From the NCBI GenBank assembly GCA_958295785.1, contig OY282377.1, positions 3,660,896 to 3,724,895 of the forward strand: a stretch of 64,000 bases of DNA. The letters are read 5' to 3'. Shown here piece after piece: positions 1-64,000 of the stretch; position 1 is the first letter of the stretch; every line of letters begins with the position of its first letter. The notes beneath the pieces are model-generated. The model was not told the origin of the DNA, did no database searches, and worked only from the letters and a program-made list of their open reading frames with translations. Made by a program: the position numbers and the translations under genes. The stretch comes from an uncultured Latescibacterota bacterium. GTDB lineage: Bacteria > Latescibacterota > UBA2968.

Positions 1-1689
1 AAAACTGACCACGCCGCCCGACGGGTCGTGCTCAAAGACCTTCCACAATGCCCACCGCCAAAAATAAACATAGAGATTGTAGAGATTTTTGACATGCACC
101 CCGTGCCCTGCGGCAATGGCGGGATCGAGAAAATCGCGGAAAATCGCATCTGCCCCCTTGCCATTGTCGCCCCAGCGGACCCATGATCCCGTGCGATCTC
201 CATTGTCCGGGCGGGCGGCCTCGTGCCGGTCATAAGGCGGATTGCCCAAACACACGAGCACCGGAACCGCGCTCTTGACCTCAAGTGCCTTGGTGCGCTG
301 CTCTGCGATGGGCTGAAAAAACAGCGGCAGTTGCATGGGCTCTGCGGGCGGGCTTTCGAGCGTATCGGTCAAATACACATGCGTGCCGTCTTGGGGCAGG
401 TGTGCGCCGCGGTCGCGCAGGGCGCGGCTCACGCGCAGTTCGCTCACCGCGTAGGGGCCGATCATCCGCTCAAAGCCATACAAGTTTTCAGCCAGCGTAG
501 CAGCTTGGCCCGCAACAGCCCCCGCGCCCTGCGCTGCTTCAACGCGGCCTAGGATGTGTTCGATAACGCCGAGCAAATAGGTCCCTGTTCCGGTTGCGGG
601 ATCGAGCGTAATGACATCGGAATCGGCAAAACTCAGGGGTTTGCCGAGGCGGTGAACGAGCAACTCGTCAATCAAACGCACTTGGGCGCGGACCACCTCG
701 ACCGGGGTGTAATAAGCACCGGCGTCCTTGCGGAGATTGGGATCGTAAACAGCGAGGAAATCTTCGTAAAAATAGAGCCAGGGATCTTCGGGGCCAGCGA
801 GCGTGTCGGGCGGCACCACAGCGAGCACGCGCACGAGCACATCGAGGGAAGCGGTCATGTCGGCGCGCGCATTGGGATCCGTCAAAACGCGCAATGCGCG
901 CGACAGCAAGTTGTGCTGTACATCGAGGGCCTCTACTGCGCTTTCAATGGTGAGCGGGTCGGCTCCCTCGCTGCGGCCTAACAGGAGGGCGAAAGCGACC
1001 GTCTGGGCATAAGCGTCTGCAAATTGCGCGTCCGTGGCGTCTGGAAAGAGCAATTGCCGCCAGTCTCCCGCGAGTTGCACGAGGGGCGAAGCCGAATTTT
1101 TAAGCGCGTCTGTCACATCTTCGCGCAACATGCGACACAGCGGCGCCAGCAGCGCGGCAAAGCCTTTGAGATCGATTTTGCCCTTGCGACCCGTGGGGAT
1201 AAAAGGCTCCCACGAGAGAAAATCGCGCAAGAGGTGTTCAATGGCGCGGGCGTCCCGAGGCGCGGCGGCCACATCGCCCGACAGGCGGACGACCTCATCC
1301 ACCAATTTGCCGTCGCGGTAGAGTGCCCACTCATTGCCGTCGGTATAGAGGATATTCGGCACAACCGAAAAGCGTTTGAACTGATCGCGATTGTGGCCCC
1401 GAAACCGGATGGCGGTCGCGCCGACGCCGGGGGCTTTGAGTTCGACATATCCGGCGAGCAACTGATCGCGGTGAACCGCGTAATCCGGACAACCGATCTG
1501 ATCGGGCAAGGGCGTTTCGCCCGTGCAGACCACATTCCAACCGAGCGCACGCGCCGCCTCGGCCATAAAAGTCTCAAATGGCCCGCGCACTTGGTCTTCT
1601 GCCTCGCCCAGGGTGACTTGCGTCATCTTGGCGGTCACCGCAGCGGCAAAGTTTTGCAATGCCTCGTGGATTGGCATACTCCGATTCAT
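1..1689 (-). CDS. Restriction nuclease/N6-adenine DNA methyltransferase fusion (type IIG/ISP-like), cut by window edge
   Basis: The frame stays open from an ATG at 1689 to the window edge, so the C-terminal part (expected target-recognition domain) is missing. Visible in the 563 residues: an N-terminal PD-(D/E)XK-type nuclease pattern (CPDYAVH near residue 67, then YVELKAPG with E83 and K85); a helical spacer; methyltransferase motif X-like GAYYTP near 323; the SAM-binding motif LDPATGTGTYL near 361; and the catalytic NPPY of GNPPYDRHEA near 480. No helicase motifs lie between nuclease and methylase, so a single-chain type IIG/IIL arrangement fits better than a full type ISP enzyme. Only 3 bases separate it from the HEPN gene upstream, suggesting coupled translation. 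The family cuts unmodified foreign DNA and methylates self DNA. Confidence 0.88.
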   Translation of the reverse strand, partial: MNRSMPIHEALQNFAAAVTAKMTQVTLGEAEDQVRGPFETFMAEAARALGWNVVCTGETPLPDQIGCPDYAVHRDQLLAGYVELKAPGVGATAIRFRGHNRDQFKRFSVVPNILYTDGNEWALYRDGKLVDEVVRLSGDVAAAPRDARAIEHLLRDFLSWEPFIPTGRKGKIDLKGFAALLAPLCRMLREDVTDALKNSASPLVQLAGDWRQLLFPDATDAQFADAYAQTVAFALLLGRSEGADPLTIESAVEALDVQHNLLSRALRVLTDPNARADMTASLDVLVRVLAVVPPDTLAGPEDPWLYFYEDFLAVYDPNLRKDAGAYYTPVEVVRAQVRLIDELLVHRLGKPLSFADSDVITLDPATGTGTYLLGVIEHILGRVEAAQGAGAVAGQAATLAENLYGFERMIGPYAVSELRVSRALRDRGAHLPQDGTHVYLTDTLESPPAEPMQLPLFFQPIAEQRTKALEVKSAVPVLVCLGNPPYDRHEAARPDNGDRTGSWVRWGDNGKGADAIFRDFLDPAIAAGHGVHVKNLYNLYVYFWRWALWKVFEHDPSGGVVSF

Positions 1690-1692
1690 TTT

Positions 1693-2184
1693 TTATCTCG
1701 TTTCAAATGGATCGGGAACAACCGGCATCGCACGAACCCGACCATGTGCATACCAATTCCGAAACCCGAAGTACCCCTTGGTCACCGAGCAGACCCTTTG
1801 AAACTCCTCATCAATGCCGCTGAAACAGGCCCTCAATTTGTCGAATATCCGATAGAGGGGCATCCGCCTACACGCCTGAGACGCCCGCTTGGCAACTTGA
1901 CGAGTCTCGCGGCGATATGCCATACACAAATCGCGATACGCCTTGCTTACTGCATCTCGTCTTTTTCTTCTCAAAGATACGAGAAAATCTCGTCGGATAT
2001 CTGCCTCCAAAAGCGTAAGGAGCTTAAAGGCATAATCCTTGCGGATCTCTTCGAGCAACTCAGCGCGTAATTCCTCGCTCTCAGCGGGCGTAAAGGACTC
2101 GAAATGCACATCGTTCAGATCGCGCACATTTTGTCGAAGAAATCGGTACCAGTCAAGCAGCGAATCGCAAGTGAACTCGCTCAT
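1693..2184 (-). CDS. HEPN-domain protein, putative RNase
   Basis: A 163-residue, strongly helical and charged protein. Near the C-terminus it carries RNWYAHGR (about residues 142-149), which matches the RNxxxH signature of HEPN domains; many HEPN proteins are metal-independent RNases that act as toxins or in phage abortive infection. Its ATG overlaps the stop of the upstream 156-residue gene (ATGA), and its TAA lies 3 bases before the methyltransferase start, so the three genes look like one operon. I infer an accessory toxin or sensor tied to the restriction-modification enzyme. The exact HEPN subfamily cannot be assigned by eye, and some HEPN proteins are catalytically inactive. Confidence 0.7.
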   Translation of the reverse strand: MSEFTCDSLLDWYRFLRQNVRDLNDVHFESFTPAESEELRAELLEEIRKDYAFKLLTLLEADIRRDFLVSLRRKRRDAVSKAYRDLCMAYRRETRQVAKRASQACRRMPLYRIFDKLRACFSGIDEEFQRVCSVTKGYFGFRNWYAHGRVRAMPVVPDPFETR

Positions 2185-2651
2185 ATTTCTTCTTCCAAAA
2201 AATTGACCAAAAATTCTTCAAAGGCCGCTTTATTGAACGACCACCGCACGGGTTTTCCGTATCTCCCCTCTCGCCTTGCAAACTCCCACTCGTCTTTTCC
2301 GCTGTGTAACAGCATTGCGAGAGGAGTATTCCCCGCGGTCATATCGACTCGGCCTCGAGAGCCGATAACGAAATATCCAACCGGTCTGATCGCGAGAATC
2401 TGTCTTTGCAAAAAAACGAGACGCAACGCGGGGACTTCGTACTCCCCAAACTGATCCTCCCAAATCGAAACGGTCTCCAGTTGAATTTCGAGATAGTTCT
2501 CGTCTTTGAGGGGTTGCAACCACTCGATTATCCTCGACATGAGATTTTCGCAGTGGGCTATCCACTTTTGGCAAAGCACGCGCTCACTGAGATATTTGGA
2601 TTTCAGGCACTTCCGCTTTTGTTCCAGCACTTCCTCGAGTCGCGTGGACAT
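2181..2651 (-). CDS. Unknown protein coupled to a HEPN/restriction operon
   Basis: I do not recognise this 156-residue protein. The N-terminal third is helical and charged; the rest reads as beta-rich with short hydrophobic strands (ALRLVFLQRQILAIRPV) and ends in an acidic helix. There is no signal peptide or membrane segment. The ATG at 2651 has an AGGAG Shine-Dalgarno 6 bases upstream. The stop overlaps the start of the HEPN gene by 4 bases, which makes an antitoxin, partner or specificity role for the HEPN protein the first hypothesis to test; this is inferred from position only. Confidence 0.75.
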   Translation of the reverse strand: MSTRLEEVLEQKRKCLKSKYLSERVLCQKWIAHCENLMSRIIEWLQPLKDENYLEIQLETVSIWEDQFGEYEVPALRLVFLQRQILAIRPVGYFVIGSRGRVDMTAGNTPLAMLLHSGKDEWEFARREGRYGKPVRWSFNKAAFEEFLVNFLEEEI

Positions 2652-2674
2652 TTGTCTCTCCTTTCTTTTTTGCC

Positions 2675-3043
2675 CTAAAAATTATAGCGAAAACCCTCTG
2701 CCACCCGCTCTCGATCAATCACCCTCACCAAGGTATAGGCATAGCGTCCGACATCTTGGATCTCCGTGCCGCGATCTGTCAGCTTGACCTCGAGGGTATA
2801 GATAAAACCCGGCACATGCGTAAATCCCTCTATTTCCTCGTAAAAGAACTCCCACTTGCCCGTGGCTTCGTTTCTCGCGATGAGGCACTCTTTTTCGATG
2901 AACCCCTGGCACGTCAGCCTTTCAGGGCCGATCACCAGTGTATTTTCGGAAGATGTAGAAGGGTTGGACATACAGCCCGCGAGCAATATTGCGACCGCGA
3001 GGCAAAGGGCTTTTGGGCCGAAAATTTTGATACCGCGGATCAT
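2675..3043 (-). CDS. DUF4377-type outer-membrane lipoprotein
   Basis: A short lipoprotein. The N-terminus has basic residues, a hydrophobic stretch (ALCLAVAILLAGC) and a lipobox with the acylated Cys directly after LLAG. The mature part has two further cysteines (in RLTCQGF and KECLIA) followed by WEFFYEEIEGFTHVPGFIY, matching the W-x-FY-x-IxGF-x-xxPG-x-Y pattern of DUF4377 domains, usually found alone or fused to META/HslJ domains in cell-envelope proteins. Two tandem ATGs at 3046 and 3043 follow an AGGAGG; the second has the better 6-base spacing. An in-frame ATG at 3067 overlaps the stop of the upstream CoA-transferase gene, so the two are probably co-transcribed. Function unknown. Confidence 0.8.
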   Translation of the reverse strand: MIRGIKIFGPKALCLAVAILLAGCMSNPSTSSENTLVIGPERLTCQGFIEKECLIARNEATGKWEFFYEEIEGFTHVPGFIYTLEVKLTDRGTEIQDVGRYAYTLVRVIDRERVAEGFRYNF

Positions 3044-3066
3044 CATCTGCCTCCTTTGGACTTTCA

Positions 3067-5511
3067 TCAATGCGGCAAATAGTGTTCGTGCAGTTGCGTT
3101 TTGGCAACGCCATCTGCGATCAGGGAATCGATATGGTCGTCATCATCCCCCAATTCCCGCAGAATCTCCCGGGTGTGTGCGCCCTGTTTGGGGCATGCGG
3201 ACAGAAGTTGAATCGGCGCGTTTTTCAGACGCACATAAGCCGGCGGCGCGAGATCGACCGCACTGCCGACCGGGTGATCCACAAAGCGAACAATGGCAAT
3301 GGACCGCCCGTCATCCCAGGCGTTCAGATCGTCTGCGGACACCTCGTGCAAATACCTGCTGCGAATGTCCTCAAGCGAATCGATGCGGTGCCCGGCCAAC
3401 CCTGCATCGTTAAACAGTTTGACCCAATGGGCCACATCGCGTTGCGCGATCTTCGCTTCCAAAAATTTATCCGCACCCTCATCAGGCGCGTGTTCCAAGC
3501 CCGGGACGCGCCTCAATTTATCGACCTCATGGCACAACCCACCCACAAAGACCCAAGCATCCCGCGCGCGATACATGCGGTGCAAGGCGTGTTCGCCCAT
3601 CGCATCTTGCCCAGAGGGTTCATCGCCCGAGCACCCGCTTTGGCACGCATACATAAAGGGCGCCTGCACGAGTTGCCCGCCCTGCGCGAGCGATGTGGTG
3701 ACAAAATCGCCGCCATCGGGAACGCCGCTACGCCTGCGTTTGAGCAAGGCGAGCGCCGCGCCAAACGTCGCCGAATACCCCGTGATGTAGTCGATACAAG
3801 ACGCCCACCCGTGCAAAATCGGTTTCTCGCCCGCGCCGCCATAGCGCATTTGAATGCCGGTCGATCCCTGAAGCAGGGGATCAAAGCCCGGGCGATTCAT
3901 CCACGCCCCCGGGCGCGGGCCATTGAAAGCCGTCAGGTTGAGATAGACGATATCGGGCTTGCGCCTTTTGACCGCGTCGTAATCAATGCCCAAATTTTGG
4001 GCCACGCCGGGCCGGAAATTGTGGACGATCACATCGGCTGTTTCGACCAACTTCAAAAACGCGGCCTTGCCCGCCGCCTTTTTGAGATTTAGGATCATGC
4101 TGCGCTTGCCGGGGCTGACCTCTATCGGAAACCAACTGGAGACGCGCGGGCCAAAATAGGGTTCGGGCGGATCGATCTTGATGACCTCTGCGCCGTATTC
4201 CGCCAACGTGCGCGCACTGGCCGGGCCGGCCAACACATTGGACAAGTCCAAAACGCGAATGCCCTCGAGGATGGGCTTTGCCGGCACTGCTGCGACATTC
4301 TTCATGGGGCTGGGTTCAACGCATCCCTTGAACGGTCTTGACGGTTTGGGAATGGCGTAGTCCGCCGGGGTTTTGGAAAGCCATGTTTGCACGCCGAGTT
4401 GCCGCGTCGGGCCATATTCGGGATCATCCACCACGACAGTCAACGCCGCCTCGTCCGTCTCGGATTTGTGCAACCACTCCTGTGCGGTGCGCTGAATCGT
4501 GCAGGGCACCCCCGCAGCGGTCAAAACATTGACCCAGTGTTGCGCGGGTTCGCTTGCGAGCACGGCCTCAATTTTTTCGCGCACTTTGAGATTCCATTCT
4601 CTGGACAGATGGGATGAATCGGGAATGTTATTGGTCAGATGCAGGTTTTCATACACCGGCACATCGACCATGCCCTGGTCGATCAGATCGTCATACACCG
4701 CCAACGCTTTGACCAGTGATCGGCTGTTCCGCGCATGCCCGGCCGCGATGATGTAGAGCCATTGCCTATCGCCTGCGCGAAACGCGCCGCTAAACGGCGA
4801 CTCTGCGCCACCGCGTTGAGGGGTTTTTCGCGCCGCATTAGACATGCCGTATCGCGCGGGTTTTTCCGCCACCTCCAACATAATCACAGCCATCGCAGAC
4901 ATGGCCGCGCCCACCAACGAAACCTCGATCACATCGCCTCGCCCGGTTTTTTCGCGCGCGTACAGGGCGAGGGTCGCGGCGATGACCCCGTGAATCGCGC
5001 CATAAGTCGATCCCAATGGCATGGGCGTGTAAATGGGCGGCGCATCGGTCATTCGGCGTGCGTTTTGCAGATCGGTGTATTGACCGATTGCCGCGCTGAT
5101 AATGCCTTCAAATGCGCGAATCGACGCTTTTTCATCTGTGGCAGCAAAGCCCGGCAACGAGAGATAGACCAAGCCCGGGTTTCGCGCGGTCATATCTTCC
5201 GCGCCCAATCCCAACCGCTGCATCACGCCCGGGCGAAAATTTTCAATCACCACATCTGCCGATAGAACCAAATCCACAGCCCGAGCGCGATCATCCGCAT
5301 CTTTCAAATTTAGGGTAACGCGCTGTTTGCCCCGATTAAAAACCCCATTTGCAGGGGTATCCCAATCGGGCCTGCCCGGCCGATCCACTTTGATGACCTC
5401 GGCCCCCTGATCCGCGAGCAACATCCCGGCCAATGGCCCGGCAATATAATGCCCAAAATCAATGACGCGAATCCCGGTCAATGGCGCCTGTGTATCGCGT
5501 TTTCTGTTCAT
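3067..5511 (-). CDS. Tandem two-domain CaiB/BaiF (class III) CoA-transferase
   Basis: An 814-residue protein made of two complete CaiB/BaiF-type halves of about 400 residues. The first begins with GIRVIDFGHYIAGPLAG and the second (about residue 418) with GIRVLDLSNVLAGPASA; each continues with GAEVIK, an N-L-K segment, ENFRPGV or HNFRPGV and a YLSLPGF or YLNLTAF motif. Class III CoA-transferases move CoA between carboxylic acids (formyl-CoA/oxalate, carnitine, bile acids) through an aspartyl-CoA mixed anhydride. Single-domain family members are about 400 residues and form interlocked dimers, so the tandem form may be a covalent dimer. The ATG at 5511 has AAGGAG 7 bases upstream. Substrate cannot be told from sequence. 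Confidence 0.9.
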   Translation of the reverse strand: MNRKRDTQAPLTGIRVIDFGHYIAGPLAGMLLADQGAEVIKVDRPGRPDWDTPANGVFNRGKQRVTLNLKDADDRARAVDLVLSADVVIENFRPGVMQRLGLGAEDMTARNPGLVYLSLPGFAATDEKASIRAFEGIISAAIGQYTDLQNARRMTDAPPIYTPMPLGSTYGAIHGVIAATLALYAREKTGRGDVIEVSLVGAAMSAMAVIMLEVAEKPARYGMSNAARKTPQRGGAESPFSGAFRAGDRQWLYIIAAGHARNSRSLVKALAVYDDLIDQGMVDVPVYENLHLTNNIPDSSHLSREWNLKVREKIEAVLASEPAQHWVNVLTAAGVPCTIQRTAQEWLHKSETDEAALTVVVDDPEYGPTRQLGVQTWLSKTPADYAIPKPSRPFKGCVEPSPMKNVAAVPAKPILEGIRVLDLSNVLAGPASARTLAEYGAEVIKIDPPEPYFGPRVSSWFPIEVSPGKRSMILNLKKAAGKAAFLKLVETADVIVHNFRPGVAQNLGIDYDAVKRRKPDIVYLNLTAFNGPRPGAWMNRPGFDPLLQGSTGIQMRYGGAGEKPILHGWASCIDYITGYSATFGAALALLKRRRSGVPDGGDFVTTSLAQGGQLVQAPFMYACQSGCSGDEPSGQDAMGEHALHRMYRARDAWVFVGGLCHEVDKLRRVPGLEHAPDEGADKFLEAKIAQRDVAHWVKLFNDAGLAGHRIDSLEDIRSRYLHEVSADDLNAWDDGRSIAIVRFVDHPVGSAVDLAPPAYVRLKNAPIQLLSACPKQGAHTREILRELGDDDDHIDSLIADGVAKTQLHEHYLPH

Positions 5512-5770
5512 CCTCTGTCTCCTTTTGGGGTTTTTCGCGCCCCCGTATAATAATACGTTTGGGTTGGGGTAGGTAAAAAAAACGATCAGAATTGAAGGAT
5601 TTGAGGATGAGACGCAATCTTTCTATCCGCGCCTCTCTCCACTGCTTTCATAAAGTCTTGCCTAAAATGGCGTGACTGTTTATTTTTTTTGCAAAAGGAT
5701 CCAAGCGTGCATAACAGCTTTTGCATCTAAAAGGAGACTTCCCTTTTACCACTGACTCAAGGAGTTTTTC
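5512..5770. other. Divergent intergenic region, CoA-transferase/pheS
   Basis: No gene seen here. On the minus strand a weak promoter (TTTACC, 16 bases, TATTAT near 5547-5577) could serve the CoA-transferase. For pheS an AAGGAG lies 6 bases before the TTG start at 5771. I see no T-box features (no conserved antiterminator bulge sequence) and no clear sigma-70 pair facing pheS. Confidence 0.4.
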
Positions 5771-7306
5771 TTGCTCGACCTCGCATCTCTCCACGCTCTC
5801 GAAATTCGCATTTTGCGCGCATACCAAAACAATGCCGAACAGTCCGATGCACAACTTCAACAGGGCATCGGCGAAGGGCAGGTGCGCCGTGCGGTCGAGT
5901 GGCTCATGTCCAAACATCTCCTCGAAGTTACTGCGGAAACCACGCGCACAACCGTTTCCCTGACGGAAGTGGGACGGGACTTTGCCTCGAAAGGCGCGAC
6001 GCCAGAAACCGCGCTTTTAGATCGGGCAGGCGCGGGGCCGGTGGCGATCAAAGACCTGCAAGCGGATCAACGCTTTGACAAAGGGGCTTGGGGCAGCGCG
6101 TTTGGCGGTCTAAAAAAAGACGGCATTATCGATCTCGACAAAGGGGATATTGTCATTGTCGATCCAGACCGCGCTTCCTTTTTTGGAAACCGGCTCATCC
6201 CAGAACTTTTCGCCCGATTTTCCGACTCAAATACCCACATCGAAATCGGCGAGTTTTCTCAAGAGATTGCCCAATACATTCAGGCCAACGCCCGCAAGCG
6301 CGGCAGTGGCAAAGCACCCCTGCGCTTGGATGAACGCACCGAGCGGGTTTATCGCCTCACAAAAGACGGGCGGCGCGTGCTCGTCGAAGTCCTCAAAGCC
6401 AATCTCACGGGCGATGAAATTTCTCGCCTCACGCCGGAGATGATCCAAAAAGGCACATGGCGCGGCGCGTCCTTTCGTCGATACGACCTCTCGATCAAAC
6501 CGCCGCGCGTGCTCATTGGCAAACACCATCCCTATCGGGCGTATCTCGACAGTGTGCGCCGCAGGCTGATGGCACTCGGGTTTGAGGAAATGAAAGGCTC
6601 GCTGGTCGAAACCGAATTTTGGAACATGGACGCCTTGTTCATGCCGCAGTTTCACGCCGCGCGCAATATTCACGATGCCTATTACGTGGCCGAACCCGCG
6701 CAAGCCAAACGCGCCGAAGAACCCCATTTCTCCAGCGTGGCAAGCGCACATGAAAGTGGCGGCGACACGGGGTCGCGCGGTTGGCGTTACAAATTCAATC
6801 CCGAGCAATCGCGCCGCCTCATCTTGCGAAGCCAAGGCACCGCGCTCTCGGCGCGCACCCTGGCGTCAAATCCCAATATCCCGGGCAAATACTTCGCCCT
6901 TGCGCGCTGCTTCCGTCCCGAAGATGTCGATGCCACGCACGCGGCGGACTTCACGCAGGCCGAGGGCATTGTTTTGGGGGAAAACATCAACTTTCGAAGC
7001 CTGCTCGGTTTGCTCGAGTTGTTTGCCCTAGAAATCGCGCAAGCCGAAGCCGTGCGCTATGTGCCCGACTATTTCCCCTTCACCGAACCCTCGGTCGAAT
7101 TGCAGGCCAAACACCCGGTTCTCGGCTGGATAGAACTCGGGGGCGCGGGCTTGTTCCGCCCGGAACTCACGCAACCCTTGGGCGTGGATGTCCCGGTCAT
7201 TGCGTGGGGCCTGGGCGTTGACCGCATGGCAATGGTCGCACTCGGCATCAGCGACATCCGCGACTTGTTCAGCACGGACCTCGATTTGCTCCGCAACACG
7301 CGGTAA
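5771..7306 (+). CDS. pheS: Phenylalanine-tRNA ligase alpha subunit, archaeal/eukaryotic type
   Basis: Catalytic subunit that charges tRNA-Phe with phenylalanine. At 511 residues it is much longer than the usual bacterial PheS (about 330-350): instead of a coiled-coil N-terminus it starts with about 180 residues of winged-helix-like repeats (LHALEIRILRAYQ; AVEWLMSKHLLEV), as in archaeal and cytosolic eukaryotic enzymes. Class II core: GFEEMKGSLVETEFWNMDAL, then motif 2 around RCFRPEDVDATHAADFTQAEG and motif 3 GLGVDRMAM near the end. The TTG start is supported by an AAGGAG 6 bases upstream and no competing ATG. It lies 17 bases before pheT, and both genes are of the same non-bacterial type, implying transfer of the pair. 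Confidence 0.95.
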   Translation: MLDLASLHALEIRILRAYQNNAEQSDAQLQQGIGEGQVRRAVEWLMSKHLLEVTAETTRTTVSLTEVGRDFASKGATPETALLDRAGAGPVAIKDLQADQRFDKGAWGSAFGGLKKDGIIDLDKGDIVIVDPDRASFFGNRLIPELFARFSDSNTHIEIGEFSQEIAQYIQANARKRGSGKAPLRLDERTERVYRLTKDGRRVLVEVLKANLTGDEISRLTPEMIQKGTWRGASFRRYDLSIKPPRVLIGKHHPYRAYLDSVRRRLMALGFEEMKGSLVETEFWNMDALFMPQFHAARNIHDAYYVAEPAQAKRAEEPHFSSVASAHESGGDTGSRGWRYKFNPEQSRRLILRSQGTALSARTLASNPNIPGKYFALARCFRPEDVDATHAADFTQAEGIVLGENINFRSLLGLLELFALEIAQAEAVRYVPDYFPFTEPSVELQAKHPVLGWIELGGAGLFRPELTQPLGVDVPVIAWGLGVDRMAMVALGISDIRDLFSTDLDLLRNTR

Positions 7307-7323
7307 TCGCACGGGAAAACACA

Positions 7324-9048
7324 ATGCCTAAAATCACCGTTGACAAACCCGACCTCGAACGCCTCGCGGGACAGGCGTATTCACTGGAGAGCCTGAGCGC
7401 GGCACTCGAAACCGCCAAGGCCGAAATTGACGCTGTAGAAGGCGATGCGCTCCGCATTCAACTCAAAGATACCAACCGCCCGGATCTCTGGTCCACAGAG
7501 GGCCTCGCGCGATTGCTCAAAAGCCACCGGGACAATGCTCCGCCCGATTATTCCTTTTTTCATCCACAGATAGGTCGCCATGCAGAGCGGGAGGTCATTG
7601 TCGATCCCGGTTTGCAACACATCCGCCCCTATATCGCCGCTTTTGCCTGCGAAGGCATTTCGATCGACGAAGCCGCGCTTAAAGCCCTCATCGAAGCACA
7701 GGAAAAACTCGCCGATGGGTATGGGCGCGGGCGCAGCGCAGTTGCCATTGGGATTTACGATGCGTCTGACATTGCATATCCCGTGCGCTACGACGCGGCC
7801 GATCCCGACGCGACGGCATTTGTCCCGCTCGAGTTTGAACGCGAAATGACCTTGCGGCAAATTTTGTCCGACCATCCCACGGGCAGGACGTATTCGCATC
7901 TCCTCGCCGGCAAAGATCGCTTTCCCCTAATCCGCGATTCGCGTTGCGAAGTGCTCTCAATGCCCCCTGTGATCAACAGCCAGACGTTGGGCCGCGTTGA
8001 AGTGGGCGACTCATTTTTATTTTGCGAAGCAACCGGGCCCGAACTCGATGCCATTCTCCTGTCGATGGCGATTATGGCCGCGAACATGGCGGACCGGGGC
8101 GGACGCATTCATCCCGTCACCACGCGCTATCCCTACGACACGCCGCACGGGCGCACCCTGACGTGTCCCTATGACCTCACCGCGCCCATGCAAGTCGATA
8201 TCCGCGAGATTTACAAAGTCGTGGGGTCGCACATTTCGACAGATCGGATTCAGATGGCACTCAACGCCCTGGGCTACCGCGATATTGCCGTCGGGAAACA
8301 GACCGTCAACGCGCGCCCGGCCCCGTATCGCGACGACATTTTGCACCCCATAGACATTGTCGAAGATGTGGTAATCGGCATAGGGTACGATACTTTTGAA
8401 CCGGAAATGCCCCGGGATTTTACCCTTGGCAAAGCCGCGCCAGAAGAAGATCTCGCGGATCGATTTCGCCAACTCATGGTCGGCAGTGGATTTCAAGAGG
8501 TCTTTTTGTCGATTCTCTGTTCTCGACAAGAACAGACCGAGGACATGAACGATCCCGACGCACAGATTGTTGCGATCTCAAATCCCATGTCCGAAAGCTA
8601 TAGTGCCATTCGCGCTTCCCTGCTGCCCGGTTTGCTCAAGACCGAAGCCGCGAGCCGTCGCGCGCGCTATCCGCACCGAATTTTTGAAGTGGGCGAGGTG
8701 GGCGTGCTCGCGCCCGACGAAAATTACGGCACGCGCACAGACATTCATCTTTGCGCCCTTGAAGCGAGCGACGAGGCCAATTTGTCCGGCATTCAAAGCT
8801 ATCTCGAGGTTTTGGCCTATTACTTCAATTTTGACTACACCCTCGCGCCCATCGATCATCCCACCTTCTCGCCCGGGCGCAGTGGCGAGATCCGCATAGG
8901 CGAGCGTGTATATGGCCTTATCGGCGAAATTCATCCCATCGTTCTCGAAACATGGGGCATCAATTATCCCGTCAGTGCATTTGAGATTGACATTCTCATC
9001 GCAGATCGGATCGCGGATGAAAGGCGAAAAGGCGCGCAGTGTGTGTAG
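7324..9048 (+). CDS. pheT: Phenylalanine-tRNA ligase beta subunit, archaeal/eukaryotic type
   Basis: Beta subunit of the (alpha-beta)2 enzyme, needed for tRNA binding and editing of mischarged Tyr-tRNA-Phe. It has 574 residues, close to the archaeal length and far below the roughly 800 of bacterial PheT; it lacks the N-terminal tRNA-binding (EMAP-like) and C-terminal anticodon-binding (FDX-ACB) domains. Seen: MPKITVDKPDLERLAG start, DTNRPDLWSTEGLARLLK, a B3/B4-like editing region (about residues 90-280), B5-like segment and a degenerate class II core (GSGFQEVFLSILC; NPMSESYSAIRASLLPGLL). The last residues and stop codon (from about DRIADERRKG) come from a dispersed repeat that starts inside the gene, so the natural C-terminus was probably altered. 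Confidence 0.95.
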   Translation: MPKITVDKPDLERLAGQAYSLESLSAALETAKAEIDAVEGDALRIQLKDTNRPDLWSTEGLARLLKSHRDNAPPDYSFFHPQIGRHAEREVIVDPGLQHIRPYIAAFACEGISIDEAALKALIEAQEKLADGYGRGRSAVAIGIYDASDIAYPVRYDAADPDATAFVPLEFEREMTLRQILSDHPTGRTYSHLLAGKDRFPLIRDSRCEVLSMPPVINSQTLGRVEVGDSFLFCEATGPELDAILLSMAIMAANMADRGGRIHPVTTRYPYDTPHGRTLTCPYDLTAPMQVDIREIYKVVGSHISTDRIQMALNALGYRDIAVGKQTVNARPAPYRDDILHPIDIVEDVVIGIGYDTFEPEMPRDFTLGKAAPEEDLADRFRQLMVGSGFQEVFLSILCSRQEQTEDMNDPDAQIVAISNPMSESYSAIRASLLPGLLKTEAASRRARYPHRIFEVGEVGVLAPDENYGTRTDIHLCALEASDEANLSGIQSYLEVLAYYFNFDYTLAPIDHPTFSPGRSGEIRIGERVYGLIGEIHPIVLETWGINYPVSAFEIDILIADRIADERRKGAQCV

Positions 9049-9072
9049 GGGCGATGCCCCCGTGCTCGCCCG
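9007..9072 (+). repeat. Dispersed GC-rich palindromic repeat overlapping pheT 3' end
   Basis: Reads as a GATCGCGGAT-like part, a GAAAGGCGAAAAGGCG part, a GTGTGTAGGGGC part and an imperfect palindrome GGGGCGATGCCCCCGTGC. The same units, in either orientation, occur near 16860-17060, 33326-33420, 48849-48990, 52480-52800 and 63677-63742. Here it supplies the stop codon of pheT. Confidence 0.85.
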
Positions 9073-9087
9073 TCAAAATCGCAGAAA

Positions 9088-9124
9088 CAAAAAAATCCGA
9101 GTCGCAATGACCCGGATTTTTTTG
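9088..9124. terminator. Bidirectional intrinsic terminator between pheT and the TonB receptor gene
   Basis: Arms AAAAAATCCGAGTC and GACCCGGATTTTTT pair around a GCAAT loop, with A and T runs on both sides, so the hairpin can end the convergent pheT and TonB-receptor transcripts. Confidence 0.85.
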
Positions 9125-9146
9125 TGTAACTCGCGTTGTGGGCGGA

Positions 9147-12005
9147 TTAAAACCGAACCGTCAGGCCGCCTGAAAGCATGCGTCCAATCAGGGGCGCGCC
9201 GACAAAGGATCGGTATTTCTTGTTCAGCAAATTGCTGGCTTCCGCGGTCAATATGAGTTTGAAGCGATCATTTGAAAGAGGCAATTGGTAGGAAGAGTTC
9301 AAATCCACAAGGGTATAAGAATCCACGGGCCCCATATAAACCCCCGAATTCATGGGGAAAGAACCGCGATAGCGCAATTTTCCGCCAATCGAGAGCGGCG
9401 TATTGGGCAACTTGCACTCGGCGCCGATGTTAAACTTGTGCCGGGGCGCGTTGAGGGCAATGTCGCCAATATTGTCCAAATTGGGAAACAGGTCCTCGCT
9501 GACATAGGAGTAATTGCCCATAAAAGTCCAAGTTTCATTGGGATAATACGCAAATGAGAGATCGGCGCCATAGAGGGTGATGCGGCCAAAATTACGATAC
9601 GTCACCATCACCGCAATCGGGTCTGATGCCTGCTCGGCAGAGATGGTGCCAAAGGGAATCTGCACCGCATTGGACACGAACAACTGCGTCAATTCATCTA
9701 TGCCCGTCCCATTGCCATTGCCGACCAATCCCAAATCTGGCTGATTGAGTTGATCCAAAAGCCCCACGGCTATGGCGAGACTCGCATTGGTAGGGTCGCT
9801 CAGGGCCTCTTCAAGCGCCGCGGTGAGTGCGGTGCTCAAAGGCCCGGCTTCGAGAAACACATTGGGCGTTTCAATCCGCAACGGGCCGACAAAATTTTTG
9901 ATTTGGGTGCGATAGACATCCGCCGATAAAATCAGTTTGTTTTTCACAATGCCTTTGTATCCCACTTCAAAGGTTTCCGTGATGGTCGATCTGATTTTTT
10001 TTATGTCTGTAACCGCGTTGGCAGGATCGGCGATGGGATCGAAAGCGAGCGTTCCCGTATTCAGGGTCGCAACGCTGTTTTGCAAGCCCTGCAGGGTCTG
10101 TGGAACAAGGCCGGGAAAATCGGCGACCAGTTGTGCGGCTACCCCAGCGGCTTGGTCGCGGGGCAGGCCGAGCCGCTCCGCGAGGAGGTTTGTCGCCAAA
10201 GGCTCGAGTTGTGGCAAAAGTTGGCTCAGAATCGCGCCGCGCGCTGCCCCCCACATCATATTGGTGGCCTGCGGATCGTGCATGGCAAAATAGTGATCTG
10301 CTGACACCCCCGCCAAGGGCGCGAAAGACGACCGAAACATGGGCAGGCCATTTTCGCCTTGCCGAAACGTGAACCCGCCGGCCGTGCCCTGTGCGCGAAT
10401 ATCAACTGCGGGATTAAAGCCCAATAGCGCGCTGAATTGCCCCAGGCCATAAACGTCGGGAATGCCGACCCGATCCAAAAACAAGTTGGAGGACGAAGGC
10501 GTGTCAAATGCGCGGTTATAGGTGAATCGCAGGGTGTTTTCCAGCGAGGGTTTGACCACCAGCGCGGCGCGGGGCGAAAAAACCGGTTTCTCAATGTGGT
10601 TGTGCTTGTCGATGCGCCCGGCCAACACCACTTCAATTTGATCGGTCAGATTCGTCTCGCTTTGCAGGTAAAGCCCAAACTCGTTGATGTTATCCCTGTC
10701 TTCGTTGAAACCATTGACCGTGCCCTCTGTCTGAGGGCGGGTTCGCAGCACATCTACGCCATAAGCAAAGTGTTGTTTTTTCCACAGACTCGCGCTGTGT
10801 TGCAGTTGAAAGACCATCAAATACGACTTATCCACAATTTGGTCGTCTGTGATGAGCAACTTCGTATCGCCCGCATCGCTCGTGTTGTAAAAAATTTGTG
10901 CAAACCACCCGCGATAGAGCATCCGCCCTTGCAGAAAATTATACGTCCAATCTTTGGCCTGACCCGCGCCCAATCCCGTCAGTTCAATGTTGCTCGTACT
11001 CGTATAGCCCGCGGATCCGATCAGCGTCAACTCATCTGTGGGCCGAAAGTCGAGCCTGATTTCCCCAATTGTGCGCTCGCTATTGTAATTGCGCGGATTA
11101 ACCCCGTTGCGGGCATTCACCTCTAAGGAATCCACGTATTCCCAATCGTGACCTGCAAAATACCCACCCGAAACTTTGATCCCCACTTTGTCATTAAAAC
11201 TGCTGGCGTGGCGCAAAGACACTTTTCGCAAACTGCGCTCGCCGCCCGATATGGAAACCGTGTTGCCTTCTGACCCAAAGGGCGAGCGGGTGATAATGTG
11301 CATCACGCCTTGGGCACTGTTGGGACCATAAAGCGCGGATCCAGGCCCCAAAACCACCTCAATGCGCTCGATATCGTCGCCGGTCACCGGTATCAGATGA
11401 TAGGCGTTGAGACGCAAAGACGGGATGCGGGCAATGCGGTTATCGACCAGCGTGAGCAAGGCGCCGGAAAATACATTGTTGAACCCCCGAACCACCATAT
11501 TGCCCTGCGAAATGCCGGTTTGGGAATAATCCACGCCGGGTAGGGCTTTGACGTGCTCGGTGACAGACAACACCTGTCGATCTCTGATTTCAGCCGCATC
11601 GACCATTGAAATTGACGCCGGCGCATCCAGGGCTTTTTCGCGTTTGCGCGATGCCGACACCACGACTTGTTGACCGACCAGCGATACAGTAGTCAAAATA
11701 AAATCTCGCGTCGTGCGTTCGCCCGCCCGAATTTCCACATCGAGAACGGTGCGCGTTTCATACCCAATATAGCTGATGGTGAGTTCGTAAACCCCCGGCG
11801 GCAACTGGTCGATGCGGTAAAGACCCCGTGCATCTGTAGCCGCGCCTCGCCTGCCCTCAATGGCCGGTCCTTTGACCACAATATTGGCGTCGAACACCGC
11901 CTCTCCGGTCTTATCTCCCACTCTGCCCGTCAAACTGCCCAAATCCTGGGCCGCAACCGAACACGCACTCCCCATAACCACCAAAAAACACCACAATGCA
12001 CGCAT
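9147..12005 (-). CDS. TonB-dependent outer-membrane receptor with N-terminal carboxypeptidase-regulatory-like domain
   Basis: A 952-residue receptor for TonB-powered uptake across the outer membrane. Order: signal peptide (MRALWCFLVVMGSACSVAAQ); a CarboxypepD_reg-like beta-sandwich (LGSLTGRVGDKTGEAV to IGYETRTVLDVEI, about residues 20-95); the plug (ASRKREKALDAPASISMV, then VVRGFNNVFSGALLTLVDN and VLGPGSALYGPNSAQGV); a long beta-barrel ending in the outer-membrane signature SGGLTVRF with a terminal Phe. The ATG at 12005 is chosen because GGAGG lies 5 bases upstream and the signal peptide starts there. The ligand is unknown; no siderophore or vitamin gene is adjacent. The neighbouring gene is a purine permease, but the two appear to have separate promoters. 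Confidence 0.93.
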   Translation of the reverse strand: MRALWCFLVVMGSACSVAAQDLGSLTGRVGDKTGEAVFDANIVVKGPAIEGRRGAATDARGLYRIDQLPPGVYELTISYIGYETRTVLDVEIRAGERTTRDFILTTVSLVGQQVVVSASRKREKALDAPASISMVDAAEIRDRQVLSVTEHVKALPGVDYSQTGISQGNMVVRGFNNVFSGALLTLVDNRIARIPSLRLNAYHLIPVTGDDIERIEVVLGPGSALYGPNSAQGVMHIITRSPFGSEGNTVSISGGERSLRKVSLRHASSFNDKVGIKVSGGYFAGHDWEYVDSLEVNARNGVNPRNYNSERTIGEIRLDFRPTDELTLIGSAGYTSTSNIELTGLGAGQAKDWTYNFLQGRMLYRGWFAQIFYNTSDAGDTKLLITDDQIVDKSYLMVFQLQHSASLWKKQHFAYGVDVLRTRPQTEGTVNGFNEDRDNINEFGLYLQSETNLTDQIEVVLAGRIDKHNHIEKPVFSPRAALVVKPSLENTLRFTYNRAFDTPSSSNLFLDRVGIPDVYGLGQFSALLGFNPAVDIRAQGTAGGFTFRQGENGLPMFRSSFAPLAGVSADHYFAMHDPQATNMMWGAARGAILSQLLPQLEPLATNLLAERLGLPRDQAAGVAAQLVADFPGLVPQTLQGLQNSVATLNTGTLAFDPIADPANAVTDIKKIRSTITETFEVGYKGIVKNKLILSADVYRTQIKNFVGPLRIETPNVFLEAGPLSTALTAALEEALSDPTNASLAIAVGLLDQLNQPDLGLVGNGNGTGIDELTQLFVSNAVQIPFGTISAEQASDPIAVMVTYRNFGRITLYGADLSFAYYPNETWTFMGNYSYVSEDLFPNLDNIGDIALNAPRHKFNIGAECKLPNTPLSIGGKLRYRGSFPMNSGVYMGPVDSYTLVDLNSSYQLPLSNDRFKLILTAEASNLLNKKYRSFVGAPLIGRMLSGGLTVRF

Positions 12006-12066
12006 AAAATCCTCCGTGAAGTCGCCTACGAACACGCCGTTTAACAGCCGTCATTCCGTTGGGTTA

Positions 12067-12095
12067 TATATAGATAAAAAGAGCGTAATTGTCAC
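12067..12095 (-). promoter_or_regulatory. Sigma-70-type promoter for the TonB receptor gene
   Basis: On the minus strand GTGACA and TATATA are 17 bases apart and about 60 bases before the receptor ATG. No cobalamin riboswitch core is visible in the leader. Confidence 0.5.
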
Positions 12096-12213
12096 GTACA
12101 AAAACAGCGGATAGAGATACGAGGCGAAAAGTTATCGGTGGTTTTGGAAAGGAACGGGGGCCTGTCCCTACGGCTGACGGGCGCGGGGGCTAGCCACCGA
12201 CCCCCGACTGTTG

Positions 12214-13557
12214 CTACGACATAAACACGTACTTGGCAATAAAAATGACCGCCAGCACATCCATGATCGGATGCACTTCATCGCCTTTTTTGCTCAATCG
12301 CTTGATAATGGGATATGCGACAAATCCCAGCGCCAGGCCGTCGGCAATGCTAAATGTGAGGGGCATGGCGATCAGGGTCAAAAATGCAGGCACGGCGTCC
12401 GACACATCATCCCAGGCGATTTGGGCAACGGGTGCGATCATCAGCACGCCCACGACGATGAGCGCGGGGGCCGTGGCAAAGGACGGAATGGCCTGTACGA
12501 GAGGGGTGAAAAACAACGCGCCGAGAAATAACCCGCTGGTGACAACACTGGCGAGACCCGTGCGGGCGCCCGAAGAGATGCCCGTGGCACTTTCGATATA
12601 GGTCGTGACCGTCGATGTGCCCAATACGCTGCCGCACACGGTGCCGACAGAATCTGACAAAAGCGCTCTGTTGGCGCGGGGCAATTGACCGCGCGCGTCC
12701 AAAAATTTTACGCGCTCAGAGAGCCCCACAAGCGTGCCCATGGTATCGAACAGATCGACAAAGAGAAACGCAAAGACGAGTTCGATCACTGCGGGGTGAA
12801 ATGCCAAAGGCAGATTGTAAATGGCTTCTCCAAAAAGATGCGTGGGCCAAATGGGCAGGCTTATGATGCCCGCCGGCCACGGCGTAAGGCCCGTGACCAT
12901 GCCCAACATAGTCACGCCCAGCACGCCCAACAAAATCGCCCCGCGAATGCCGCGCGCCAGCATCACGCCCATGCCCAAAATCCCCACCATCGCCAGGCCA
13001 ATCGGCCCGGTGCGAACATCGCCCAAATCGACCAATGTGGCCGGGTTATCCACGATAAAACCCGCATTTTTCAATCCGATAAACGCGATAAACAAACCAA
13101 TCCCCACGGTGGTCGCTCGCTTGAGGGATTGGGGCACGGCTGTGATGATGGCTTCGCGCACGCGCAACACGGTCAACAACAAAAACAAAAGCCCTGACGC
13201 CAGCACGCAACCCAATGCCAGTTGCCAAGGGACGCCCGTGCCCAGCACGATGGTGTATGTAAAAAACGCATTGAGACCCATCCCCGGCGCCAGGGCAAAG
13301 GGATAATTTGCCAAAAGCCCCATCAGCAATGTCGCAATGGCCGCAGAAGCACAGGTGGCAAACACCAACTCGCCAAACAGATCTTTGCCCATTGCTCCGG
13401 ACAAAATCCCCGGATTCACCGCCGCGATATAAGCCATGGTCACAAATGTCGTCACGCCGCCTGTGACTTCAGCGCGCCAATTTGTGTTTTGCGCTTCAAA
13501 CTGAAAAAACCGCGCTATCGCGCCGTGAACCGATCCCCTTTGTTCTTCAACCGCCAT
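12214..13557 (-). CDS. AzgA-type NCS2 purine (adenine/guanine/hypoxanthine) permease
   Basis: A 447-residue inner-membrane nucleobase:cation symporter of the NCS2 AzgA/GhxP branch. Diagnostic segments: NTNWRAEVTGGVTTFVTMAY near the N-terminus, PGMGLNAFFTYTIV in the substrate site region, LKRATTVGIGLFIAFIGLKN, and VFAFLFVDLFDTMGTLVG followed by DSVGTVCGSVLGTST, with 12-14 hydrophobic segments in total. The ATG at 13557 (MAVEEQ) has GGGAGG 5 bases upstream and is preferred over an in-frame start further out that would lie inside the promoter. It stands alone; the promoter and inverted repeat just upstream suggest control by a repressor, plausibly purine-responsive. Confidence 0.92.
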   Translation of the reverse strand: MAVEEQRGSVHGAIARFFQFEAQNTNWRAEVTGGVTTFVTMAYIAAVNPGILSGAMGKDLFGELVFATCASAAIATLLMGLLANYPFALAPGMGLNAFFTYTIVLGTGVPWQLALGCVLASGLLFLLLTVLRVREAIITAVPQSLKRATTVGIGLFIAFIGLKNAGFIVDNPATLVDLGDVRTGPIGLAMVGILGMGVMLARGIRGAILLGVLGVTMLGMVTGLTPWPAGIISLPIWPTHLFGEAIYNLPLAFHPAVIELVFAFLFVDLFDTMGTLVGLSERVKFLDARGQLPRANRALLSDSVGTVCGSVLGTSTVTTYIESATGISSGARTGLASVVTSGLFLGALFFTPLVQAIPSFATAPALIVVGVLMIAPVAQIAWDDVSDAVPAFLTLIAMPLTFSIADGLALGFVAYPIIKRLSKKGDEVHPIMDVLAVIFIAKYVFMS

Positions 13558-13583
13558 ATCTCCCTCCCGTGAGAAAGTGTGGA

Positions 13584-13632
13584 AATGTCTCGCATACCGA
13601 GACATTATAGGTTATCTCATGTGCAAAAACAA
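13584..13632 (-). promoter_or_regulatory. Promoter with overlapping perfect palindrome upstream of the purine permease
   Basis: Minus strand: TTGTTT (13627-13632), a 17-base spacer and a consensus TATAAT (13604-13609). A perfect 9-base inverted repeat, AATGTCTCG and CGAGACATT around a 5-base loop (13584-13606), begins inside the -10 box and covers the expected start site. This is the classic position for a repressor operator; as RNA it would also form a 5' hairpin. The conserved purine-riboswitch core was not found. Confidence 0.7.
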
Positions 13633-13681
13633 TGGCTTAAAAATGGGGGCTGATTTTGTTTTCGATGGTCCAAGTTATTTC

Positions 13682-13709
13682 TTGACAACGGATTTCTTAT
13701 GCGTATTCT
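13682..13709 (+). promoter_or_regulatory. Promoter for the UVR-motif gene
   Basis: TTGACA (13682-13687) and TATTCT (13704-13709) with a 16-base spacer, 130 bases before the ATG at 13839. Confidence 0.55.
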
Positions 13710-13838
13710 GATGCCGCGATTCGGATTTGTAACCGCTAAAATCCAGTCGCTCAATTGTCGAACTCGATGCCTCGACGAACGCGGGGTTTGCAAAGCTGGC
13801 GGTTCAATGGATTTGCACACACACCGAGGAAAATTGCC

Positions 13839-14600
13839 ATGACCGAAGACATTAGCCCTTTGCTGCGCCATTGGCCCTATGATCCAAAAAACAGCATTCG
13901 CAAAATTATCTCGTCCAGAGGCGTAGAAAAAATTCAGGTGCGCGTGGATCAAGGGCCGTTTCAGGGCATTTTGCAGATGGAACTCGACGGGCGTCCCGAC
14001 GGGCGAAAGCCGCACAACAGCGTGTTTGCACTGGATCATTTCTACGACAGGCTTCATCGTTTTATTGCAGAACACGGTACAGCCAAAGAATTTTCACTGA
14101 GAGAATCCCACTGCCGCGAGTTGTTCGACGAGAGCCGCTTGCTCTACGAGCGATATGTGTTTTTGCTCCAAATACGCGACTACGACCGCGTCATCCGCGA
14201 TACAGAGCGCAACATGGATCTGTTTCGCTTTGTCAACCAATACGCCGCCGTGCAAGAAGACCGCCTCAATTTGGAAAAATGGTGGCCCTATGTTTTGCGT
14301 ATCCACGCCATTGCGCGCGTGATGATTGCCACGCAAGACAACGACTACATGGCGGGCATCCGCATTATTCGAGATGTTCTCGACAAGATCGAAAATTTGG
14401 AAGAAGTGGATGCAGAAGAATTTTTCACTGAAAAACGCCGCTCGGTCGAATCCCTCACCGAACTGCTCGAAGAACTCGACAAAAGACGCCCCCTCACCCA
14501 GTCCGAACGCCTGCAACGAGAATTGCACGACGCCATCGACAACGAAGAATTTGAACGCGCCGCCGAACTCCGCGACCGCATCAACAGCATGGAAACGTGA
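13839..14600 (+). CDS. UvrB/UvrC (UVR) motif-containing protein
   Basis: A 253-residue soluble protein. The only family signal I can name is the C-terminal UVR motif (ERLQRELHDAIDNEEFERAA continuing to RDRINSME, about residues 220-252), the coiled hairpin used for protein contacts in UvrB, UvrC, McsA and ClpC-type proteins. The N-terminal part (LRHWPYDPKNSIRKIISSRGVEKIQVRVDQGPFQGILQM in pieces) is a conserved-looking domain I have seen linked to UVR motifs in uncharacterised bacterial proteins. The ATG follows GAGG at 9 bases. It lies between its own promoter and the ilvB promoter and probably forms a single-gene unit. Confidence 0.75.
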   Translation: MTEDISPLLRHWPYDPKNSIRKIISSRGVEKIQVRVDQGPFQGILQMELDGRPDGRKPHNSVFALDHFYDRLHRFIAEHGTAKEFSLRESHCRELFDESRLLYERYVFLLQIRDYDRVIRDTERNMDLFRFVNQYAAVQEDRLNLEKWWPYVLRIHAIARVMIATQDNDYMAGIRIIRDVLDKIENLEEVDAEEFFTEKRRSVESLTELLEELDKRRPLTQSERLQRELHDAIDNEEFERAAELRDRINSMET

Positions 14601-14617
14601 GCATTCCCCCAATTTCC

Positions 14618-14646
14618 TTGACAGAATGAACCGAAGGTTGTATTTT
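14618..14646 (+). promoter_or_regulatory. Promoter of the ilvB attenuator leader
   Basis: A consensus TTGACA (14618-14623), 17-base spacer and TATTTT (14641-14646). Transcription would begin about 40 bases before the leader-peptide ATG at 14691. Confidence 0.75.
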
Positions 14647-14690
14647 TTTGCTTCATTAAAAACAATCCCATAAACAGCAGAGCGCGAATC

Positions 14691-14780
14691 ATGACGCACT
14701 TTATCACCACATCCCTTCTTGCAGCCACAACGGTCGTCGTAGGCGTCGTCGTACGCGTACCCATGCAATGGGGGGATTGA
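14691..14780 (+). CDS. Valine-rich leader peptide of the ilvB attenuator
   Basis: A 29-residue open frame: MTHFITTSLLAATT, then VVVGVVVRV, then PMQWGD and TGA. It holds seven valine codons in nine positions plus two adjacent leucines and an isoleucine, i.e. the amino acids whose supply the downstream enzyme serves. It lies between a consensus promoter and an intrinsic terminator that precedes ilvB, the arrangement of the ilv/leu attenuators of proteobacteria. By analogy, stalled ribosomes at the valine run would block terminator formation and allow ilvB expression. No strong Shine-Dalgarno is visible (AGCAGAG 5-11 bases upstream), which weakens the call slightly. Confidence 0.8.
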   Translation: MTHFITTSLLAATTVVVGVVVRVPMQWGD

Positions 14781-14803
14781 TGGTTGTCGCGCAGAAACAT
14801 CTC

Positions 14804-14844
14804 GCCCGTCATTGCATACCATAATGCGATGACGGGCTTTTTTG
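14804..14844 (+). terminator. Attenuator terminator upstream of ilvB
   Basis: A 14-pair stem (GCCCGTCATTGCAT with ATGCGATGACGGGC, one G-U pair), a 6-base loop and a run of seven T (14838-14844). It lies 23 bases after the valine-rich leader peptide and 29 bases before ilvB. Confidence 0.88.
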
Positions 14845-14873
14845 TTTTCAACTTTCACTCAGGAGATTTTGCA

Positions 14874-16643
14874 ATGGCGATCACACCTCAGCCCGAGGCT
14901 TATGACAATGGCACATCCCGCGAAATGAGCGGTGCCGATATTTTGGTTGAAAGTCTCATACGCGAGGGCGTGGAAGTGCTCTTTGGCTATCCGGGCGGAG
15001 CCAGTATGGAAATGCACCAGTCCCTCACCCGTTCCAATATCCAAGTGGTGTTGTGCCGGCACGAGCAGGGCGAAATTTTTGCAGCGGAGGGATATGCCAA
15101 AGCCTCGGGCAAAATCGGCGTGTGTATGGCAACTTCAGGGCCCGGTGCCACCAACTTGGTCACGGGACTGGCCGATGCCAAAATGGACTCTGTGCCCCTC
15201 GTCGCCATCACGGGGCAGGTCTCCACGGCGGTCATCGGCCGCGATGCGTTTCAGGAAACCCCCATTATCGAAGTCACGCGGCAGATTACCAAGCACAACT
15301 ATTTGGTCGACCGCATCGAAGACATCCCCCGCGTGGTCAAAGAGGCATTTTACATCGCGTCTTCTGGGCGGCCTGGGCCTGTGCTAATCGACATTCCCAA
15401 AAACGTGCAGCAAAGCCTCTGCGTGCCCGAGTTTCCAGAAAGCGTTGCCATTCGCAGCTACAAACCCAACGCGCTACACGCCAGCCAAGCGCAAATTCGG
15501 GAGGTTGCCCAAGCCATTTTTGAATCCAAACGCCCACTGATTTACGCGGGCGGGGGCATTGTGACGGCCAATGCGTCGGCCGAACTTCGGGAGTTTGCCA
15601 AAAAGACGCAGATCCCGGTGGCGCAAACCCTCATGGGACTGGGCGTTTTCCCGCAAACGGATTCGCAGTCTTTGCAGATGCTGGGCATGCACGGGTCGGT
15701 TTACGCCAACTATGCGATCAACCACGCGGATTTGCTGCTGGCATTTGGCGTGCGCTTTGACGATCGGGTGACGGGCAAGCTCGAAGAATTTTGCAAACAC
15801 GGGCGCATCGTACACATCGACATTGACCCCTCTGAAATCAACAAAAACAAAGTCGCCCATTTGCCCATTGTGAGCGACATCAAATACGCCCTGCAAGAGC
15901 TCAACCGCATTGTCGCGCCGGGCAATTACGAGGCTTGGCGCGATGAGATCGAAATGTGGCGCGAAAAACACCCCTTCAAATACAAAGATGTCGAAGATGT
16001 GATTTTGCCCCAGTACGCGATAGAAATGCTGTATAAAATGACCGATGGCAAGGCCATCATCTCCACGGGGGTGGGCCAGCACCAGATGTGGGCCGCGCAA
16101 TTTTATCCCTTTGACGAGCCGCGCAGGTGGCTCACGTCGGGCGGGCTTGGCGCGATGGGGTTTGGCTTGCCCGCCGCGCTCGGCGCGCAACTGGCCTTTC
16201 CAGACGCGCTCGTTGTCGATATCGATGGCGATGGCAGTTTTGCGATGAATGTGCAGGAGTTGGCAACGCTGTACGCGGAAAAAATTCCCGTCAAGGTCCT
16301 GATTCTCAACAATCAGCACTTGGGCATGGTGGTGCAATGGGAAGACCGGTTTTACAAAAGCAACCGCGGGCACACGTTTATCGGCGACCCCGAAGCCGCA
16401 CAGGCGCACGAAGACATGAACATCCCGCCGAACCACGCGATTTTCCCGGATTACGTCACCATCGCCAAGGGCTTTCGCGTGCCCGCCGAACGGGTGATGC
16501 ACAAAGCGAATGTCGTGCCCGCCATTGACCGCCTGATCTCTGCCAATGGCCCCTATTTGCTCGATGTGATTGTGCCCTATCAAGAACATGTGTTGCCGAT
16601 GATCCCCTCGGGCATGACATTCGCCGACATCATTACGGAATGA
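14874..16643 (+). CDS. ilvB: Acetolactate synthase large (catalytic) subunit
   Basis: Condenses two pyruvates, or pyruvate with 2-oxobutyrate, in the first common step of valine, leucine and isoleucine synthesis, using thiamine diphosphate, FAD and Mg. The 589-residue protein has the ThDP-enzyme layout: N-terminal Pyr domain with [13 protein letters not shown] and the catalytic Glu region [18 protein letters not shown]; central FAD-related domain (about 200-340); C-terminal PP domain with [15 protein letters not shown] and LNNQHLGMV. The ATG at 14874 has AGGAG 8 bases upstream. No regulatory subunit (ilvN) or ilvC follows in this window; after the gene there are only repeats. Expression is probably set by the upstream attenuator. 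Confidence 0.95.
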
Positions 16644-16659
16644 GAATCAGCGATCAGTC

Positions 16660-17062
16660 CCATCCGCCGCCGTAGGGACAGGCCCCTGTGCCTGTCCGAA
16701 GTAGCAAGCCCATTGGTTCTCCCTTTCGCGCCGTGAACGTGTCAGGACAGCGACGCGTTGAAAATCGCTCTGCGCCTTTCGTCGTTATTAGTGGTCAGTG
16801 GTCAGTCCCCATCCAGCCGCCCCAAAGACGATCCGCAGATGACGCAGACGAAAGGCAATCGTGTGGGCATCGCCCCTACACACACTGCTCGCCTTTTCGC
16901 CTTTCCTCCGCGCCATCCGCTTAATCCGCGATCCGCCTTTGTATCTTGCATTTTCGGGCGGGCACGGGGGCATCGCCCCTACGTTTCTAATCCCTCGCTT
17001 CTCGCCTTTCATTCGTGTAATCTGCGCCATCCGTGTAATCCGCGATCCGCCTTACTTCTCGC
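16660..17062. repeat. Cluster of dispersed intergenic repeats
   Basis: About 400 bases without a credible gene. It contains the GGGACAGGCCCCTGTGCCTG variant (16676-16698), a GGTCAGTGGTCAGT unit (16793), and two inverted copies of the GGGGCGATGCCCC family with their CGCGGAT and GGCGAAAAGGCG parts (16855-16945 and 16957-17060). Short open frames here are arginine-, isoleucine- and proline-rich repeat translations. Confidence 0.8.
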
Positions 17063-17066
17063 CTAT

Positions 17067-17516
17067 TCATACAAATCCATCTGTCCGTTGCCCGCCCAAC
17101 CTGCGCTCAAATGTCGCACAGCCCTGGGGGCGCTGACCGATGTGCCGAAATCCGGCCGCTTCAAACACGCCCATCGCGCCCGTTCTGTCGCGCGGCACAA
17201 CCGCTTCCACCAAGCGCAAGCCCGAGTCGCGCAGATGCTCTGCTAAGGCATTGACCAGCCCCGTCGCCACGCCAAAGCGCCGATGGTTTGCGCCCACCCC
17301 CAGCCCCACAATCACGGCCTGCATCTCATCGTGTTGCCACGCGACAAAGCCAATCCATTCGTCGCCCTGCACGGCCACGAGCGTCTGATCGGGCGAGATG
17401 GACACGCGCTTGGCCCACAAATTGACCACACAGCGCGGCCCGATGGCTCGCAGTAGTGCTTCGAGTGCTTCGCTATCGGAAGCGCGGGTCGGATGTATGG
17501 TCAAATTGGGTAACAT
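17067..17516 (-). CDS. GNAT-family N-acetyltransferase
   Basis: A 149-residue single-domain acetyltransferase. The acetyl-CoA-binding motif A is VGLGVGANHRRFGVATGLV (about residues 70-90; Q/RxxGxG/A-like), followed by NALAEHLRDSG and the typical VVPRDRTGAMGVFEAAGF strand-helix that ends the GNAT fold. Members acetylate small molecules or protein N-termini/lysines; the substrate cannot be read here. The ATG at 17516 is the first in frame; the last residues lie next to the repeat cluster. No operon partner is obvious: the DUF5131 gene upstream is 89 bases away on the same strand. Confidence 0.82.
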   Translation of the reverse strand: MLPNLTIHPTRASDSEALEALLRAIGPRCVVNLWAKRVSISPDQTLVAVQGDEWIGFVAWQHDEMQAVIVGLGVGANHRRFGVATGLVNALAEHLRDSGLRLVEAVVPRDRTGAMGVFEAAGFRHIGQRPQGCATFERRLGGQRTDGFV

Positions 17517-17605
17517 CGGTCAAAGGTGAGACGCAAAAAGCGAGGGGGAGAAGGTCGCAACCCCAAGCGGTCAGCAAAGCAAACTGATCGCATTTTGCAG
17601 TGGAA

Positions 17606-18538
17606 TTAGCCACAAAAAGCACAAAGGGTTTTCTCAGTGCCGTGAACTGTCGATAAAAGCAACTCGGTGTCGCGCTTGCTTTTATTGAATACGCCTCGCG
17701 CCTTGTTGCAACACATCAGTTTCTCGCTCGCCCAAGGGCCAACGTCGGGCAGATCGTTTGCATCGTTAGTTGGCGCGCCGGCCGCTTGTAACGGCATGCC
17801 AAGTTGTTGATCGGGTTGCATTTGTGGATATTCCAACCATTGGCGTCCGTCGAGCGTGTTGCCGCCCGCTTTGGGGGTGCGCCCGCCCCATTGCTTGAAG
17901 AAGAAGGCCACGCGCTGGGCTTGGCACTGGTCGCGCAAGGCCCGCACCCACTCTATTCGCATCGGACGCGCGCCCGGTCCGCTTTCGCCCCCGGCGATGA
18001 CCCAGTGAATGCCCTCCAAACTCTCCGCGCCGAGAGGGCCGAGCAACGGCTCGAATGAGACAAAGCGCACAGAGGCATGGGTCTGTTTCAAGTGCCGCAG
18101 GCGCGTCATGGCCGCGGCGTTTTCGATAGAGACGCCGAGCCAGATATGCGGGGGAGCCAGTTGGCCCCGATAGTACTGATGGATGAAATCGCGCATCGGC
18201 GAACTGCGCTTGGTAAGCACCTGATAGGTGTGCCAGTTGGCGCGCGCCATCGTGTCGAATACGCGGGCGATGTACTCGGCGGGAATGTCTTTGTGAAAAA
18301 GATCGCTCATCGAGTTGACGAAGACGAGTTGTGGACGCCGCCAGCGCAGCGGTTGCTCGAGACGCTCGGGCCGAAGGGTGAGATCAAAACCCCCCTCGAA
18401 CGGATGGCCCTCGACACCGCGAAAACGCTCGGAAAAGCGTTCGGCATAGCAATGGTCACACCCCGCGCTCACTTTTGTGCAACCGGTGACCGGGTTCCAA
18501 GTGCTGTTGGTCCATTCAATGGTGCTTTTGCGAGACAT
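17606..18538 (-). CDS. DUF5131 (phage Gp37/Gp68-like) three-cysteine protein
   Basis: A 310-residue protein with MSRKSTIEWTNSTWNPVTGC followed by TKVSAGCDHCYAE: C20, C27 and C30 form a radical-SAM-like Cx6CxxC cluster site, and the later segments (FVNSMSDLFHKDIP; TKRSSPMRDF; WLGVSIEN; SFEPLLGP; WVIAGGESGPGARPM; FFFKQWGG) are diagnostic of DUF5131. The family is found in phages and genomic islands, often beside the three-Cys-motif partner TcmP, which I do not see here. Biochemical function is not established. The ATG at 18538 has AGGAG 5 bases upstream. A broken nuclease-like gene lies divergently upstream, so this may be the surviving half of a mobile module. Confidence 0.88.
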   Translation of the reverse strand: MSRKSTIEWTNSTWNPVTGCTKVSAGCDHCYAERFSERFRGVEGHPFEGGFDLTLRPERLEQPLRWRRPQLVFVNSMSDLFHKDIPAEYIARVFDTMARANWHTYQVLTKRSSPMRDFIHQYYRGQLAPPHIWLGVSIENAAAMTRLRHLKQTHASVRFVSFEPLLGPLGAESLEGIHWVIAGGESGPGARPMRIEWVRALRDQCQAQRVAFFFKQWGGRTPKAGGNTLDGRQWLEYPQMQPDQQLGMPLQAAGAPTNDANDLPDVGPWASEKLMCCNKARGVFNKSKRDTELLLSTVHGTEKTLCAFCG

Positions 18539-18639
18539 GCTGGCTCCTGTGCCCATTCTGCTATTTACTGACTCATCTCGTGTCAGCACATGTTTTGGCA
18601 AACTTTGTAACGTCAGTTAGCAACGAATAGATGAACATA

Positions 18640-18668
18640 AGTGTAGTAAATTTTAAGCCAAAGGTCAA
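18640..18668 (-). promoter_or_regulatory. Promoter for the DUF5131 gene
   Basis: Minus strand: TTGACC (18663-18668), 17-base spacer, TACACT (18640-18645), giving a leader of about 95 bases before the ATG at 18538. Confidence 0.5.
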
Positions 18669-18679
18669 GCTGGAATCGC

Positions 18680-19436
18680 GTGATTGATTTTGATTGGAGC
18701 CAAGAGATAGTTGATGATGTCGTTGACTTAACAGACTGCATTGAGTTGAGCGTCGCACAAAATAACGAGTACGACGGTTGTTTCACGCACGCAAATTTTA
18801 ACTCAAAACGAGATTTTGGATGATGACGATTTTTTTATGGCGAGCAAGTTGATGATTTTAATGCAAAGTTTGAAGAGGCGATGGCTCTTATCAAAAACCG
18901 CGCATTAGGGTTGGGGGGAACCTACCCCTTCAGGCAAGACGATGGTGAAGTGCTGTTTGCGCCGCAAACATCCAAGCAAAGAGGCGATGCGGGCGTTGTT
19001 TCCCGATTGGGCAGAGGTTTTTCTGTTCAGTCAAAACAGCGAAGATAAAAAAATCTTGGGTGGTCCGCGAGAAAGGCCATTCCGGCCTTGGCGGAAAAAT
19101 TAAACGCCCAAGTGTACCGAGAGGAAATAGATAAACTGCCCGACACGCAACGCGAGTGCGGTGTTGATTTGATTGCCATTTGTTCTTTTGATGACGAATT
19201 GGAGTATCCATTTTTCGCTTTCGCTCAATGCACAGTGGCAAAAGAGTGGTGGACAAAAAAACACGAAGCCCAAAGTCGTCATGCCTTATCGGGGTTCGTG
19301 CGGTTAGATACAGATCATACAAATTTTTTGTCGATTCCTTACTTTTCGCGTATCAGCCTCACAGAATGGCGGGAAGAGGGGTTGGAGCGGCCTTCTGGCG
19401 TCTCCCTCTCACTTTTGAGTGGGGGGGATATATTTG
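18680..19436 (+). pseudogene. Broken gene, probable PD-(D/E)XK-like nuclease remnant
   Basis: Fragments of one protein can be read by changing frame at least three times: VIDFDWSQEIVDDVVDLTDC from a GTG at 18680; then a piece with GEQVDDFNAKFEEAM and LGLGGTYPFRQDDGEVLF; then AMRALFPDWAEVFLFSQ; then FPALAEKLNAQVYREE (from 19088) with GVDLIAICSFDDELEYPF, AQCTVAKEWWTKK and WREEGLERPSGV. The last part, an Asp followed by a strand and Q-C-x-x-x-K-x-W-x-x-K, resembles the core of restriction-like nucleases, which is an inference. The region is visibly AT-richer than its neighbours. It is divergent from the DUF5131 gene and collides with the 3' end of the HlyD gene. Confidence 0.65.
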
Positions 19437-20512
19437 ATCTGAGCCGCGCTGTCCCAGCCGAGGATGGTTTGCAAAATGCTGCGCTGTCCCACGTAGATCC
19501 GCAAATCAGCGGTGGAGCCAAAGCTCAGAGAGATAGGAGCCTGTTTGACCGCGACCTCCAACGCAAACGTGCGAACCCCGCCTTCGTGAATGGCGTACCC
19601 GTGAACATCTGAGACCTCGCCCTGACCGAGAAACCCCTCGCGGTCCGTGAACAGATTGCTCAATATTTCCACGGATTGACCGGGGCGCACCTTCCACGCG
19701 CTGGTCTCGGGCATCCACGCATCGACCACCGTGCCCTCACCTTCGCCTGCGATGATCATAACGATGGCGCCCTGATTGGCCTGCATGCCCGGGTAGAGAT
19801 CCTGGCGGACGACCACGCCGTTGACCGGCGAACGCATGGTGGCGCGTTCAAACGCCTCGCGGGCCGCTTCGCTGTTGTGTTTTGCCTTGTCCAAAGCGGC
19901 TTGGGATTGGCGCACGGTGGCTTCCACATGTTGAATTTCCGAAGCCAAGGGGCCGCGCCGCACCAAGTTGAGATTTTCGATTGCCACCTTGAGGTTGGCC
20001 GCCGCGAGGTCGTAATTGGTCTGCGCGCGCTCGTAGTCCTCTTGGCTGAAAATGCGTTGCCCTTGGTGCAGGGCCTCGGCGCGTTTGAGTTCCTGTTGCC
20101 GCGCCGTGAGGCTGATGCGCGCTTGCTCAACGTGCGATTCGGCGATCTTGAGTTCTTCCTGCGTGGGATTTTCGCGCAACAGGGCAAGCCTGGCACGCGC
20201 GGCTTCGAGGTTGGCAATTTCCCGTTTGATTTCCTGTTCAGCGGTTGTCGCTGTGGCTTTCAAATCGCCATCATACAACCGGGCGACGGGTTGCCCCACT
20301 GTCGTCGAGTCGCCCGGTTCGACGAAGACTTCGTGCAACACGCGGCTCATGGGCGAGTCGATATAGACCTTGTCTCCGGGTTCGACAATGCCCTGAGCCA
20401 TGACGATATCGTCAATTTTGATCAGCGCGAGCGCGAGCGCGATGGCCCCGATCACGCCGAAGATCCACAGCAACCATTTGTAAATTCGGCTTTTCCTGCG
20501 GCGGCGCATCAT
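19409..20512 (-). CDS. HlyD-family periplasmic adaptor (membrane fusion protein)
   Basis: A 367-residue adaptor that links an inner-membrane exporter to the outer membrane. It has a basic N-terminus (MMRRRRKSRIYK), one membrane anchor (LLWIFGVIGAIALALALIKI), a first lipoyl half (GIVEPGDKVYIDSPMSR; VEPGDSTTVGQPVARL), a long alpha-helical hairpin (about residues 85-235) and a second lipoyl half with ATMRSPVNGVVV, then beta-barrel strands (VVDAWMPETSAWKVRPGQSV). No ABC or RND pump gene is adjacent in this window, so the partner must be encoded elsewhere. The 3' end meets the broken nuclease-like gene head-on. Confidence 0.88.
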   Translation of the reverse strand: MMRRRRKSRIYKWLLWIFGVIGAIALALALIKIDDIVMAQGIVEPGDKVYIDSPMSRVLHEVFVEPGDSTTVGQPVARLYDGDLKATATTAEQEIKREIANLEAARARLALLRENPTQEELKIAESHVEQARISLTARQQELKRAEALHQGQRIFSQEDYERAQTNYDLAAANLKVAIENLNLVRRGPLASEIQHVEATVRQSQAALDKAKHNSEAAREAFERATMRSPVNGVVVRQDLYPGMQANQGAIVMIIAGEGEGTVVDAWMPETSAWKVRPGQSVEILSNLFTDREGFLGQGEVSDVHGYAIHEGGVRTFALEVAVKQAPISLSFGSTADLRIYVGQRSILQTILGWDSAAQIKYIPPTQK

Positions 20513-20534
20513 GGGATTTTCTCAGTCCTTTTTC

Positions 20535-20563
20535 TTGACAGATCTTGGGAGACTGGCTATATT
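20535..20563 (+). promoter_or_regulatory. Promoter of tRNA-Lys
   Basis: Consensus TTGACA (20535-20540), 17-base spacer and TATATT (20558-20563), 26 bases before the mature tRNA 5' end. Confidence 0.8.
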
Positions 20564-20589
20564 TTGCACTGCTCGACAAAATCTCAGAT

Positions 20590-20665
20590 GGGCGCGTAGC
20601 TCAGGAGGTAGAGCAACGGCCTTTTAAGCCGTGGGTCGCAGGTTCGAATCCTGCCGCGCTCACCA
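20590..20665 (+). tRNA. tRNA-Lys (anticodon TTT)
   Basis: A 76-base cloverleaf: acceptor GGGCGCG pairs with CGCGCTC (one G-U), D-arm TAGCTCAGGAGGTAGAGC, anticodon loop CTTTTAA in a five-pair stem reading lysine codons, T-arm GCAGGTTCGAATCCTGC, and an encoded 3' CCA. Confidence 0.97.
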
Positions 20666-20675
20666 TACACATAAC

Positions 20676-20710
20676 AGCCCTGAATCACAGCGATTTCAGG
20701 GCTTTCTCTT
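20676..20710 (+). terminator. Intrinsic terminator after tRNA-Lys
   Basis: AGCCCTGAA pairs perfectly with TTCAGGGCT around a 10-base loop, followed by TTCTCTTT. Confidence 0.75.
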
Positions 20711-20750
20711 TGCCCGATTTCGGTATCAAATTTAGTACATTGTTTTTCAA

Positions 20751-20810
20751 AGGTCAAGCGCGTTGCCATGACCTGCCCACCTTGACATCACAATGGGGAT
20801 TAAATATATT
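20751..20810 (+). promoter_or_regulatory. cysH promoter with upstream inverted-repeat operator candidate
   Basis: TTGACA (20782-20787), 17-base spacer, TATATT (20805-20810). An inverted repeat AGGTCA/TGACCT with 12 bases between arms (20751-20774) ends 7 bases before the -35 box, a usual position for an activator of the LysR or similar type. The regulator is not in this window. Confidence 0.65.
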
Positions 20811-20842
20811 GTGCATCGACGAACTCGAGCATAGGAGATGCC

Positions 20843-21583
20843 GTGATTACCCGAAAAAAATTGATCGCGCAATCCCAAGCGTTTGAAACCGCACCATTGG
20901 AAGACATCTTGACTTGGGCCTGGGAAACGCTGGGGTCGCGCGTGGCGTTTGGCACGGCATTCGGCGCGAGCGGCATGGTCTTGCTCGACGCGATGCAAAA
21001 GGTCGCGCCGCAAATCCCCGTATTCACCATTGATACGGATTTTCTATTTCCCGAAACCCTGCATTTGATCGAGCGCGTGGAAGCGCGCTACGAGATCGCA
21101 ATCGAGCGTGTGCATTCCCGTTTGACCGTGGAAGAGCAAGCCCACGATTACGGCCCCGAACTCTACAAGCGCGATGCGGACCGCTGTTGCTGGTTGCGAA
21201 AAGTCGAGCCATTGCAGCGCAAGTTGTCCGAGTTGAACGGTTGGATCAACAGCCGCCGCCGCGACCAAGGCCACACCCGCAGTCAAATTCCCATTTTGGA
21301 ATACTACGAAACAGATGGCCGCGCCTTGCTCAAATTAAACCCCATGGCACCGTGGACGCGCAAACAGGTGTGGGATTATATTCTCGAATACGACGTGCCG
21401 TACAACCCCCTCATGGATCAGGGCTATGCCACCATCGGCTGCTGGCCCTGCACAAAAGCCGTCGATGCCGATACTGATGAACGCGCAGGTCGCTGGGCCG
21501 GCACGGACAAGACAGAATGCGGCATCCACACGTTTTTGCAACCCATTGACGCAGCACCCAACGCCGAGGCCGTTTCGTCTTGA
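20843..21583 (+). CDS. cysH: Assimilatory adenylyl-sulfate (APS) reductase
   Basis: Reduces activated sulfate to sulfite in cysteine synthesis. The 246-residue protein has the nucleotide-binding start (GSRVAFGTAFGASGMVLLDA; TIDTDFLFPETL), the four cysteines of the [4Fe-4S] cluster that mark APS rather than PAPS reductases (DRCCWLRK about residues 112-119 and GCWPCT about 198-203), and the catalytic KTECGIH near residue 225. The GTG start has AGGAG 5 bases upstream. Downstream cysteine genes (cysteine synthase, Mec, CysO) lie 10 kb away beyond an inserted accessory island. The last 40 codons are duplicated at 22366-22450, marking the insertion zone. Confidence 0.92.
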   Translation: MITRKKLIAQSQAFETAPLEDILTWAWETLGSRVAFGTAFGASGMVLLDAMQKVAPQIPVFTIDTDFLFPETLHLIERVEARYEIAIERVHSRLTVEEQAHDYGPELYKRDADRCCWLRKVEPLQRKLSELNGWINSRRRDQGHTRSQIPILEYYETDGRALLKLNPMAPWTRKQVWDYILEYDVPYNPLMDQGYATIGCWPCTKAVDADTDERAGRWAGTDKTECGIHTFLQPIDAAPNAEAVSS

Positions 21584-21614
21584 CGAGAAAGCCCTTAGCG
21601 CGAAGGAGATGATC

Positions 21615-21866
21615 GTGAAAGACATGGCCCGGAATATCGAATCCCGTGTGACAGAGCAAGGACAGACGACACTCCCCAAGCCTGTGCTGGAGGCACTTGG
21701 CCTGAAGGCAGGGGATCGCGTGCGCTACTTCATTGCCGATAGCGAAGTGCGAATTGTGTCCGTGCTCTCGATCAGTCGGCTGTTTGGCGCACTCCCGTAT
21801 GACGGCCCCCCTATCAGTGTGGAGAAGATGGAGCAGGCCCTCTCCGAAGGAATTTCTGAAGCATGA
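21615..21866 (+). CDS. AbrB/MazE-type antitoxin (VapB-like)
   Basis: An 83-residue DNA-binding antitoxin: VTEQGQTTLPKPVLEALGL KAGDRV-type swapped-hairpin AbrB domain in residues 10-50 (read here in two parts), then a C-terminal toxin-binding tail (SVEKMEQALSEGISEA). The GTG start at 21615 is preferred over an ATG at 21609 because it lies 6 bases after AAGGAG; in the duplicated leader at 22475 the ATG is lost but the GTG is kept. The stop overlaps the PIN toxin start by 4 bases (ATGA). Such pairs repress their own operon and neutralise the RNase. Confidence 0.88.
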   Translation: MKDMARNIESRVTEQGQTTLPKPVLEALGLKAGDRVRYFIADSEVRIVSVLSISRLFGALPYDGPPISVEKMEQALSEGISEA

Positions 21867-22255
21867 TCGCGCTCGATACCAATGTCCTCGTCCGCTATTT
21901 GGTACGCGATGACATCGAGCAGGCGGATACAGCCCGTGCTTTAATGGAATCGCTTACGGAAGACCGTCCCGGCTATATCTGTCGTGAGGTTGCCGTTGAA
22001 CTCGTCTGGGTACTGGAACGCGCTTACGGATATTCCCGTGACCAAATCGCGACGATATTGGAAGAGTTGGTCGTGACTGAGGAACTCGTCATTGAGGCAG
22101 CCGGCGATGTTGTCCATGCCGCATCCCGCTACCGGATGGGCAGCGCGGGTTTTTCCGACCTGATGATTCTCGCCGCCGCCGAACGATCCGGTGCCAATCC
22201 CCTGTACACCTTTGATAGAAAGGCGTCACAGCTTGAGGGTGTGGTACTGCTTTAG
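21863..22255 (+). CDS. PIN-domain RNase toxin (VapC family)
   Basis: A 130-residue PIN RNase. The acidic metal-binding residues are visible: D5 (MIALDTNVLVRYL), E46 (VAVELVWVLE), D99 (AGFSDLMILA) and D118 (YTFDRKAS). VapC toxins cleave tRNA or rRNA when the antitoxin is degraded. It overlaps the AbrB-type antitoxin gene by 4 bases, giving a standard type II module placed directly after cysH. A short stretch after its stop (22262-22286) resembles the 3' end of the second PIN gene (QIxGLTI), a trace of an earlier module. Confidence 0.92.
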   Translation: MIALDTNVLVRYLVRDDIEQADTARALMESLTEDRPGYICREVAVELVWVLERAYGYSRDQIATILEELVVTEELVIEAAGDVVHAASRYRMGSAGFSDLMILAAAERSGANPLYTFDRKASQLEGVVLL

Positions 22256-22312
22256 AGGGTTCAGATACAGGGTTTGACCATTTAAGTAATCTCGGCAGAA
22301 AAGGTCGCGTTT

Positions 22313-22480
22313 ATGGCGAAGCGACTAAAAAAGCCGAAGGCTGTTGAGGCTGTCACACATGGGTCCGGCACGGACAAGACAGAATGCGGCATCCACACGT
22401 TTTTACAACCCATTGACGCAACACCCAACGCCGAGGCGGTTTCGCCTTGACGAGAAAGCCCTTAGCGCGAAGGAGAGGAC
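22313..22480 (+). repeat. Duplicated cysH 3' end and leader, forming a 45-residue in-frame ORF
   Basis: Bases 22366-22480 repeat cysH bases 21499-21613 almost exactly: the last cysH codons (GTDKTECGIHTFLQPID), the stop, and the AAGGAG leader of the next antitoxin. The copy is in frame with an ATG at 22313 (MAKRLKKPKAVEAVTHGS), so a 45-residue peptide with the catalytic CysH Cys could be made. A third, shorter copy of the final 25 bases (AACGCCGAGGCGGTTTCG core) ends a broken hicB at 23339. Confidence 0.9.
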
Positions 22481-22481
22481 C

Positions 22482-22724
22482 GTGAAAGACATTACCCTGC
22501 ATGCCGACGAGAACTTGATCGCATCAGCACACCGATGCGCGGCGGCGAATCGCACGACCTTAAACGCGCAATTTCAGTTGTGGCTGGCGGACTACGTTCA
22601 GCGCAACGGAGACTGCGTTCAGCGCGAAAATCAAGTTGCCGAAGCCATGAAAGTCATGCGTAAATTGCAAGGCAAACTTCTCGTCGGACGCAAATTGACA
22701 CGAGAGGAAATGAATGAGCGTTGA
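22482..22724 (+). CDS. Putative ribbon-helix-helix antitoxin
   Basis: An 80-residue protein starting KDITLHADENLIASAHRCAA after the GTG; the beta-strand plus two helices (NRTTLNAQFQLWLADYVQ) match RHH antitoxins that pair with PIN toxins. The rest is a charged helix ending in KLTREEMNER. The GTG at 22482 is 6 bases after AAGGAG, at the same place as in the AbrB antitoxin leader, which comes from the same duplicated segment. It overlaps the following PIN toxin gene by 11 bases. Confidence 0.82.
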   Translation: MKDITLHADENLIASAHRCAAANRTTLNAQFQLWLADYVQRNGDCVQRENQVAEAMKVMRKLQGKLLVGRKLTREEMNER

Positions 22725-23136
22725 AAATTTCATAGACACCAATATCTTTATCTCTCAACTCGAACGCTTGGATATCCGCAAGGCCACAATCGCAGAAGAA
22801 CTCATCAGACAGGGCATCGCCAATAAAACCGCATGCATCAGTTTTCAGATCGTTCAGGAATGTTTGAATACCGCGCTTCGCAAGGCACAGATACAGTTGA
22901 GCGAAAGTGAAATGCGGAGTTATTTGCAATCTGTGCTCGGCCCGCTGCTCAGTGTCCAGCCGAGTATTCAACTCTACAATTCAGCCTTGGATATTCGGTT
23001 GCGGTATCCGTTCAGCTTCTACGATTCGCTGATCATTGCCGTCGCGCTTGAAGCGGGTTGCACCTGTCTTTACAGTGAAGACATGCAGGACGGCCAGCAG
23101 ATACGGGGTTTGACCATTCAAAATCCATTCACGTAA
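22714..23136 (+). CDS. PIN-domain RNase toxin
   Basis: A 140-residue PIN protein distinct from the first: D8 (ENFIDTNIFISQL), E49 (FQIVQECLNTAL), D104 (FSFYDSLIIAVAL) and D123 (LYSEDMQDG) are the expected acidic residues. It forms a type II toxin-antitoxin pair with the RHH gene that overlaps it. The end, QQIRGLTIQNPFT, is echoed by a remnant at 22262-22286, so a related toxin copy once lay upstream. Confidence 0.92.
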   Translation: MSVENFIDTNIFISQLERLDIRKATIAEELIRQGIANKTACISFQIVQECLNTALRKAQIQLSESEMRSYLQSVLGPLLSVQPSIQLYNSALDIRLRYPFSFYDSLIIAVALEAGCTCLYSEDMQDGQQIRGLTIQNPFT

Positions 23137-23151
23137 CCATTGGAGAAAGAA

Positions 23152-23339
23152 TCACCCTGTCCGAAATCATATTTGAAGCCCCAAAGACGAACGCGACAGC
23201 GGATACGTCGCTACCGCCCTAGGTGGGATACGGCATCCACACCCAAGGCGACACCTTCGACGAACTCCGACAAAATATCAAAGAAGCAGTCGCGTGCTAC
23301 TTTGACACAGTCCCCAACGCCGAGGCGGTTTCGCATTGA
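23152..23339 (+). pseudogene. Broken hicB-like antitoxin
   Basis: The frame reads ITLSEIIFEAPK, shifts for RDSGYVATALG, and shifts back for GYGIHTQGDTFDELRQNIK and EAVACYFD, together a HicB-like partial RNase-H fold; in the single frame a TAG interrupts it near 23220. The last residues (PNAEAVSH) match the cysH tail copies. No hicA or start codon remains. Confidence 0.75.
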
Positions 23340-23363
23340 CACATCAAAACACGAGGTCACACC

Positions 23364-25400
23364 ATGAATAAACAACTCGCAACACATCGGAAGGTTTTGC
23401 TGGATCTCTATACATCCTTGCATCAGACCCTTGACAAAGGGGCTAAGAGCATTGACGCGGGCTTGAGGGCGGCGCAGAGAAATATCGCAGCGGAAAAGTT
23501 TTTGCTCGCCATTGTGGGGGAAGTGAAAGCCGGGAAATCGACCTTCATCAACGCGCTACTCGGCGAGGCGATCTTGCCTTATGACGCCCTGCAAGCGACC
23601 TCTGAAATTGTTGAGATCGACAAGTCCGATAAAAAGGAAGTACGCGTCACCTTTGCCAATGGCACAAAACAAGTCGTTGAGGACGACCCGCAAACGCCTG
23701 AAAATGAGGCGGTGCCGTTTCTCAAGAAAATTGCTGCTGTCAAGGAGGAATACCGCGACATTCCCATCGTCCAAGTCAATAGATTCCTGATGGATCATTA
23801 CAACAAAGAAAATGGGAGGGCAGTATTCAGCGAGGAAAAATTGGAGGTGTTCATCAATTCTGGGCTCGAAAATGTACACAACATGGAGAAAGAGAAATTT
23901 GAACGCAAAATATGTGAATATGTCCAGAACAACATCTCATGCGCTGAGATTCCCAAAGAGGTCACACTCGGTTATCCGATTGAGTTTTTGCAGTCCAAAC
24001 ATTTCAAGATTGTCGATACGCCGGGAATCAACGCGATTGGCGGCATAGAAGATCAAACGAAGGATTTCATCGACCGTGCGGATGGGGTTATCTATTTGCA
24101 CAAAGCAGGCCAACAAGAAAGTAACGCACTCCGCAATGCCTTGGAGAATGAACTGCCCGAACGGGTCCAAGAGCGTTTGATACTCGTCCTGACGCACGGA
24201 AGCCAGATCGATGAACAAGAACGCGAGAGAATATTGCAAGCGACCGGGAGGTATTACCCCGAAATCGGCGCGGATAACATCTTTTTCGTCGATAGCCTGA
24301 CTGAACTCTATTTGAGAGAATCCTTTTACAAAACAAAAACGATAGATGAAATCCGTGCCATTCGCAAAGAAAACTCGCAAATACGGAGGCTAACTGCCGA
24401 TTGCTTTGAGATGGCCGATGGCGATAAAAATGAGTTTCTCGACCGATTAGAAGCGCAAGCGAATTTCGATGGGATTCGCAAAAGAATTGAAAGCGATGCA
24501 CAAAATTCAGCTTCTATTCAAATGAAGGATTTTGCCAATGCCTTAAAAAAGGAGTATGAAGTCCTTGACAACAACATTAGCGCACGCATAGAACCCCTGC
24601 GAAAAAAGTATCAGAATCCTCAGTCTTTTGCATTGGAGATACAGAAGCACAAAGATGAAACGGAGAGAATGAGAAGGGATTACAATGAATTTACCTACGA
24701 ATTGAGGGAAGAATTTAATCCACAAGATAGAAACAACAGGTATTATCGAGAAATAGATCAAATCGTGAAGGGGTACATCGCAAAGGTCAACGGCAAGAAA
24801 TTCGATCTTGGCTCCGACACCCCAAACACAGTTGCGTCTTATGTAGAAAAATTGCAAGAAGATTACTATGATGCAATGAAAGCATTCGTTAAGTCACTGG
24901 AGAAAGATTTAGAGAAACGAATAGTAGATAAGGCTGTTGACGTGCAAAGTGATTACTCAATAACTGTGCCCAAAATACCACTGGATAGTAATTTTTGGAA
25001 GAGAGGGTTAGCGGCGGCCGAAAAAAAAGTGAAGGAGCTAGTAGCAAAAGAGAGCGAAATGGAAGGTTGTTGCTCTTCTAGAGAAGAAGAAAAAGAAGCA
25101 ATAAGAAGGACTCTTCCACAAAAGCTTTGGGAGGAAATTAAATCGTCTCTTGTACCCCTATCTCAAAGAATTAAGACAGAAGTTCAAAAAAACATTGATC
25201 GGCTAATAAACAATTTCTGCGACAGATATAAGCGTAAGTTTGATGGGGAACTTCAGGAGCGACAGGAGTATATGGAAAGTCTTGAGAGGGACAAAAGAAC
25301 AAATGAAGAATTGAGAGATGCGATTTCCTCTCTGGAAAAGGAAAAAAAAACTTTCGAGGACAGCATCAAAATGTGTATAAGAATCGGAGGAGAACTGTGA
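23364..25400 (+). CDS. Dynamin-like GTPase
   Basis: A 678-residue bacterial dynamin-family protein. N-terminal helix, then the G domain: P-loop GEVKAGKST (52-60), switch I region LQATSEIVEI, G3 motif DTPGI near 218, and a G4-like THGSQID near 275 where TKxD is usual. The C-terminal half is helical and coiled (residues 400-670), with a cysteine pair and basic/acidic runs, and no clear membrane helix. Dynamin-like proteins remodel membranes, and some protect bacteria against phage. The ATG has GAGG 7 bases upstream. Its second half is visibly AT-richer than the housekeeping genes around the island. It overlaps by one base the membrane-protein gene that follows. Confidence 0.9.
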   Translation: MNKQLATHRKVLLDLYTSLHQTLDKGAKSIDAGLRAAQRNIAAEKFLLAIVGEVKAGKSTFINALLGEAILPYDALQATSEIVEIDKSDKKEVRVTFANGTKQVVEDDPQTPENEAVPFLKKIAAVKEEYRDIPIVQVNRFLMDHYNKENGRAVFSEEKLEVFINSGLENVHNMEKEKFERKICEYVQNNISCAEIPKEVTLGYPIEFLQSKHFKIVDTPGINAIGGIEDQTKDFIDRADGVIYLHKAGQQESNALRNALENELPERVQERLILVLTHGSQIDEQERERILQATGRYYPEIGADNIFFVDSLTELYLRESFYKTKTIDEIRAIRKENSQIRRLTADCFEMADGDKNEFLDRLEAQANFDGIRKRIESDAQNSASIQMKDFANALKKEYEVLDNNISARIEPLRKKYQNPQSFALEIQKHKDETERMRRDYNEFTYELREEFNPQDRNNRYYREIDQIVKGYIAKVNGKKFDLGSDTPNTVASYVEKLQEDYYDAMKAFVKSLEKDLEKRIVDKAVDVQSDYSITVPKIPLDSNFWKRGLAAAEKKVKELVAKESEMEGCCSSREEEKEAIRRTLPQKLWEEIKSSLVPLSQRIKTEVQKNIDRLINNFCDRYKRKFDGELQERQEYMESLERDKRTNEELRDAISSLEKEKKTFEDSIKMCIRIGGEL

Positions 25401-26005
25401 TGGAACTTACCCACGCAGAACGCATCTTCTCGGATATTGGGTCTATGGTGAAAGAGATCAAAGCGTATTTCAGTGATCTGGACTCAGAGAACATCGGGAG
25501 CGAAATGTACGCGGATAGAATCGCCAAAGAGTTGGGGGCGCGTATCGAAAATCTCAATGGCGTCATCCAGACGACCTTGCTGACATATCTGGACAAAGAC
25601 GCCCGCCAAGCGATCTCCAACTGGGAGCCGGTGGATCAAAATCGGTATTACGATAGCAAAATCCGCGATCAAGTCTCATCCCGCATTGACGAGACCGCGT
25701 CCTTTTCGCCCGAAATTTTGCCAAAAAAATACATCCAGATTGCCTCTGGTGTTGTCGCTGCTGGCGGCATCTATCGCGCTGTTGCAGCTACCGCTTTTTA
25801 CTCTGGCGCGTTTATTGTCGTTGTCGCAGCGGGCATGTTCTTTCTGCTTCCCCGCGTCGTCGATAAGCACAATAAGACGAAGACCTTAGAACAGTTGAAT
25901 GCCCATCTCGATGCGGTCGAGACGCGATACAAAGCGCAAGCGCGAAAAATCATCGATGAATACGTCGCCTTGTTTGGCGAAATCACACCTGCGGAGGAAA
26001 ATTGA
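25400..26005 (+). CDS. Two-helix membrane protein of the dynamin operon
   Basis: A 201-residue protein: helical soluble N-terminus (1-108), two adjacent hydrophobic helices (about 112-128 and 131-150) and a charged C-terminal helix (KTLEQLNAHLDAVETRYKAQ). It resembles the hydrophobic paddle plus helical tail of dynamin-like proteins, so it may be the membrane-anchoring partner of the GTPase; that is an inference. The ATG at 25400 shares a base with the GTPase stop (TGATG) and has GGAGG 9 bases upstream. Family not recognised. Confidence 0.8.
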   Translation: MELTHAERIFSDIGSMVKEIKAYFSDLDSENIGSEMYADRIAKELGARIENLNGVIQTTLLTYLDKDARQAISNWEPVDQNRYYDSKIRDQVSSRIDETASFSPEILPKKYIQIASGVVAAGGIYRAVAATAFYSGAFIVVVAAGMFFLLPRVVDKHNKTKTLEQLNAHLDAVETRYKAQARKIIDEYVALFGEITPAEEN

Positions 26006-26006
26006 A

Positions 26007-26663
26007 ATGGCAAACAATTTCTATGTCCACATAGTTGAATCACCATCGCCTGACGAACTGCTCAATGATATTACCGAGGGCAGAGCTCTATGCGAGTTTC
26101 TCGACATCGCCAGGATTCCATACTCATATAATCTTGCGGTTGACTCGGATCGTTTCCGCATAGCAATGACCTATAGGGTTGAAGAAGCTATGGATGAGTT
26201 TTGCAAAATTCCAATTTTGCATCTCAGCACACACGGGAACAAACAAGGCATTCAACTCACCGACCAATCCATGCTCTCGTGGTCTGAACTCGCTCCTTAT
26301 CTTCAGGACATTCATAGGTACAGCGATGGCAAGCTCGGTGTGTGTATGTCATGTTGCGGTGGCGCATACGGCATACAAATGGCAGAGGAAATTCAAAAAA
26401 TAAATCTCCCTTATCAATGGATCGCTGGCTCATTCAGTGAAATCGATCTCCGCGATGCTGCATTGGCATACGCCATCCTTTACCGCAGACTCCACTGCGG
26501 TATTGACGACATTAGCCTTTTGGTCCAAGCCATACGTGTTGCATCAGGTATTGCTGATTTCGATATATGGGACGGTGAACTAGTACAAAAGGCATACGTG
26601 CAGGACATAATAGCGGAAGAAATTCTCGAAAGAATCCGCCACAAACACGGAGGAATACCATAA
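26007..26663 (+). CDS. Putative caspase/CHAT-like cysteine protease
   Basis: A 218-residue protein with a caspase-like fold pattern: a strand followed by the His site PILHLSTHGNKQGIQL (H76 before Gly), and a second strand ending at the Cys site LGVCMSCCGGAYG (C116 or C117). Strand-His-Gly, about 40 residues, strand-Cys-Gly is the caspase/CHAT dyad layout. The N-terminus (FYVHIVESPSPDELLNDITE) and the tail (WIAGSFSEIDLRDAALAYAI) also fit an alpha/beta/alpha core. Caspase-like proteases act as effectors in several phage-defence systems by cleaving host or partner proteins. The ATG is 1 base after the membrane-protein stop, with GGAGG upstream. Catalysis is inferred, not shown. Confidence 0.7.
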   Translation: MANNFYVHIVESPSPDELLNDITEGRALCEFLDIARIPYSYNLAVDSDRFRIAMTYRVEEAMDEFCKIPILHLSTHGNKQGIQLTDQSMLSWSELAPYLQDIHRYSDGKLGVCMSCCGGAYGIQMAEEIQKINLPYQWIAGSFSEIDLRDAALAYAILYRRLHCGIDDISLLVQAIRVASGIADFDIWDGELVQKAYVQDIIAEEILERIRHKHGGIP

Positions 26664-26671
26664 CCAAGCAA

Positions 26672-26851
26672 ATGCCCAAGCCGATGGAAAAGGCTGAAAT
26701 TCTTAGGCGCAACCCGATGGTTGATCCAGTTTTGGTGGCGCAACACGAGAAGTTGGAGTTGGAATTGCGCCGTTTGGGCGTCGATACGAAACCCAAATAC
26801 AATATCGACCCGCCGCTGGGTGGAGGTCGCCTGCACCTTTTTAATGAATAG
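26672..26851 (+). CDS. Small 59-residue protein in the defence-like operon
   Basis: A short frame 8 bases after the protease gene: starts MPKPMEKAEILRRNPMVDP, continues as a charged amphipathic helix (QHEKLELELRRLGVDTKP) and ends RLHLFNE. It has good codon use and no obvious stop-rich history, so I think it is real. No Shine-Dalgarno better than AAGCAA is seen. Possible roles are an adaptor or inhibitor of the protease; I do not recognise a family. Confidence 0.55.
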   Translation: MPKPMEKAEILRRNPMVDPVLVAQHEKLELELRRLGVDTKPKYNIDPPLGGGRLHLFNE

Positions 26852-26931
26852 GGGATACAATACCCCTGTTCAACGAAATAGCCCTGCGGATGTAAGCAGG
26901 GATGATTTTATTCACCAAGGTAAAAACCCAC

Positions 26932-27798
26932 ATGGCCAAATACGATACGATTTCCAGACACCTGATTCAAACCTACCCAGACGACTTCATCCGATTCACA
27001 CTCGGACGAGACGACGTCGAGGTCAGGGCGATCCTCGACACGGAGCAACCCACGGTTGAAACGCGCCAAACCGATAGCCTGATTCGCGTGCGGATTGACG
27101 GCAAGGATGTCGTGGTTCACACGGAATTTCAAACCACGGACAGCACGGACACCCCGATGGAGCACCGCATATCCAGCTATATCGGCCGCGCCATTGAGAA
27201 GTATGGCCTGCCGGTCTATTCCATCGTAATCTACTTACGGCCCGATGCGGGGCGGCGCGATACAGGGCTTTACATCCAGGAGCATCCCGACTTCCAAGTG
27301 GTGGTGCGCTACAGGGTGATTCGGCTGAGTGAGATAGACGGGCAAAGCATTATCGAGGGCGGTCCTCAGGGTTTGCTACCGTTCGCGCCATTGATGAAAC
27401 CTCCTGTGGGGATGGCTTCAGAGGAATGGTTGCGTCAGTGCATTCTCAAGACCGATGCTACATCGTTGGCTCATTCAACCAAGGTTAATTTTTTGGGTGG
27501 GTTGGCGGTATTGAGTGGGTTGGTGTACGAGCCAAGCACCATCACGAGTATCATTTCCCAGGAGGGCCTTATGGACGCGATTATGCGTGAATCATCGTTT
27601 GCCCAATACATTAAACAAGTGGGTATCCAAGAGAGCATCCAAGAAGTGTTGGAGGTTCGCTTTGACCCTGACGCGGCTAACCAATTCGCCGCTGACATCA
27701 GGGCCATCGACGATTTGCAACGCCTCAAGCAGTTGCATCGCTCGGCAGTGCAAGTGGATGATCTGGCGGCATTTCAGGATATGTTGGATGCCGAGTAA
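26932..27798 (+). CDS. Rpn-family (transposase-like) PD-(D/E)XK nuclease
   Basis: A 288-residue protein beginning AKYDTISRHLIQTYPDDFIRF, typical of the Rpn/DUF4351-type recombination-promoting nuclease group. The nuclease core is RQTDSLIRVRIDGKDVVVHT then EFQTT: D48 and the E65-x-Q67 pair. A helical C-terminus follows (SIQEVLEVRFDPDAANQF; LKQLHRSAVQVDDLAAF). An upstream in-frame ATG at 26902 exists, but the family start fits 26932. Rpn proteins are common selfish or DNA-breaking nucleases in islands; it may be a passenger rather than part of the operon because gaps of 80 and 69 bases surround it. Confidence 0.82.
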   Translation: MAKYDTISRHLIQTYPDDFIRFTLGRDDVEVRAILDTEQPTVETRQTDSLIRVRIDGKDVVVHTEFQTTDSTDTPMEHRISSYIGRAIEKYGLPVYSIVIYLRPDAGRRDTGLYIQEHPDFQVVVRYRVIRLSEIDGQSIIEGGPQGLLPFAPLMKPPVGMASEEWLRQCILKTDATSLAHSTKVNFLGGLAVLSGLVYEPSTITSIISQEGLMDAIMRESSFAQYIKQVGIQESIQEVLEVRFDPDAANQFAADIRAIDDLQRLKQLHRSAVQVDDLAAFQDMLDAE

Positions 27799-27867
27799 TG
27801 ACGCGATTTCCCGGTGAATGACAAGAGGAGCATTGCGTAACCTACTTAATCCACACAGGAAAAGACA

Positions 27868-30800
27868 TTGGCAAACCCGATGAAAAACAAAGCGGAAGCA
27901 TTGGCTCTTGAAAGACAGAAAGTGGCTGATCAAGAAGATGGGGCGCGGGAACTCAACGCAATTTTCTCGGACCTTCTCCCTTGGACCATCGAGTCAACAG
28001 ACGCCGATACCCTGCGCGAAAACGTCATGCGAGATCGCGGCGACATCGAGCGATTCCTCGATTCGCTCTATTTGTTTCGGGTGGGGGAAATTTCTGTTTC
28101 CACAGATGCCCAAGATGTGGCCGACCTGATCTACAAAAGACAGCAAGCCGCGATTGTCGCTGCATCCCAAGCGGGTTATACGCTTACGACTATCATTTCT
28201 GGGAATGGCGGCGGCACGGTTGATATTTTTCTCGGCGTCAGTGGTGAGGAGCATGTGAAGGAGGTGTTCAGGGAGCAGTTGCAGGGGGTTTATCCCGGAA
28301 AAGGCATTGAATTTGTCGAGGCACCTAATATAAAGAATACGCTAAAAGAACAGACGCATGGCGGCATCCTCACAGGTATCCCGACGCAAAAAATAGACGA
28401 GGAGAAACAGACCTTTAATCTGTCTTCGGTCATAAGAAGCATGAATGGGCAGAAATTTCTCTTGGCGATAGTCTCGCGTCCCGTTGCGAAATACGAGGCA
28501 GCGGAACAACTCCACGAGTTGATGGTCTTAAAAGACAAGTGCCACGCGCTGGCAAATCGGCAAATCGGGTTGGAAGAGAGTGCGGGCATAAACCAAAGCC
28601 AGGCGGTTCAAGAAGCAAAAGGATATTCCAAGAGTGAAACCATTGCGCCCAACATCGTATCTACAATAGGGCGCAGACTTTTTGGCGGTGTAAGCTCCAC
28701 AACAGAAACAAAATTCTCAAGCCATTCGGAAACCGATACCGTAGGCTGGTCGGAAAATGTCGGGCGCAGTCTTTCCTACGAACAGCAGAACACCCTTGCG
28801 ATAGAGTTGGAAAGTATCGCCGATAAGCTGATCGCCCGATTGCGGAATGGCCTGAACACTGGGCTTTGGGAAAGTTTTATCACATACACGACAGTATCGC
28901 CTACGGCCTCGCAGATTTTATCGGGCACCTTGGCGGGAGAACTCATCAAGGCCGATCCCGACGCCCTGCCGATCCGAAACGTCAGCGATGCGTTGTCTGC
29001 CAACCTGCCGATCTTTATTCCCAAAGAGCGAGACGGGCGATCCCTCATCACGGGTAACAAATTGCTGTCGTTCCTGTCGAGCGACGAAGCCGCCTTGCTC
29101 TTGGCCCCGCCGCTATCTTCTGTTCCCGGCTATGATATTCGCATCAAACCCGCCTTGAGCCTGACAGATACCCGAGAACGCGCAGGTTCATCAATCGGTC
29201 GCATTTCCGAACACGGACGAGTTGTAAAAGGCTCTGACTTTACCATCTCAAAAGACGACATCCGCAAACACATCTTTGTTTCTGGCCTTACTGGATCGGG
29301 AAAGACGACCACAGTCAAGCACATTCTGCATGGCATTGATACGCCCTTTCTCGTCATCGAATCCGCCAAGAGAGAATACCGCAGATTATTGGCCGATGCG
29401 AAATACAGCGAAAGTCTGCGCGTCTATACGGTTGGCGATTCGGGCGTTGCACCGATACGCCACAATCCGTTTACGGTACTTCCCGGGGTGTCGCTCATCA
29501 CCCACATCGACAATCTCAAATCCATTTTTTACGCGAGTTTCTCCCTCTATGGGCCGATGCCCTACATCCTCGAAAAATGTATTTACAACATCTACAAAGC
29601 GCGGGGATGGAATTTGACCACAGGCCGACATCAGCGGGCCGCGATAGAAACGTTCGCGGATTGCCAGACTCATCGCTTTATCTATCCCACCATCAGAGAC
29701 TTGATCGACGATGTGAACCGGTATGTGAAAGACGAATTGGAATACAAAGGCGAATTGCAGGACAATATCCGCAGCGCGATTGTCGCCCGTCTCGAATCCT
29801 TGGCCGTCGGCGCGAAGGGGTTTCTCTTTAACACGCACAACTTTATTGACATAGAGGATTTGCTAAAAGGCCGCGTTGTGTTTGAACTCGAATCGCTTTC
29901 CGATGATGACGACAAAGCCTTCTTCGTCGGTTTGATGCTCGCGTTGGTGAGCGAATACCGGCAATGTTTGGCCCGCGAAAGCGTTCTGACGCACGCGGAT
30001 GAGCTCCACCACGTCTTGGTTATCGAGGAAGCGCACAGGTTGCTCAAAAACGTCCAGACCGAGCGCACCAGTGAAATGTTGGGCAATCCCAAAGGCAAAG
30101 CCGTCGAGTCTTTTTGCAACCTCATCGCCGAGATGCGCTCTTACGGACAAGGCGTAATTGTCGCCGAGCAAATCCCAACTAAAATTGCCCCGGATGTGAT
30201 CAAGAATACCAATACCAAAATCATCCACAGGCTCGTTTCGCTAGACGACCAAATCGCCGTCGGCACGGGCTTGGGATTGGAGGAATGGGAATGCCGGTAC
30301 CTCAACCAACTTTCCGCGGGCACGGCACTCGCCCATAAGGAAGGGATGTCAAAGCCGGTTGAAATTTCCGTTTCTAACGAACTGCCAAACGAGGCAATTG
30401 GAGATATAAGGATCAACGTCGAGGATTTGGAGCCAGAACTCGCACTCCACGAGAGCGGCTTGCTGGAAAGCCGACACCTGCAAGCCATCGCGCTGCGATT
30501 GCTCCATTCGCTTTTTCTTTTAAATGCTGAACTCGACGATCTACTGCCCGAGGCCATAAAGACAGCCAGAAAAGCAGAGCAATTGACTTATGTCGCCGAT
30601 GAAACCATAGAGCACGCCTTGCGCGAATGGTTTCGCCGAAATTTATTTTCCGCAACTTTGGGGTTTGCGAAAAAAAGGAAAATTGATGGTGATGTTTTAG
30701 AGATTGTTGATCGCCTTTGGGATGATCGCCTGCGTTTTGATCGCGGCAGATTCATGGCGGCCCTTGACAAATGGCTGGGTGAGAGCAGTCGGGATTGCAT

Positions 30801-30945
30801 CATGGAGGGCATAGCAAATCTGGCTATCTATGAATGTGGAACGAAGAGAGCAGACATTGGGAAAACCATTGACGCGGAGCTGCTCGTCGATGACCGGGAG
30901 ATCGTGCGAGAAATACGCAACGCTATTGGAAAGCGAGTGATATGA
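27868..30945 (+). CDS. HerA/FtsK-like DNA-translocating ATPase
   Basis: A 1025-residue ATPase. The N-terminal 400 residues are unlike HerA and not recognised: helices, a serine/threonine-rich stretch (about 270-310). The motor follows: a HAS-barrel/DUF87-like lead-in (SLTDTRERAGSSIGRI), Walker A VSGLTGSGKTTT near 470, LVIESAKREYRRLL, Walker B VLVIEEAHRLLK near 715, and the HerA signature NTKIIHRLVSLDDQIAVG with its arginine. A helical C-terminus of about 200 residues completes it. The TTG start has AGGA 7 bases upstream. The stop overlaps the WHH nuclease start (ATGA). HerA-type hexamers drive effector nucleases along DNA in several defence systems. Confidence 0.9.
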   Translation: MANPMKNKAEALALERQKVADQEDGARELNAIFSDLLPWTIESTDADTLRENVMRDRGDIERFLDSLYLFRVGEISVSTDAQDVADLIYKRQQAAIVAASQAGYTLTTIISGNGGGTVDIFLGVSGEEHVKEVFREQLQGVYPGKGIEFVEAPNIKNTLKEQTHGGILTGIPTQKIDEEKQTFNLSSVIRSMNGQKFLLAIVSRPVAKYEAAEQLHELMVLKDKCHALANRQIGLEESAGINQSQAVQEAKGYSKSETIAPNIVSTIGRRLFGGVSSTTETKFSSHSETDTVGWSENVGRSLSYEQQNTLAIELESIADKLIARLRNGLNTGLWESFITYTTVSPTASQILSGTLAGELIKADPDALPIRNVSDALSANLPIFIPKERDGRSLITGNKLLSFLSSDEAALLLAPPLSSVPGYDIRIKPALSLTDTRERAGSSIGRISEHGRVVKGSDFTISKDDIRKHIFVSGLTGSGKTTTVKHILHGIDTPFLVIESAKREYRRLLADAKYSESLRVYTVGDSGVAPIRHNPFTVLPGVSLITHIDNLKSIFYASFSLYGPMPYILEKCIYNIYKARGWNLTTGRHQRAAIETFADCQTHRFIYPTIRDLIDDVNRYVKDELEYKGELQDNIRSAIVARLESLAVGAKGFLFNTHNFIDIEDLLKGRVVFELESLSDDDDKAFFVGLMLALVSEYRQCLARESVLTHADELHHVLVIEEAHRLLKNVQTERTSEMLGNPKGKAVESFCNLIAEMRSYGQGVIVAEQIPTKIAPDVIKNTNTKIIHRLVSLDDQIAVGTGLGLEEWECRYLNQLSAGTALAHKEGMSKPVEISVSNELPNEAIGDIRINVEDLEPELALHESGLLESRHLQAIALRLLHSLFLLNAELDDLLPEAIKTARKAEQLTYVADETIEHALREWFRRNLFSATLGFAKKRKIDGDVLEIVDRLWDDRLRFDRGRFMAALDKWLGESSRDCIMEGIANLAIYECGTKRADIGKTIDAELLVDDREIVREIRNAIGKRVI

Positions 30946-31481
30946 TGGTTGTTGAGACTGCGGTAGCGGCGGGTGCTGAAACCGTTGCTGAAGTTGCGGC
31001 GGAAGCCGCTGAAGCGACGGCTGTTGAGGGCGTCTCCGTAAGCGGGGCAACCGAGTTGAGCGAAACCCTTTCGGCGATTCAGAAAGAGATTCCGCATGAA
31101 GTCATCGGCGAGAAGGTTGATGAGATGCTCGCGAATCCAGATTTCCGCGCTGAAATCCAAGAAGCGATCTATCCCGATTTCTCTGAACATTGCCGATTTG
31201 AAACCTCTCTCCCCGAGGATCGGTACTTGGACAGTGATTATCAGCATTTCAAGGATTGTAATGAGCAGTTGCATCGGGCTTACGAGAACGGCACTCTCGA
31301 CCCAGAGCAATTCACAGATAGGGAACTGGAACAGATCCGCAATGGCGACAAGCCCGAAGGATATACTTGGCATCACCACGAAGAACCTGGGCGCATGCAG
31401 TTGGTCGATTCTGACATACACCGCCAAACTTCGCATGTAGGTGGTCGGAGCTTATGGGGTGGTGGAAGGGAAGCCCGATAA
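30942..31481 (+). CDS. HNH/Endo VII-type WHH nuclease (polymorphic-toxin-like)
   Basis: A 179-residue protein. An alanine-rich, low-complexity N-terminus (residues 1-60) is followed by a helical linker and, at the C-terminus, GYTWHHHEEPGRMQLVDSDI, HRQTSHVGGRSLWGGGRE: the conserved W-H-H plus later H and HxGG of the WHH branch of HNH/Endo VII nucleases, known as toxin tips of secreted polymorphic toxins. Here there is no signal peptide or secretion domain; instead the gene overlaps the HerA ATPase stop by 4 bases. A SUKH immunity gene follows 13 bases later. I infer a DNase effector coupled to the HerA motor. Confidence 0.85.
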   Translation: MMVVETAVAAGAETVAEVAAEAAEATAVEGVSVSGATELSETLSAIQKEIPHEVIGEKVDEMLANPDFRAEIQEAIYPDFSEHCRFETSLPEDRYLDSDYQHFKDCNEQLHRAYENGTLDPEQFTDRELEQIRNGDKPEGYTWHHHEEPGRMQLVDSDIHRQTSHVGGRSLWGGGREAR

Positions 31482-31494
31482 AACAGGAGTGTGC

Positions 31495-31884
31495 ATGATG
31501 ACCTTAGAATGGAAATACGCCGAGCCACTGGACGAGATCCAATTGTCTAAAATTGAGGAACACTTTGGCCTCAGCCTGCCGGATGATTACAAGATGTCAC
31601 TGGCAAAATGCAATCGGGGAAAACCCACCTTAGAGCGGTTCGATACAGAACTTCAAAAGGAGTGCGTCCTCGATTACATGGTCAATCTCGAAGAAACAGT
31701 CGCCATTGCCCAAGCGATCTCTCCCGATAACCTGATCCCCATTGCAACTGACCCGTTTGGAAATTTAATCGCCCTCAAAGTCGCCGATAGACAGATCGAG
31801 TCGGTGGTTTTTTGGGATCACGAAAGCGATAAAATTTCCAACCTATCGGGCAGTTTTACCGAATTTTTGGCAAAGCTGTATTAA
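31495..31884 (+). CDS. SMI1/KNR4 (SUKH) family immunity protein
   Basis: A 129-residue protein with the SUKH layout: LDEIQLSKIEEHFGLSLPDD YK-type N-terminal helix-loop read as IEEHFGLSLPDDYK, then SPDNLIPIATDPFGNLIALK (the PIAxDxxGN motif) and SVVFWDHESDKISNLSGSF, ending in FTEFLAKLY. SUKH proteins bind and neutralise toxin nucleases in polymorphic toxin loci, including WHH nucleases, so this is very likely the antidote for the adjacent gene. Start at 31495 follows ACAGGAG by 5 bases; a second ATG comes directly after. Confidence 0.9.
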   Translation: MMTLEWKYAEPLDEIQLSKIEEHFGLSLPDDYKMSLAKCNRGKPTLERFDTELQKECVLDYMVNLEETVAIAQAISPDNLIPIATDPFGNLIALKVADRQIESVVFWDHESDKISNLSGSFTEFLAKLY

Positions 31885-31922
31885 CCTCAATTTCACGGTT
31901 TTATCAATCGGGCAGGCCATTT

Positions 31923-32849
31923 ATGAAGCGTTTAGGCATTCGCCATTCCATTCTCGATGCCATCGGCAAAACGCCGTTGTTGCACATTCGCGGGTTGGGC
32001 AAGCAGATCAACCCGAGCGTTGAAATCTGGGCGAAGCTCGAGATGTTTAACCCGGGCGGCTCGGTCAAAGATCGGCCCGCTTTGCAGATGATCGAAGACG
32101 CCGAAAAAGCGGGCAAACTCACGCCCGACAAAGTGATTTTGGATTCGACCTCGGGCAACACGGGAATCGCCTATGCCATGATCGGCGCGGCAAAGGGCTA
32201 CCGAGTCGAACTGGTCATGCCCGAAAGCGTGAGCATCGAGCGGCGCTACGTCATTCAGCATTACGGGGCTGAGTTGGTATTGAGCGACCCACTCGAGGGA
32301 TCAGACGGCGCGATTTTGAAATGTCGAGACATTCTCGCATCCGATCCCGACCGGTATTACAAACCCGATCAGTACAATAACCCCTCCAATTCCAAAGCGC
32401 ATTACTTGCACACAGCCCCGGAACTTTGGGCGCAAACCCGGGGCAGAGTTACGCATTTTGTGGCGACATTGGGCACGAGTGGCACGCTGATGGGCACGGG
32501 CCGAGGGCTGAAAAAATTCAATCCCAAAGTGCAGATCATCGCCGTTGAACCGCCCGAATTTCACGGGATTGAGGGCCTGAAAAATATGGATGTGTCCATT
32601 GTGCCCGGCATTTACGACCCGTCCGCGTGGGACGAAAAAATGCGGATTGAAACCGAAGACGCCTATCGCATAGCGCGGTGGTTGACCCGAGAGATGGGGT
32701 TGCTGGTCGGGCAATCGTGCGGTGCTGCGATGGCCGCGGCCCTCAAAGTCGCCAAAACCCTGGATCATGGGGTCATTGTCACGCTGTTTCCCGACAGTGG
32801 CGAAAAGTATATGAGCACGCCCTTGTGGCGGGTCGATCCTGTGAGGTGA
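31923..32849 (+). CDS. Cysteine synthase-like PLP enzyme (CysK/CysM family)
   Basis: A 308-residue fold-type II PLP enzyme that replaces an activated serine's leaving group with sulfide or a thiocarboxylate. It shows the start IGKTPLLHIRGLGKQI, the PLP lysine in NPGGSVKDRPAL, the substrate loop STSGNTGIAYAM, and the cofactor loop TLGTSGTLMGTGRGL (GTSGT type). The ATG follows a weak GGCAGG region. It opens a gene group with a Mec-type peptidase, 2 bases downstream, and a CysO/MoaD-like carrier, so it may use the carrier-thiocarboxylate as sulfur donor, as in mycobacterial CysM-CysO-Mec. The duplicate enzyme at 34058 belongs to the same cluster. Confidence 0.9.
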   Translation: MKRLGIRHSILDAIGKTPLLHIRGLGKQINPSVEIWAKLEMFNPGGSVKDRPALQMIEDAEKAGKLTPDKVILDSTSGNTGIAYAMIGAAKGYRVELVMPESVSIERRYVIQHYGAELVLSDPLEGSDGAILKCRDILASDPDRYYKPDQYNNPSNSKAHYLHTAPELWAQTRGRVTHFVATLGTSGTLMGTGRGLKKFNPKVQIIAVEPPEFHGIEGLKNMDVSIVPGIYDPSAWDEKMRIETEDAYRIARWLTREMGLLVGQSCGAAMAAALKVAKTLDHGVIVTLFPDSGEKYMSTPLWRVDPVR

Positions 32850-32851
32850 TC

Positions 32852-33331
32852 ATGTTTGACAAAGCCGTTTGGGACGCCATGTTTGCCCACGCGCACCGCG
32901 AATATCCGGCCGAGTGCTGCGGCATTGTCATTGAAGACGCTTCGGGCGGGCAGGTGGTGCATCCCTGCGAGAATGTCCAAGACAAATTGCACGCCGCCGA
33001 TCCCAAAGCCCATCCGCGAACCTCAAAAACGGCCTATCGCATGGACGACATGCAGGTGATGCGGATTCAATCTGAGGCCGAAAAAGCGGGCGGGCGGATG
33101 ATCGCAATTTACCATTCGCACATCGATGTCCCCGCGTACTTCTCCGAAGAAGACCACAATGCCGCGACATTTTTCGGCGAACCCACCTATCCGGGCGTGG
33201 TGTATCCCGTCATCGCGGTCAAACAGGCGCGGGTAGATGTGAAAGAAAAAAAAGTATTTCAATGGTGCGAGTCATCATCGCAATTCGAGGAAGTAAGACA
33301 GCAGATGCGAGATGCGAGGATAGAAACGTAG
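32852..33331 (+). CDS. Mec-type JAMM/MPN+ metallopeptidase
   Basis: A 159-residue M67-family zinc peptidase. E21 (YPAECCGIVI) and the HSH-x7-S-x2-D signature (H88, H90, S98, D101 in YHSHIDVPAYFSEED) form the JAMM site. Mec homologues release cysteine from the CysO-cysteine adduct or trim sulfur-carrier proteins to expose the Gly-Gly end; the carrier gene here has such an extra tail. It starts 2 bases after the cysteine synthase. The C-terminus (QQMRDARIET) runs into a dispersed repeat that supplies the stop region. Confidence 0.92.
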   Translation: MFDKAVWDAMFAHAHREYPAECCGIVIEDASGGQVVHPCENVQDKLHAADPKAHPRTSKTAYRMDDMQVMRIQSEAEKAGGRMIAIYHSHIDVPAYFSEEDHNAATFFGEPTYPGVVYPVIAVKQARVDVKEKKVFQWCESSSQFEEVRQQMRDARIET

Positions 33332-33420
33332 GGGCGATGCCCCCGTGCTCGCCCAAAGATACAAGATGGGAGATGCAAGACAGGAAGGACAAGTTTTCGT
33401 CACTCCGCCGGATGCCGGAA
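33326..33420 (+). repeat. Dispersed palindromic repeat after mec
   Basis: GTAGGGGCGATGCCCCCGTG, then CTCGCCCAAAGATACAAG and GGAGATGCAAGACAGG units, the same order as near 48855 and 52755. It begins at the mec stop codon. The following 33421-33560 holds more short units (TGATAGCTGATAGCTGAAAG) and no gene. Confidence 0.8.
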
Positions 33421-33578
33421 TCCAGTGACTTTAGACGCGAGATGTAAGACAGCAGCGGGGCGCGGTCAGCAAATCGAGCGGTAAGCCCACACATCGTTTT
33501 GGACGGATCGGTGGGGATGATAGCTGATAGCTGAAAGCCGACTGCTTTTCACCTCTTACTTTTTTTAAGGAGAAAAAA

Positions 33579-33869
33579 ATGGCTGTAACAGTTCGCATTC
33601 CAACGCCCCTGCGTAAATTCACGGGCGATCGGGCCGACGTGGAAGTGCAGGGCGCGACAGTTGGGGAAGTCATTGACGACCTCGAAGCACAGCATGCGGG
33701 CATCAAAGAACGCATGGTCGATGAATCCGGGGCGATTCGTCGGTTCGTCAATGTGTACGTCAACGAAGAGGACATTCGCTTTTTGGACGGACGCGATACA
33801 GATGTCAAAGATGGCGACCAAGTGACCATCGTCCCCGCCATTGCCGGTGGGTGTTCTGTCCTTGCGTGA
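33579..33869 (+). CDS. CysO/MoaD/ThiS-like sulfur-carrier protein with C-terminal tail
   Basis: A 96-residue ubiquitin-fold carrier: TVRIPTPLRKFTGDRADVEV, GEVIDDLEAQHAGIKERM, the RRFVNVYVNEEDIRFL strand, and DGDQVTIVPAIAGG. After the usual terminal Gly-Gly (90-91) there are five more residues (CSVLA). Carriers with such tails, such as QbsE, must be clipped by a JAMM peptidase before thiocarboxylation; the Mec homologue upstream fits this role. Start by SD AAGGAG (6-8 bases upstream). It serves cysteine or another sulfur-transfer pathway with the two flanking cysteine synthases. Confidence 0.9.
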   Translation: MAVTVRIPTPLRKFTGDRADVEVQGATVGEVIDDLEAQHAGIKERMVDESGAIRRFVNVYVNEEDIRFLDGRDTDVKDGDQVTIVPAIAGGCSVLA

Positions 33870-33906
33870 CAGGTCGCGTCAAAATACCGGGCATAAGCCT
33901 ACAATA

Positions 33907-34032
33907 AGAAGCTGTTTTAATATTATCGGGACCTAATCCTCCGCTACGCGCTCCGCTCGTTGTAGGCTATGCCTGTGCCTACGAGAAAAGATGGCAGAAC
34001 ATCGTTCATATTTTGGTCTTAAAACAGCTTCT
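33907..34032. mobile_element. MITE-like element with 14-bp perfect terminal inverted repeats
   Basis: AGAAGCTGTTTTAA at 33907-33920 is exactly reversed at 34019-34032. The 13-bp GAAGCTGTTTTAA version is flanked by TAA on both sides (33905-33907 and 34032-34034), consistent with a 3-bp target duplication. No ORF inside; the 126 bp lie between cysO and the second cysteine synthase gene. A second, partial end is at 36876-36901. Confidence 0.75.
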
Positions 34033-34057
34033 AAGGCTATCACATTTCGGATTTGAT

Positions 34058-34978
34058 ATGGATGGCGCGAAAGTTGGACACACGGTTCTGGACTTGGTGG
34101 GCAACACGCCGATGGTACAACTCAACCGGGTGGGGCCCGCACATGGCGCGCGGATTTGGGCGAAATTGGAGTTTTTCAACCCGGCGGGCAGCGTCAAAGA
34201 CCGCACGGCATTGGCGATGGTCGAAGCCGCAGAAAAAAATGGTCATCTCAAACCTGGGATGACCATTGTGGAACCCACCAGCGGCAACACGGGCATTGGC
34301 CTTGCCATGGTGGCGGCGATCAAAAAATACCGCCTGATCATCACCATGCCCGAAGGCGTCAGCGATGAACGCACCCGATTGCTCAAAGCGTATGGCGCCG
34401 AAGTCGTGCTCACGCCCGCCCGCGACGGGATGCGCGGCGCCATTGAAAAAGCGTGGACATTCAAAGACAAAAAGTGCTTCATCCCGATGCAATTTGAAAA
34501 CCCCGCCAATCCCGAGATTCATCGGCAGACCACGGCCCGCGAGATCATCGCACAACTCAAGGGCGTGCCCGATGCGTTTGTCGCAGGCGTGGGCACCGGA
34601 GGCACCGTGACCGGCGTGGGCGAGCCCTTTAAGCAAGCGCGATCAGATGTGGTGGTCGTCGGCGTGGAGCCAGAAGATTCTGCCGTGCTATCGGGCGGCG
34701 AACCCGGCCCTACGGAGATCGATGGCTTGGGCGCGGGCATGATCCCAGACGTGCTGAACACCGAAATCCTGGATCGCGTGATCGCCGTATCCAATTCCGA
34801 TGCGCGCAAAATGTCCAGGCGATTGGCACGCGAAGAAGGCTTGCTCGTGGGGATTTCCTCGGGCGCCGCTGTCCATGCAGCCGTTGCTGTCGCCTCCGAA
34901 ATGACCCCGCAACAGAGGGTCGCAACCGTATTGTGCGACACGGGCGAACGCTATTTGGGCACGTTTTTATTTGGGTGA
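34058..34978 (+). CDS. Cysteine synthase (O-acetylserine sulfhydrylase type)
   Basis: A 306-residue PLP enzyme: VLDLVGNTPMVQLNRVG, PLP lysine in FFNPAGSVKDRTALAM, EPTSGNTGIGLAMVAAIKKY, the GVGTGGTVTGVG phosphate loop, and the closing GISSGAAVHAA and CDTGERYLGT. These match CysK more closely than the paralogue at 31923, which has NPGGS and GTSGT. It makes cysteine from O-acetylserine and sulfide, completing the pathway begun by cysH. The ATG at 34058 is preferred over a longer TTG-started frame that would begin inside the MITE-like element. No strong Shine-Dalgarno is seen. Confidence 0.93.
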   Translation: MDGAKVGHTVLDLVGNTPMVQLNRVGPAHGARIWAKLEFFNPAGSVKDRTALAMVEAAEKNGHLKPGMTIVEPTSGNTGIGLAMVAAIKKYRLIITMPEGVSDERTRLLKAYGAEVVLTPARDGMRGAIEKAWTFKDKKCFIPMQFENPANPEIHRQTTAREIIAQLKGVPDAFVAGVGTGGTVTGVGEPFKQARSDVVVVGVEPEDSAVLSGGEPGPTEIDGLGAGMIPDVLNTEILDRVIAVSNSDARKMSRRLAREEGLLVGISSGAAVHAAVAVASEMTPQQRVATVLCDTGERYLGTFLFG

Positions 34979-35052
34979 GAGGGGCGGCAGATCTTGTTTT
35001 TCTGACCCCTGACCACTTGGTGGTCGTGTATTCTGGCGTGCGATAGCGACGC

Positions 35053-35096
35053 AAAAAACCCGGCATCTCTTTGAGATCGCCGGGCCTTTTTATTTT
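35053..35096. terminator. Bidirectional terminator between cysteine synthase and rpsT
   Basis: AAAAAACCCGGCATCTC and GAGATCGCCGGGCCTTTTT form a hairpin with A/T runs on both sides, ending the convergent transcripts. Confidence 0.82.
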
Positions 35097-35111
35097 GGTG
35101 AGGTGATGTTG

Positions 35112-35369
35112 TTATGCCTCGAGTGCAGCGACGTGGTTCATGATTCTCGATTTGTATCGGGCCGCCGCATTGAGGTGAATAACGCCTTTTTGGGCCGTTT
35201 TATCAATAATGGACTGCGTGCGATTGATCTGTGCTTCGGCTTCTTCTTTGCTGGTTGTCGCCAACATTTTTTTTAGAGAAGATCGCAACAATGAGCGCGT
35301 ACTTTTGTTGCGAAGCCTGGCTCTTTGGGCCTGGCGCATGCGTTTTTTTGAAGATGCCAGTTTGGGCAA
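35112..35369 (-). CDS. rpsT: 30S ribosomal protein S20
   Basis: An 85-residue, very basic protein of the small ribosomal subunit that binds the 5' domain of 16S rRNA. It reads PKLASSKKRMRQAQRARLRNKS near the start and ends GVIHLNAAARYKSRIMNHV AALEA in the usual S20 manner. The TTG start at 35369 is fixed by AAGGAGG 8 bases upstream and by family length; a TTG start of S20 is also known in E. coli. Upstream frame continues open but has no family similarity. Confidence 0.95.
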   Translation of the reverse strand: MPKLASSKKRMRQAQRARLRNKSTRSLLRSSLKKMLATTSKEEAEAQINRTQSIIDKTAQKGVIHLNAAARYKSRIMNHVAALEA

Positions 35370-35410
35370 GGGATTCACCTCCTTCGGGATTGTTGAGATT
35401 TGGAGCGTAC

Positions 35411-35439
35411 AATCTAACAATTCACGGGCATTTGCACAA
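35411..35439 (-). promoter_or_regulatory. Possible rpsT promoter
   Basis: Minus strand: TTGTGC (35434-35439), 17-base spacer ending in TGT, and TAGATT (35411-35416), i.e. a weak -35 with an extended -10. The leader would be about 35 bases. Confidence 0.35.
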
Positions 35440-35515
35440 CCCATTTTTCGCATTTTGAGGATCGCAACCCGCCACCGCAAACGCCCTCTTTTGTGATCAG
35501 GCGACTCGTCATCCT

Positions 35516-36823
35516 TCACGCCTTCAAAAACAACTCGACCACGGGAACTGTCACCGCGGGTTTTTGCACGGGCAATTCCAAGGTCAGGGTGTTATGGGCA
35601 AGGCTGCTGTCTCCGGTGTGCCCGGCGCGCGGTTTGTGAAATCGCACTTCTGACGCGTCGTTCAACAACTGCGCGTATTCTACCTTGTCGGCGAATCCGT
35701 CCAAATGCAGATGCCGAAACGGCCATGTAAAGATGTGGACATACAGCCGATGGGTCTCGGCATTGTAGGTCAAGCGGCAATCCTCGGGCGTTTGAAAACC
35801 CGCGGGCGCGGGCGAACACCCGTAAATGGATCGGCTGTGCCATTTCATCCACTCGCCGATGCCGCTGAGGCAATGCAGCGCGCGATCATCAAACGCTCCG
35901 CGCCCGGTCGGCCCGACATTGAGCAGCAAATTGCCCCCGCGGCTCACTGTGCCGATCAGCATTTGCACGAGTTGCTCAACGCTCTTCCAACTCGTCTCAT
36001 CGCGGTGATAGCCCCACGATCCCGAAAAAGTCTGGCACGTTTCCCACAGCACGCGCTCGCCCTGATACGTCACCCACTCGCGGGGCATAAACTGCTCGGG
36101 CGTGCGGTAGTCCCATCCGCCTTCCACATCGTCCAAATCCAGCCGATCATTGATCACGATGCCCGGCTGCAATTCGCGCGTCATCCGCATCAATTCCGTG
36201 CTGTGCCAATCGTCTCGGCCCTTGCCGTCAAACCCCTCGGGCCTGCCCCTGGCGCCGGGCGGATAGCTAAAATCGTAAAACATCATATCCACTTGGCCGT
36301 ATTCGGTCAGCAATTCGCGCACCTGACCGCGCAAATACGCCGCGTATTTGGCCTGATCGCGCGATTTGTTCAACTCGTCCTTATCGGGATGATTCCGCAT
36401 GGCGTGAATCGCGTCGATCCTGAAATGCGGATGGTGCCAATCGATCAGCGAGTGGTAAAAACCGACCTTCAACCCCCGCGACCGAAACGCATTCACCATC
36501 GGCTTCAACAAGTCCCTGCGCGTCGGCGTGTTGGTCGCCTTGTAATCCGTCAACTTGGAATCCCACAGCGCGAACCCCTCGTGGTGCTTGGTCGTCACGC
36601 AAAAATACTTCATCCCCGCCTGGGCTGCGGCATCTGCCCAGGCTTCGGGGTCGTACAAATCCGGGTCAAAGTACTTCAAATACCGGTCGTACTGCGCGTC
36701 TGGAATTTCCTCCCGTTGCTTCACCCACTCGTGGCGGGCGGGCAATGCGTACAGGCCCCAGTGGATGAACAATCCAAATCGGTCGTGCGTGAACCAACTC
36801 GTATCGCCTTGCAAATCTGACAT
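35516..36823 (-). CDS. GH29 alpha-L-fucosidase
   Basis: A 435-residue glycoside hydrolase that removes alpha-L-fucose. GH29 features: DRFGLFIHWGLYALPARHEW, GMKYFCVTTKHHEGFALWDS, SRGLKVGFYHSLIDWHHP, and the nucleophile Asp in VDMMFYDFSYP; later WETCQTFSGSWGYHRDE and LLLNVGPTGRGAFDD. No signal peptide, so cytoplasmic. The ATG at 36823 follows AAAGGAG by 6 bases. It shares orientation with an aldo-keto reductase upstream and may belong to a sugar-degrading set; separation of about 107 bases containing a MITE-like end argues against a tight operon. Confidence 0.93.
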   Translation of the reverse strand: MSDLQGDTSWFTHDRFGLFIHWGLYALPARHEWVKQREEIPDAQYDRYLKYFDPDLYDPEAWADAAAQAGMKYFCVTTKHHEGFALWDSKLTDYKATNTPTRRDLLKPMVNAFRSRGLKVGFYHSLIDWHHPHFRIDAIHAMRNHPDKDELNKSRDQAKYAAYLRGQVRELLTEYGQVDMMFYDFSYPPGARGRPEGFDGKGRDDWHSTELMRMTRELQPGIVINDRLDLDDVEGGWDYRTPEQFMPREWVTYQGERVLWETCQTFSGSWGYHRDETSWKSVEQLVQMLIGTVSRGGNLLLNVGPTGRGAFDDRALHCLSGIGEWMKWHSRSIYGCSPAPAGFQTPEDCRLTYNAETHRLYVHIFTWPFRHLHLDGFADKVEYAQLLNDASEVRFHKPRAGHTGDSSLAHNTLTLELPVQKPAVTVPVVELFLKA

Positions 36824-36875
36824 GTGTTCTCCTTTGCGTTGGGTGGGTTTGGGGATCAAAACTCAAGGGGAGGGG

Positions 36876-36901
36876 TCATATTTTGGGCTTAAAACAGCTG
36901 C
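36876..36901. repeat. Single MITE-like end fragment
   Basis: TCATATTTTGGGCTTAAAAC and the following AGCTGC nearly match the right end of the element at 33907-34032 (TCATATTTTGGTCTTAAAAC). No matching left end nearby. Confidence 0.7.
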
Positions 36902-36929
36902 GTTCATCCATGTTCTTATGGGGTTGCAT

Positions 36930-37856
36930 TTACCCGAGAATGTTGTCGATTTCTGCCATTTCCGCGTCCGTGAGGTGCCAGCCGACTGTTGCGGCATTTT
37001 CAGTGACTTGCTCGGGGTTGGTGGCCCCGGCGATCACAGAGCACACACAGGGGTTGGCGAGGAGCCAGGCAAACGCCAAGTCGAGAACGGTATGGCCGCG
37101 TTCACGGGCGAATTTTTCCAGGGCTTCGAGAATGTCAAAATTTTTATTCGTGAACATGCCGCGGTCCCCTTTTGACAAACGCGCGCCTTCGGGCGGGGGT
37201 TCATTTCGGCGGTACTTGCCCGTGAGAAAGCCGCTGCCCAAGGGGAAATAGGGCAAGATGCCAATGCCATAACGCTTGCAAAAAGGCACGAGTTCGGCCT
37301 CGATTTCCCGGTCGAGCATGCTGTAGCGGGGTTGCACTGTTGAAAATGCCATCGAGTTTTTCGCGCGAGAAGTCCACAGGGCTTCGCAGACTTCCCACGC
37401 CATAAAGTTGGAGCAGCCGATATAGCGCACTTTGCCTTGGGACACGAGTTGGTCAAGGGTGTGCAGGGTTTCCTCAATGGGCGTATTGGGGTCGGTCTGG
37501 TGAATCTGGTAGAGATCGATATAATCCGTGTTGAGGCGTTTGAGGCTGTCTTCGATTTGCGCGAGAATATGGTGGCGCGAGTTGCCGCGCATATTGGGGC
37601 CATCGCCCATGGCCATCGACACTTTGGTCGCCAAAATGAACGCATCGCGCTTGCCCTTGATCGCCTGCCCAATATAGGTCTCGGACAGGGAGTCGCCGTA
37701 AATATTGGCCGTGTCGATAAACGCAATGCCTTCGTCGAGTGCCCGATTCATCACGCGGGCCGTGCCTTTGGCATCGACTCGGCGACCAAAATTGTTGGTG
37801 CCCAAGCCAATCGCCGAGACCTGAAGCCCCGCATTGCCGAGTTGCCGATATTCCAT
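36930..37856 (-). CDS. Aldo/keto reductase
   Basis: A 308-residue NAD(P)H-dependent TIM-barrel oxidoreductase. The catalytic tetrad is visible: D48 and Y53 (FIDTANIYGDSLSE), K78 (LATKVS) and the His in DLYQIHQTDP. Cofactor-binding segment: SVIAGATNPEQVTENA. Of the AKR subgroups it is closest in pattern to the YghZ/Kv-beta-like or tas-like enzymes (QPRYSMLDREIEAELVPFC). Start ATG at 37856 is the family start (MEYRQLGNAGLQVSAIGLGT). Substrate unknown; the fucosidase downstream hints at a sugar aldehyde. Confidence 0.93.
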   Translation of the reverse strand: MEYRQLGNAGLQVSAIGLGTNNFGRRVDAKGTARVMNRALDEGIAFIDTANIYGDSLSETYIGQAIKGKRDAFILATKVSMAMGDGPNMRGNSRHHILAQIEDSLKRLNTDYIDLYQIHQTDPNTPIEETLHTLDQLVSQGKVRYIGCSNFMAWEVCEALWTSRAKNSMAFSTVQPRYSMLDREIEAELVPFCKRYGIGILPYFPLGSGFLTGKYRRNEPPPEGARLSKGDRGMFTNKNFDILEALEKFARERGHTVLDLAFAWLLANPCVCSVIAGATNPEQVTENAATVGWHLTDAEMAEIDNILG

Positions 37857-37895
37857 ATTGAAACTCCTCGAAAAAAAATATCACCCGATGTAATA

Positions 37896-38681
37896 CTAAA
37901 AGGAATAAGATACAGAGAGGGGCAAGGAGGGATGAGAGCGGGTAAAGGTGAGGCGGTCTAAGGGGATGGCGTGCCAAGTATCGTGACTGGCGAGTCTGCC
38001 GATCATGCCGCCGATGCCGGCGCCGATCAAAGAAAAAACAACGGTTTCCGGATTGAAAACAATATTGGCAACGGCTGACCAGCCGGTTTCGGTGCTGTTG
38101 TCTAAATCGGAGGAGGAAAAGATGACCCCAATGCCAAAACCCGTGACCAGCCCGGCTTTGAATCCCTTTTTGGTATGGGATGTTTTGCCCAAGAGAATCG
38201 ACATGTGACCGAGTTCGGAAGTGGTCAGGGTTTTGTGCTCATCGCGCTTGTATGGGGTTGCGACGACGAGACACGAGTCCGTGACACTGGCAATAATACC
38301 CGCGAACCTGCTATCTGTATCCAACGTGCCAATCGCGGCGCGATGTCCAATGGCGACCCCGGTTCGGGTCAAAAACCGGCGCGCTTGGGGGTTGAACTGC
38401 ACCGCGATTTTTTTTGTGTTTTTCACGCGCAGGCGATCAATTGACTGGTAGATGATGCGCTGTCTGTGGGGCAACTGCTTTGTGACGAGGGTGACAGCAT
38501 ACCCCTGCGTGCGGTTGATATAGCCTCGAAATCGCCTTTTTTGCCCGCCGACAAAATGCGTGCCCTCGACATACGTGCCAATGTCGAGGGTTCTGATTTT
38601 TTTTTGCACCTCACTGGCAGAACCCTGCGTACAAAGCTGTACCGACAGGAACATCAGGAGGCATGAGACTTTTGGTATCAA
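37896..38681 (-). CDS. Secreted protein of unknown function
   Basis: Not recognised. From a TTG at 38681 the product (261 residues) starts with a plausible signal peptide (LIPKVSCLLMFLSVQLCTQGSA), then a beta-rich basic region (GTHFVGGQKRRFRGYINRT) and two glycine-rich hydrophobic segments near the C-terminus (GLVTGFGIGVIF; FSLIGAGIGGMIGRLA). It ends in SVSYSF with a terminal Phe, as in some outer-membrane proteins. An ATG at 38654 inside the signal segment is the alternative start; neither has a good Shine-Dalgarno. Confidence 0.6.
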   Translation of the reverse strand: MIPKVSCLLMFLSVQLCTQGSASEVQKKIRTLDIGTYVEGTHFVGGQKRRFRGYINRTQGYAVTLVTKQLPHRQRIIYQSIDRLRVKNTKKIAVQFNPQARRFLTRTGVAIGHRAAIGTLDTDSRFAGIIASVTDSCLVVATPYKRDEHKTLTTSELGHMSILLGKTSHTKKGFKAGLVTGFGIGVIFSSSDLDNSTETGWSAVANIVFNPETVVFSLIGAGIGGMIGRLASHDTWHAIPLDRLTFTRSHPSLPLSVSYSF

Positions 38682-38742
38682 ACGGGAGTTAAAAAGAAAA
38701 AAAGAGAGGGGCAAGAGATGCGGTCCGTGAGAGGAAGAGGCG

Positions 38743-39105
38743 TTACGGCTTGTCTTCGGGTGGAATATAGCGGTTGGCGAGTTCGACGTAGTCCTCGCGG
38801 ATCGGCGAGAAGATGTCGAGGGCCACACACGGGCCGTCTATGGCTTCGGCGCGGTGGGGCACATGCGCGGGAATGAGAAAGGCTTCGCCGGATGCAACCG
38901 TGCGGGTCTCGCCGCCAATGGTGAATTTCATCGCGCCCTCGAGCATCACGCCCCCTTGCTCGTGGGGGTGGCTGTGCATGGGCACGACAGCACCCGCGTC
39001 AAATTCAACGCGCGAGAGCATTAGGTTTTTGCCATAAGGCGTTCGAATACGCACGCCGGGCGCGACTTCGTTGGCGGGATAGGTGTCCCAATCAATAAAT
39101 GACAT
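38743..39105 (-). CDS. Cupin-domain protein
   Basis: A 120-residue single cupin barrel. Metal-binding motif 1 reads VPMHSHPHEQGGVMLEGAM (HxH...E) and motif 2 GEAFLIPAHVPHRAEA (final His). Such small cupins bind a metal and act as sugar isomerases, dioxygenases or sensors; role here unknown. It follows coxG on the same strand by about 33 bases, so it may be part of the cox-like operon. Upstream start codons exist, but SFIDWDTYPANEV after the ATG at 39105 looks like the domain start. Confidence 0.85.
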   Translation of the reverse strand: MSFIDWDTYPANEVAPGVRIRTPYGKNLMLSRVEFDAGAVVPMHSHPHEQGGVMLEGAMKFTIGGETRTVASGEAFLIPAHVPHRAEAIDGPCVALDIFSPIREDYVELANRYIPPEDKP

Positions 39106-39138
39106 GGGGCGATGCCTTTGAAAAGTGGGCAACGGGGA

Positions 39139-39582
39139 TTAAGGGGCCGCACGCGCTTCGGCGTCAATGGCGGAAAAGAGTTGGCGGGTCATCAATCGGG
39201 CCGCGCTGGCGTGCAAGCGTTGGCCCACTGCGGCGAGCGGGCCGCCGATTTGCACATCGCCGTCAAAGGTCACTTGCGTGCCCTCGCCTTCAGAGGTCAG
39301 CGCGACGCCCCCTTGGCCTTTGACAAACCCCGTCGTGCCTTTGATATCGACCGACATGGTATAGCGTTCGGGGGGATGGAGGTCGGAGAGCACCACGCGG
39401 CCCGCGTACTTCCCGCGAATAGGGCCAATGCCCGCCGAGACGCCGATGGTGTAAACGCCATCGCCTACCTGCTCGAGCGTTTCGCAGCCGGGCATACAGC
39501 GGGCGAGCACTTCGGGATCGGTCAGCAGGTCAAATGCGCGGTCGGGAATCGCGCCGACGCTGTGTGTGCCGGTGAATTTCAA
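39139..39582 (-). CDS. coxG: CoxG-type SRPBCC protein (CO dehydrogenase subunit G family)
   Basis: A 147-residue START/Bet v1-fold protein: KFTGTHSVGAIPDRAFDLL, TDPEVLARCMPGCETLEQVG, and GKYAGRVVLSDLHPPERY, then GQGGVALTSEGEGTQVTF. In Oligotropha CoxG recruits CO dehydrogenase to the membrane and homologues can carry quinones. The TTG at 39582 is the start: AAGGAGG lies 4-5 bases upstream and family members begin M-K-F-x-G. The product lacks the long C-terminal membrane tail of some CoxG proteins. It lies 10 bases after coxM. Confidence 0.9.
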   Translation of the reverse strand: MKFTGTHSVGAIPDRAFDLLTDPEVLARCMPGCETLEQVGDGVYTIGVSAGIGPIRGKYAGRVVLSDLHPPERYTMSVDIKGTTGFVKGQGGVALTSEGEGTQVTFDGDVQIGGPLAAVGQRLHASAARLMTRQLFSAIDAEARAAP

Positions 39583-39592
39583 GGCCCCTCCT

Positions 39593-40450
39593 TCAGGTTG
39601 CCCGTTCAAATGCCCGAGTCAATGCCCGCTGTGCGAACACGCGGGCCAAATGGGCGCGATAGTCGGCGGAAGCGTGGTGGTCTTCCTGAAATTCTTCCAC
39701 GCCATCGGCGGCATGGGCAGCGGCCTCGGCGATGGCATCTAGACCTCGGCCTCGAAGCGCGTCTTCAACCGCATGGGCGCGATACGCAACAGACGCAACG
39801 CCGGTGACCCCCACCGCTACGGAAGCGCAATTCCCCGCGCTGTCGAGCGCGACTTGAGCCGCAACGCCCGCAAGGGCAAAACCGGATGCGGATTGTCGCA
39901 TTTTGACGTACGCGCCGCCCGAGTTTTCAGGCGGGGTGGCAATGCGAATGCGCGTGAGAACTTCGCCGGCTTGCAATGCGGTGGTGAACAGGCCGACAAA
40001 AAAATCAGAAGCCGCAACCGCGCGTTCACCGCTTGGCCCGGCAATGTCGAATTGTGCATTGAGGGCGAGCATGGCCGCGGGCCAATCCGCCGCTGGGTCC
40101 GCATGGGCGATGCTGCCGCCCACAGTGCCCCGATTGCGAACTTGCACGTCGCCGATTTCCGATGCGGTTTCGGGCAAGAGCCGGCATTTGCCCGGCAACA
40201 GGCGATGGCTTTCAACCGCGTAGTGCGTCGCCAACGCGCCGATAGTGATGGTCTCGTGGCCCGCAGTCACTTTTTTCAACCCGCCAATGCCGCCCAAGTC
40301 AATGACGACCGCAGGCGCGGCAAAACGCAATTTCATCAGCGGAATCAGGCTGTGACCGCCGGCCAACACGCTGGCGTCATCGCCGTGTTCCCGCACCAGA
40401 CGCATCGCTTTTTGCAGGGTTTTGGGTGCGTGGTAATCAAAGGGAATCAT
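39593..40450 (-). CDS. coxM: Molybdenum hydroxylase FAD-binding (medium) subunit
   Basis: A 285-residue FAD subunit of an xanthine oxidase-family enzyme. IPFDYHAPKTLQKAMRLV, the FAD motif VLAGGHSLIPLMKLR, and QVRNRGTVGGSIAHADPAAD (second FAD motif), with a CO_deh_flav C-terminal part. The ATG at 40450 has GGAG 7 bases upstream and overlaps the end of the large-subunit gene by 14 bases. It passes electrons between the [2Fe-2S] small subunit and the acceptor. Confidence 0.93.
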   Translation of the reverse strand: MIPFDYHAPKTLQKAMRLVREHGDDASVLAGGHSLIPLMKLRFAAPAVVIDLGGIGGLKKVTAGHETITIGALATHYAVESHRLLPGKCRLLPETASEIGDVQVRNRGTVGGSIAHADPAADWPAAMLALNAQFDIAGPSGERAVAASDFFVGLFTTALQAGEVLTRIRIATPPENSGGAYVKMRQSASGFALAGVAAQVALDSAGNCASVAVGVTGVASVAYRAHAVEDALRGRGLDAIAEAAAHAADGVEEFQEDHHASADYRAHLARVFAQRALTRAFERAT

Positions 40451-42785
40451 CGTTTCTCTCCTGCATGAGTTTCCAGAGTTTTTCGGGCCGCAGGGGCAGG
40501 TCGATGTGCCGCACGCCAAAGGGTTTCAGCGCGTCGATGACCGCATTGGCGATAGCGGGGGTGGAACCGATGGTGCCCGCTTCGCCCACGCCTTTGACGC
40601 CCATGGGATTGACCGGCGACGGCGTGACCGTATTGCCCAGTTCAAAACGCGGGAAATTGTGCGCCTTGGGCAAGGCGTAGTCCATGAATGACCCGGTGAG
40701 CATCTGCCCGCTTTCGTCGTAGATGGCTTCTTCGTAAAGGGCTTGCCCCACGCCTTGGGCAATGCCGCCGTGGACCTGGCCTTCAACAATGAGCGGGTTG
40801 ATGATGTTGCCACAATCGTCAACCGCGATGTAGCGTTGCAGTTCAACTTCGCCGGTATCGGCATCCACCTCGACCACGGCGATGTGCGTGCCAAAGGGAT
40901 AGGTAAAGTTTGGCGGTTCAAAAAAGTGCGATTCGGCAAGGCCGGGCTCTGTTTCGGGCGGAAGGCCGACCCCGACGTGTGCCACCTGTGCGATTTCGGC
41001 CAGGGTGAGACCCGATTCGGGCGCGCCTTGAACGCAGTATTTGTCGTCTTCGAGCACGATGTCTTGCGGGTTGCTCTCCATGAGGTGCGCGGCAATTTTG
41101 ATGACTTTGTCTTTGATTTTGCCCATCGCGTGAACCATGGCCGTGCCGCCCACAGCGGTTGCGCGGCTACCAAATGTGCCAATGCCGTATTGCACGGCAT
41201 CGGTGTCGCCGTGGATGATGCGAATATCCGCGAGGCCGACGCCCAAGCCATCGGCAACGAGTTGGGCAAAGGTGGTTTCCTGCCCCTGCCCGTGAGGCGA
41301 CACGCCGGTGAGCACCGTCACTTTGCCGGTGGGATCCACGCGCACTGTGCTGCTTTCCCAACCGCCGGCCGGCATGGCAGCCGAAGGCCCCATGCCGCAG
41401 ATTTCCACGTACGTGGAAAATCCAATGCCGAGGTACCGGCCCTGGTCGCGCAGTTCGGCCTGTTGCCAGCGCAAGGCGTCGTAGTCGGCCATTTCGACCG
41501 CGCGGTCAAGGGCCGCGGTGTAGTCGCCGCTGTCGTACGCCAAGGCGGTTCCGGTTTCGTGGGGAAAGGCGTCTGTGCCAATGAAATTTTTGCGCCGCAC
41601 ATCGAGGGGGTCAAGGCCGAGATCGTGCGCTGCGATGTCGATCATGCGTTCGATGAGGTACGTGGCTTCGGGGCGCCCGGCGCCGCGATACGCGTCGGTC
41701 GCCATTTTGTTCGTGAAAGCGGCTTTGAGGTCCATCTGCACGTTTTGAAAGGTGTACGAGCCGCACAACATCAACCCCGTGAGCGTGGGAATGGCCGGGG
41801 TGAGCAGTTGGTAATACGCCCCCACATCCGCCGTGACCGCGTATTTGAGGCCGAGGATCGCGCCGTCGTTTTTTACCGCGAGTTCGACCACCCCGGTCTG
41901 GTCGCGCCCGTGAATGGTGTGCAAAAAGTTTTCGCGCCGGCCCTCAATCCATTTGACGGGTTGCCCGAGGGTTTTTGCCATGTGCCCGAGCAGGGCTTCT
42001 TCTGCGTACACGTTGAGTTTGCATCCAAACCCGCCGCCCACTTCCGGGGCGATAACGCGCACATGGTTTTCGGCCATGTCGAGCATGATGGACAATTGCG
42101 TACGCAAGAGGTGGGGAATTTGCGTGGATGACCAGATGGTGAGTTGGTCTTTGCCGCGCATATACTCGGCGAGCACCCCGCGCGTTTCCATTGGGTTGGG
42201 CACGAGGCGTTGGTGCTCGATGCGCTGGCTGACGATGTGATCGGCTTCGGCAAATGCCGCGTCGATGTCGCCCCCGGCAATTTGCCACGTAAAAGCCATG
42301 TTGTCGTCCCAATCTTCGTGGAGAACGGGCGCGCCGTCGGCAAATGCCGCGTCTGCGGAGTTGACGGCATCGAGGGGATCGTAATCGACTTCGATGAGAT
42401 CGAGGGCGTCTCGGGCGATGTACGCGCTGGTCGCGGCGACTGCGGCGATGGGTTCGCCCACAAAGCGCGCTTTGTCAATGGCGAGCACCGGATGGTGGGG
42501 CACTTTGATGCCGGGAAAGCCCTCGGGGTCGGTCGCCGCGCAGGGAATCCCGCCAATGGTGTCTTTGATGTCGCTGCCGGTGACGACGGCTTTGACGCCG
42601 GGCAAATTTTGAGCCGCATCTGTGTCGATAGCGCCGATGCGCGCATGGGAATATGGGCTTCGCAGGATCGCCACATGCAAGGTGTTGGGCAATTTAATGT
42701 CATCGACATAGTGGGCGAGGCCCTGGATCAATCGGGGGTCTTCGCGGCGTTTGATGCGCGCGCCAACGGTTTTGCTAACGGGCAT
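40437..42785 (-). CDS. coxL: Molybdopterin-binding large subunit, form II CO dehydrogenase-like
   Basis: Catalytic 782-residue subunit of an aerobic molybdenum hydroxylase. Starts SKTVGARIKRREDPRLIQG; substrate/Moco motifs include GGGFGCKLNVY, and AYRGAGR near residue 363, the form II signature, not the AYxCSFR loop of true (form I) CO dehydrogenases. Later GQGQETTFAQLVADGLG and a final VGEAGTIGSTPAIANAV with the Glu base. Form II enzymes oxidise CO poorly or act on purines, aldehydes or aromatic N-heterocycles, so the substrate is open. Operon order coxS-coxL-coxM-coxG on this strand. Confidence 0.93.
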   Translation of the reverse strand: MPVSKTVGARIKRREDPRLIQGLAHYVDDIKLPNTLHVAILRSPYSHARIGAIDTDAAQNLPGVKAVVTGSDIKDTIGGIPCAATDPEGFPGIKVPHHPVLAIDKARFVGEPIAAVAATSAYIARDALDLIEVDYDPLDAVNSADAAFADGAPVLHEDWDDNMAFTWQIAGGDIDAAFAEADHIVSQRIEHQRLVPNPMETRGVLAEYMRGKDQLTIWSSTQIPHLLRTQLSIMLDMAENHVRVIAPEVGGGFGCKLNVYAEEALLGHMAKTLGQPVKWIEGRRENFLHTIHGRDQTGVVELAVKNDGAILGLKYAVTADVGAYYQLLTPAIPTLTGLMLCGSYTFQNVQMDLKAAFTNKMATDAYRGAGRPEATYLIERMIDIAAHDLGLDPLDVRRKNFIGTDAFPHETGTALAYDSGDYTAALDRAVEMADYDALRWQQAELRDQGRYLGIGFSTYVEICGMGPSAAMPAGGWESSTVRVDPTGKVTVLTGVSPHGQGQETTFAQLVADGLGVGLADIRIIHGDTDAVQYGIGTFGSRATAVGGTAMVHAMGKIKDKVIKIAAHLMESNPQDIVLEDDKYCVQGAPESGLTLAEIAQVAHVGVGLPPETEPGLAESHFFEPPNFTYPFGTHIAVVEVDADTGEVELQRYIAVDDCGNIINPLIVEGQVHGGIAQGVGQALYEEAIYDESGQMLTGSFMDYALPKAHNFPRFELGNTVTPSPVNPMGVKGVGEAGTIGSTPAIANAVIDALKPFGVRHIDLPLRPEKLWKLMQERNDDSL

Positions 42786-42797
42786 GGGTGGCCTCCT

Positions 42798-43262
42798 CTA
42801 TGCGGTCATTTTCGCTGCGGCGTATTGAACCGCATCGACAATGTGTTGATAGCCAGTGCAGCGGCAAAGATTGCCTTCGATACCGCGTCTAATATCGGCT
42901 TCGCTGGGTTTGGGATGGCGTTCCAAAAGCTGGTGCGCGGCAATAATCATGCCCGGCGTGCAAAAACCGCATTGCAAGCCGTGGCATTCCCAGAAGCCCT
43001 CCTGAATGGGGTGCAATTCGCCGTTTTGAGCCAACCCCTCAATGGTGGTGATGTCGGCACCGTGGGCCTGCACGGCCAGAACTGTACACGCTTTGACAGC
43101 CTCGCCGTTGAGCATCACACTGCACGCGCCGCACAAACTGGTCTCGCAACCTACATGGGTACCGGTCAGCCCGACGACTTCGCGCAAGAAGTGGACGAGC
43201 AACATCCGGGGTTCGACCTCATGGCTTTGATGCTCCCCGTTAATGGTGACTTCAATTTTCAC
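42798..43262 (-). CDS. coxS: Molybdenum hydroxylase [2Fe-2S] small subunit
   Basis: A 154-residue iron-sulfur subunit. Plant-type ferredoxin cluster: [20 protein letters not shown] with a fourth Cys in VKACTV; second cluster: CGFCTPGMI and [15 protein letters not shown] start at 43262 with AAAGGAGG 7 bases upstream is preferred over an upstream ATG that lies within the promoter. First gene of the cox-like operon, 12 bases before coxL. Confidence 0.95.
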
Positions 43263-43285
43263 GAGCGCGCCTCCTTTGTGAGAGG

Positions 43286-43314
43286 AATACATGAACACCT
43301 CTTTGTTATGTCAA
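43286..43314 (-). promoter_or_regulatory. Promoter of the cox-like operon
   Basis: Minus strand: TTGACA (43309-43314), 17-base spacer, TGTATT (43286-43291). The transcript would start only about 10 bases before the coxS Shine-Dalgarno. Confidence 0.6.
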
Positions 43315-43376
43315 GATATGGCGCGTAAAAACGAGATGCAAATGGTTTCTCGCAGGTGTTAGATTATTTTATTTTT

Positions 43377-46300
43377 TTAGTTGGAATTGACGGTTCGGCC
43401 ATAAACACTGGCAAAGGTGAGAAAGTCGGAAACGCCGACCGTGCCATCGCCGTCAAAATCAAAAGTGGAATCGGAGGTTTGAAAGGCGCGGACAAAGGCC
43501 AGAAAATCCGGGAAGTCAATAACGCCACTGCCATCCGCGTCGGCGCGGGCGAGAAGGGTTGTATCCGCGAGGGTCGTCTGCCCAAGGGGCGTGCCGGTCG
43601 CATCGGAGGCGTTGAGAATGGTCAGCGCGTACGGGGCGGGCAAGCGCGTTGCAAAAGCCAGAACCGCTCGGGTATTTTGGCGATCCAAAATCACGGACGT
43701 GGGTTGGCCCACCCCCGCGAGCGAATAGGCCGAGGGCTTGGCCGCATCCGCGCTCATGGCTTCGGAAAAGAAAATCTCGATCTGATTGTCCGAAGGGGTT
43801 TCATAACGCACCACTTTGGGCCGCGCATTGGGGACGAGCGACACGATGCCCGAGCGCAACTCGGTTGCGGCAAGGGCGACGATCTGATAGCGATAGGTCT
43901 CGCCTTCGGTGAGCAAAGCGTCGATATACGCGGTGCGGTCATCGATTTCATCGAAATAGGCCAGCGCGCCTTCTCGTCCCACAGCGCGATAGATCTGGTA
44001 GGCAGACGCATCGGGCACGGGCATCCAGTTGATCTCAACGCGGGTTGGGCCAAGGGCGCGTGCGCGGATGATCTGCGGCGAGGCAAGGGACGGGGGTTCA
44101 TCGCGTTCGACAATGCGAACCGCGCCATCGAAATTGAAGAGCACCTCGTTGCGAGAATTTTTGTTCAAATCCGCGATGAGCGGGCGATAGGTCAAATCGA
44201 CGGGCGTGTGCCAGAACGGGCGGTAGCGATTGGGCGCGTCTGCGCGAAAAGCGTAGAGATCCGGGCGCGTGCAGACCAGGAGATCGGGCCGCCCATCGCC
44301 ATCGGCATCCCCGGCGGAAATCCCCGTGCCCGCGGTCGCCGCGCCGTTGATCCGAATCGCCCATTCGCGCGCAAAGGTATCGGCACTCGCGCTGTAAATC
44401 TCCAATTCCCAAAAGCCATTGAAGGGATTATTGGCATCTTCATAAGCGCGGGCAACGGCAAATTCGATAGCCCCGTCGCCGTCCAAATCCACGCCGCCGC
44501 CGATCCATTGCGCGTCTCCCTGTCCGTGCGAAACCCAGGTGGAATGATAGCTGCCCGCGCGGTATTCGTACATCCACAGATCGCCATCCGCATCGCCCGC
44601 GAGAATTTCCCGGTGTCCGTTGTTGTCAAAATCCGAGACGACAAAGCGCGTGCCGAGCGCGCCTGTGCCCCGCGAGGGATCGGGCAGAAAATCATCGCGG
44701 ATTGTGCCGCCGCCAGAGCGAATAACGCGGATGCCGCGCCGCAGATCCGCACTGGCGACGATATCGGGGGTGCCGTCGCCATCCACATCGGCAAACTGCC
44801 CGCCCCAAAGGTCGCTCCATCGTTCTAAGCGCGTGGGATAGGGATTGGAGTCCGTGCCCGTAAAGAGCATCAGACCCGGCGGAAAAGGCCCGCCCAATAA
44901 GTCGGCGCGTCCATCGTTGTTGAAGTCGCCAATTGACCGAGGCGTAAAATGTTCATCGCTTTGAAATGCTTTGGAAAATGTGCCGTCCACGTCCAATTCG
45001 TAAATGTGTACGGGGCCCAATGGCACCTCTCTGACGTAGGGCATCAGCGCGATTTCGAGGTTGCCATCGCGGTCAAAATCAGAGGCGCGGTCGGGCAAAT
45101 AACCGTCGGGCAAGGTGCCGATTTCCGAAAAGCCATTTTGCGGCACGCGAAAAGGGACGTAATCAAACGCGCGTGCGGGTTCGGTGGTGCGGGCGCCGTT
45201 TTCACCCTCGGCGAGGATGTGAAATGTCACCGCGCCTGCCGGCAAGGTGTGGGGCAAAACGACGCGATGGGTGGTTTGCACGAGGCCCGTGTAGATCGTA
45301 TCGAAATCCGCGGCAACGCGATAGGCCATGCCCCCGTGTGCGCGTTGGTCCGTTTCATAGCGGCATTCAAAAACCCGTCGGTCGGCCTCCAACACGTCTC
45401 CGCAAACGAGATTTGCAATCGCGGGGCCGGTTTTCTGAATCGCCACGCGCACGCGGTCTTCGATGACTCCGCCGCCTGACAAATCCGCTTCGAGGCGCAA
45501 GACAGCGGCGGTATCTGCGATGTTCGACACGTCCCAGGCGTGGTGGATGGACTCGGCGGGCGAACCCGATGCGAGGCGCGTCCAGTTTCGCGGATCGCGC
45601 CCCAAGCCATAAGACAGGCGATAGCCCACCCCCTGCGCGCCCGAAACAGAAGCGCGGATATCGAACGCGGTGCCCGCTCCCTGATCGTTGTTGGGCGCGT
45701 GAATCGCAACCGTCAGCGCATCGAACGCGCCCAAGCGAGCGGCGAGGCTGTCTCCGCTCACGCGCCCGCCGCCAAAGCGATTGTCGTGCCCCGGTTGCCC
45801 GAGGTCAATGGCAGACGCGATGAGCAACCCGCGCACGGATTGGGGCGAAAGATCCGGGCGACGCGAAAGCACAAGGGCGATCAAACCGGAAATATGGGGC
45901 GCGGAAAACGAGGTGCCATTCACTCGATTATAGCTGTTGGGCCAAGTACTGAGCACATTGACGCCCGGCGCGACGAGGTCGAGCGCGGCCCCCCTGCTGC
46001 TAAAACTCGCCAGGCGGTCGGCCTTATCTGTCGCGCCTACGGCGAGGGTGGCGTGATGCGCCGCGGGATAGGACAGTGCCCCCTCCGTGTTGCCCGCAGC
46101 GGCGACGAGCACAATGCCTTGGGCATGTGCGTATTGGAGCACATCGCTCAGGATGAAGGTGCGCTCGGGCCCGCCCCAACTCATGTTGATCACCTGCGCG
46201 CCATTTTCCACGGCATAGAGAATCGCCGCCGCGAGATCGTCTTCTTCCAAAAGGCCAGGGCCTTCAAGCCGGTTCAAGCCGGCCCGCAGAGCCATAAGCC

Positions 46301-47048
46301 GCGCATCGGGCGCGATGCCCGCAATGCCCACATTGTTATCTGTCGCGGCCGCAACAATGCCCGCGACCTGTGTTCCGTGCGGCGATTCACCGCGGGGGTC
46401 GTTGTCGCGGTCGAGGTAATCGCCCATGCCCGGCACCCCGGGCGCGTGGGTAAAATCCCAGCCTCTGATGTCGTCGATATACCCGTTGCCATCGTCGTCA
46501 ACCCCCGGCGCGCCGCGCACTTCTGCATCGTTTTTCCAGATATTGTCGCGGAGGTCTTCGTGGTCGTAATCCACGCCGGTATCGATGATCGCGACGACGA
46601 TTTGTTTTTTTGAGGGGCCGAGGGATCGATGTAGCCTCTCCCAACCCAGGGTTCGCAGGCTGTATTGATCGTCGTAGCGCGGGTCGTTGGATTGGTGCGT
46701 AAACAGATAATTGGGCTGGGCATAAACCACATCGGGCCGCGCTGCGTAATCGGCTGCGGCGGCTGCCGGATCGCCCGACAAGTGAACGCGATATACGGAC
46801 ATCAGGGGATGGGGATACGCTGCTTTGGCACTGCGCGGCGCGAACAGGGGTTCGATACCGGTCACGCCGTGTTGGTCAGACATAAATGGGGCCAGTGCCG
46901 GCTTCGCGTTGCGGAACTTGACGAGAATTTGGCCGGGGGAATAATCGGGTTGCGCGTGTGCGAGGTGGGAAAGACAAAGTGCAAAGGTGCAGAGTGCAAC
47001 GCGCCAACAGGTGCGAAAGTGCGAAAGTGTGTAGCGTGTGAAAGTCAA
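43377..47048 (-). CDS. Secreted subtilisin-like (S8) protease with FG-GAP repeats and dockerin-like end
   Basis: A 1223-residue exoprotein. Signal peptide CWRVALCTFALCLSHLAHA; propeptide-like region; S8 domain with D156 (AIIDTGVDYDH), H224 (SPHGTQVAG), N320 and S380 (NGTSFSAPHISG). Then beta domains, an FG-GAP/VCBS propeller-like region (about 650-960: DFDRDGNLEIALMPY, DFNNDGRADLLGGPF, DVDGDGTPDIVASAD, DADGDGRPDLLVC), a fibronectin III-like domain (ALGPTRVEINWMPVPDASAY), and at the end two Ca-binding loops, DADGSGVIDFPDFLAF and DFDGDGTVGVSDFLTF, as in dockerins. The only start seen is a TTG at 47048 without a clear Shine-Dalgarno. Probably degrades external protein and docks or folds with calcium. 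Confidence 0.9.
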   Translation of the reverse strand: MTFTRYTLSHFRTCWRVALCTFALCLSHLAHAQPDYSPGQILVKFRNAKPALAPFMSDQHGVTGIEPLFAPRSAKAAYPHPLMSVYRVHLSGDPAAAAADYAARPDVVYAQPNYLFTHQSNDPRYDDQYSLRTLGWERLHRSLGPSKKQIVVAIIDTGVDYDHEDLRDNIWKNDAEVRGAPGVDDDGNGYIDDIRGWDFTHAPGVPGMGDYLDRDNDPRGESPHGTQVAGIVAAATDNNVGIAGIAPDARLMALRAGLNRLEGPGLLEEDDLAAAILYAVENGAQVINMSWGGPERTFILSDVLQYAHAQGIVLVAAAGNTEGALSYPAAHHATLAVGATDKADRLASFSSRGAALDLVAPGVNVLSTWPNSYNRVNGTSFSAPHISGLIALVLSRRPDLSPQSVRGLLIASAIDLGQPGHDNRFGGGRVSGDSLAARLGAFDALTVAIHAPNNDQGAGTAFDIRASVSGAQGVGYRLSYGLGRDPRNWTRLASGSPAESIHHAWDVSNIADTAAVLRLEADLSGGGVIEDRVRVAIQKTGPAIANLVCGDVLEADRRVFECRYETDQRAHGGMAYRVAADFDTIYTGLVQTTHRVVLPHTLPAGAVTFHILAEGENGARTTEPARAFDYVPFRVPQNGFSEIGTLPDGYLPDRASDFDRDGNLEIALMPYVREVPLGPVHIYELDVDGTFSKAFQSDEHFTPRSIGDFNNDGRADLLGGPFPPGLMLFTGTDSNPYPTRLERWSDLWGGQFADVDGDGTPDIVASADLRRGIRVIRSGGGTIRDDFLPDPSRGTGALGTRFVVSDFDNNGHREILAGDADGDLWMYEYRAGSYHSTWVSHGQGDAQWIGGGVDLDGDGAIEFAVARAYEDANNPFNGFWELEIYSASADTFAREWAIRINGAATAGTGISAGDADGDGRPDLLVCTRPDLYAFRADAPNRYRPFWHTPVDLTYRPLIADLNKNSRNEVLFNFDGAVRIVERDEPPSLASPQIIRARALGPTRVEINWMPVPDASAYQIYRAVGREGALAYFDEIDDRTAYIDALLTEGETYRYQIVALAATELRSGIVSLVPNARPKVVRYETPSDNQIEIFFSEAMSADAAKPSAYSLAGVGQPTSVILDRQNTRAVLAFATRLPAPYALTILNASDATGTPLGQTTLADTTLLARADADGSGVIDFPDFLAFVRAFQTSDSTFDFDGDGTVGVSDFLTFASVYGRTVNSN

Positions 47049-47148
47049 AACGGAAATCCAGTGGTTAGTGGTTAGTGGTCAGTGCCCATCAGTCGTAGGG
47101 ATAGAATCCCGTGCCTGTCCTCGTAGCGGGGGACTGATAGCCGATAGC

Positions 47149-47482
47149 TAATACTAAATTGATTTTATGTTGGCCTGATGTGATGCGATATGTTGCCAGC
47201 AAGCGATCCCCTTGACCTTACGCAGTCATTCAAAGAAGCCATTGCAAAAATGCCATCCCAAAAGACCATCAGACAAAACCGTCGCGCACAGCGCGCAAGT
47301 CCATCTCGCAACCCACATCCATCTTGCAACCCACTTGGCAGGCCAACGCATGTCGTTCTGTTACAAAAGCGATTTGCGCTGTGCCAGTCCCTCGGCGTTT
47401 GAGAGCGGCATTTTTGAACTGCTAGGGCAGTTGTACCCCGCTCGCTTCCTTTTTTTTGCTGTTGAAAAAAAGTAGGTCGCCG
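47149..47482 (+). repeat. 330-bp dispersed repeat, copy 1
   Basis: Starts TAATACTAAATTGATTTTAT and ends near GAAAAAAAGTAGGTCGCCG. A second copy lies at 60463-60775. Both keep an open frame with PLAGQRMSFCYKSDL-like residues (LAGQRMSFCYKSDLRCASPS). This copy has an extra piece with CTGCTAGGGCAGTTGTAC near 47418. 47483-47649 shows no gene. Confidence 0.85.
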
Positions 47483-47649
47483 CACGCCGTAGGCACAGGC
47501 GTAGCCAACGCATTGAAAGCAACAAACGACGCTTGAGAACCAAACGCTTGAGACGAGCAACGCATGATCCCTACGTAACTTCTGTTCCTTATTCCTCCCT
47601 GATGGGAGGCAAGATACGGACAACTTAAAAGCAAATTGGTATAAAAGGA

Positions 47650-48804
47650 TCACCGATCCGTTTCAGAAGGCAAAAGCGCGACCAGCAGCGCGGCGGGGAT
47701 GAGTAAGAGCGATACGGCGGTGAGGGCAACAGATGTGGAGAACCATTCGGCGAGGCGGCCCACAACCAGCATGGCAAGGCCCGCCATGCTCCAGGAAAAA
47801 CCCATCATCAACCCGGTCGCCGTGCCCGTGTTCTGTGGCAGGGCGCGTTGGGCGAGGGAGATGTTCGTAGTGATGCCGAGGTCGAACAAAAACCCAGCCA
47901 CAAAGAACGCGATGAGAGATAGGTAGCCGTCCGTGAGACAAAACCCCATGTGAAAAATTGCGGATGTCGCGCATGAAAAGGCCAAGAGTTTGCGCTGAGA
48001 CATGCGGTCTGCCAGATAGCCGCCCGCGAGGCGGCCCAAGGTGCTGGCGAGCAAATACCCGGCGAATACCCAGCCAATTTTGACCGTGGACCAGCCGCGA
48101 GACGCGCCCAAAATAGCCGTAAAACTGACAAAACCCGTGTGGATAATGGAGCGCGACACGCTGATGGCAAAAAGCGTCCACAGGGCGCGGGTTTTGGACA
48201 GGATGGAAAAGTCAATTTTGCCAGCGGTTGTGCGGCGTTCATCGCACGGGATTTTTCGCGCCTGCCACAGGACCAATGGCACGAGAATGAAAACCGGGAT
48301 GCCGATGAGCCACAGGTATTGAATGCCGTATTGCTCGACGATTTGCGTGCCGGCAAGGGCTGCGATTGTCATGCCCAGGGTGCCGCCCGTGAGAAAAATC
48401 GCCATTGCCAGATTCTCGCGGCAAGGGTTCAACGCCGTGACCAAGCCGCCGGCAGTGGGATGAAAGAGAGAAGACCCAAAAGAGGCGAAGATAAGAAAAA
48501 CAGCGAGGATATAAGCACTGGGAGAAAAGCCGATGCAAGAGACAAAAACCCCGGTGACAAAAAGCCCCAGCGCGACGAGCACCATGCGGTCGCGCCCATC
48601 GCTGAAATAGCCCATGAAGGGCTGTGGAACAGAGCCGCAAAAGACAATGACCGTGGGCAAATAGGCAAACTGGGCCACCGTGAGATTGAAATGCCCCTGA
48701 AAAAACGCCCACAATGGCGGCGTGAGGGTCATGTAAAAATCCAACGCCATGTGCGCGGCGGTAACGTAAAAAACCGGGCGAAGCGATGTGCGGGTGGTAG
48801 GCAT
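47650..48804 (-). CDS. MFS transporter, Fsr (fosmidomycin-resistance)-like
   Basis: A 384-residue inner-membrane transporter with about 12 hydrophobic helices. MFS loop motif: GYFSDGRDRMVLVALG between helices 2 and 3, and GRLAGGYLADRMSQRKLLAF in the second half. AAHMALDFYMTLTPPLWAFF and FGSSLFHPTAGGLV resemble the Fsr branch, which exports fosmidomycin and similar compounds; substrate here unproven. ATG at 48804 (MPTTRTS) is the first residue after a repeat-derived in-frame extension; there is no good Shine-Dalgarno. Its 5' flank is entirely repeats. Confidence 0.88.
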   Translation of the reverse strand: MPTTRTSLRPVFYVTAAHMALDFYMTLTPPLWAFFQGHFNLTVAQFAYLPTVIVFCGSVPQPFMGYFSDGRDRMVLVALGLFVTGVFVSCIGFSPSAYILAVFLIFASFGSSLFHPTAGGLVTALNPCRENLAMAIFLTGGTLGMTIAALAGTQIVEQYGIQYLWLIGIPVFILVPLVLWQARKIPCDERRTTAGKIDFSILSKTRALWTLFAISVSRSIIHTGFVSFTAILGASRGWSTVKIGWVFAGYLLASTLGRLAGGYLADRMSQRKLLAFSCATSAIFHMGFCLTDGYLSLIAFFVAGFLFDLGITTNISLAQRALPQNTGTATGLMMGFSWSMAGLAMLVVGRLAEWFSTSVALTAVSLLLIPAALLVALLPSETDR

Positions 48805-48838
48805 AGTGCAAGACGTGAGAGGTAAGAAGGGAGACGTA

Positions 48839-48990
48839 TCCGCAGATGAATCGTAGGGGCGATGCCCCTGTGCTCGCCCAAAGATACAAGGAGGACCTGG
48901 GGTCACACCCCTACATCTTTGCCTTTCATCTGCGTCATTTGCGGATGGTATCCATCGGTGTTCATCGGTGTTCATCCGCGGTTGCTTTTC
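48839..48990. repeat. Dispersed repeat between MFS gene and recQ, overlapping recQ 3' end
   Basis: GTAGGGGCGATGCCCCTGTG then CTCGCCCAAAGATACAAGGA, a CATCTGCGTCATTTGCGGAT unit and a GGTGTTCATCGGTGTTCATC unit. The last 15 codons or so of recQ (ERRKATADEHR) fall inside it. Confidence 0.8.
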
Positions 48991-51133
48991 GCCTTTCCCG
49001 TTGGTGCAGGAAAGCGCGGACCAGCCTGAGTTCGTCGTAGGAATAGACGTCGCCGAGGAGGTTTTTGACCGGCGTCAGGGCCGTGCTGCTCGAGGTGTGG
49101 AAGGCGGTTTTGATTTTCTTGAAGTGTTCCAGCGGCGGCATCAATGGGCGGAGGTCCATGTCCTCACCCGCTAAAATCAGACGCTCTATGTGGCTGATGA
49201 CCGTGCGCTCGGCGAGGCCGCGCTGTTTTGCCATCTCTGCGATAGACAGCCCTTGGTGCAGCAGTTGCTTGGTCAGGTCGTAGGTCGAGCCTTTGCGCCG
49301 CGTGTTGCGATTCTTGCCGCGCTGTTGGGAGGGCAGGTTGCGTTCCGTCAAATTGTTCTGGCGGGCGTGGTCGCAAATGGCGGACAAGAACGCATCGCCC
49401 AACTGCGCCAATTTCACCGCGCCCACGCCGGAAATGCGGGACAGGTTCTCGCGGCTTTGGGGAATGTAATAGGCCATGTGCTGAAGCGTGGCATCGCTAA
49501 AAATGATATAGGGCGGCACGTTTTGTTCAGACGCAATGCGGCTTCGCAGCAGGCGCAGGTCATCAAAAAGGGCCCGATCATAGTCGCGTGTCGTGCGGCT
49601 CGAAGCCGTTGGTTCTTCCTCGCGCTTGCGCCGCGTGAGGGTTAGCTGTGCGCGATTTTTGAGAAAACTCCGCCCGGACTCTGTGACGCCCAGCGTGGGG
49701 TATTCTCGACCTTTTTTGTACAGGAGTTCCTGGGCGATCAGCAACCCTGCAATCTCTTTGAGGTCGTCATCCGAAAAGTCGTCGACAATGCCGTACACGC
49801 TGAGTTTGTCGTGCCCGAGTTCTCTGATGCGTTTGATATTTGCACCCCGCAACACCTGACTGACGTGACCGATGCCGAACCGCTCGTTTGTCCGCACGAC
49901 GGCTGACAGCATTTTTTGCGCGATGAGCGTGGCGTCGAACGTCTCTGTGGCAGCGAGGCAGACATCGCATCCCCCGCAATTTTCTTTGTCCCAATGTTGA
50001 CCGAAATAGTTTAACAGGTATTCTCGGCGGCACGTTTGCAACTCGCAAAACGCGATGGTCTGCGCCAGTTTCTCCAGCGCGTTTTGCCGCTCGGTCTCAT
50101 CTGCAATTTGGTCGAGAAAAAAGTCGTGCTTTATCTTGTCGCCATAAGAGTAGAACAAAACGCAATCGCTGGGCAAGCCATCGCGCCCGGCTCTGCCCGT
50201 TTCCTGATAATAGCCCTCCAAAGACTTGGGCAAATCGTAGTGGACGATCAGGCGGATGTCGGATTTGTCTATGCCCATGCCAAAGGCGATAGTCGCCACA
50301 ATGATGGGCACTTCGTCGCGGATGAATTTCTCCTGCGTTTGGCTTCGCACATCGTGTTCTAGGCCCGCGTGATAGGGCAGCGCGTGAAATCCCTCGTCAC
50401 TGAGCCCTGCGGCCACCGCCTCTGTATCCTTGCGGGAAAAGCAGTAGATGATGGCCGATTCGCCCCGATATTTTTCGAGCAGATCCAAAAGCGCGTCAAA
50501 GGTGTTTCGCTTGGGGCGCACCGCGTACTCGAGATTGGCGCGGTCAAAGCTGGCGATGAATTTTTGCGGATCGCGCAGGTCGAGGTGCGCGACAATATCC
50601 TCGCGCACCCGCTCGGTGGCCGTGGCGGTCAGCGCGATAAAAGGCACATGCGACAGGCTGCGCCGCAGGTCGCCCAAGGTGCGGTAATCCGGGCGGAAAT
50701 CGTGCCCCCATTCGGAAATACAATGCGCTTCATCCACCGCCACGAGGCTGACATCAAGCGTTCTTAAAAAATTTCTGAACCCCGGCAAAGCCAGTCTTTC
50801 GGGAGCGATGTACAGGATTTTGAGCACGCGCTGTTGCGCGAGGGCTTGAACGCGGCGCATCTCGGCATACGATAGGGTGCTGTTGATAAACGCCGCTACA
50901 ACGCCATTGGATTTCAGGGCATCCACTTGGTCTTTCATCAGGGCAATCAGCGGCGAGACCACCAGCGTCAGCCCGTCGAACCGCAGCGCGGGCAACTGAT
51001 AGCACAAAGACTTGCCCCCGCCCGTGGGCATAATCACCAGCGCGTCCCGGCGTTTTATCACGCTGGCGATGATCTCTTCCTGAAGCGGAAGAAAATCGTC
51101 ATAACCGAAGTATTTTTTTAGGAGATCGAGCAT
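48962..51133 (-). CDS. recQ: ATP-dependent DNA helicase RecQ
   Basis: A 723-residue 3'-5' helicase for recombination and repair. Motif 0/I: LPLQEEIIASVIKRRDALVI with MPTGGGKS; DEAH in AVDEAHCISEWGHDFRPDY; motif III ALTATATERV; motif V/VI TIAFGMGIDKSDIR and YYQETGRAGRDG. Then the RQC zinc site (C-x-x-C in CELQTCRREYLLNYFG; NCGGCDVCL), a winged helix, an HRDC domain (FDDLRLLRSRIASEQNVPPYI) and a C-terminal HTH (TKQLLHQGLSIAEMAKQRGL). The C-terminal tail is repeat-derived. No operon partner; ordinary housekeeping gene. Confidence 0.95.
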   Translation of the reverse strand: MLDLLKKYFGYDDFLPLQEEIIASVIKRRDALVIMPTGGGKSLCYQLPALRFDGLTLVVSPLIALMKDQVDALKSNGVVAAFINSTLSYAEMRRVQALAQQRVLKILYIAPERLALPGFRNFLRTLDVSLVAVDEAHCISEWGHDFRPDYRTLGDLRRSLSHVPFIALTATATERVREDIVAHLDLRDPQKFIASFDRANLEYAVRPKRNTFDALLDLLEKYRGESAIIYCFSRKDTEAVAAGLSDEGFHALPYHAGLEHDVRSQTQEKFIRDEVPIIVATIAFGMGIDKSDIRLIVHYDLPKSLEGYYQETGRAGRDGLPSDCVLFYSYGDKIKHDFFLDQIADETERQNALEKLAQTIAFCELQTCRREYLLNYFGQHWDKENCGGCDVCLAATETFDATLIAQKMLSAVVRTNERFGIGHVSQVLRGANIKRIRELGHDKLSVYGIVDDFSDDDLKEIAGLLIAQELLYKKGREYPTLGVTESGRSFLKNRAQLTLTRRKREEEPTASSRTTRDYDRALFDDLRLLRSRIASEQNVPPYIIFSDATLQHMAYYIPQSRENLSRISGVGAVKLAQLGDAFLSAICDHARQNNLTERNLPSQQRGKNRNTRRKGSTYDLTKQLLHQGLSIAEMAKQRGLAERTVISHIERLILAGEDMDLRPLMPPLEHFKKIKTAFHTSSSTALTPVKNLLGDVYSYDELRLVRAFLHQRERRKATADEHR

Positions 51134-51280
51134 AAGAAGGTGAGACGAAATTGATTTGATATTAACCTATATACTGGGACCCCCTCAGCATATCAGCAAA
51201 TATTGGGTTACAACTGGCCGGTTCATCTACGAAGTGCGTCGGGTTTTGGGGTTGGTTGGGCGGCGACTGACCCCTGACCA

Positions 51281-52450
51281 CTATCCGCTGACTTTCACCA
51301 GAGCCACCGCCTGCGCTGCCATGCCTTCTTCGCGGCCGACAAACCCCATCTGTTCGGTTGTCGTCGCCTTGACCGAGACGCAATTGACCGGAACGCCCAA
51401 TGCCCGCGCCATATTTTCGCGCATGCGTGCAATATGCGGCGCCAGCTTTGGGCGTTGGGCCATCACCGTGGCATCTACATTGATCACCCGCGCCTGCGAT
51501 TCTTTGAGGAGGTCGCCCACGCGAGCGAGCAAAACGAGACTCGAAATATCTTTGTACGCCGCATCTGTATCGGGAAAAAGCTGCCCAATATCGCCTGCGC
51601 CCAGCGCGCCCAACACAGCGTCTATGACAACGTGGATCAACACATCGGCATCCGAGTGCCCGAGCAACCCTTTCTCGTGCGGGATATGCACGCCCCCCAA
51701 AATCAGGGGCCTGCCTGCCACGAGCCGATGCGCGTCATAGCCCTGGCCCATTCGCAATGCGGGTGTTATGTCGCCGCGTTTCTCCAAGATATGCAATCCC
51801 AAGTTGAGGTCTTCGGGCGATGTAATTTTGATATTGTCCCATTGCCCGGGCACAATGACCACGGCCGCGCCCAATCGCTCGACTAGGGCCGCATCGTCCG
51901 TGCCCGCATAGCCCGATTCACGCGCTGATCGATGGGCGCGGCAGATCACATCGCGGCGAAATACCTGTGGCGTCTGCACGGTTCGCAAGGTCGATCTATC
52001 CAGAGTTTCTGCGACCTGATCCCCACGCACGCGCTTGATCGTATCGGTGACAGGCGTGCCCAAAACCGCGGCGCCGCATTCAGCCGCTGCCAACACCACG
52101 GCATTGATATCCTCTGCCCTCACAAACGCCCGCGCGCCATCGTGGACGGCAACCACACCCGCGGTTGCCGGAATCGCTCGCAATCCACTCGCAACAGAAT
52201 TTTGACGTTCGGCTCCGCCGGCCACCACATCGACAACTTTGGGAAATCGCTGCCCGCCAAACTGTGCGCGACACGCATCAACCACCTCGCGCCCCACCAC
52301 GAGCACAACGCGATCAATGCGGTCTGCGCGTTCAAACGCCATCAGCGTCCAGGTCAACACGGGCCGCCCGGCGAGGTCGAGAAACTGCTTTGGAACCTGC
52401 GTGCCCATCCGCTTTCCCGATCCTGCGGCGAGAACAATGGCGTAGTTCAT
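51281..52450 (-). CDS. ispDF: Bifunctional IspD-IspF (MEP pathway)
   Basis: A 389-residue fusion catalysing two non-consecutive steps of isoprenoid synthesis. Residues 1-225: MEP cytidylyltransferase (IspD) with VLAAGSGKRMGTQVPKQFLD, VVAGGAERQNSVASGL, VHDGARAFV and TDTIKRV. Residues 230-389: MECDP synthase (IspF) with GQGYDAHRL (metal-binding D-x-H), GGVHIPHEKGLLGHSDADVL, LFPDTD and VSVKATTTEQMGFVGREEGM. Fusion is known in many alpha- and epsilon-proteobacteria and elsewhere. ATG at 52450. The 5' and 3' flanks hold repeats. Confidence 0.96.
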   Translation of the reverse strand: MNYAIVLAAGSGKRMGTQVPKQFLDLAGRPVLTWTLMAFERADRIDRVVLVVGREVVDACRAQFGGQRFPKVVDVVAGGAERQNSVASGLRAIPATAGVVAVHDGARAFVRAEDINAVVLAAAECGAAVLGTPVTDTIKRVRGDQVAETLDRSTLRTVQTPQVFRRDVICRAHRSARESGYAGTDDAALVERLGAAVVIVPGQWDNIKITSPEDLNLGLHILEKRGDITPALRMGQGYDAHRLVAGRPLILGGVHIPHEKGLLGHSDADVLIHVVIDAVLGALGAGDIGQLFPDTDAAYKDISSLVLLARVGDLLKESQARVINVDATVMAQRPKLAPHIARMRENMARALGVPVNCVSVKATTTEQMGFVGREEGMAAQAVALVKVSG

Positions 52451-52454
52451 GGCG

Positions 52455-52848
52455 AGTAGCTTTCAGCGATTGGCGATCACGGATTAAACGGATTACGCGG
52501 ATGAAAGGCGAGATTTCAACCCTTCGTTTATCCCTGCATATCGGGACAGTCTCATAATTCGCTTTCCTCAACAATCGCGGATGAAAGGCGAGATGGAAGT
52601 TTAGCCACAAAAGGCACAAAATGCGACATCAACCGTAGGGACAGGCCCCCGTGCCTGTCTTCGCATCCAACCATAAAATCAGTGGTCAGTTCCCGTCCAG
52701 CCCGAGACGGGAAACCGTAGGGGCACGGCCCCGTGCTCGCCCGCAGTGTGTGTAGGGGCGATGCCCCCGTGCTCGCCCAAAGATACAAGAGGCAAGACAG
52801 GTACGGAGACCAACGCATCCCGACAGCCGTGCGGAGGACACCCATCGG
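52455..52848. repeat. Cluster of dispersed repeats between ispDF and hicB
   Basis: Contains GATTAAACGGATTACGCGGA, GATGAAAGGCGAGAT twice, GTAGGGACAGGCCCCCGTGC (52637), a TCAGTGGTCAGT unit (52679), two GTAGGGGC palindromes (52718 and 52755) and AAAGATACAAGAGG. I see no gene. Confidence 0.8.
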
Positions 52849-53142
52849 TTAGGCAGATACCGCAACCGCCGTGCGTGCGGGCAGGGCTTCGACAACGATG
52901 AGTGCCATCGCATCGCCGGCGTCGGGATGGGATAGAATCGCGTCGGCAGAACTGGGCGCGGGGATCGCATCGCCATCTTCGGCGAGGCCCTCGAGGTGGA
53001 GGGCAAGGGCTTCGGCGGCCATTTCTCGCGCCTCTTCAAGCGTGCGCCCGGCCGTAATACAACCGGGCAGATCCGGGAAACTCACCCCGTAGTCGCTATC
53101 TATTTCCTTATGAACCAAGCCCATGTAAGTGCAGGCCATCAT
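52849..53142 (-). CDS. hicB: HicB-family antitoxin
   Basis: A 97-residue antitoxin with the partial RNase-H fold: YMGLVHKEIDSDYGVSFPDL, PGCITAGRTLEEAREMAAEAL. It binds and blocks HicA. Tandem ATGs at 53142 and 53139 follow GAGGAG. It lies 8 bases after hicA on the same strand. Nearly the whole gene is duplicated upstream at 53404-53715. Confidence 0.9.
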   Translation of the reverse strand: MMACTYMGLVHKEIDSDYGVSFPDLPGCITAGRTLEEAREMAAEALALHLEGLAEDGDAIPAPSSADAILSHPDAGDAMALIVVEALPARTAVAVSA

Positions 53143-53150
53143 CTTTCTCC

Positions 53151-53339
53151 TCAGCGCAAGCGAATCCCCGATTGCCTTGCGATGTTCCTCAATGTCCCGG
53201 CTGGAATATCGCGTCTCGGGTGCGGCACTGTGACCGTCCCTGTTTTTTCATTGTGTTTTAGCTGGTGATGCGATCCGCGAATACGCACAATTTTCCAGCC
53301 ATCCGCACGCAATATGCCCAAAACCGTTCGACTGTCCAT
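53151..53339 (-). CDS. hicA: HicA-family mRNA interferase toxin
   Basis: A 62-residue dsRNA-binding-like toxin: SRTVLGILRADGWKIVRIRG then SHHQLKHNEKTGTVTVPHP (catalytic His in GSHHQLKH) and GTLRNIARQSGIRLR. It cleaves mRNA independently of ribosomes when free of HicB. Start at 53339. Paired with hicB 8 bases downstream; a truncated relic of a second hicA precedes the duplicate hicB. Confidence 0.9.
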   Translation of the reverse strand: MDSRTVLGILRADGWKIVRIRGSHHQLKHNEKTGTVTVPHPRRDIPAGTLRNIARQSGIRLR

Positions 53340-53403
53340 TGTGTTGGCAACGCTTGAGAATTAGGCGGATACCGCAACCGCCGTGCGCGCGGGCAGGGCT
53401 CAA

Positions 53404-53715
53404 TCAGAATCGGCCCGCATTGCCATTCGCGCCCGCAACCGCCGTGCGCGCGGGCAGGGCTTCGACAACGATGAGTGCCATCGCATCGCTGGCGTCGGGA
53501 TGGGATAGAATCGCGTCGGCAGAACTGGGCGCGGGGATCGCATCGCCATCTTCGGCGAGGCCCTCGAGGTGGAGGGCAAGGGCTTCGGCGGCCATTTCTC
53601 GCGCCTCTTCGAGCGTGCGCCCGGCCGTAATACAACCGGGCAAATCGGGAAAATGGACGCAGTAATCGCTGTCGGGTTCTTTCTCCACCAAGCTTATGTA
53701 CGTTCGCCACATCAT
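53404..53715 (-). CDS. Duplicate HicB-family antitoxin without an intact toxin
   Basis: A 103-residue near-copy of the hicB at 52849: WRTYISLVEKEPDSDYCVHF, then PDLPGCITAGRTLEEAREM identical; the C-terminus diverges (TAVAGANGNAGRF). After its stop, bases 53363-53400 repeat the last codons of hicB once more (LPARTAVAVSA), so the 3' end has been rearranged. ATG at 53715 (or 53712) with AGGAG 3-6 bases upstream. Can protect against the intact HicA if still functional. Confidence 0.85.
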   Translation of the reverse strand: MMWRTYISLVEKEPDSDYCVHFPDLPGCITAGRTLEEAREMAAEALALHLEGLAEDGDAIPAPSSADAILSHPDASDAMALIVVEALPARTAVAGANGNAGRF

Positions 53716-53717
53716 AA

Positions 53718-53800
53718 ACTCCTCAGCGCAGTCGGGTTCCGGATTGTCTTTTTTCTTCGTAGCATGCCAGTTGTGAGATCGCGTCTCGGATTTAGCTATC
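53718..53800 (-). pseudogene. Truncated hicA remnant
   Basis: Directly before the duplicate hicB the frame reads RDAISQLACYEEKRQSGTRL R and stop, matching the C-terminus and spacing of hicA (QSGIRLR). The catalytic part is replaced by repeat sequence. Confidence 0.6.
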
Positions 53801-54085
53801 AGCTTCAGCCCCCGCCCCAAGCGATGTATGGGCTTACCGCTTGGGGGGCTGACAAATACAAGACACTCACCGTTCTGCCATCTTGCGTTTGCCATCTCGT
53901 ATCTTTGGGCAGGCACAGGGGCCTGCCCCTACATTTTCACCTCTTGTCTTTTGCGTCTGTTGACAGGACGCGCTACTTGCTGGACTCGCACGGCACAGGG
54001 GCCGCGCCCCTACATTTTCATCTACGTTCATCTACAGGTCGCTTTTGGGCCGGATGAGCGGGGACTGACCACTAACCCTTGCTTC
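53801..54085. repeat. Dispersed repeats between hicAB copy and the enolase-superfamily gene
   Basis: Holds GGGGCAGGCACAGGGGCC-like variants near 53908-53935 and 53993-54013, TTCATCTACGTTCATCTACA and a GGGACTGACCACTAACC unit. A GCGGTAAGCCCATACATCG unit (minus strand, about 53818-53840) recurs near 33480. No gene seen. Confidence 0.7.
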
Positions 54086-55267
54086 TCACGCCTTATACCG
54101 ATCCTGTTCTCGCTTGGCCCAGTCCGCATTGACAAACATATTCAAGCCGGGATCGGCGTAGATGCCATTTATTTTTTTGCCCTCGTGTTGGCGCAAGAAA
54201 TCGATGTCGATCTCCACGCCCCAGCCTGGGCCGGTGGGCAATTCAAAATGACCATCCACAACTTCGGGATACGGCGTTCCAGCGCGTTTGACGTGCTCGT
54301 CTGCAAAATCGTTAAAATGCTCGAGGACTTTGCCATTGCGTAGGGTTGCCATCAAGTGAAGGGTCGCAACGGTGGTGACAATCCCCCCTACATTGTGCGG
54401 GGCGACCATCACGTTGTAGGTCTCGGCAGTGGAGGCGATTTTCTTGGTCTCCAACAATCCGCCACACTGGTTCAAATCCGGTTGGATGATATCTACCACG
54501 CGCATGGGAAACAGGTCTCGAAATTCCGCGGCCTTGTAAAGCCGTTCTCCGGTCGCAATGGGAATGGACGTATGCTGCGCCACCTTGGTCAACGCGCCCA
54601 AATCCTCCGGCCGAGTCGGTTCTTCAATCCACCCTGGGCGCAAGTGCATAATTGCGCGGGCGATCTCGATGGCCTGATGCGGCGCGAACCGACCGTGCAT
54701 CTCCACAAAAATCTGCACCCTGTCACCCACTGCGCCATGCACGGCCTCGATCAAGTCTATGGACCTAAAAAACTCGTCTCGCGTCAGTTCCAGATTGCCA
54801 TTGCCAAACGGATCGAATTTCAAGCCGATGTATCCGCGGTCCACCACCTTTCGCGCTACTTCTGCGAATGCCTCGGGCGACCGCTCCACAGTGTACCAGC
54901 CATTGGCGTACGCGGGCACGCGCGATACGACCTTGCCGCCGATCAAATTGTACACGGGCTGATGGGTCAATTTGCCAATGCAATCCCAACACGCCATTTC
55001 CACCAATGCCAAGCCCGTCATCACCACTTCGCCCGGCACGCCGAAATCGAGGAGCGTGAATCGGCGATACAGATCTTCGATATCGTACACATCGTGCCCA
55101 ATAAAATGATGCTGCGTATCCCTCAAAAATTCCAGCACCGTATGCGTTTTGCCCAAAACGCGCGCTTCGCCAACCCCGCGCGTGCCGTCTGCCAATTCGA
55201 TAAACAAATACGTCAAATTGCGCCAGGGTGTCCCCAGCACGTACGTTTCATAGCGTTTGATTTTCAA
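54086..55267 (-). CDS. Mandelate racemase/muconate lactonizing enzyme family (enolase superfamily) dehydratase
   Basis: A 393-residue sugar-acid dehydratase-like enzyme. N-terminal capping domain, then the barrel: base in GYIGLKFDPFGNG (KxD), metal ligands in FVEMHGRF, WIEEPTRP and IATGERLY, and the His base in VMVAPHNVGG. The pattern resembles D-galactonate dehydratase-like members. It takes a proton alpha to a carboxylate; the substrate is unproven. Start ATG at 55267 (MKIKRYETYVLG). It follows queA by about 35 bases on the same strand, probably co-transcribed by chance. Confidence 0.92.
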   Translation of the reverse strand: MKIKRYETYVLGTPWRNLTYLFIELADGTRGVGEARVLGKTHTVLEFLRDTQHHFIGHDVYDIEDLYRRFTLLDFGVPGEVVMTGLALVEMACWDCIGKLTHQPVYNLIGGKVVSRVPAYANGWYTVERSPEAFAEVARKVVDRGYIGLKFDPFGNGNLELTRDEFFRSIDLIEAVHGAVGDRVQIFVEMHGRFAPHQAIEIARAIMHLRPGWIEEPTRPEDLGALTKVAQHTSIPIATGERLYKAAEFRDLFPMRVVDIIQPDLNQCGGLLETKKIASTAETYNVMVAPHNVGGIVTTVATLHLMATLRNGKVLEHFNDFADEHVKRAGTPYPEVVDGHFELPTGPGWGVEIDIDFLRQHEGKKINGIYADPGLNMFVNADWAKREQDRYKA

Positions 55268-55302
55268 GTTGATACTCCTTTTGAACGGTCAGCTAAAAGC
55301 TC

Positions 55303-56340
55303 TTACACCACCAGCATCGCGTCGCCATAACTGTAAAACCGATACGCCTCGCGCACGGCTTCTCGGTACGCACGCATCGCAAAATCGCGCCCCATGAAGG
55401 CTGCGACGAGCATGAGCAATGTCGATTCTGGCAAATGAAAATTGGTAATCAGACCATCCACCATGCGAAAATCGCAGGGCGGATAGATGAATAGGCGCGT
55501 CCAGCCCGAACCGGGTTTCAGGTGCCAACGCGATCCGACTTTGACAGCCGCAGACTCGAGTGTTCGCACCGCTGTCGTTCCCACTGCAATGACGCGGCCG
55601 CCGCGTGCCCGGCACTGGTTGACGACTTTCGCCGCGCCTTCATCCACCTGCCAAAATTCCGCATCCATTTTGTGATCGCGCACATCTTCTGCCTTCACGG
55701 GCTTAAATGTACCCGGCCCAACGTGTAGTAAAACCCGCGCAATGCCCACGCCCAATGCTTCGATTCGCGCAAGGAGATCGGGGGTAAAATGAAGCCCCGC
55801 AGTGGGGGCGGCAACCGAGCCGCGCACGCGCGCGTAAACCGTCTGATACCGCTTTTTGTCCGCTGTGTTATCCGCCCGTCGAATATAGGGCGGCAGTGGC
55901 ACATGCCCATGGGTTTGTATCAGATCATCCAACGCGCCTTGGCCCTCAAACCGCACGCGGCGGTTGCCCGAATCCAAGACGTCTTCGACGACAGCGATCA
56001 GGTCGGATCCCTCAAATGCAACCCGAGCACCCACCCGCAATCGGCGGGCGGGCCGCGCCATTATTTCCCAGCAATCGCCATCCGGGCGCAACAGCAAAAC
56101 CTCGATAGCGCCGCCTGTGCCTGGGCGATACCCCTTCAGCCGTGCGGGGAATACCCGCGTCTCGTTCAACACCAAACAATCGCCCGCCCGCAAAAATTCG
56201 GGCAGGTCGCAAAATATTCGATGGGCTATCGTCCCCTGTGCGCGATCCACCACCATGAAACGCGACCCATCGCGCTCGGGCGATGGGTGTTGGGCGATCA
56301 GATGTTCGGGCAAGGCATAGTAAAAATCAGAACGCTTCAC
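55303..56340 (-). CDS. queA: tRNA S-adenosylmethionine:ribosyltransferase-isomerase
   Basis: A 345-residue enzyme that moves ribosyl from SAM to preQ1-tRNA to make epoxyqueuosine. Family signatures: FYYALPEHLIAQHPSPERDG, LVLNETRVFPARLKG, RRADNTADKKRYQTVYA, VAAPTAGLHFTPDLL, LHVGPGTFKPVKAEDV, GWTRLFIYPPCDFRMVDGLI and TNFHLPESTLLMLVAAFMG. Full length. It lies 16 bases after a phyH gene on the same strand. Confidence 0.97.
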   Translation of the reverse strand: MKRSDFYYALPEHLIAQHPSPERDGSRFMVVDRAQGTIAHRIFCDLPEFLRAGDCLVLNETRVFPARLKGYRPGTGGAIEVLLLRPDGDCWEIMARPARRLRVGARVAFEGSDLIAVVEDVLDSGNRRVRFEGQGALDDLIQTHGHVPLPPYIRRADNTADKKRYQTVYARVRGSVAAPTAGLHFTPDLLARIEALGVGIARVLLHVGPGTFKPVKAEDVRDHKMDAEFWQVDEGAAKVVNQCRARGGRVIAVGTTAVRTLESAAVKVGSRWHLKPGSGWTRLFIYPPCDFRMVDGLITNFHLPESTLLMLVAAFMGRDFAMRAYREAVREAYRFYSYGDAMLVV

Positions 56341-56356
56341 GGCGCGAGTTCATTTC

Positions 56357-57145
56357 CTATTCAAAGCCTTCAAAAAGCGATGGGAAGTGGCGATGGGGTT
56401 CGGCTGGACCTCGGAAGAGGATTTGCTGGCGCGGCGTCAGTGCGGTATGGGTCGGCGGCTGTACGCGTTTGGGACGCCATGCGGTTTGCGACACGCAATA
56501 TTTGTAGAGCAATGAGCGGCGTTGGTGCGCGGCAGTCCACGCGGAGGTGCCGTGCGTCAGGGCCTCGGTGAATAAAATCGCAGACCCCGCAGGCGCGTGG
56601 GGGATGATCACATAAGGCGATTCTTCGGGCGCGTCAAAGATCTTTTGGGGCAATCTGTAATGGCTTTTGTGGCTGCCGGGAATGCAGCAAAAGCCCCCGT
56701 GATCCGGCCCCGCGTCTGTGAGGCTCCACGCGACGACCATGAACCCGTCGGTTATTTCGTGCTTGGGAAAGTGAAAGTACTCGCCCTGCACCGAGTTGGC
56801 AATGGGCGACATCGCGCCGTAGTCCGCGTGCAGGCGTCCCCTTTTCATGCCCGCTTTCATATACATGCCATAGAGGCGGTCAAGGCGAAAGCAATCGCCC
56901 AATCTGGCGCGCAAAATGGGCATGATCTTCGGGTGGTCAAGAAGGTCGCAAAAGGGTTTGCCCCATTGCAAAAAACCCGGCCCATCTGGCGCGCTGCCAA
57001 ATCGCTGGGCCTTTCCCGGCGGGGGCAACTGTTGCTGGTTAAACAGGGCGTTGAGCGTTGCAACTTCGTCCGCGCTCAAGGCGTTCTCAACCACGAGATA
57101 GCCCTGCAAGTCGAGCAGGTACTGCTGTGTTTCGAGGTCTTCCAT
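56357..57145 (-). CDS. Phytanoyl-CoA dioxygenase (PhyH) family protein
   Basis: A 262-residue Fe(II)/2-oxoglutarate dioxygenase. Residues: QGYLVVENALSADEVATLNA, the iron site H-x-D in GRLHADYGAM, second half with CCIPGSHKSHY and the distal His in ALTHGTSAWTAAHQRRSLLY followed by the oxoglutarate-binding Arg. PhyH proteins hydroxylate varied small molecules and expand greatly in uncultured marine lineages. ATG at 57145 follows AGGAGG by about 5 bases. It has its own promoter and may co-transcribe queA. Confidence 0.92.
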   Translation of the reverse strand: MEDLETQQYLLDLQGYLVVENALSADEVATLNALFNQQQLPPPGKAQRFGSAPDGPGFLQWGKPFCDLLDHPKIMPILRARLGDCFRLDRLYGMYMKAGMKRGRLHADYGAMSPIANSVQGEYFHFPKHEITDGFMVVAWSLTDAGPDHGGFCCIPGSHKSHYRLPQKIFDAPEESPYVIIPHAPAGSAILFTEALTHGTSAWTAAHQRRSLLYKYCVSQTAWRPKRVQPPTHTALTPRQQILFRGPAEPHRHFPSLFEGFE

Positions 57146-57232
57146 GATGTCCTCCTGGGCTTGACGTCAAGGGTGCGATAGGATGCGTTCACGGTGCGTC
57201 CCATGGGTGACAATGTGAATTGCTACTCCGCA

Positions 57233-57261
57233 ATAATACCAATGGATTTCGCCATTGACAA
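57233..57261 (-). promoter_or_regulatory. Promoter of the phyH-queA unit with a palindrome in the spacer
   Basis: Minus strand: TTGTCA (57256-57261), 17-base spacer, TATTAT (57233-57238). CAATGG and CCATTG form a 6-base inverted repeat (57240-57257) between the boxes, a possible operator. Confidence 0.6.
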
Positions 57262-57287
57262 GGCGTATTCTATTTTTTAAAAATCAC

Positions 57288-58331
57288 TTACCACTGGACT
57301 TCGCCCGCGAAATCCACGCTTTTTGTGCCTTTGACAATTTGCCCGATGGGGTATGCGCGACACCCCGCGCTGTTTAGGTGTGAGAGGATCCGGGCGACAG
57401 CCTCTCGCGTGCAGACGAGGGCCATCCCCACACCGAGATTAAATGTTCGCAGCATATCGGCTTCTGCAACCGAACCCTCTGCGCGAATCGTTTTGAACGC
57501 GGGGAGCACTTGGATGGCAGGCAGGTCAATTCTGGCGTTTAGGGTCTCGGGAAGAATGCGGGAGAGATTGTCCCGAATGCCGCCGCCTGTGATATGGGCT
57601 ATGCCTTTCAACCCCTCGTCTTGAAACAATCCCTCAATGGCTTTGTAATAGCACAGGTGGGGACGCATAATCGCGTCGAGAAATGAGACGCCCTGTATCT
57701 TCCGATCTTTCAATTCTGGCTTGCGCTTCAACAATGCCCTGACAAGCGTGTAGCCATTGGTATGAAGCCCGTTGGACGCGAGCGCGAGAACCGCGTCTCC
57801 CGCTTCAATCGCGGCGCCGTCGATAATATGATCCTTATCGACAACCCCAATCGCCGACGCGCTGAGAATGTACACCCCGTCTTCGACAACCCCTGGCTGA
57901 ACAGATGTTTCCCCGCCTGTCAACGCACATCCCTGCGCCTCGCAGGCATCGGCAATACCGCGCACGAGTGTTCTTACAACCGCGGGTTCGAGTTTGCCAC
58001 AGACGATACAATTTTGCACATAAAACGGGTCCGCGCCCATCGCGATGATGTCGTTGATCAAGTGGTTGACCAAGTCATGGGCAATAGACCTAATCCGCCC
58101 GTGTTCAAACGCCAATTTTTGCTTTGAACCCGGCTCTTCGGTTTTTAGGACGAGAACCGGGTGGTCATACCCCTCAAAACGACCATCGACCAAACTGCCG
58201 AACGCCCCGAGTTGATTCAATACCCGCGCATCGCCGCGCCCCACATGGGAGGCGATATGCTTTTTGACCGCATCTGTTTCGTCGATATTGACGCCGCTTT
58301 TCGCATAAGATAAAGACAGATCGTTCGACAC
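57288..58331 (-). CDS. purM: Phosphoribosylformylglycinamidine cyclo-ligase (AIR synthase)
   Basis: A 347-residue purine-synthesis enzyme (FGAM to AIR, ATP-dependent). YAKSGVNIDETDAVKKHIAS, GSLVDGRFEGYDHPVLVLKT, NDIIAMGADPFYVQNCIVCG, CALTGGETSVQPG, ALASNGLHTNGYTLVRALL, IAHITGGGIRDNLSRILPE and FNLGVGMALVC. The start is the ATG at 58331. It lies in a minus-strand series but 140 bases from phyH with a promoter between. Ordinary member. Confidence 0.96.
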   Translation of the reverse strand: MSNDLSLSYAKSGVNIDETDAVKKHIASHVGRGDARVLNQLGAFGSLVDGRFEGYDHPVLVLKTEEPGSKQKLAFEHGRIRSIAHDLVNHLINDIIAMGADPFYVQNCIVCGKLEPAVVRTLVRGIADACEAQGCALTGGETSVQPGVVEDGVYILSASAIGVVDKDHIIDGAAIEAGDAVLALASNGLHTNGYTLVRALLKRKPELKDRKIQGVSFLDAIMRPHLCYYKAIEGLFQDEGLKGIAHITGGGIRDNLSRILPETLNARIDLPAIQVLPAFKTIRAEGSVAEADMLRTFNLGVGMALVCTREAVARILSHLNSAGCRAYPIGQIVKGTKSVDFAGEVQW

Positions 58332-58346
58332 GGTGTTCCTCCCGAT

Positions 58347-59066
58347 CTACGGTTTTGTTTCCGAAGCGCACGAATGCCCGTGTTGCGCGAAATCCAATGG
58401 ATTGGAGGGGTGAATGTCTATTTTCAAAACTCGGTCCGCCCGGCTGTGGGATAATGTCGTTCCCTCGGATTGGGAGAAATGACCCTCATCTCGCCCGATA
58501 CGCAGTTCGTTTCCCCTTACGCTTAGTTGGCCCGCCCACCTGTCGCCGAGGACGATCTCGCCCAACTTTTTGATTAACAGGCGTTTTCTGTCAGCCCGTA
58601 TCGCGGTTTGCGCGTCCCAATCGCAACAGTCGATTCCGTAATCGAACTCAATGGCGAGCAACATGAGTTGTGTGAACACCCCCGAACCGTCTCCCCTATC
58701 AGACGTGTAGAGCACATGCACGCCGGATTGGGTCATGCCAATGTACTGATAGCTGAATCGCTGGCTTTCTTTTTCGGTGTACACAAAGGGGCATTGCCCA
58801 TCTGTAGCATTGACGCCCACATCGCCGAAGTACCGGTTGCTCCCTTGGGCATCGCTGAGGTTGATCGCCACGACTTGGTCGCCGCGGTCACTCAGCCATG
58901 TGGAAAGATCCTGGATGATCTTTGGATGGATGAAGGGGGGGCGCACAAAGGAATACGCGTACTCGACCACGCGCACAGGTGGCGCGTCTTCCTGTCCGTT
59001 GACGGGTTGCACGCAGCACAACACAAAGAACGCGCCAGCAACGCACGCGATTCGGATCGGTGACAT
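58347..59066 (-). CDS. Secreted protein of unknown function
   Basis: A 239-residue exported protein: signal peptide MSPIRIACVAGAFFVLCCVQ PVNGQ (cleavage after NGQ or near), then a compact alpha/beta-looking domain with a Cys pair (YGIDCCDWD) and repeated aromatic motifs (VEYAYSFVRPPFIHP; SQRFSYQYIGMTQSGVHVLY). Not recognised. The ATG at 59066 has GGAGG 7 bases upstream. It ends 16 bases before purM on the same strand. Confidence 0.75.
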   Translation of the reverse strand: MSPIRIACVAGAFFVLCCVQPVNGQEDAPPVRVVEYAYSFVRPPFIHPKIIQDLSTWLSDRGDQVVAINLSDAQGSNRYFGDVGVNATDGQCPFVYTEKESQRFSYQYIGMTQSGVHVLYTSDRGDGSGVFTQLMLLAIEFDYGIDCCDWDAQTAIRADRKRLLIKKLGEIVLGDRWAGQLSVRGNELRIGRDEGHFSQSEGTTLSHSRADRVLKIDIHPSNPLDFAQHGHSCASETKP

Positions 59067-59175
59067 CTCGGTACCTCCATAATTGTTTGGAAATTCGTGC
59101 GGGAAATACAGGGTTTTGTGAATGCCGTGTGGTATGACCCACAGGCTGCTCTGCAACGCGGCTCATTCGTTTAAC

Positions 59176-60363
59176 TCAATCCGCTGGCGATGCCAATTCG
59201 CCCAATATCGAGCGGCGCACCAGATCCAATCCCTGAATCACCAACCAGCGGCGGATGTGATCCGAATCCTGAAAGCGGCGGCTTTCAACACATATTTGCC
59301 CTTGTGGACCGGGGCCATAAACAGCCATAAATGTCGCGCCACCTTCACAAGGGCCGAGCATCGCCAGGCCCATCCCGCCTTTGGGCGCGGCGGCTTTGGC
59401 CATCGCCGAAGCCCTGGCGCGGGGATCATCCGGCATATCTCCCCTATCCTGCATCTGCGGCGCGACCACCACATCCCCCGCGCCATTTTCCTCAAACTCC
59501 CGCACCATTTGTCCGGCTGTCAGCGCATCTACCACGCCAATCGTCAGCCCTTTTTCCCGCAACAACTCGCCCACCACCTCGGCCACTGTCTCTTTTTTAG
59601 TGCCGTAGATCGCAACGCCCAATCGCTTCCTGAGTTCGGCTTCTATCGGCGCGATCAGCGCATCGGCCTCTTCCTCTGTCTCCGCTTTCGCGGTCACGCG
59701 CACGTCGGTTTGCCCGGCATGCGCGGCCAATCCCACCGTTGGATTGCGTGCGGTCATCAAATCGCCAATCGCGCGGTCGATATTGCTCTCGCCCACCGCG
59801 CAGGTACGCAACACGCGCACCTTTGTCACTTTGCACCCGCCCATGCGATGGATCAAAATTGGGATCACAACTTCGTGCAGCATATAGTCCAATTCCCTAG
59901 GCACGCCCGGAAGCGAAATCACACAGCCGCGCCCACGGGCATCTTCACTCAAAAAACAGGGCGCCGTGCCCACGGGGTTCTCCAGCGTCATCGCCCCTTC
60001 GGGAATATACGCCTGTCGCTTGTTGTTATCGGCCATGGGGCGCCCAAAATTGCGAAACCGCGATGCGATCTGCCGCTCCAATTTCTCGCTGTAAATCAGC
60101 CTGTGCCCGGTCGCACGCGCCACGCATTGCCGCGTCATATCATCGACCGTAGGCCCAATGCCCCCCGAGGTCAAAATCACATCCGACCGCGCCAGCGCGA
60201 TATTCAAGACCTCTACGATGCGATCTTCATTGTCGCCCACCGTGGTTTTGTACAACAAATCCATGCCAATATCGCGCAGTGCTTTGGCAAACATCGCGGC
60301 ATTGGTGTCCACTATCTCACCGAGCAACAACTCGGTCCCAATCATCACAATCTCAGCTTGCAT
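59176..60363 (-). CDS. cinA: CinA-family protein with degenerate C-terminal deamidase site
   Basis: A 395-residue two-domain protein. N-terminal MoCF/MogA-like domain (ADP-ribose pyrophosphatase type in CinA): AEIVMIGTELLLGEIVDTNA, ILTSGGIGPTVDDMT, VISLPGVPREL. C-terminal PncC-like NMN deamidase domain (about 255-395), but where the family has ESCTGG the sequence is VVDALTAGQMV, lacking the catalytic Ser. The N-terminal domain looks intact. It hydrolyses/recycles NAD-derived nucleotides in the family. ATG at 60363 with GAGGAAG 6 bases upstream. Confidence 0.92.
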   Translation of the reverse strand: MQAEIVMIGTELLLGEIVDTNAAMFAKALRDIGMDLLYKTTVGDNEDRIVEVLNIALARSDVILTSGGIGPTVDDMTRQCVARATGHRLIYSEKLERQIASRFRNFGRPMADNNKRQAYIPEGAMTLENPVGTAPCFLSEDARGRGCVISLPGVPRELDYMLHEVVIPILIHRMGGCKVTKVRVLRTCAVGESNIDRAIGDLMTARNPTVGLAAHAGQTDVRVTAKAETEEEADALIAPIEAELRKRLGVAIYGTKKETVAEVVGELLREKGLTIGVVDALTAGQMVREFEENGAGDVVVAPQMQDRGDMPDDPRARASAMAKAAAPKGGMGLAMLGPCEGGATFMAVYGPGPQGQICVESRRFQDSDHIRRWLVIQGLDLVRRSILGELASPAD

Positions 60364-60462
60364 GGGAATCTTCCTCAACGCATTCTTTTTGGACTAAATG
60401 GAACTCTGTATTATGTTCAGAGTTACACAAATGAAATAAAATAAAACGCGAGACGCAAGATG

Positions 60463-60775
60463 TAATACTAAATTGATTTTCCATTGGCCTGATGCGATAT
60501 ATTGCCAGCAAGAGATCTCCCTTGACCTTACACAGTCATTCAGAAAAGCCATTGCAACCAGGCCATCCCAAAAGACCATCCGATAAAGCCATCACGCACA
60601 GCGCGCAAGGCCGTCTCGCAACCCACAGCGATTATGTAGCCAACCTTGCAGGCCAACGCATGTCGTTCTGTTACAAAAGCGATTTGCGCTGTGCCAGTCC
60701 CTCGGCGCATGAGAGCGGCATTTTTTGCCTGCTTTTTTTTGCTGTTGAAAAAAAGTAGGTCGCCGAAGGCATCAA
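60463..60775 (+). repeat. 330-bp dispersed repeat, copy 2
   Basis: Begins TAATACTAAATTGATTTTCC and ends at AAAAGTAGGTCGCCG, closely matching 47149-47482. It sits directly upstream of the second phyH gene, separated from its ATG by about 25 bases, so it may bring in or disrupt expression signals. Confidence 0.85.
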
Positions 60776-60801
60776 ATTGAGATACCAAAGGAGCGATTGA
60801 A

Positions 60802-61581
60802 ATGAGCGCGTATATTTCCGAAACCGAGTGGGAGGCGTTTGACGCGCAGGGGTATTTGCACTTGGGCAATGTGATGAACGACGGTGAATTGGAGGCATTG
60901 CAGGAGCGGATCGACGAGATCATGATGGGCACGGCGTCTATCGACTATGACCGCGTGATGATGCAACTGGATTCCGACCCCGACCGCGGCGGACAGCCCG
61001 GCCCGCAGAGCAAAGGGCACAAAATCCCCACGCTGGCGTATCGCAAAATTCAGGATTTGGAATGGGATGACCGGTTTCTCTCATTTTTGCAAAAACCCCT
61101 GTTTCGAAAAATTTGCGAGCATGTGTATGGCAAAGGCACGCCCGTGGATTGTTTTCGGGCGATGTTCATGAACAAGCCCGCACGCGAGGGCACGCCGCTG
61201 GTGTGGCATCAGGACCGCTGGACGGATTTGACCATGGATCCGCAGATCACCATCTGGACAGCATTGGATCCCACATCGGCCGAAAATGGATGCGTGAAAA
61301 TTATTCCGGGGTCACACCGCGAATTGATCAATCCCGAGCAAGGGTCTGGGTTTTTGACCGAAGAACACATCGAGACGGTTGTCGCCAAGTGCGAACCGGT
61401 GGATCTCATTTTGGCGGCCGGTGACTCGGTTTTGCTGCACAATTGGACGTTACACAGTTCGGAGATCAATACGACGGATCGCGCGCGGCGGGCGTTCAGC
61501 GTGTGCTATATGCACGGGGACACGCGCTCTTTGCGCGGCAATACATTCACTCGGGTTTTTGGCAGCGGTGCCGTAAGGTGA
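60802..61581 (+). CDS. Phytanoyl-CoA dioxygenase (PhyH) family protein
   Basis: A 259-residue Fe(II)/2-oxoglutarate dioxygenase. SETEWEAFDAQGYLHLGNVM, iron-binding HQD in PLVWHQDRWTD, VKIIPGSHRELI, and the distal His in LLHNWTLHSSEINTTDRARRAF with the co-substrate Arg. Different from the copy at 56357 (plus strand, different loops). The ATG follows AAAGGAG by 8 bases. It is followed by a remnant and then a DegT aminotransferase in the same direction, possibly one unit. Confidence 0.92.
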   Translation: MSAYISETEWEAFDAQGYLHLGNVMNDGELEALQERIDEIMMGTASIDYDRVMMQLDSDPDRGGQPGPQSKGHKIPTLAYRKIQDLEWDDRFLSFLQKPLFRKICEHVYGKGTPVDCFRAMFMNKPAREGTPLVWHQDRWTDLTMDPQITIWTALDPTSAENGCVKIIPGSHRELINPEQGSGFLTEEHIETVVAKCEPVDLILAAGDSVLLHNWTLHSSEINTTDRARRAFSVCYMHGDTRSLRGNTFTRVFGSGAVR

Positions 61582-61590
61582 ATGTAAATC

Positions 61591-61708
61591 ATGGCCGATC
61601 CCCTCGTTATGCGTTTCGCACCGAATTGCTGGCGCGGGGCAACGCGCAGACGCGCTTTATATGATCAATTCCGTGCGGGAGTGGGGCAGGCTCAAACTCG
61701 TCGAATGA
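61591..61708 (+). pseudogene. Possible gene remnant between phyH and degT
   Basis: Changing frame once gives a plausible C-terminus: FRTELLARGNAQTRF followed by MINSVREWGRLKLVE and TGA. No single open frame covers it and no family is recognised. It could equally be plain spacer. Confidence 0.3.
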
Positions 61709-61719
61709 TTGGAGGCTTT

Positions 61720-62901
61720 ATGTATCGAATTGGACAACCCGAAGTGAAGCGCGTGGAAAACCTGTTGGAAAGCGGCGAGATTTTTCGCTATGGCAAGGCC
61801 GGGGAATGCGATCAATTCGAAGCGGACTGGGGCAGGCGATTGGGCGGCGTGCAGGTGCGAATGACCACGAGTGGCACGACCTCGCTTTACTGCGCCCTCG
61901 TCGGCCTGAAGGTCGGGCCGGGGGATTCGGTCCTTGTGCCTGCGTGTACGTACATGGCGACCGCGCTCGCGGTTGTCGCCGCAGGTGCCATGCCCATCGT
62001 CGCCGAGGTGGATGAATCGATCACCCTGTCTCCCGAAGATGTGGCGCGAAAAATTGCCCCGCACACAAAGGCCATCATTCCCGTCCACATGTGGGGGTTG
62101 CCCTGCAACATGGACGCGCTGATGGATATTGCAGAAAAACGCAGGGTCAAGGTCTTAGAAGATGCGTGTCAGGCCGTGGGCGGCGGGTACAAAGGGCGCG
62201 CGCTCGGTTCGATAGGACACGCGGGCGCGTTCAGTTTTAACTATTTCAAAAATATGACCAGCGGCGAGGGCGGCGCGTTTGTTTCTGCGGATGCGTCTGT
62301 TTTCCGGCGCGGCTCAGTCGCCGCCGATTGTTGTTCTTATTATTGGAACCCGGAAGAGCATCGCCCGGATGAACAATTCGCCGGGTTGAATTTTAGAGCC
62401 ACGGAAATTTCGGGCGCGATCCTCAATGCACAACTCGAGCGCATCGACGAAATGTTAGATCGGATGCGCGGACACAAGCGCACGCTGACAAAGGTGGGCG
62501 AAGACGCGGGCCTGACGTCGATCACCAACAACAGTTTGGACGATGAATGCGGCACGCATGTCGGGTTTATTTTTCAAACGGAAGAACGCGCACGCGCATT
62601 TGCCGGGGAGATGAAGACATTGACTGGCCGCGCTTTTTTGCCCATTGATACCGGGCGACACGTCTATACGCGCTGGGACCCCATCATGCGAAAACAGGGC
62701 GCGCACCATCCCGCGCTCGACCCGTTTCGCCTGCCCGAAAACGAGGCGTTGCAGATCGCGTATTCAGAGGACATGTGCGCCCAATCGCTGGATATTTTGA
62801 GCCGCGCCGTGCTCATTGGCATGCATCCGGACAACGACCGGGAAAAGGTGGAGGAAATCGCAGACGCCATTCGGGAATCCGCAAAGGAGGTTTTGTCGTG
62901 A
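61720..62901 (+). CDS. DegT/DnrJ/EryC1/StrS family aminotransferase
   Basis: A 393-residue PLP-dependent sugar aminotransferase or dehydratase-like enzyme. Signature: MTTSGTTSLYCALVGLKVGP, VLVPACTYMATALAVV, HMWGLPCNMDALMDIAEKRR, VLEDACQAVGGGYKGRALG and the PLP lysine K177 in FSFNYFKNMTSGEGG. These enzymes make amino-sugars for surface glycans or antibiotics. The ATG at 61720 has GGAGG 4 bases upstream; longer frames lie over the remnant. The stop overlaps the start of a TPR gene (GTGA). Confidence 0.93.
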   Translation: MYRIGQPEVKRVENLLESGEIFRYGKAGECDQFEADWGRRLGGVQVRMTTSGTTSLYCALVGLKVGPGDSVLVPACTYMATALAVVAAGAMPIVAEVDESITLSPEDVARKIAPHTKAIIPVHMWGLPCNMDALMDIAEKRRVKVLEDACQAVGGGYKGRALGSIGHAGAFSFNYFKNMTSGEGGAFVSADASVFRRGSVAADCCSYYWNPEEHRPDEQFAGLNFRATEISGAILNAQLERIDEMLDRMRGHKRTLTKVGEDAGLTSITNNSLDDECGTHVGFIFQTEERARAFAGEMKTLTGRAFLPIDTGRHVYTRWDPIMRKQGAHHPALDPFRLPENEALQIAYSEDMCAQSLDILSRAVLIGMHPDNDREKVEEIADAIRESAKEVLS

Positions 62902-63509
62902 AGACGCAATGGGTATTGATTTTGATGCTGACACTGGTCAGCAGCGGGTTTGCCGCGCCGGGTGGGCCTGCGCCGCGCAAATCCAAAACAAGTGAAAACG
63001 AAGCCGCGCTCCGCCACTATCGGGAAGGCTTGCGCCACCGCGATGCGGCTTGGGTGTACGAAGAAAAAATGGCGGGCACAGAGGGCGAAGAACGCGAGTC
63101 GTACGCGCGGTTTATCCAAACCACTTACCGGCGCGCACTGGACGAGTTTCGGAAAGCGACCGCGCTGGATTCGACCCATTATCAGGCGTTTAGCAGTTTG
63201 GGATATATTTTGCGTAAGACCGGGGATATGGATGGAGCACTGGCGGCTTACGACCGCGCGTTGGCGTTGAATCCAAATTATGCCGAAGCCATTGAATACC
63301 GCGCCGAAGCCTATTTGATGAGGGGGCGTTTGGACGACATGAAACGGGCCTACGGCGTCTTGGCCGCCCTGAACCGCCCCCACGCCGCGCGATTGCTGAC
63401 CTTTGTGACGCAATGGGCAGATCGGGGAGACGATGCTGAATTGCGCGCCTGGGCCGCAGAAAAAAAAGAGGCTCTCGGCGAAGTGAAGGAGTTTGTCGAG
63501 AAGTGGTGA
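62898..63509 (+). CDS. Secreted TPR-repeat protein
   Basis: A 203-residue protein with signal peptide (KTQWVLILMLTLVSSGFAAP) and at least two tetratricopeptide repeats: ARFIQTTYRRALDEFRKATA then HYQAFSSLGYILRKTGDMD and GALAAYDRALALNPNYAEAI. TPRs make protein contacts, here in the periplasm. GTG start at 62898 with AAAGGAGG 7 bases upstream overlaps the DegT stop by 3 bases. Partner unknown. Confidence 0.85.
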   Translation: MKTQWVLILMLTLVSSGFAAPGGPAPRKSKTSENEAALRHYREGLRHRDAAWVYEEKMAGTEGEERESYARFIQTTYRRALDEFRKATALDSTHYQAFSSLGYILRKTGDMDGALAAYDRALALNPNYAEAIEYRAEAYLMRGRLDDMKRAYGVLAALNRPHAARLLTFVTQWADRGDDAELRAWAAEKKEALGEVKEFVEKW

Positions 63510-63762
63510 GGAGAGAGGGAAGACGCGAGATGCGAATTTTGCCACAAAAAACACGGGCGGGGTACAACTGGCGACGCCTCACCAGCAGTTCACGGACGCG
63601 AAGGGGTACAAACGTTATCTAGGCGAAGCCGGAGGCCAGATCAGGCTGTGAAACGTGCGGCATGTCATTCAGGAATATAGGGGCGATGCCCCTGTGCTCG
63701 CCTGCGGTGTGTGTAGAGGCGATGCCCCCGTGCCCGCACTCAACAGGATGGAGACATAAGCC
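63510..63762. repeat. Intergenic region with two palindromic repeat copies
   Basis: Near 63677-63742 there are two copies in series: AGGGGCGATGCCCCTGTGCT and GTAGAGGCGATGCCCCCGTG. Before them (63560-63651) a frame LATPHQQFTDAKGYKRYLGE ending at TGA may be a gene tail; no family is recognised. Confidence 0.65.
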
Positions 63763-64000
63763 ATGCGCTTCTTCAACACTGCCGGCCCCATCAAGCCCGC
63801 AAAACACTACTGCATCCCGCCGCTGGAACGCTTGGATTTAGACGATGTACTCGGCCTCATCCGAGACGAAAAGTACTTTGTCCTGCACGCGCCTCGGCAG
63901 ACGGGCAAGACCTCTGCCCTGCTGACCTTGCGCGACCTGCTCAACGCCGAGGACGCATACCGTTGCGTGTACGTCAATGTCGAAGGCGGGCAGGCCATGC
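63763..64000 (+). CDS. P-loop ATPase, cut by the window edge
   Basis: The first 79 residues of a protein: MRFFNTAGPIKPAKHYCIPP then LERLDLDDVLGLIRDEKYFV and the Walker A APRQTGKTSALL. This start is typical of the AAA-type ATPases of the AAA-ATPase_like/DUF1703-linked group, often ending in a PD-(D/E)XK nuclease, but the rest lies outside the window. ATG at 63763 with GGAG 9 bases upstream. The gene directly follows repeats. Confidence 0.8.
   Translation, partial: MRFFNTAGPIKPAKHYCIPPLERLDLDDVLGLIRDEKYFVLHAPRQTGKTSALLTLRDLLNAEDAYRCVYVNVEGGQAM

Follow-up and report, generated by a model that had tools for sequence, protein, structure and literature searches.

An archaeal-type phenylalanyl-tRNA synthetase gene pair in an order of Latescibacterota, an emptied rplT locus and phenylalanine T-box leaders in relatives

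How does a bacterium come to depend on a phenylalanyl-tRNA synthetase (PheRS) of the archaeal type, and what became of its bacterial enzyme? The question is raised by a gene pair in a window of 64,000 nucleotides, the whole stretch of DNA analysed here, from an uncultured Latescibacterota bacterium. Profiles and fold identify the two genes as pheS (5771..7306, +; TTG start), encoding an archaeal/eukaryotic-type alpha subunit of 511 aa, and pheT (7324..9048, +; ATG start), encoding an archaeal-type beta subunit of 574 aa, both on one strand with a gap of 17 bases. A ribosome-binding site, AAGGAG (5759..5764, +), lies 6 bases 5' of the pheS start codon, and its GGAG is kept when the leader is aligned with those of five relatives. 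Opposite-strand ORFs flank the pair on both sides: a double-length CaiB/BaiF-like CoA-transferase ORF 5' of it (3067-5511, −; 814 aa, start 5511) and a TonB-receptor-like ORF 3' of it (9147-12035, −; 962 aa).

The sequence-only reading of this DNA had assigned both subunits to the archaeal type, and profile and fold comparisons bear this out. PheS scored 545.8 bits against NF003210 (PRK04172) versus 337 against the general pheS model, and PheT scored 477 bits against TIGR00471 (pheT_arch; NCBIfam cut-off 283) versus 119 against TIGR00472 (pheT_bact; cut-off 403). The class II catalytic core of PheS (PF01409; residues 238-509, 6482..7297, +) was located by profile, and its Phe-pocket segment FPFTEPS and C-terminal motif region are kept in the alignment. 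An N-terminal extension with winged helices is a feature of the archaeal/eukaryotic alpha subunit. The ORF has exactly the 511 codons originally read, and the winged-helix reading of its N-terminus holds because residues 1-209 (5771..6397, +) are predicted by AlphaFold2, at fair to good confidence (pLDDT 71-94 by block) and with the matching order of secondary structure, to form three helix-helix-helix-wing units. The PheS model as a whole has a mean pLDDT of 66, its catalytic half being poor, and the PheT model is good (90). In Foldseek searches, the top match of the PheS model was the alpha subunit of human 3l4g, and the PheT model matched the 3l4g beta subunit and Pyrococcus 2cxi (for 2cxi, target TM 0.94, 1.6 A).

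PheT, likewise exactly 574 residues long, had been described as devoid of the EMAP-like and FDX-ACB domains, and a domain search found neither tRNA_bind (EMAP-like) nor FDX-ACB in it even at E<=5; as a control, the same search recovered tRNA_bind, B3/4, B5, CLM and FDX-ACB from bacterial PheT encoded in a sister genome. Profiles placed the B5 domain (PF03484; residues 290-355, 8191..8388, +) and the catalytic-like CLM domain (PF17759; residues 367-557, 8422..8994, +), with no FDX-ACB after the latter. The B3/4 editing domain (residues about 91-239, 7594..8040, +), for which the PF03483 profile gave no match, was placed by alignment to Pyrococcus 2cxi and LRRC47 and by fold. L202, S211, D234 and T236 of P. 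horikoshii PheT, which we take to be editing-site residues, align with I203, S212, E235 and T237 of the window protein; human PheT also has E at the third of these positions. With an alpha subunit of ~500 aa, a beta subunit within 550-600 aa and kept catalytic and editing residues, the pair can, by its sequence, be classed as PheRS-A (archaeal/eukaryotic type). It has none of the marks of bacterial PheST, namely a PheT of ~800 aa, tRNA_bind plus FDX-ACB, and the rplT-pheS-pheT context.

The window genome is a single contig of 5,660,449 bases, 99.3% complete, and searches with the PF01409 and B5 profiles, which find their targets in all 14 control genomes, detected one PheS and one PheT in it. 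A second, bacterial-type pheST, the search for which had been proposed as a check, is absent from this genome: the only extra PF01409 match (C1:5607911) is weak and was rejected as PheS, its ORF being hisS-like. Since this is the sole pair in the genome and PheRS is essential, the archaeal-type pair must, by that reasoning, perform all Phe-tRNA charging in the window bacterium. The relatives are mostly metagenome assemblies, so that a foreign fragment introduced by contamination or mis-assembly has to be considered, but we judge its chance to be negligible. The pair lies on a single chromosome contig; another genome of the order (G008) is likewise a single-contig chromosome with the same pair; the pairs of independently assembled relatives are diverged yet related in sequence; and the bacterial pair is missing from all fetched native loci of the order.

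The closest named relatives, at 81-83% PheT identity, are MAGs titled Candidatus Latescibacterota or Gemmatimonadota. We surveyed 64 genomes of the phylum with profiles, 21 of the window's order and 43 others. Of the 21, 20 carry archaeal-type PheT, 18 of them scoring over the cut-off and two being split by contig ends. The 43 gave no archaeal-type PheT; almost all of them match just the C-terminal part common to ordinary bacterial PheT, mostly in frames of ~800 codons. In the remaining order member, G014 (genus g5 of the window's family), neither PheT type was detected, yet rplT-zapB-zapA is there; its assembly comprises 930 contigs, and the pair is probably missing through an absent contig.

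The native locus indicates what was lost. In family f4 it reads rplT-pheS-pheT-zapB-zapA-rny-ymdB-xseA, with pheS directly after rplT in 11/11 fetched loci, and the sister family f3 also keeps rplT-pheS-pheT. All 19 loci fetched from the window's order instead read rplT-zapB-zapA without pheS, followed by rny where examined; the neighbours infC, rplT, zapB, zapA, rny and xseA are kept without pheST. In the window genome, rplT of the emptied locus is at C1:1192084, and the distance to the window pheST is 2.5 Mb. In three genomes of family f2 (G015, G017 and G018), the archaeal-type pheST and the emptied rplT locus are ~21 kb apart and lie on opposite strands. Because f3 and f4 keep rplT-pheS-pheT where the order's loci are empty, the class ancestor most likely had bacterial pheST, which was then deleted with its neighbours undisturbed. 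The claim that the native operon was replaced is thus upheld. The reverse course, with the phylum starting from the archaeal type and its other orders changing over to bacterial pheST, has nothing in its favour beyond parsimony being reversible in principle, and it appears highly improbable, given that the archaeal type is limited to one order of the phylum and that rplT-pheS-pheT is kept in f3, in f4 and in the unrelated Bacterium UASB270, while the window's order has the same neighbours without pheST.

Bacterium UASB270 (DF820463.1) carries both forms. Its bacterial pheS-pheT, which scores 829.5 bits against pheT_bact, stands in the rplT context, and an archaeal-type pair lies within about 20 kb of it on the same contig, both pairs being intact; the three further genomes sampled from its phylum have just the bacterial form. 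This is what a replacement intermediate would look like.

The tRNA appears to have stayed. The tRNA-Phe of the order is of the ordinary bacterial type, with a GAA anticodon and A73-CCA, and in several members its 30-base core is identical to that of some f4 genomes, whose PheRS is bacterial. We found no sign, comparing the order with f4, that tRNA-Phe was replaced along with the enzyme; the enzyme was swapped, and not the tRNA.

Where the pair came from was addressed by trees of both subunits, separately and concatenated, with human, Candida and Plasmodium sequences as outgroup and a site-mixture model for PheT. The archaeal sampling of these trees consists of one Pyrococcus PheT half-chain from the PDB and zero archaeal PheS. 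The window's order forms a clade in both subunits (support 100/99 or better), and this phylogeny, which the sequence-only reading had called for, places the pair among the archaeal-type bacterial copies, with the one archaeal half PheT falling outside all of them (96/97). Forcing the order to join Pyrococcus was rejected, if marginally (p-AU 0.02). Branching among the bacterial archaeal-type clades is poorly supported in the PheS, PheT and concatenated trees. UASB270 as the sister of the order was proposed by the PheS tree (98/94) but gained no support in the PheT or concatenated trees. Among the best 80 matches of the contig scan, every title is bacterial and none archaeal; archaeal PheRS was also sought in plasmid records, which gave bacterial PheT fragments only, and in viral contigs, which gave none.

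The replacement by transfer that had been proposed thus stands, with a refinement as to source. The last donor is more likely bacterial because the window pair groups with bacterial copies and not with Pyrococcus, so that the sequences point to a bacterial relay, the immediate donor probably being another bacterium with the archaeal type; our confidence in this is moderate because the archaeal sampling is one half-protein. An archaeal origin in the last instance would follow from the enzyme type and the literature, the trees holding one archaeal half-sequence. Direct transfer from an archaeon to the order ancestor, independent of the transfers to Spirochaetes and Nitrospirota, would agree with the enzyme type, with the weakly supported deep order among the bacterial clades and with the sampling of one archaeal half PheT and zero archaeal PheS, but it is unlikely in view of the position of Pyrococcus, the rejected joining and the scan titles, and because T-boxes, discussed below, are known from bacteria (PMC2494555).

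Bacterial carriers of the archaeal type are common. The sequence-only reading had spoken of spirochaetes and a few other bacteria; the spirochaetes are indeed carriers, whereas "a few" understates the range, which takes in some genomes of Spirochaetota, Myxococcota and WOR-3, among others, and 76 of 118 sampled Nitrospirota genomes with archaeal-type PheT over the cut-off. The Nitrospirota scores fall into two bands (about 445-530 and 313-393 bits), and four low-band PheT make up a separate clade with long branches. A literature search returned nothing on archaeal-type PheRS of the window's order or of Nitrospirota, which is not proof of absence. In Nitrospirota and Latescibacterota, the use of pheT as a phylogenetic marker brings together two divergent forms.

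The leaders of the relatives' genes add a regulatory element. Aligned leaders of the window's genus contain AGGGTGGTACCGCG and then a terminator 5' of pheS, and five of them matched the T-box family RF00230 of Rfam at 104-109 bits. Across the phylum, T-boxes were found in 17 genomes, all in the window's order and one in each, and none outside the order. Eight of the 17 score above the Rfam gathering cut-off of 93 and nine at 65-88 bits, all with E<=1.2e-13. Each sits 46-265 nt before the archaeal-type pheS and is the only T-box found in its genome, so that, of the 18 genomes of the order in which the leader is visible, 17 have one. In 17/17, the triplet 6 nt before the conserved GAG reads UUC (Phe). 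The rule by which we read this specifier is supported by two other T-boxes, that of Nitrospira moscoviensis, where it yields CUC and the gene that follows is leuA-like, and that of Rectinema, where it yields ACC and the gene is thrS-like. The leaders match the class I T-box plan of Stem I, T-box core and terminator, with a specifier that fits the downstream gene; two terminators that we folded gave -21.8 and -29.1 kcal/mol (z near -4), and the tRNA-Phe sequences that we read end in ACCA (A73), to which the T-box UGGU can pair. One leader (L196, G010:C124:699-951; L038) has GGTAACGCG in place of GGTACCGCG as its T-box core, and its terminator is separated from pheS by ~100 additional GC-rich nt that contain inverted repeats; it is possibly a decaying T-box.

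Four order genomes are without a T-box. In G001 and G005, a contig edge falls just before or inside pheT, and in G014 no pair was detected; the fourth is the window genome, the only order member in which the leader is complete but has no T-box. Its leader (5512..5770, +), between the divergent CoA-transferase ORF (start 5511, −) and pheS, had no Rfam match to E=5, and RF00230 found 0 T-boxes in the whole genome. A decayed T-box in this leader was considered and dropped, its likeness to the relatives' T-box leaders being not clearly above shuffles. Control of pheST in the window species would then be by something other than a T-box.

How the T-box and the pair came together is a question within the main reading. 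Reported T-boxes occur in few phyla and are abundant only in Firmicutes, and a 2008 survey reported none in spirochaetes (PMC2494555). The T-boxes noted above in N. moscoviensis (C1:804346-804581, before the leuA-like ORF) and in the spirochaete Rectinema are in each case the only one found. Rfam searches detected no T-box at 12 other bacterial archaeal-type pheS loci, and the T-box core pattern was absent from the loci fetched outside the window's order. We give nearly even chances to separate recruitment once the pair was in the order's ancestor, which is in keeping with the absence of a T-box at archaeal-type pheS in the other bacteria that we examined but finds no other T-box, in the order's genomes or the phylum, as a possible source. 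Alternatively, the Phe T-box and archaeal-type pheS-pheT may have moved as one cassette from an unsampled T-box-bearing bacterium, displacing the native operon, a possibility that we hold to be rather doubtful; were it true, an archaeal enzyme would have come under a bacterial tRNA-sensing RNA, and the window species would represent a natural loss of the switch. Literature searches found no paper on T-box riboswitches together with Gemmatimonadetes and, for T-box with Latescibacter, one paper, which is unrelated.

We consider it very probable that the pair is the sole working PheRS of this bacterium, transferred into an ancestor of its order where native pheST was deleted, and placed under a Phe T-box later lost in the window species. 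Of this reading, we have demonstrated the type of the pair, its being the sole copy, its order-wide distribution, the scar, the presence of the T-box with its Phe specifier and the unchanged tRNA; enzyme activity, T-box function and a bacterial donor we infer. The pair would act as an (alpha-beta)2 PheRS charging ordinary bacterial tRNA-Phe(GAA), with mischarged Tyr-tRNA-Phe presumably edited through B3/4 and the winged-helix extension of alpha contacting the tRNA in place of FDX-ACB. It would have entered the common ancestor of the order, most likely from a bacterium bearing the archaeal type, and taken over, the native pheS-pheT being cleanly deleted between rplT and zapB; by the split of the order's two families it would have stood behind the phenylalanine T-box leader. 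In the relatives, pairing of uncharged tRNA-Phe with UUC and with the T-box bulge would stabilise the antiterminator and so permit transcription of pheST, and the window species would have lost this leader later.

Cross-domain replacement of an essential synthetase is usually deduced from trees alone. Here, the course of events can be followed from the confinement to one order, the exact empty rplT-zapB site and the two-form UASB270. The T-box suggests a means of regulating an imported essential enzyme via its own substrate tRNA, and the single species without one offers a natural comparison. The kind of PheRS is already known; the T-box link to archaeal-type pheST is the new part and, with the clean scar and the two-form genome, adds the interest.

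Among known systems, the class I (transcriptional) T-box RF00230 is matched in the relatives' leaders by the Stem I specifier, AGGGTGGTACCGCG, a competing terminator hairpin and a U run, but these T-boxes precede an archaeal-type synthetase, and the window genome has none. Human and Candida cytosolic PheRS (3l4g, 8s8b), the PheRS-A of AARS Online (PMC11580382), share the N-terminal extension on alpha and the short beta without FDX-ACB, but are eukaryotic and a far outgroup in all trees. Nitrospirota PheRS, as in Nitrospira moscoviensis, is of the same type and pheS-pheT order, with 40-46% PheT identity, and is among the closest outside relatives of the window pair, but forms separate clades and had no T-box found at pheS. 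Archaeal-type PheRS has been published for Spirochaeta, Borrelia and Treponema (alpha 513-528, beta 514-573 aa; Andam and Gogarten 2011, PMC3191353). There too, both subunits are of the archaeal type and of similar size, as a shared derived trait of a bacterial lineage whose neighbours keep the bacterial form. The spirochaetes differ in belonging to another phylum, at 41-48% identity to the window pair, and those of their pheS loci that were examined yielded no T-box, whereas the window's order has the locus scar and, in most relatives, the Phe T-box.
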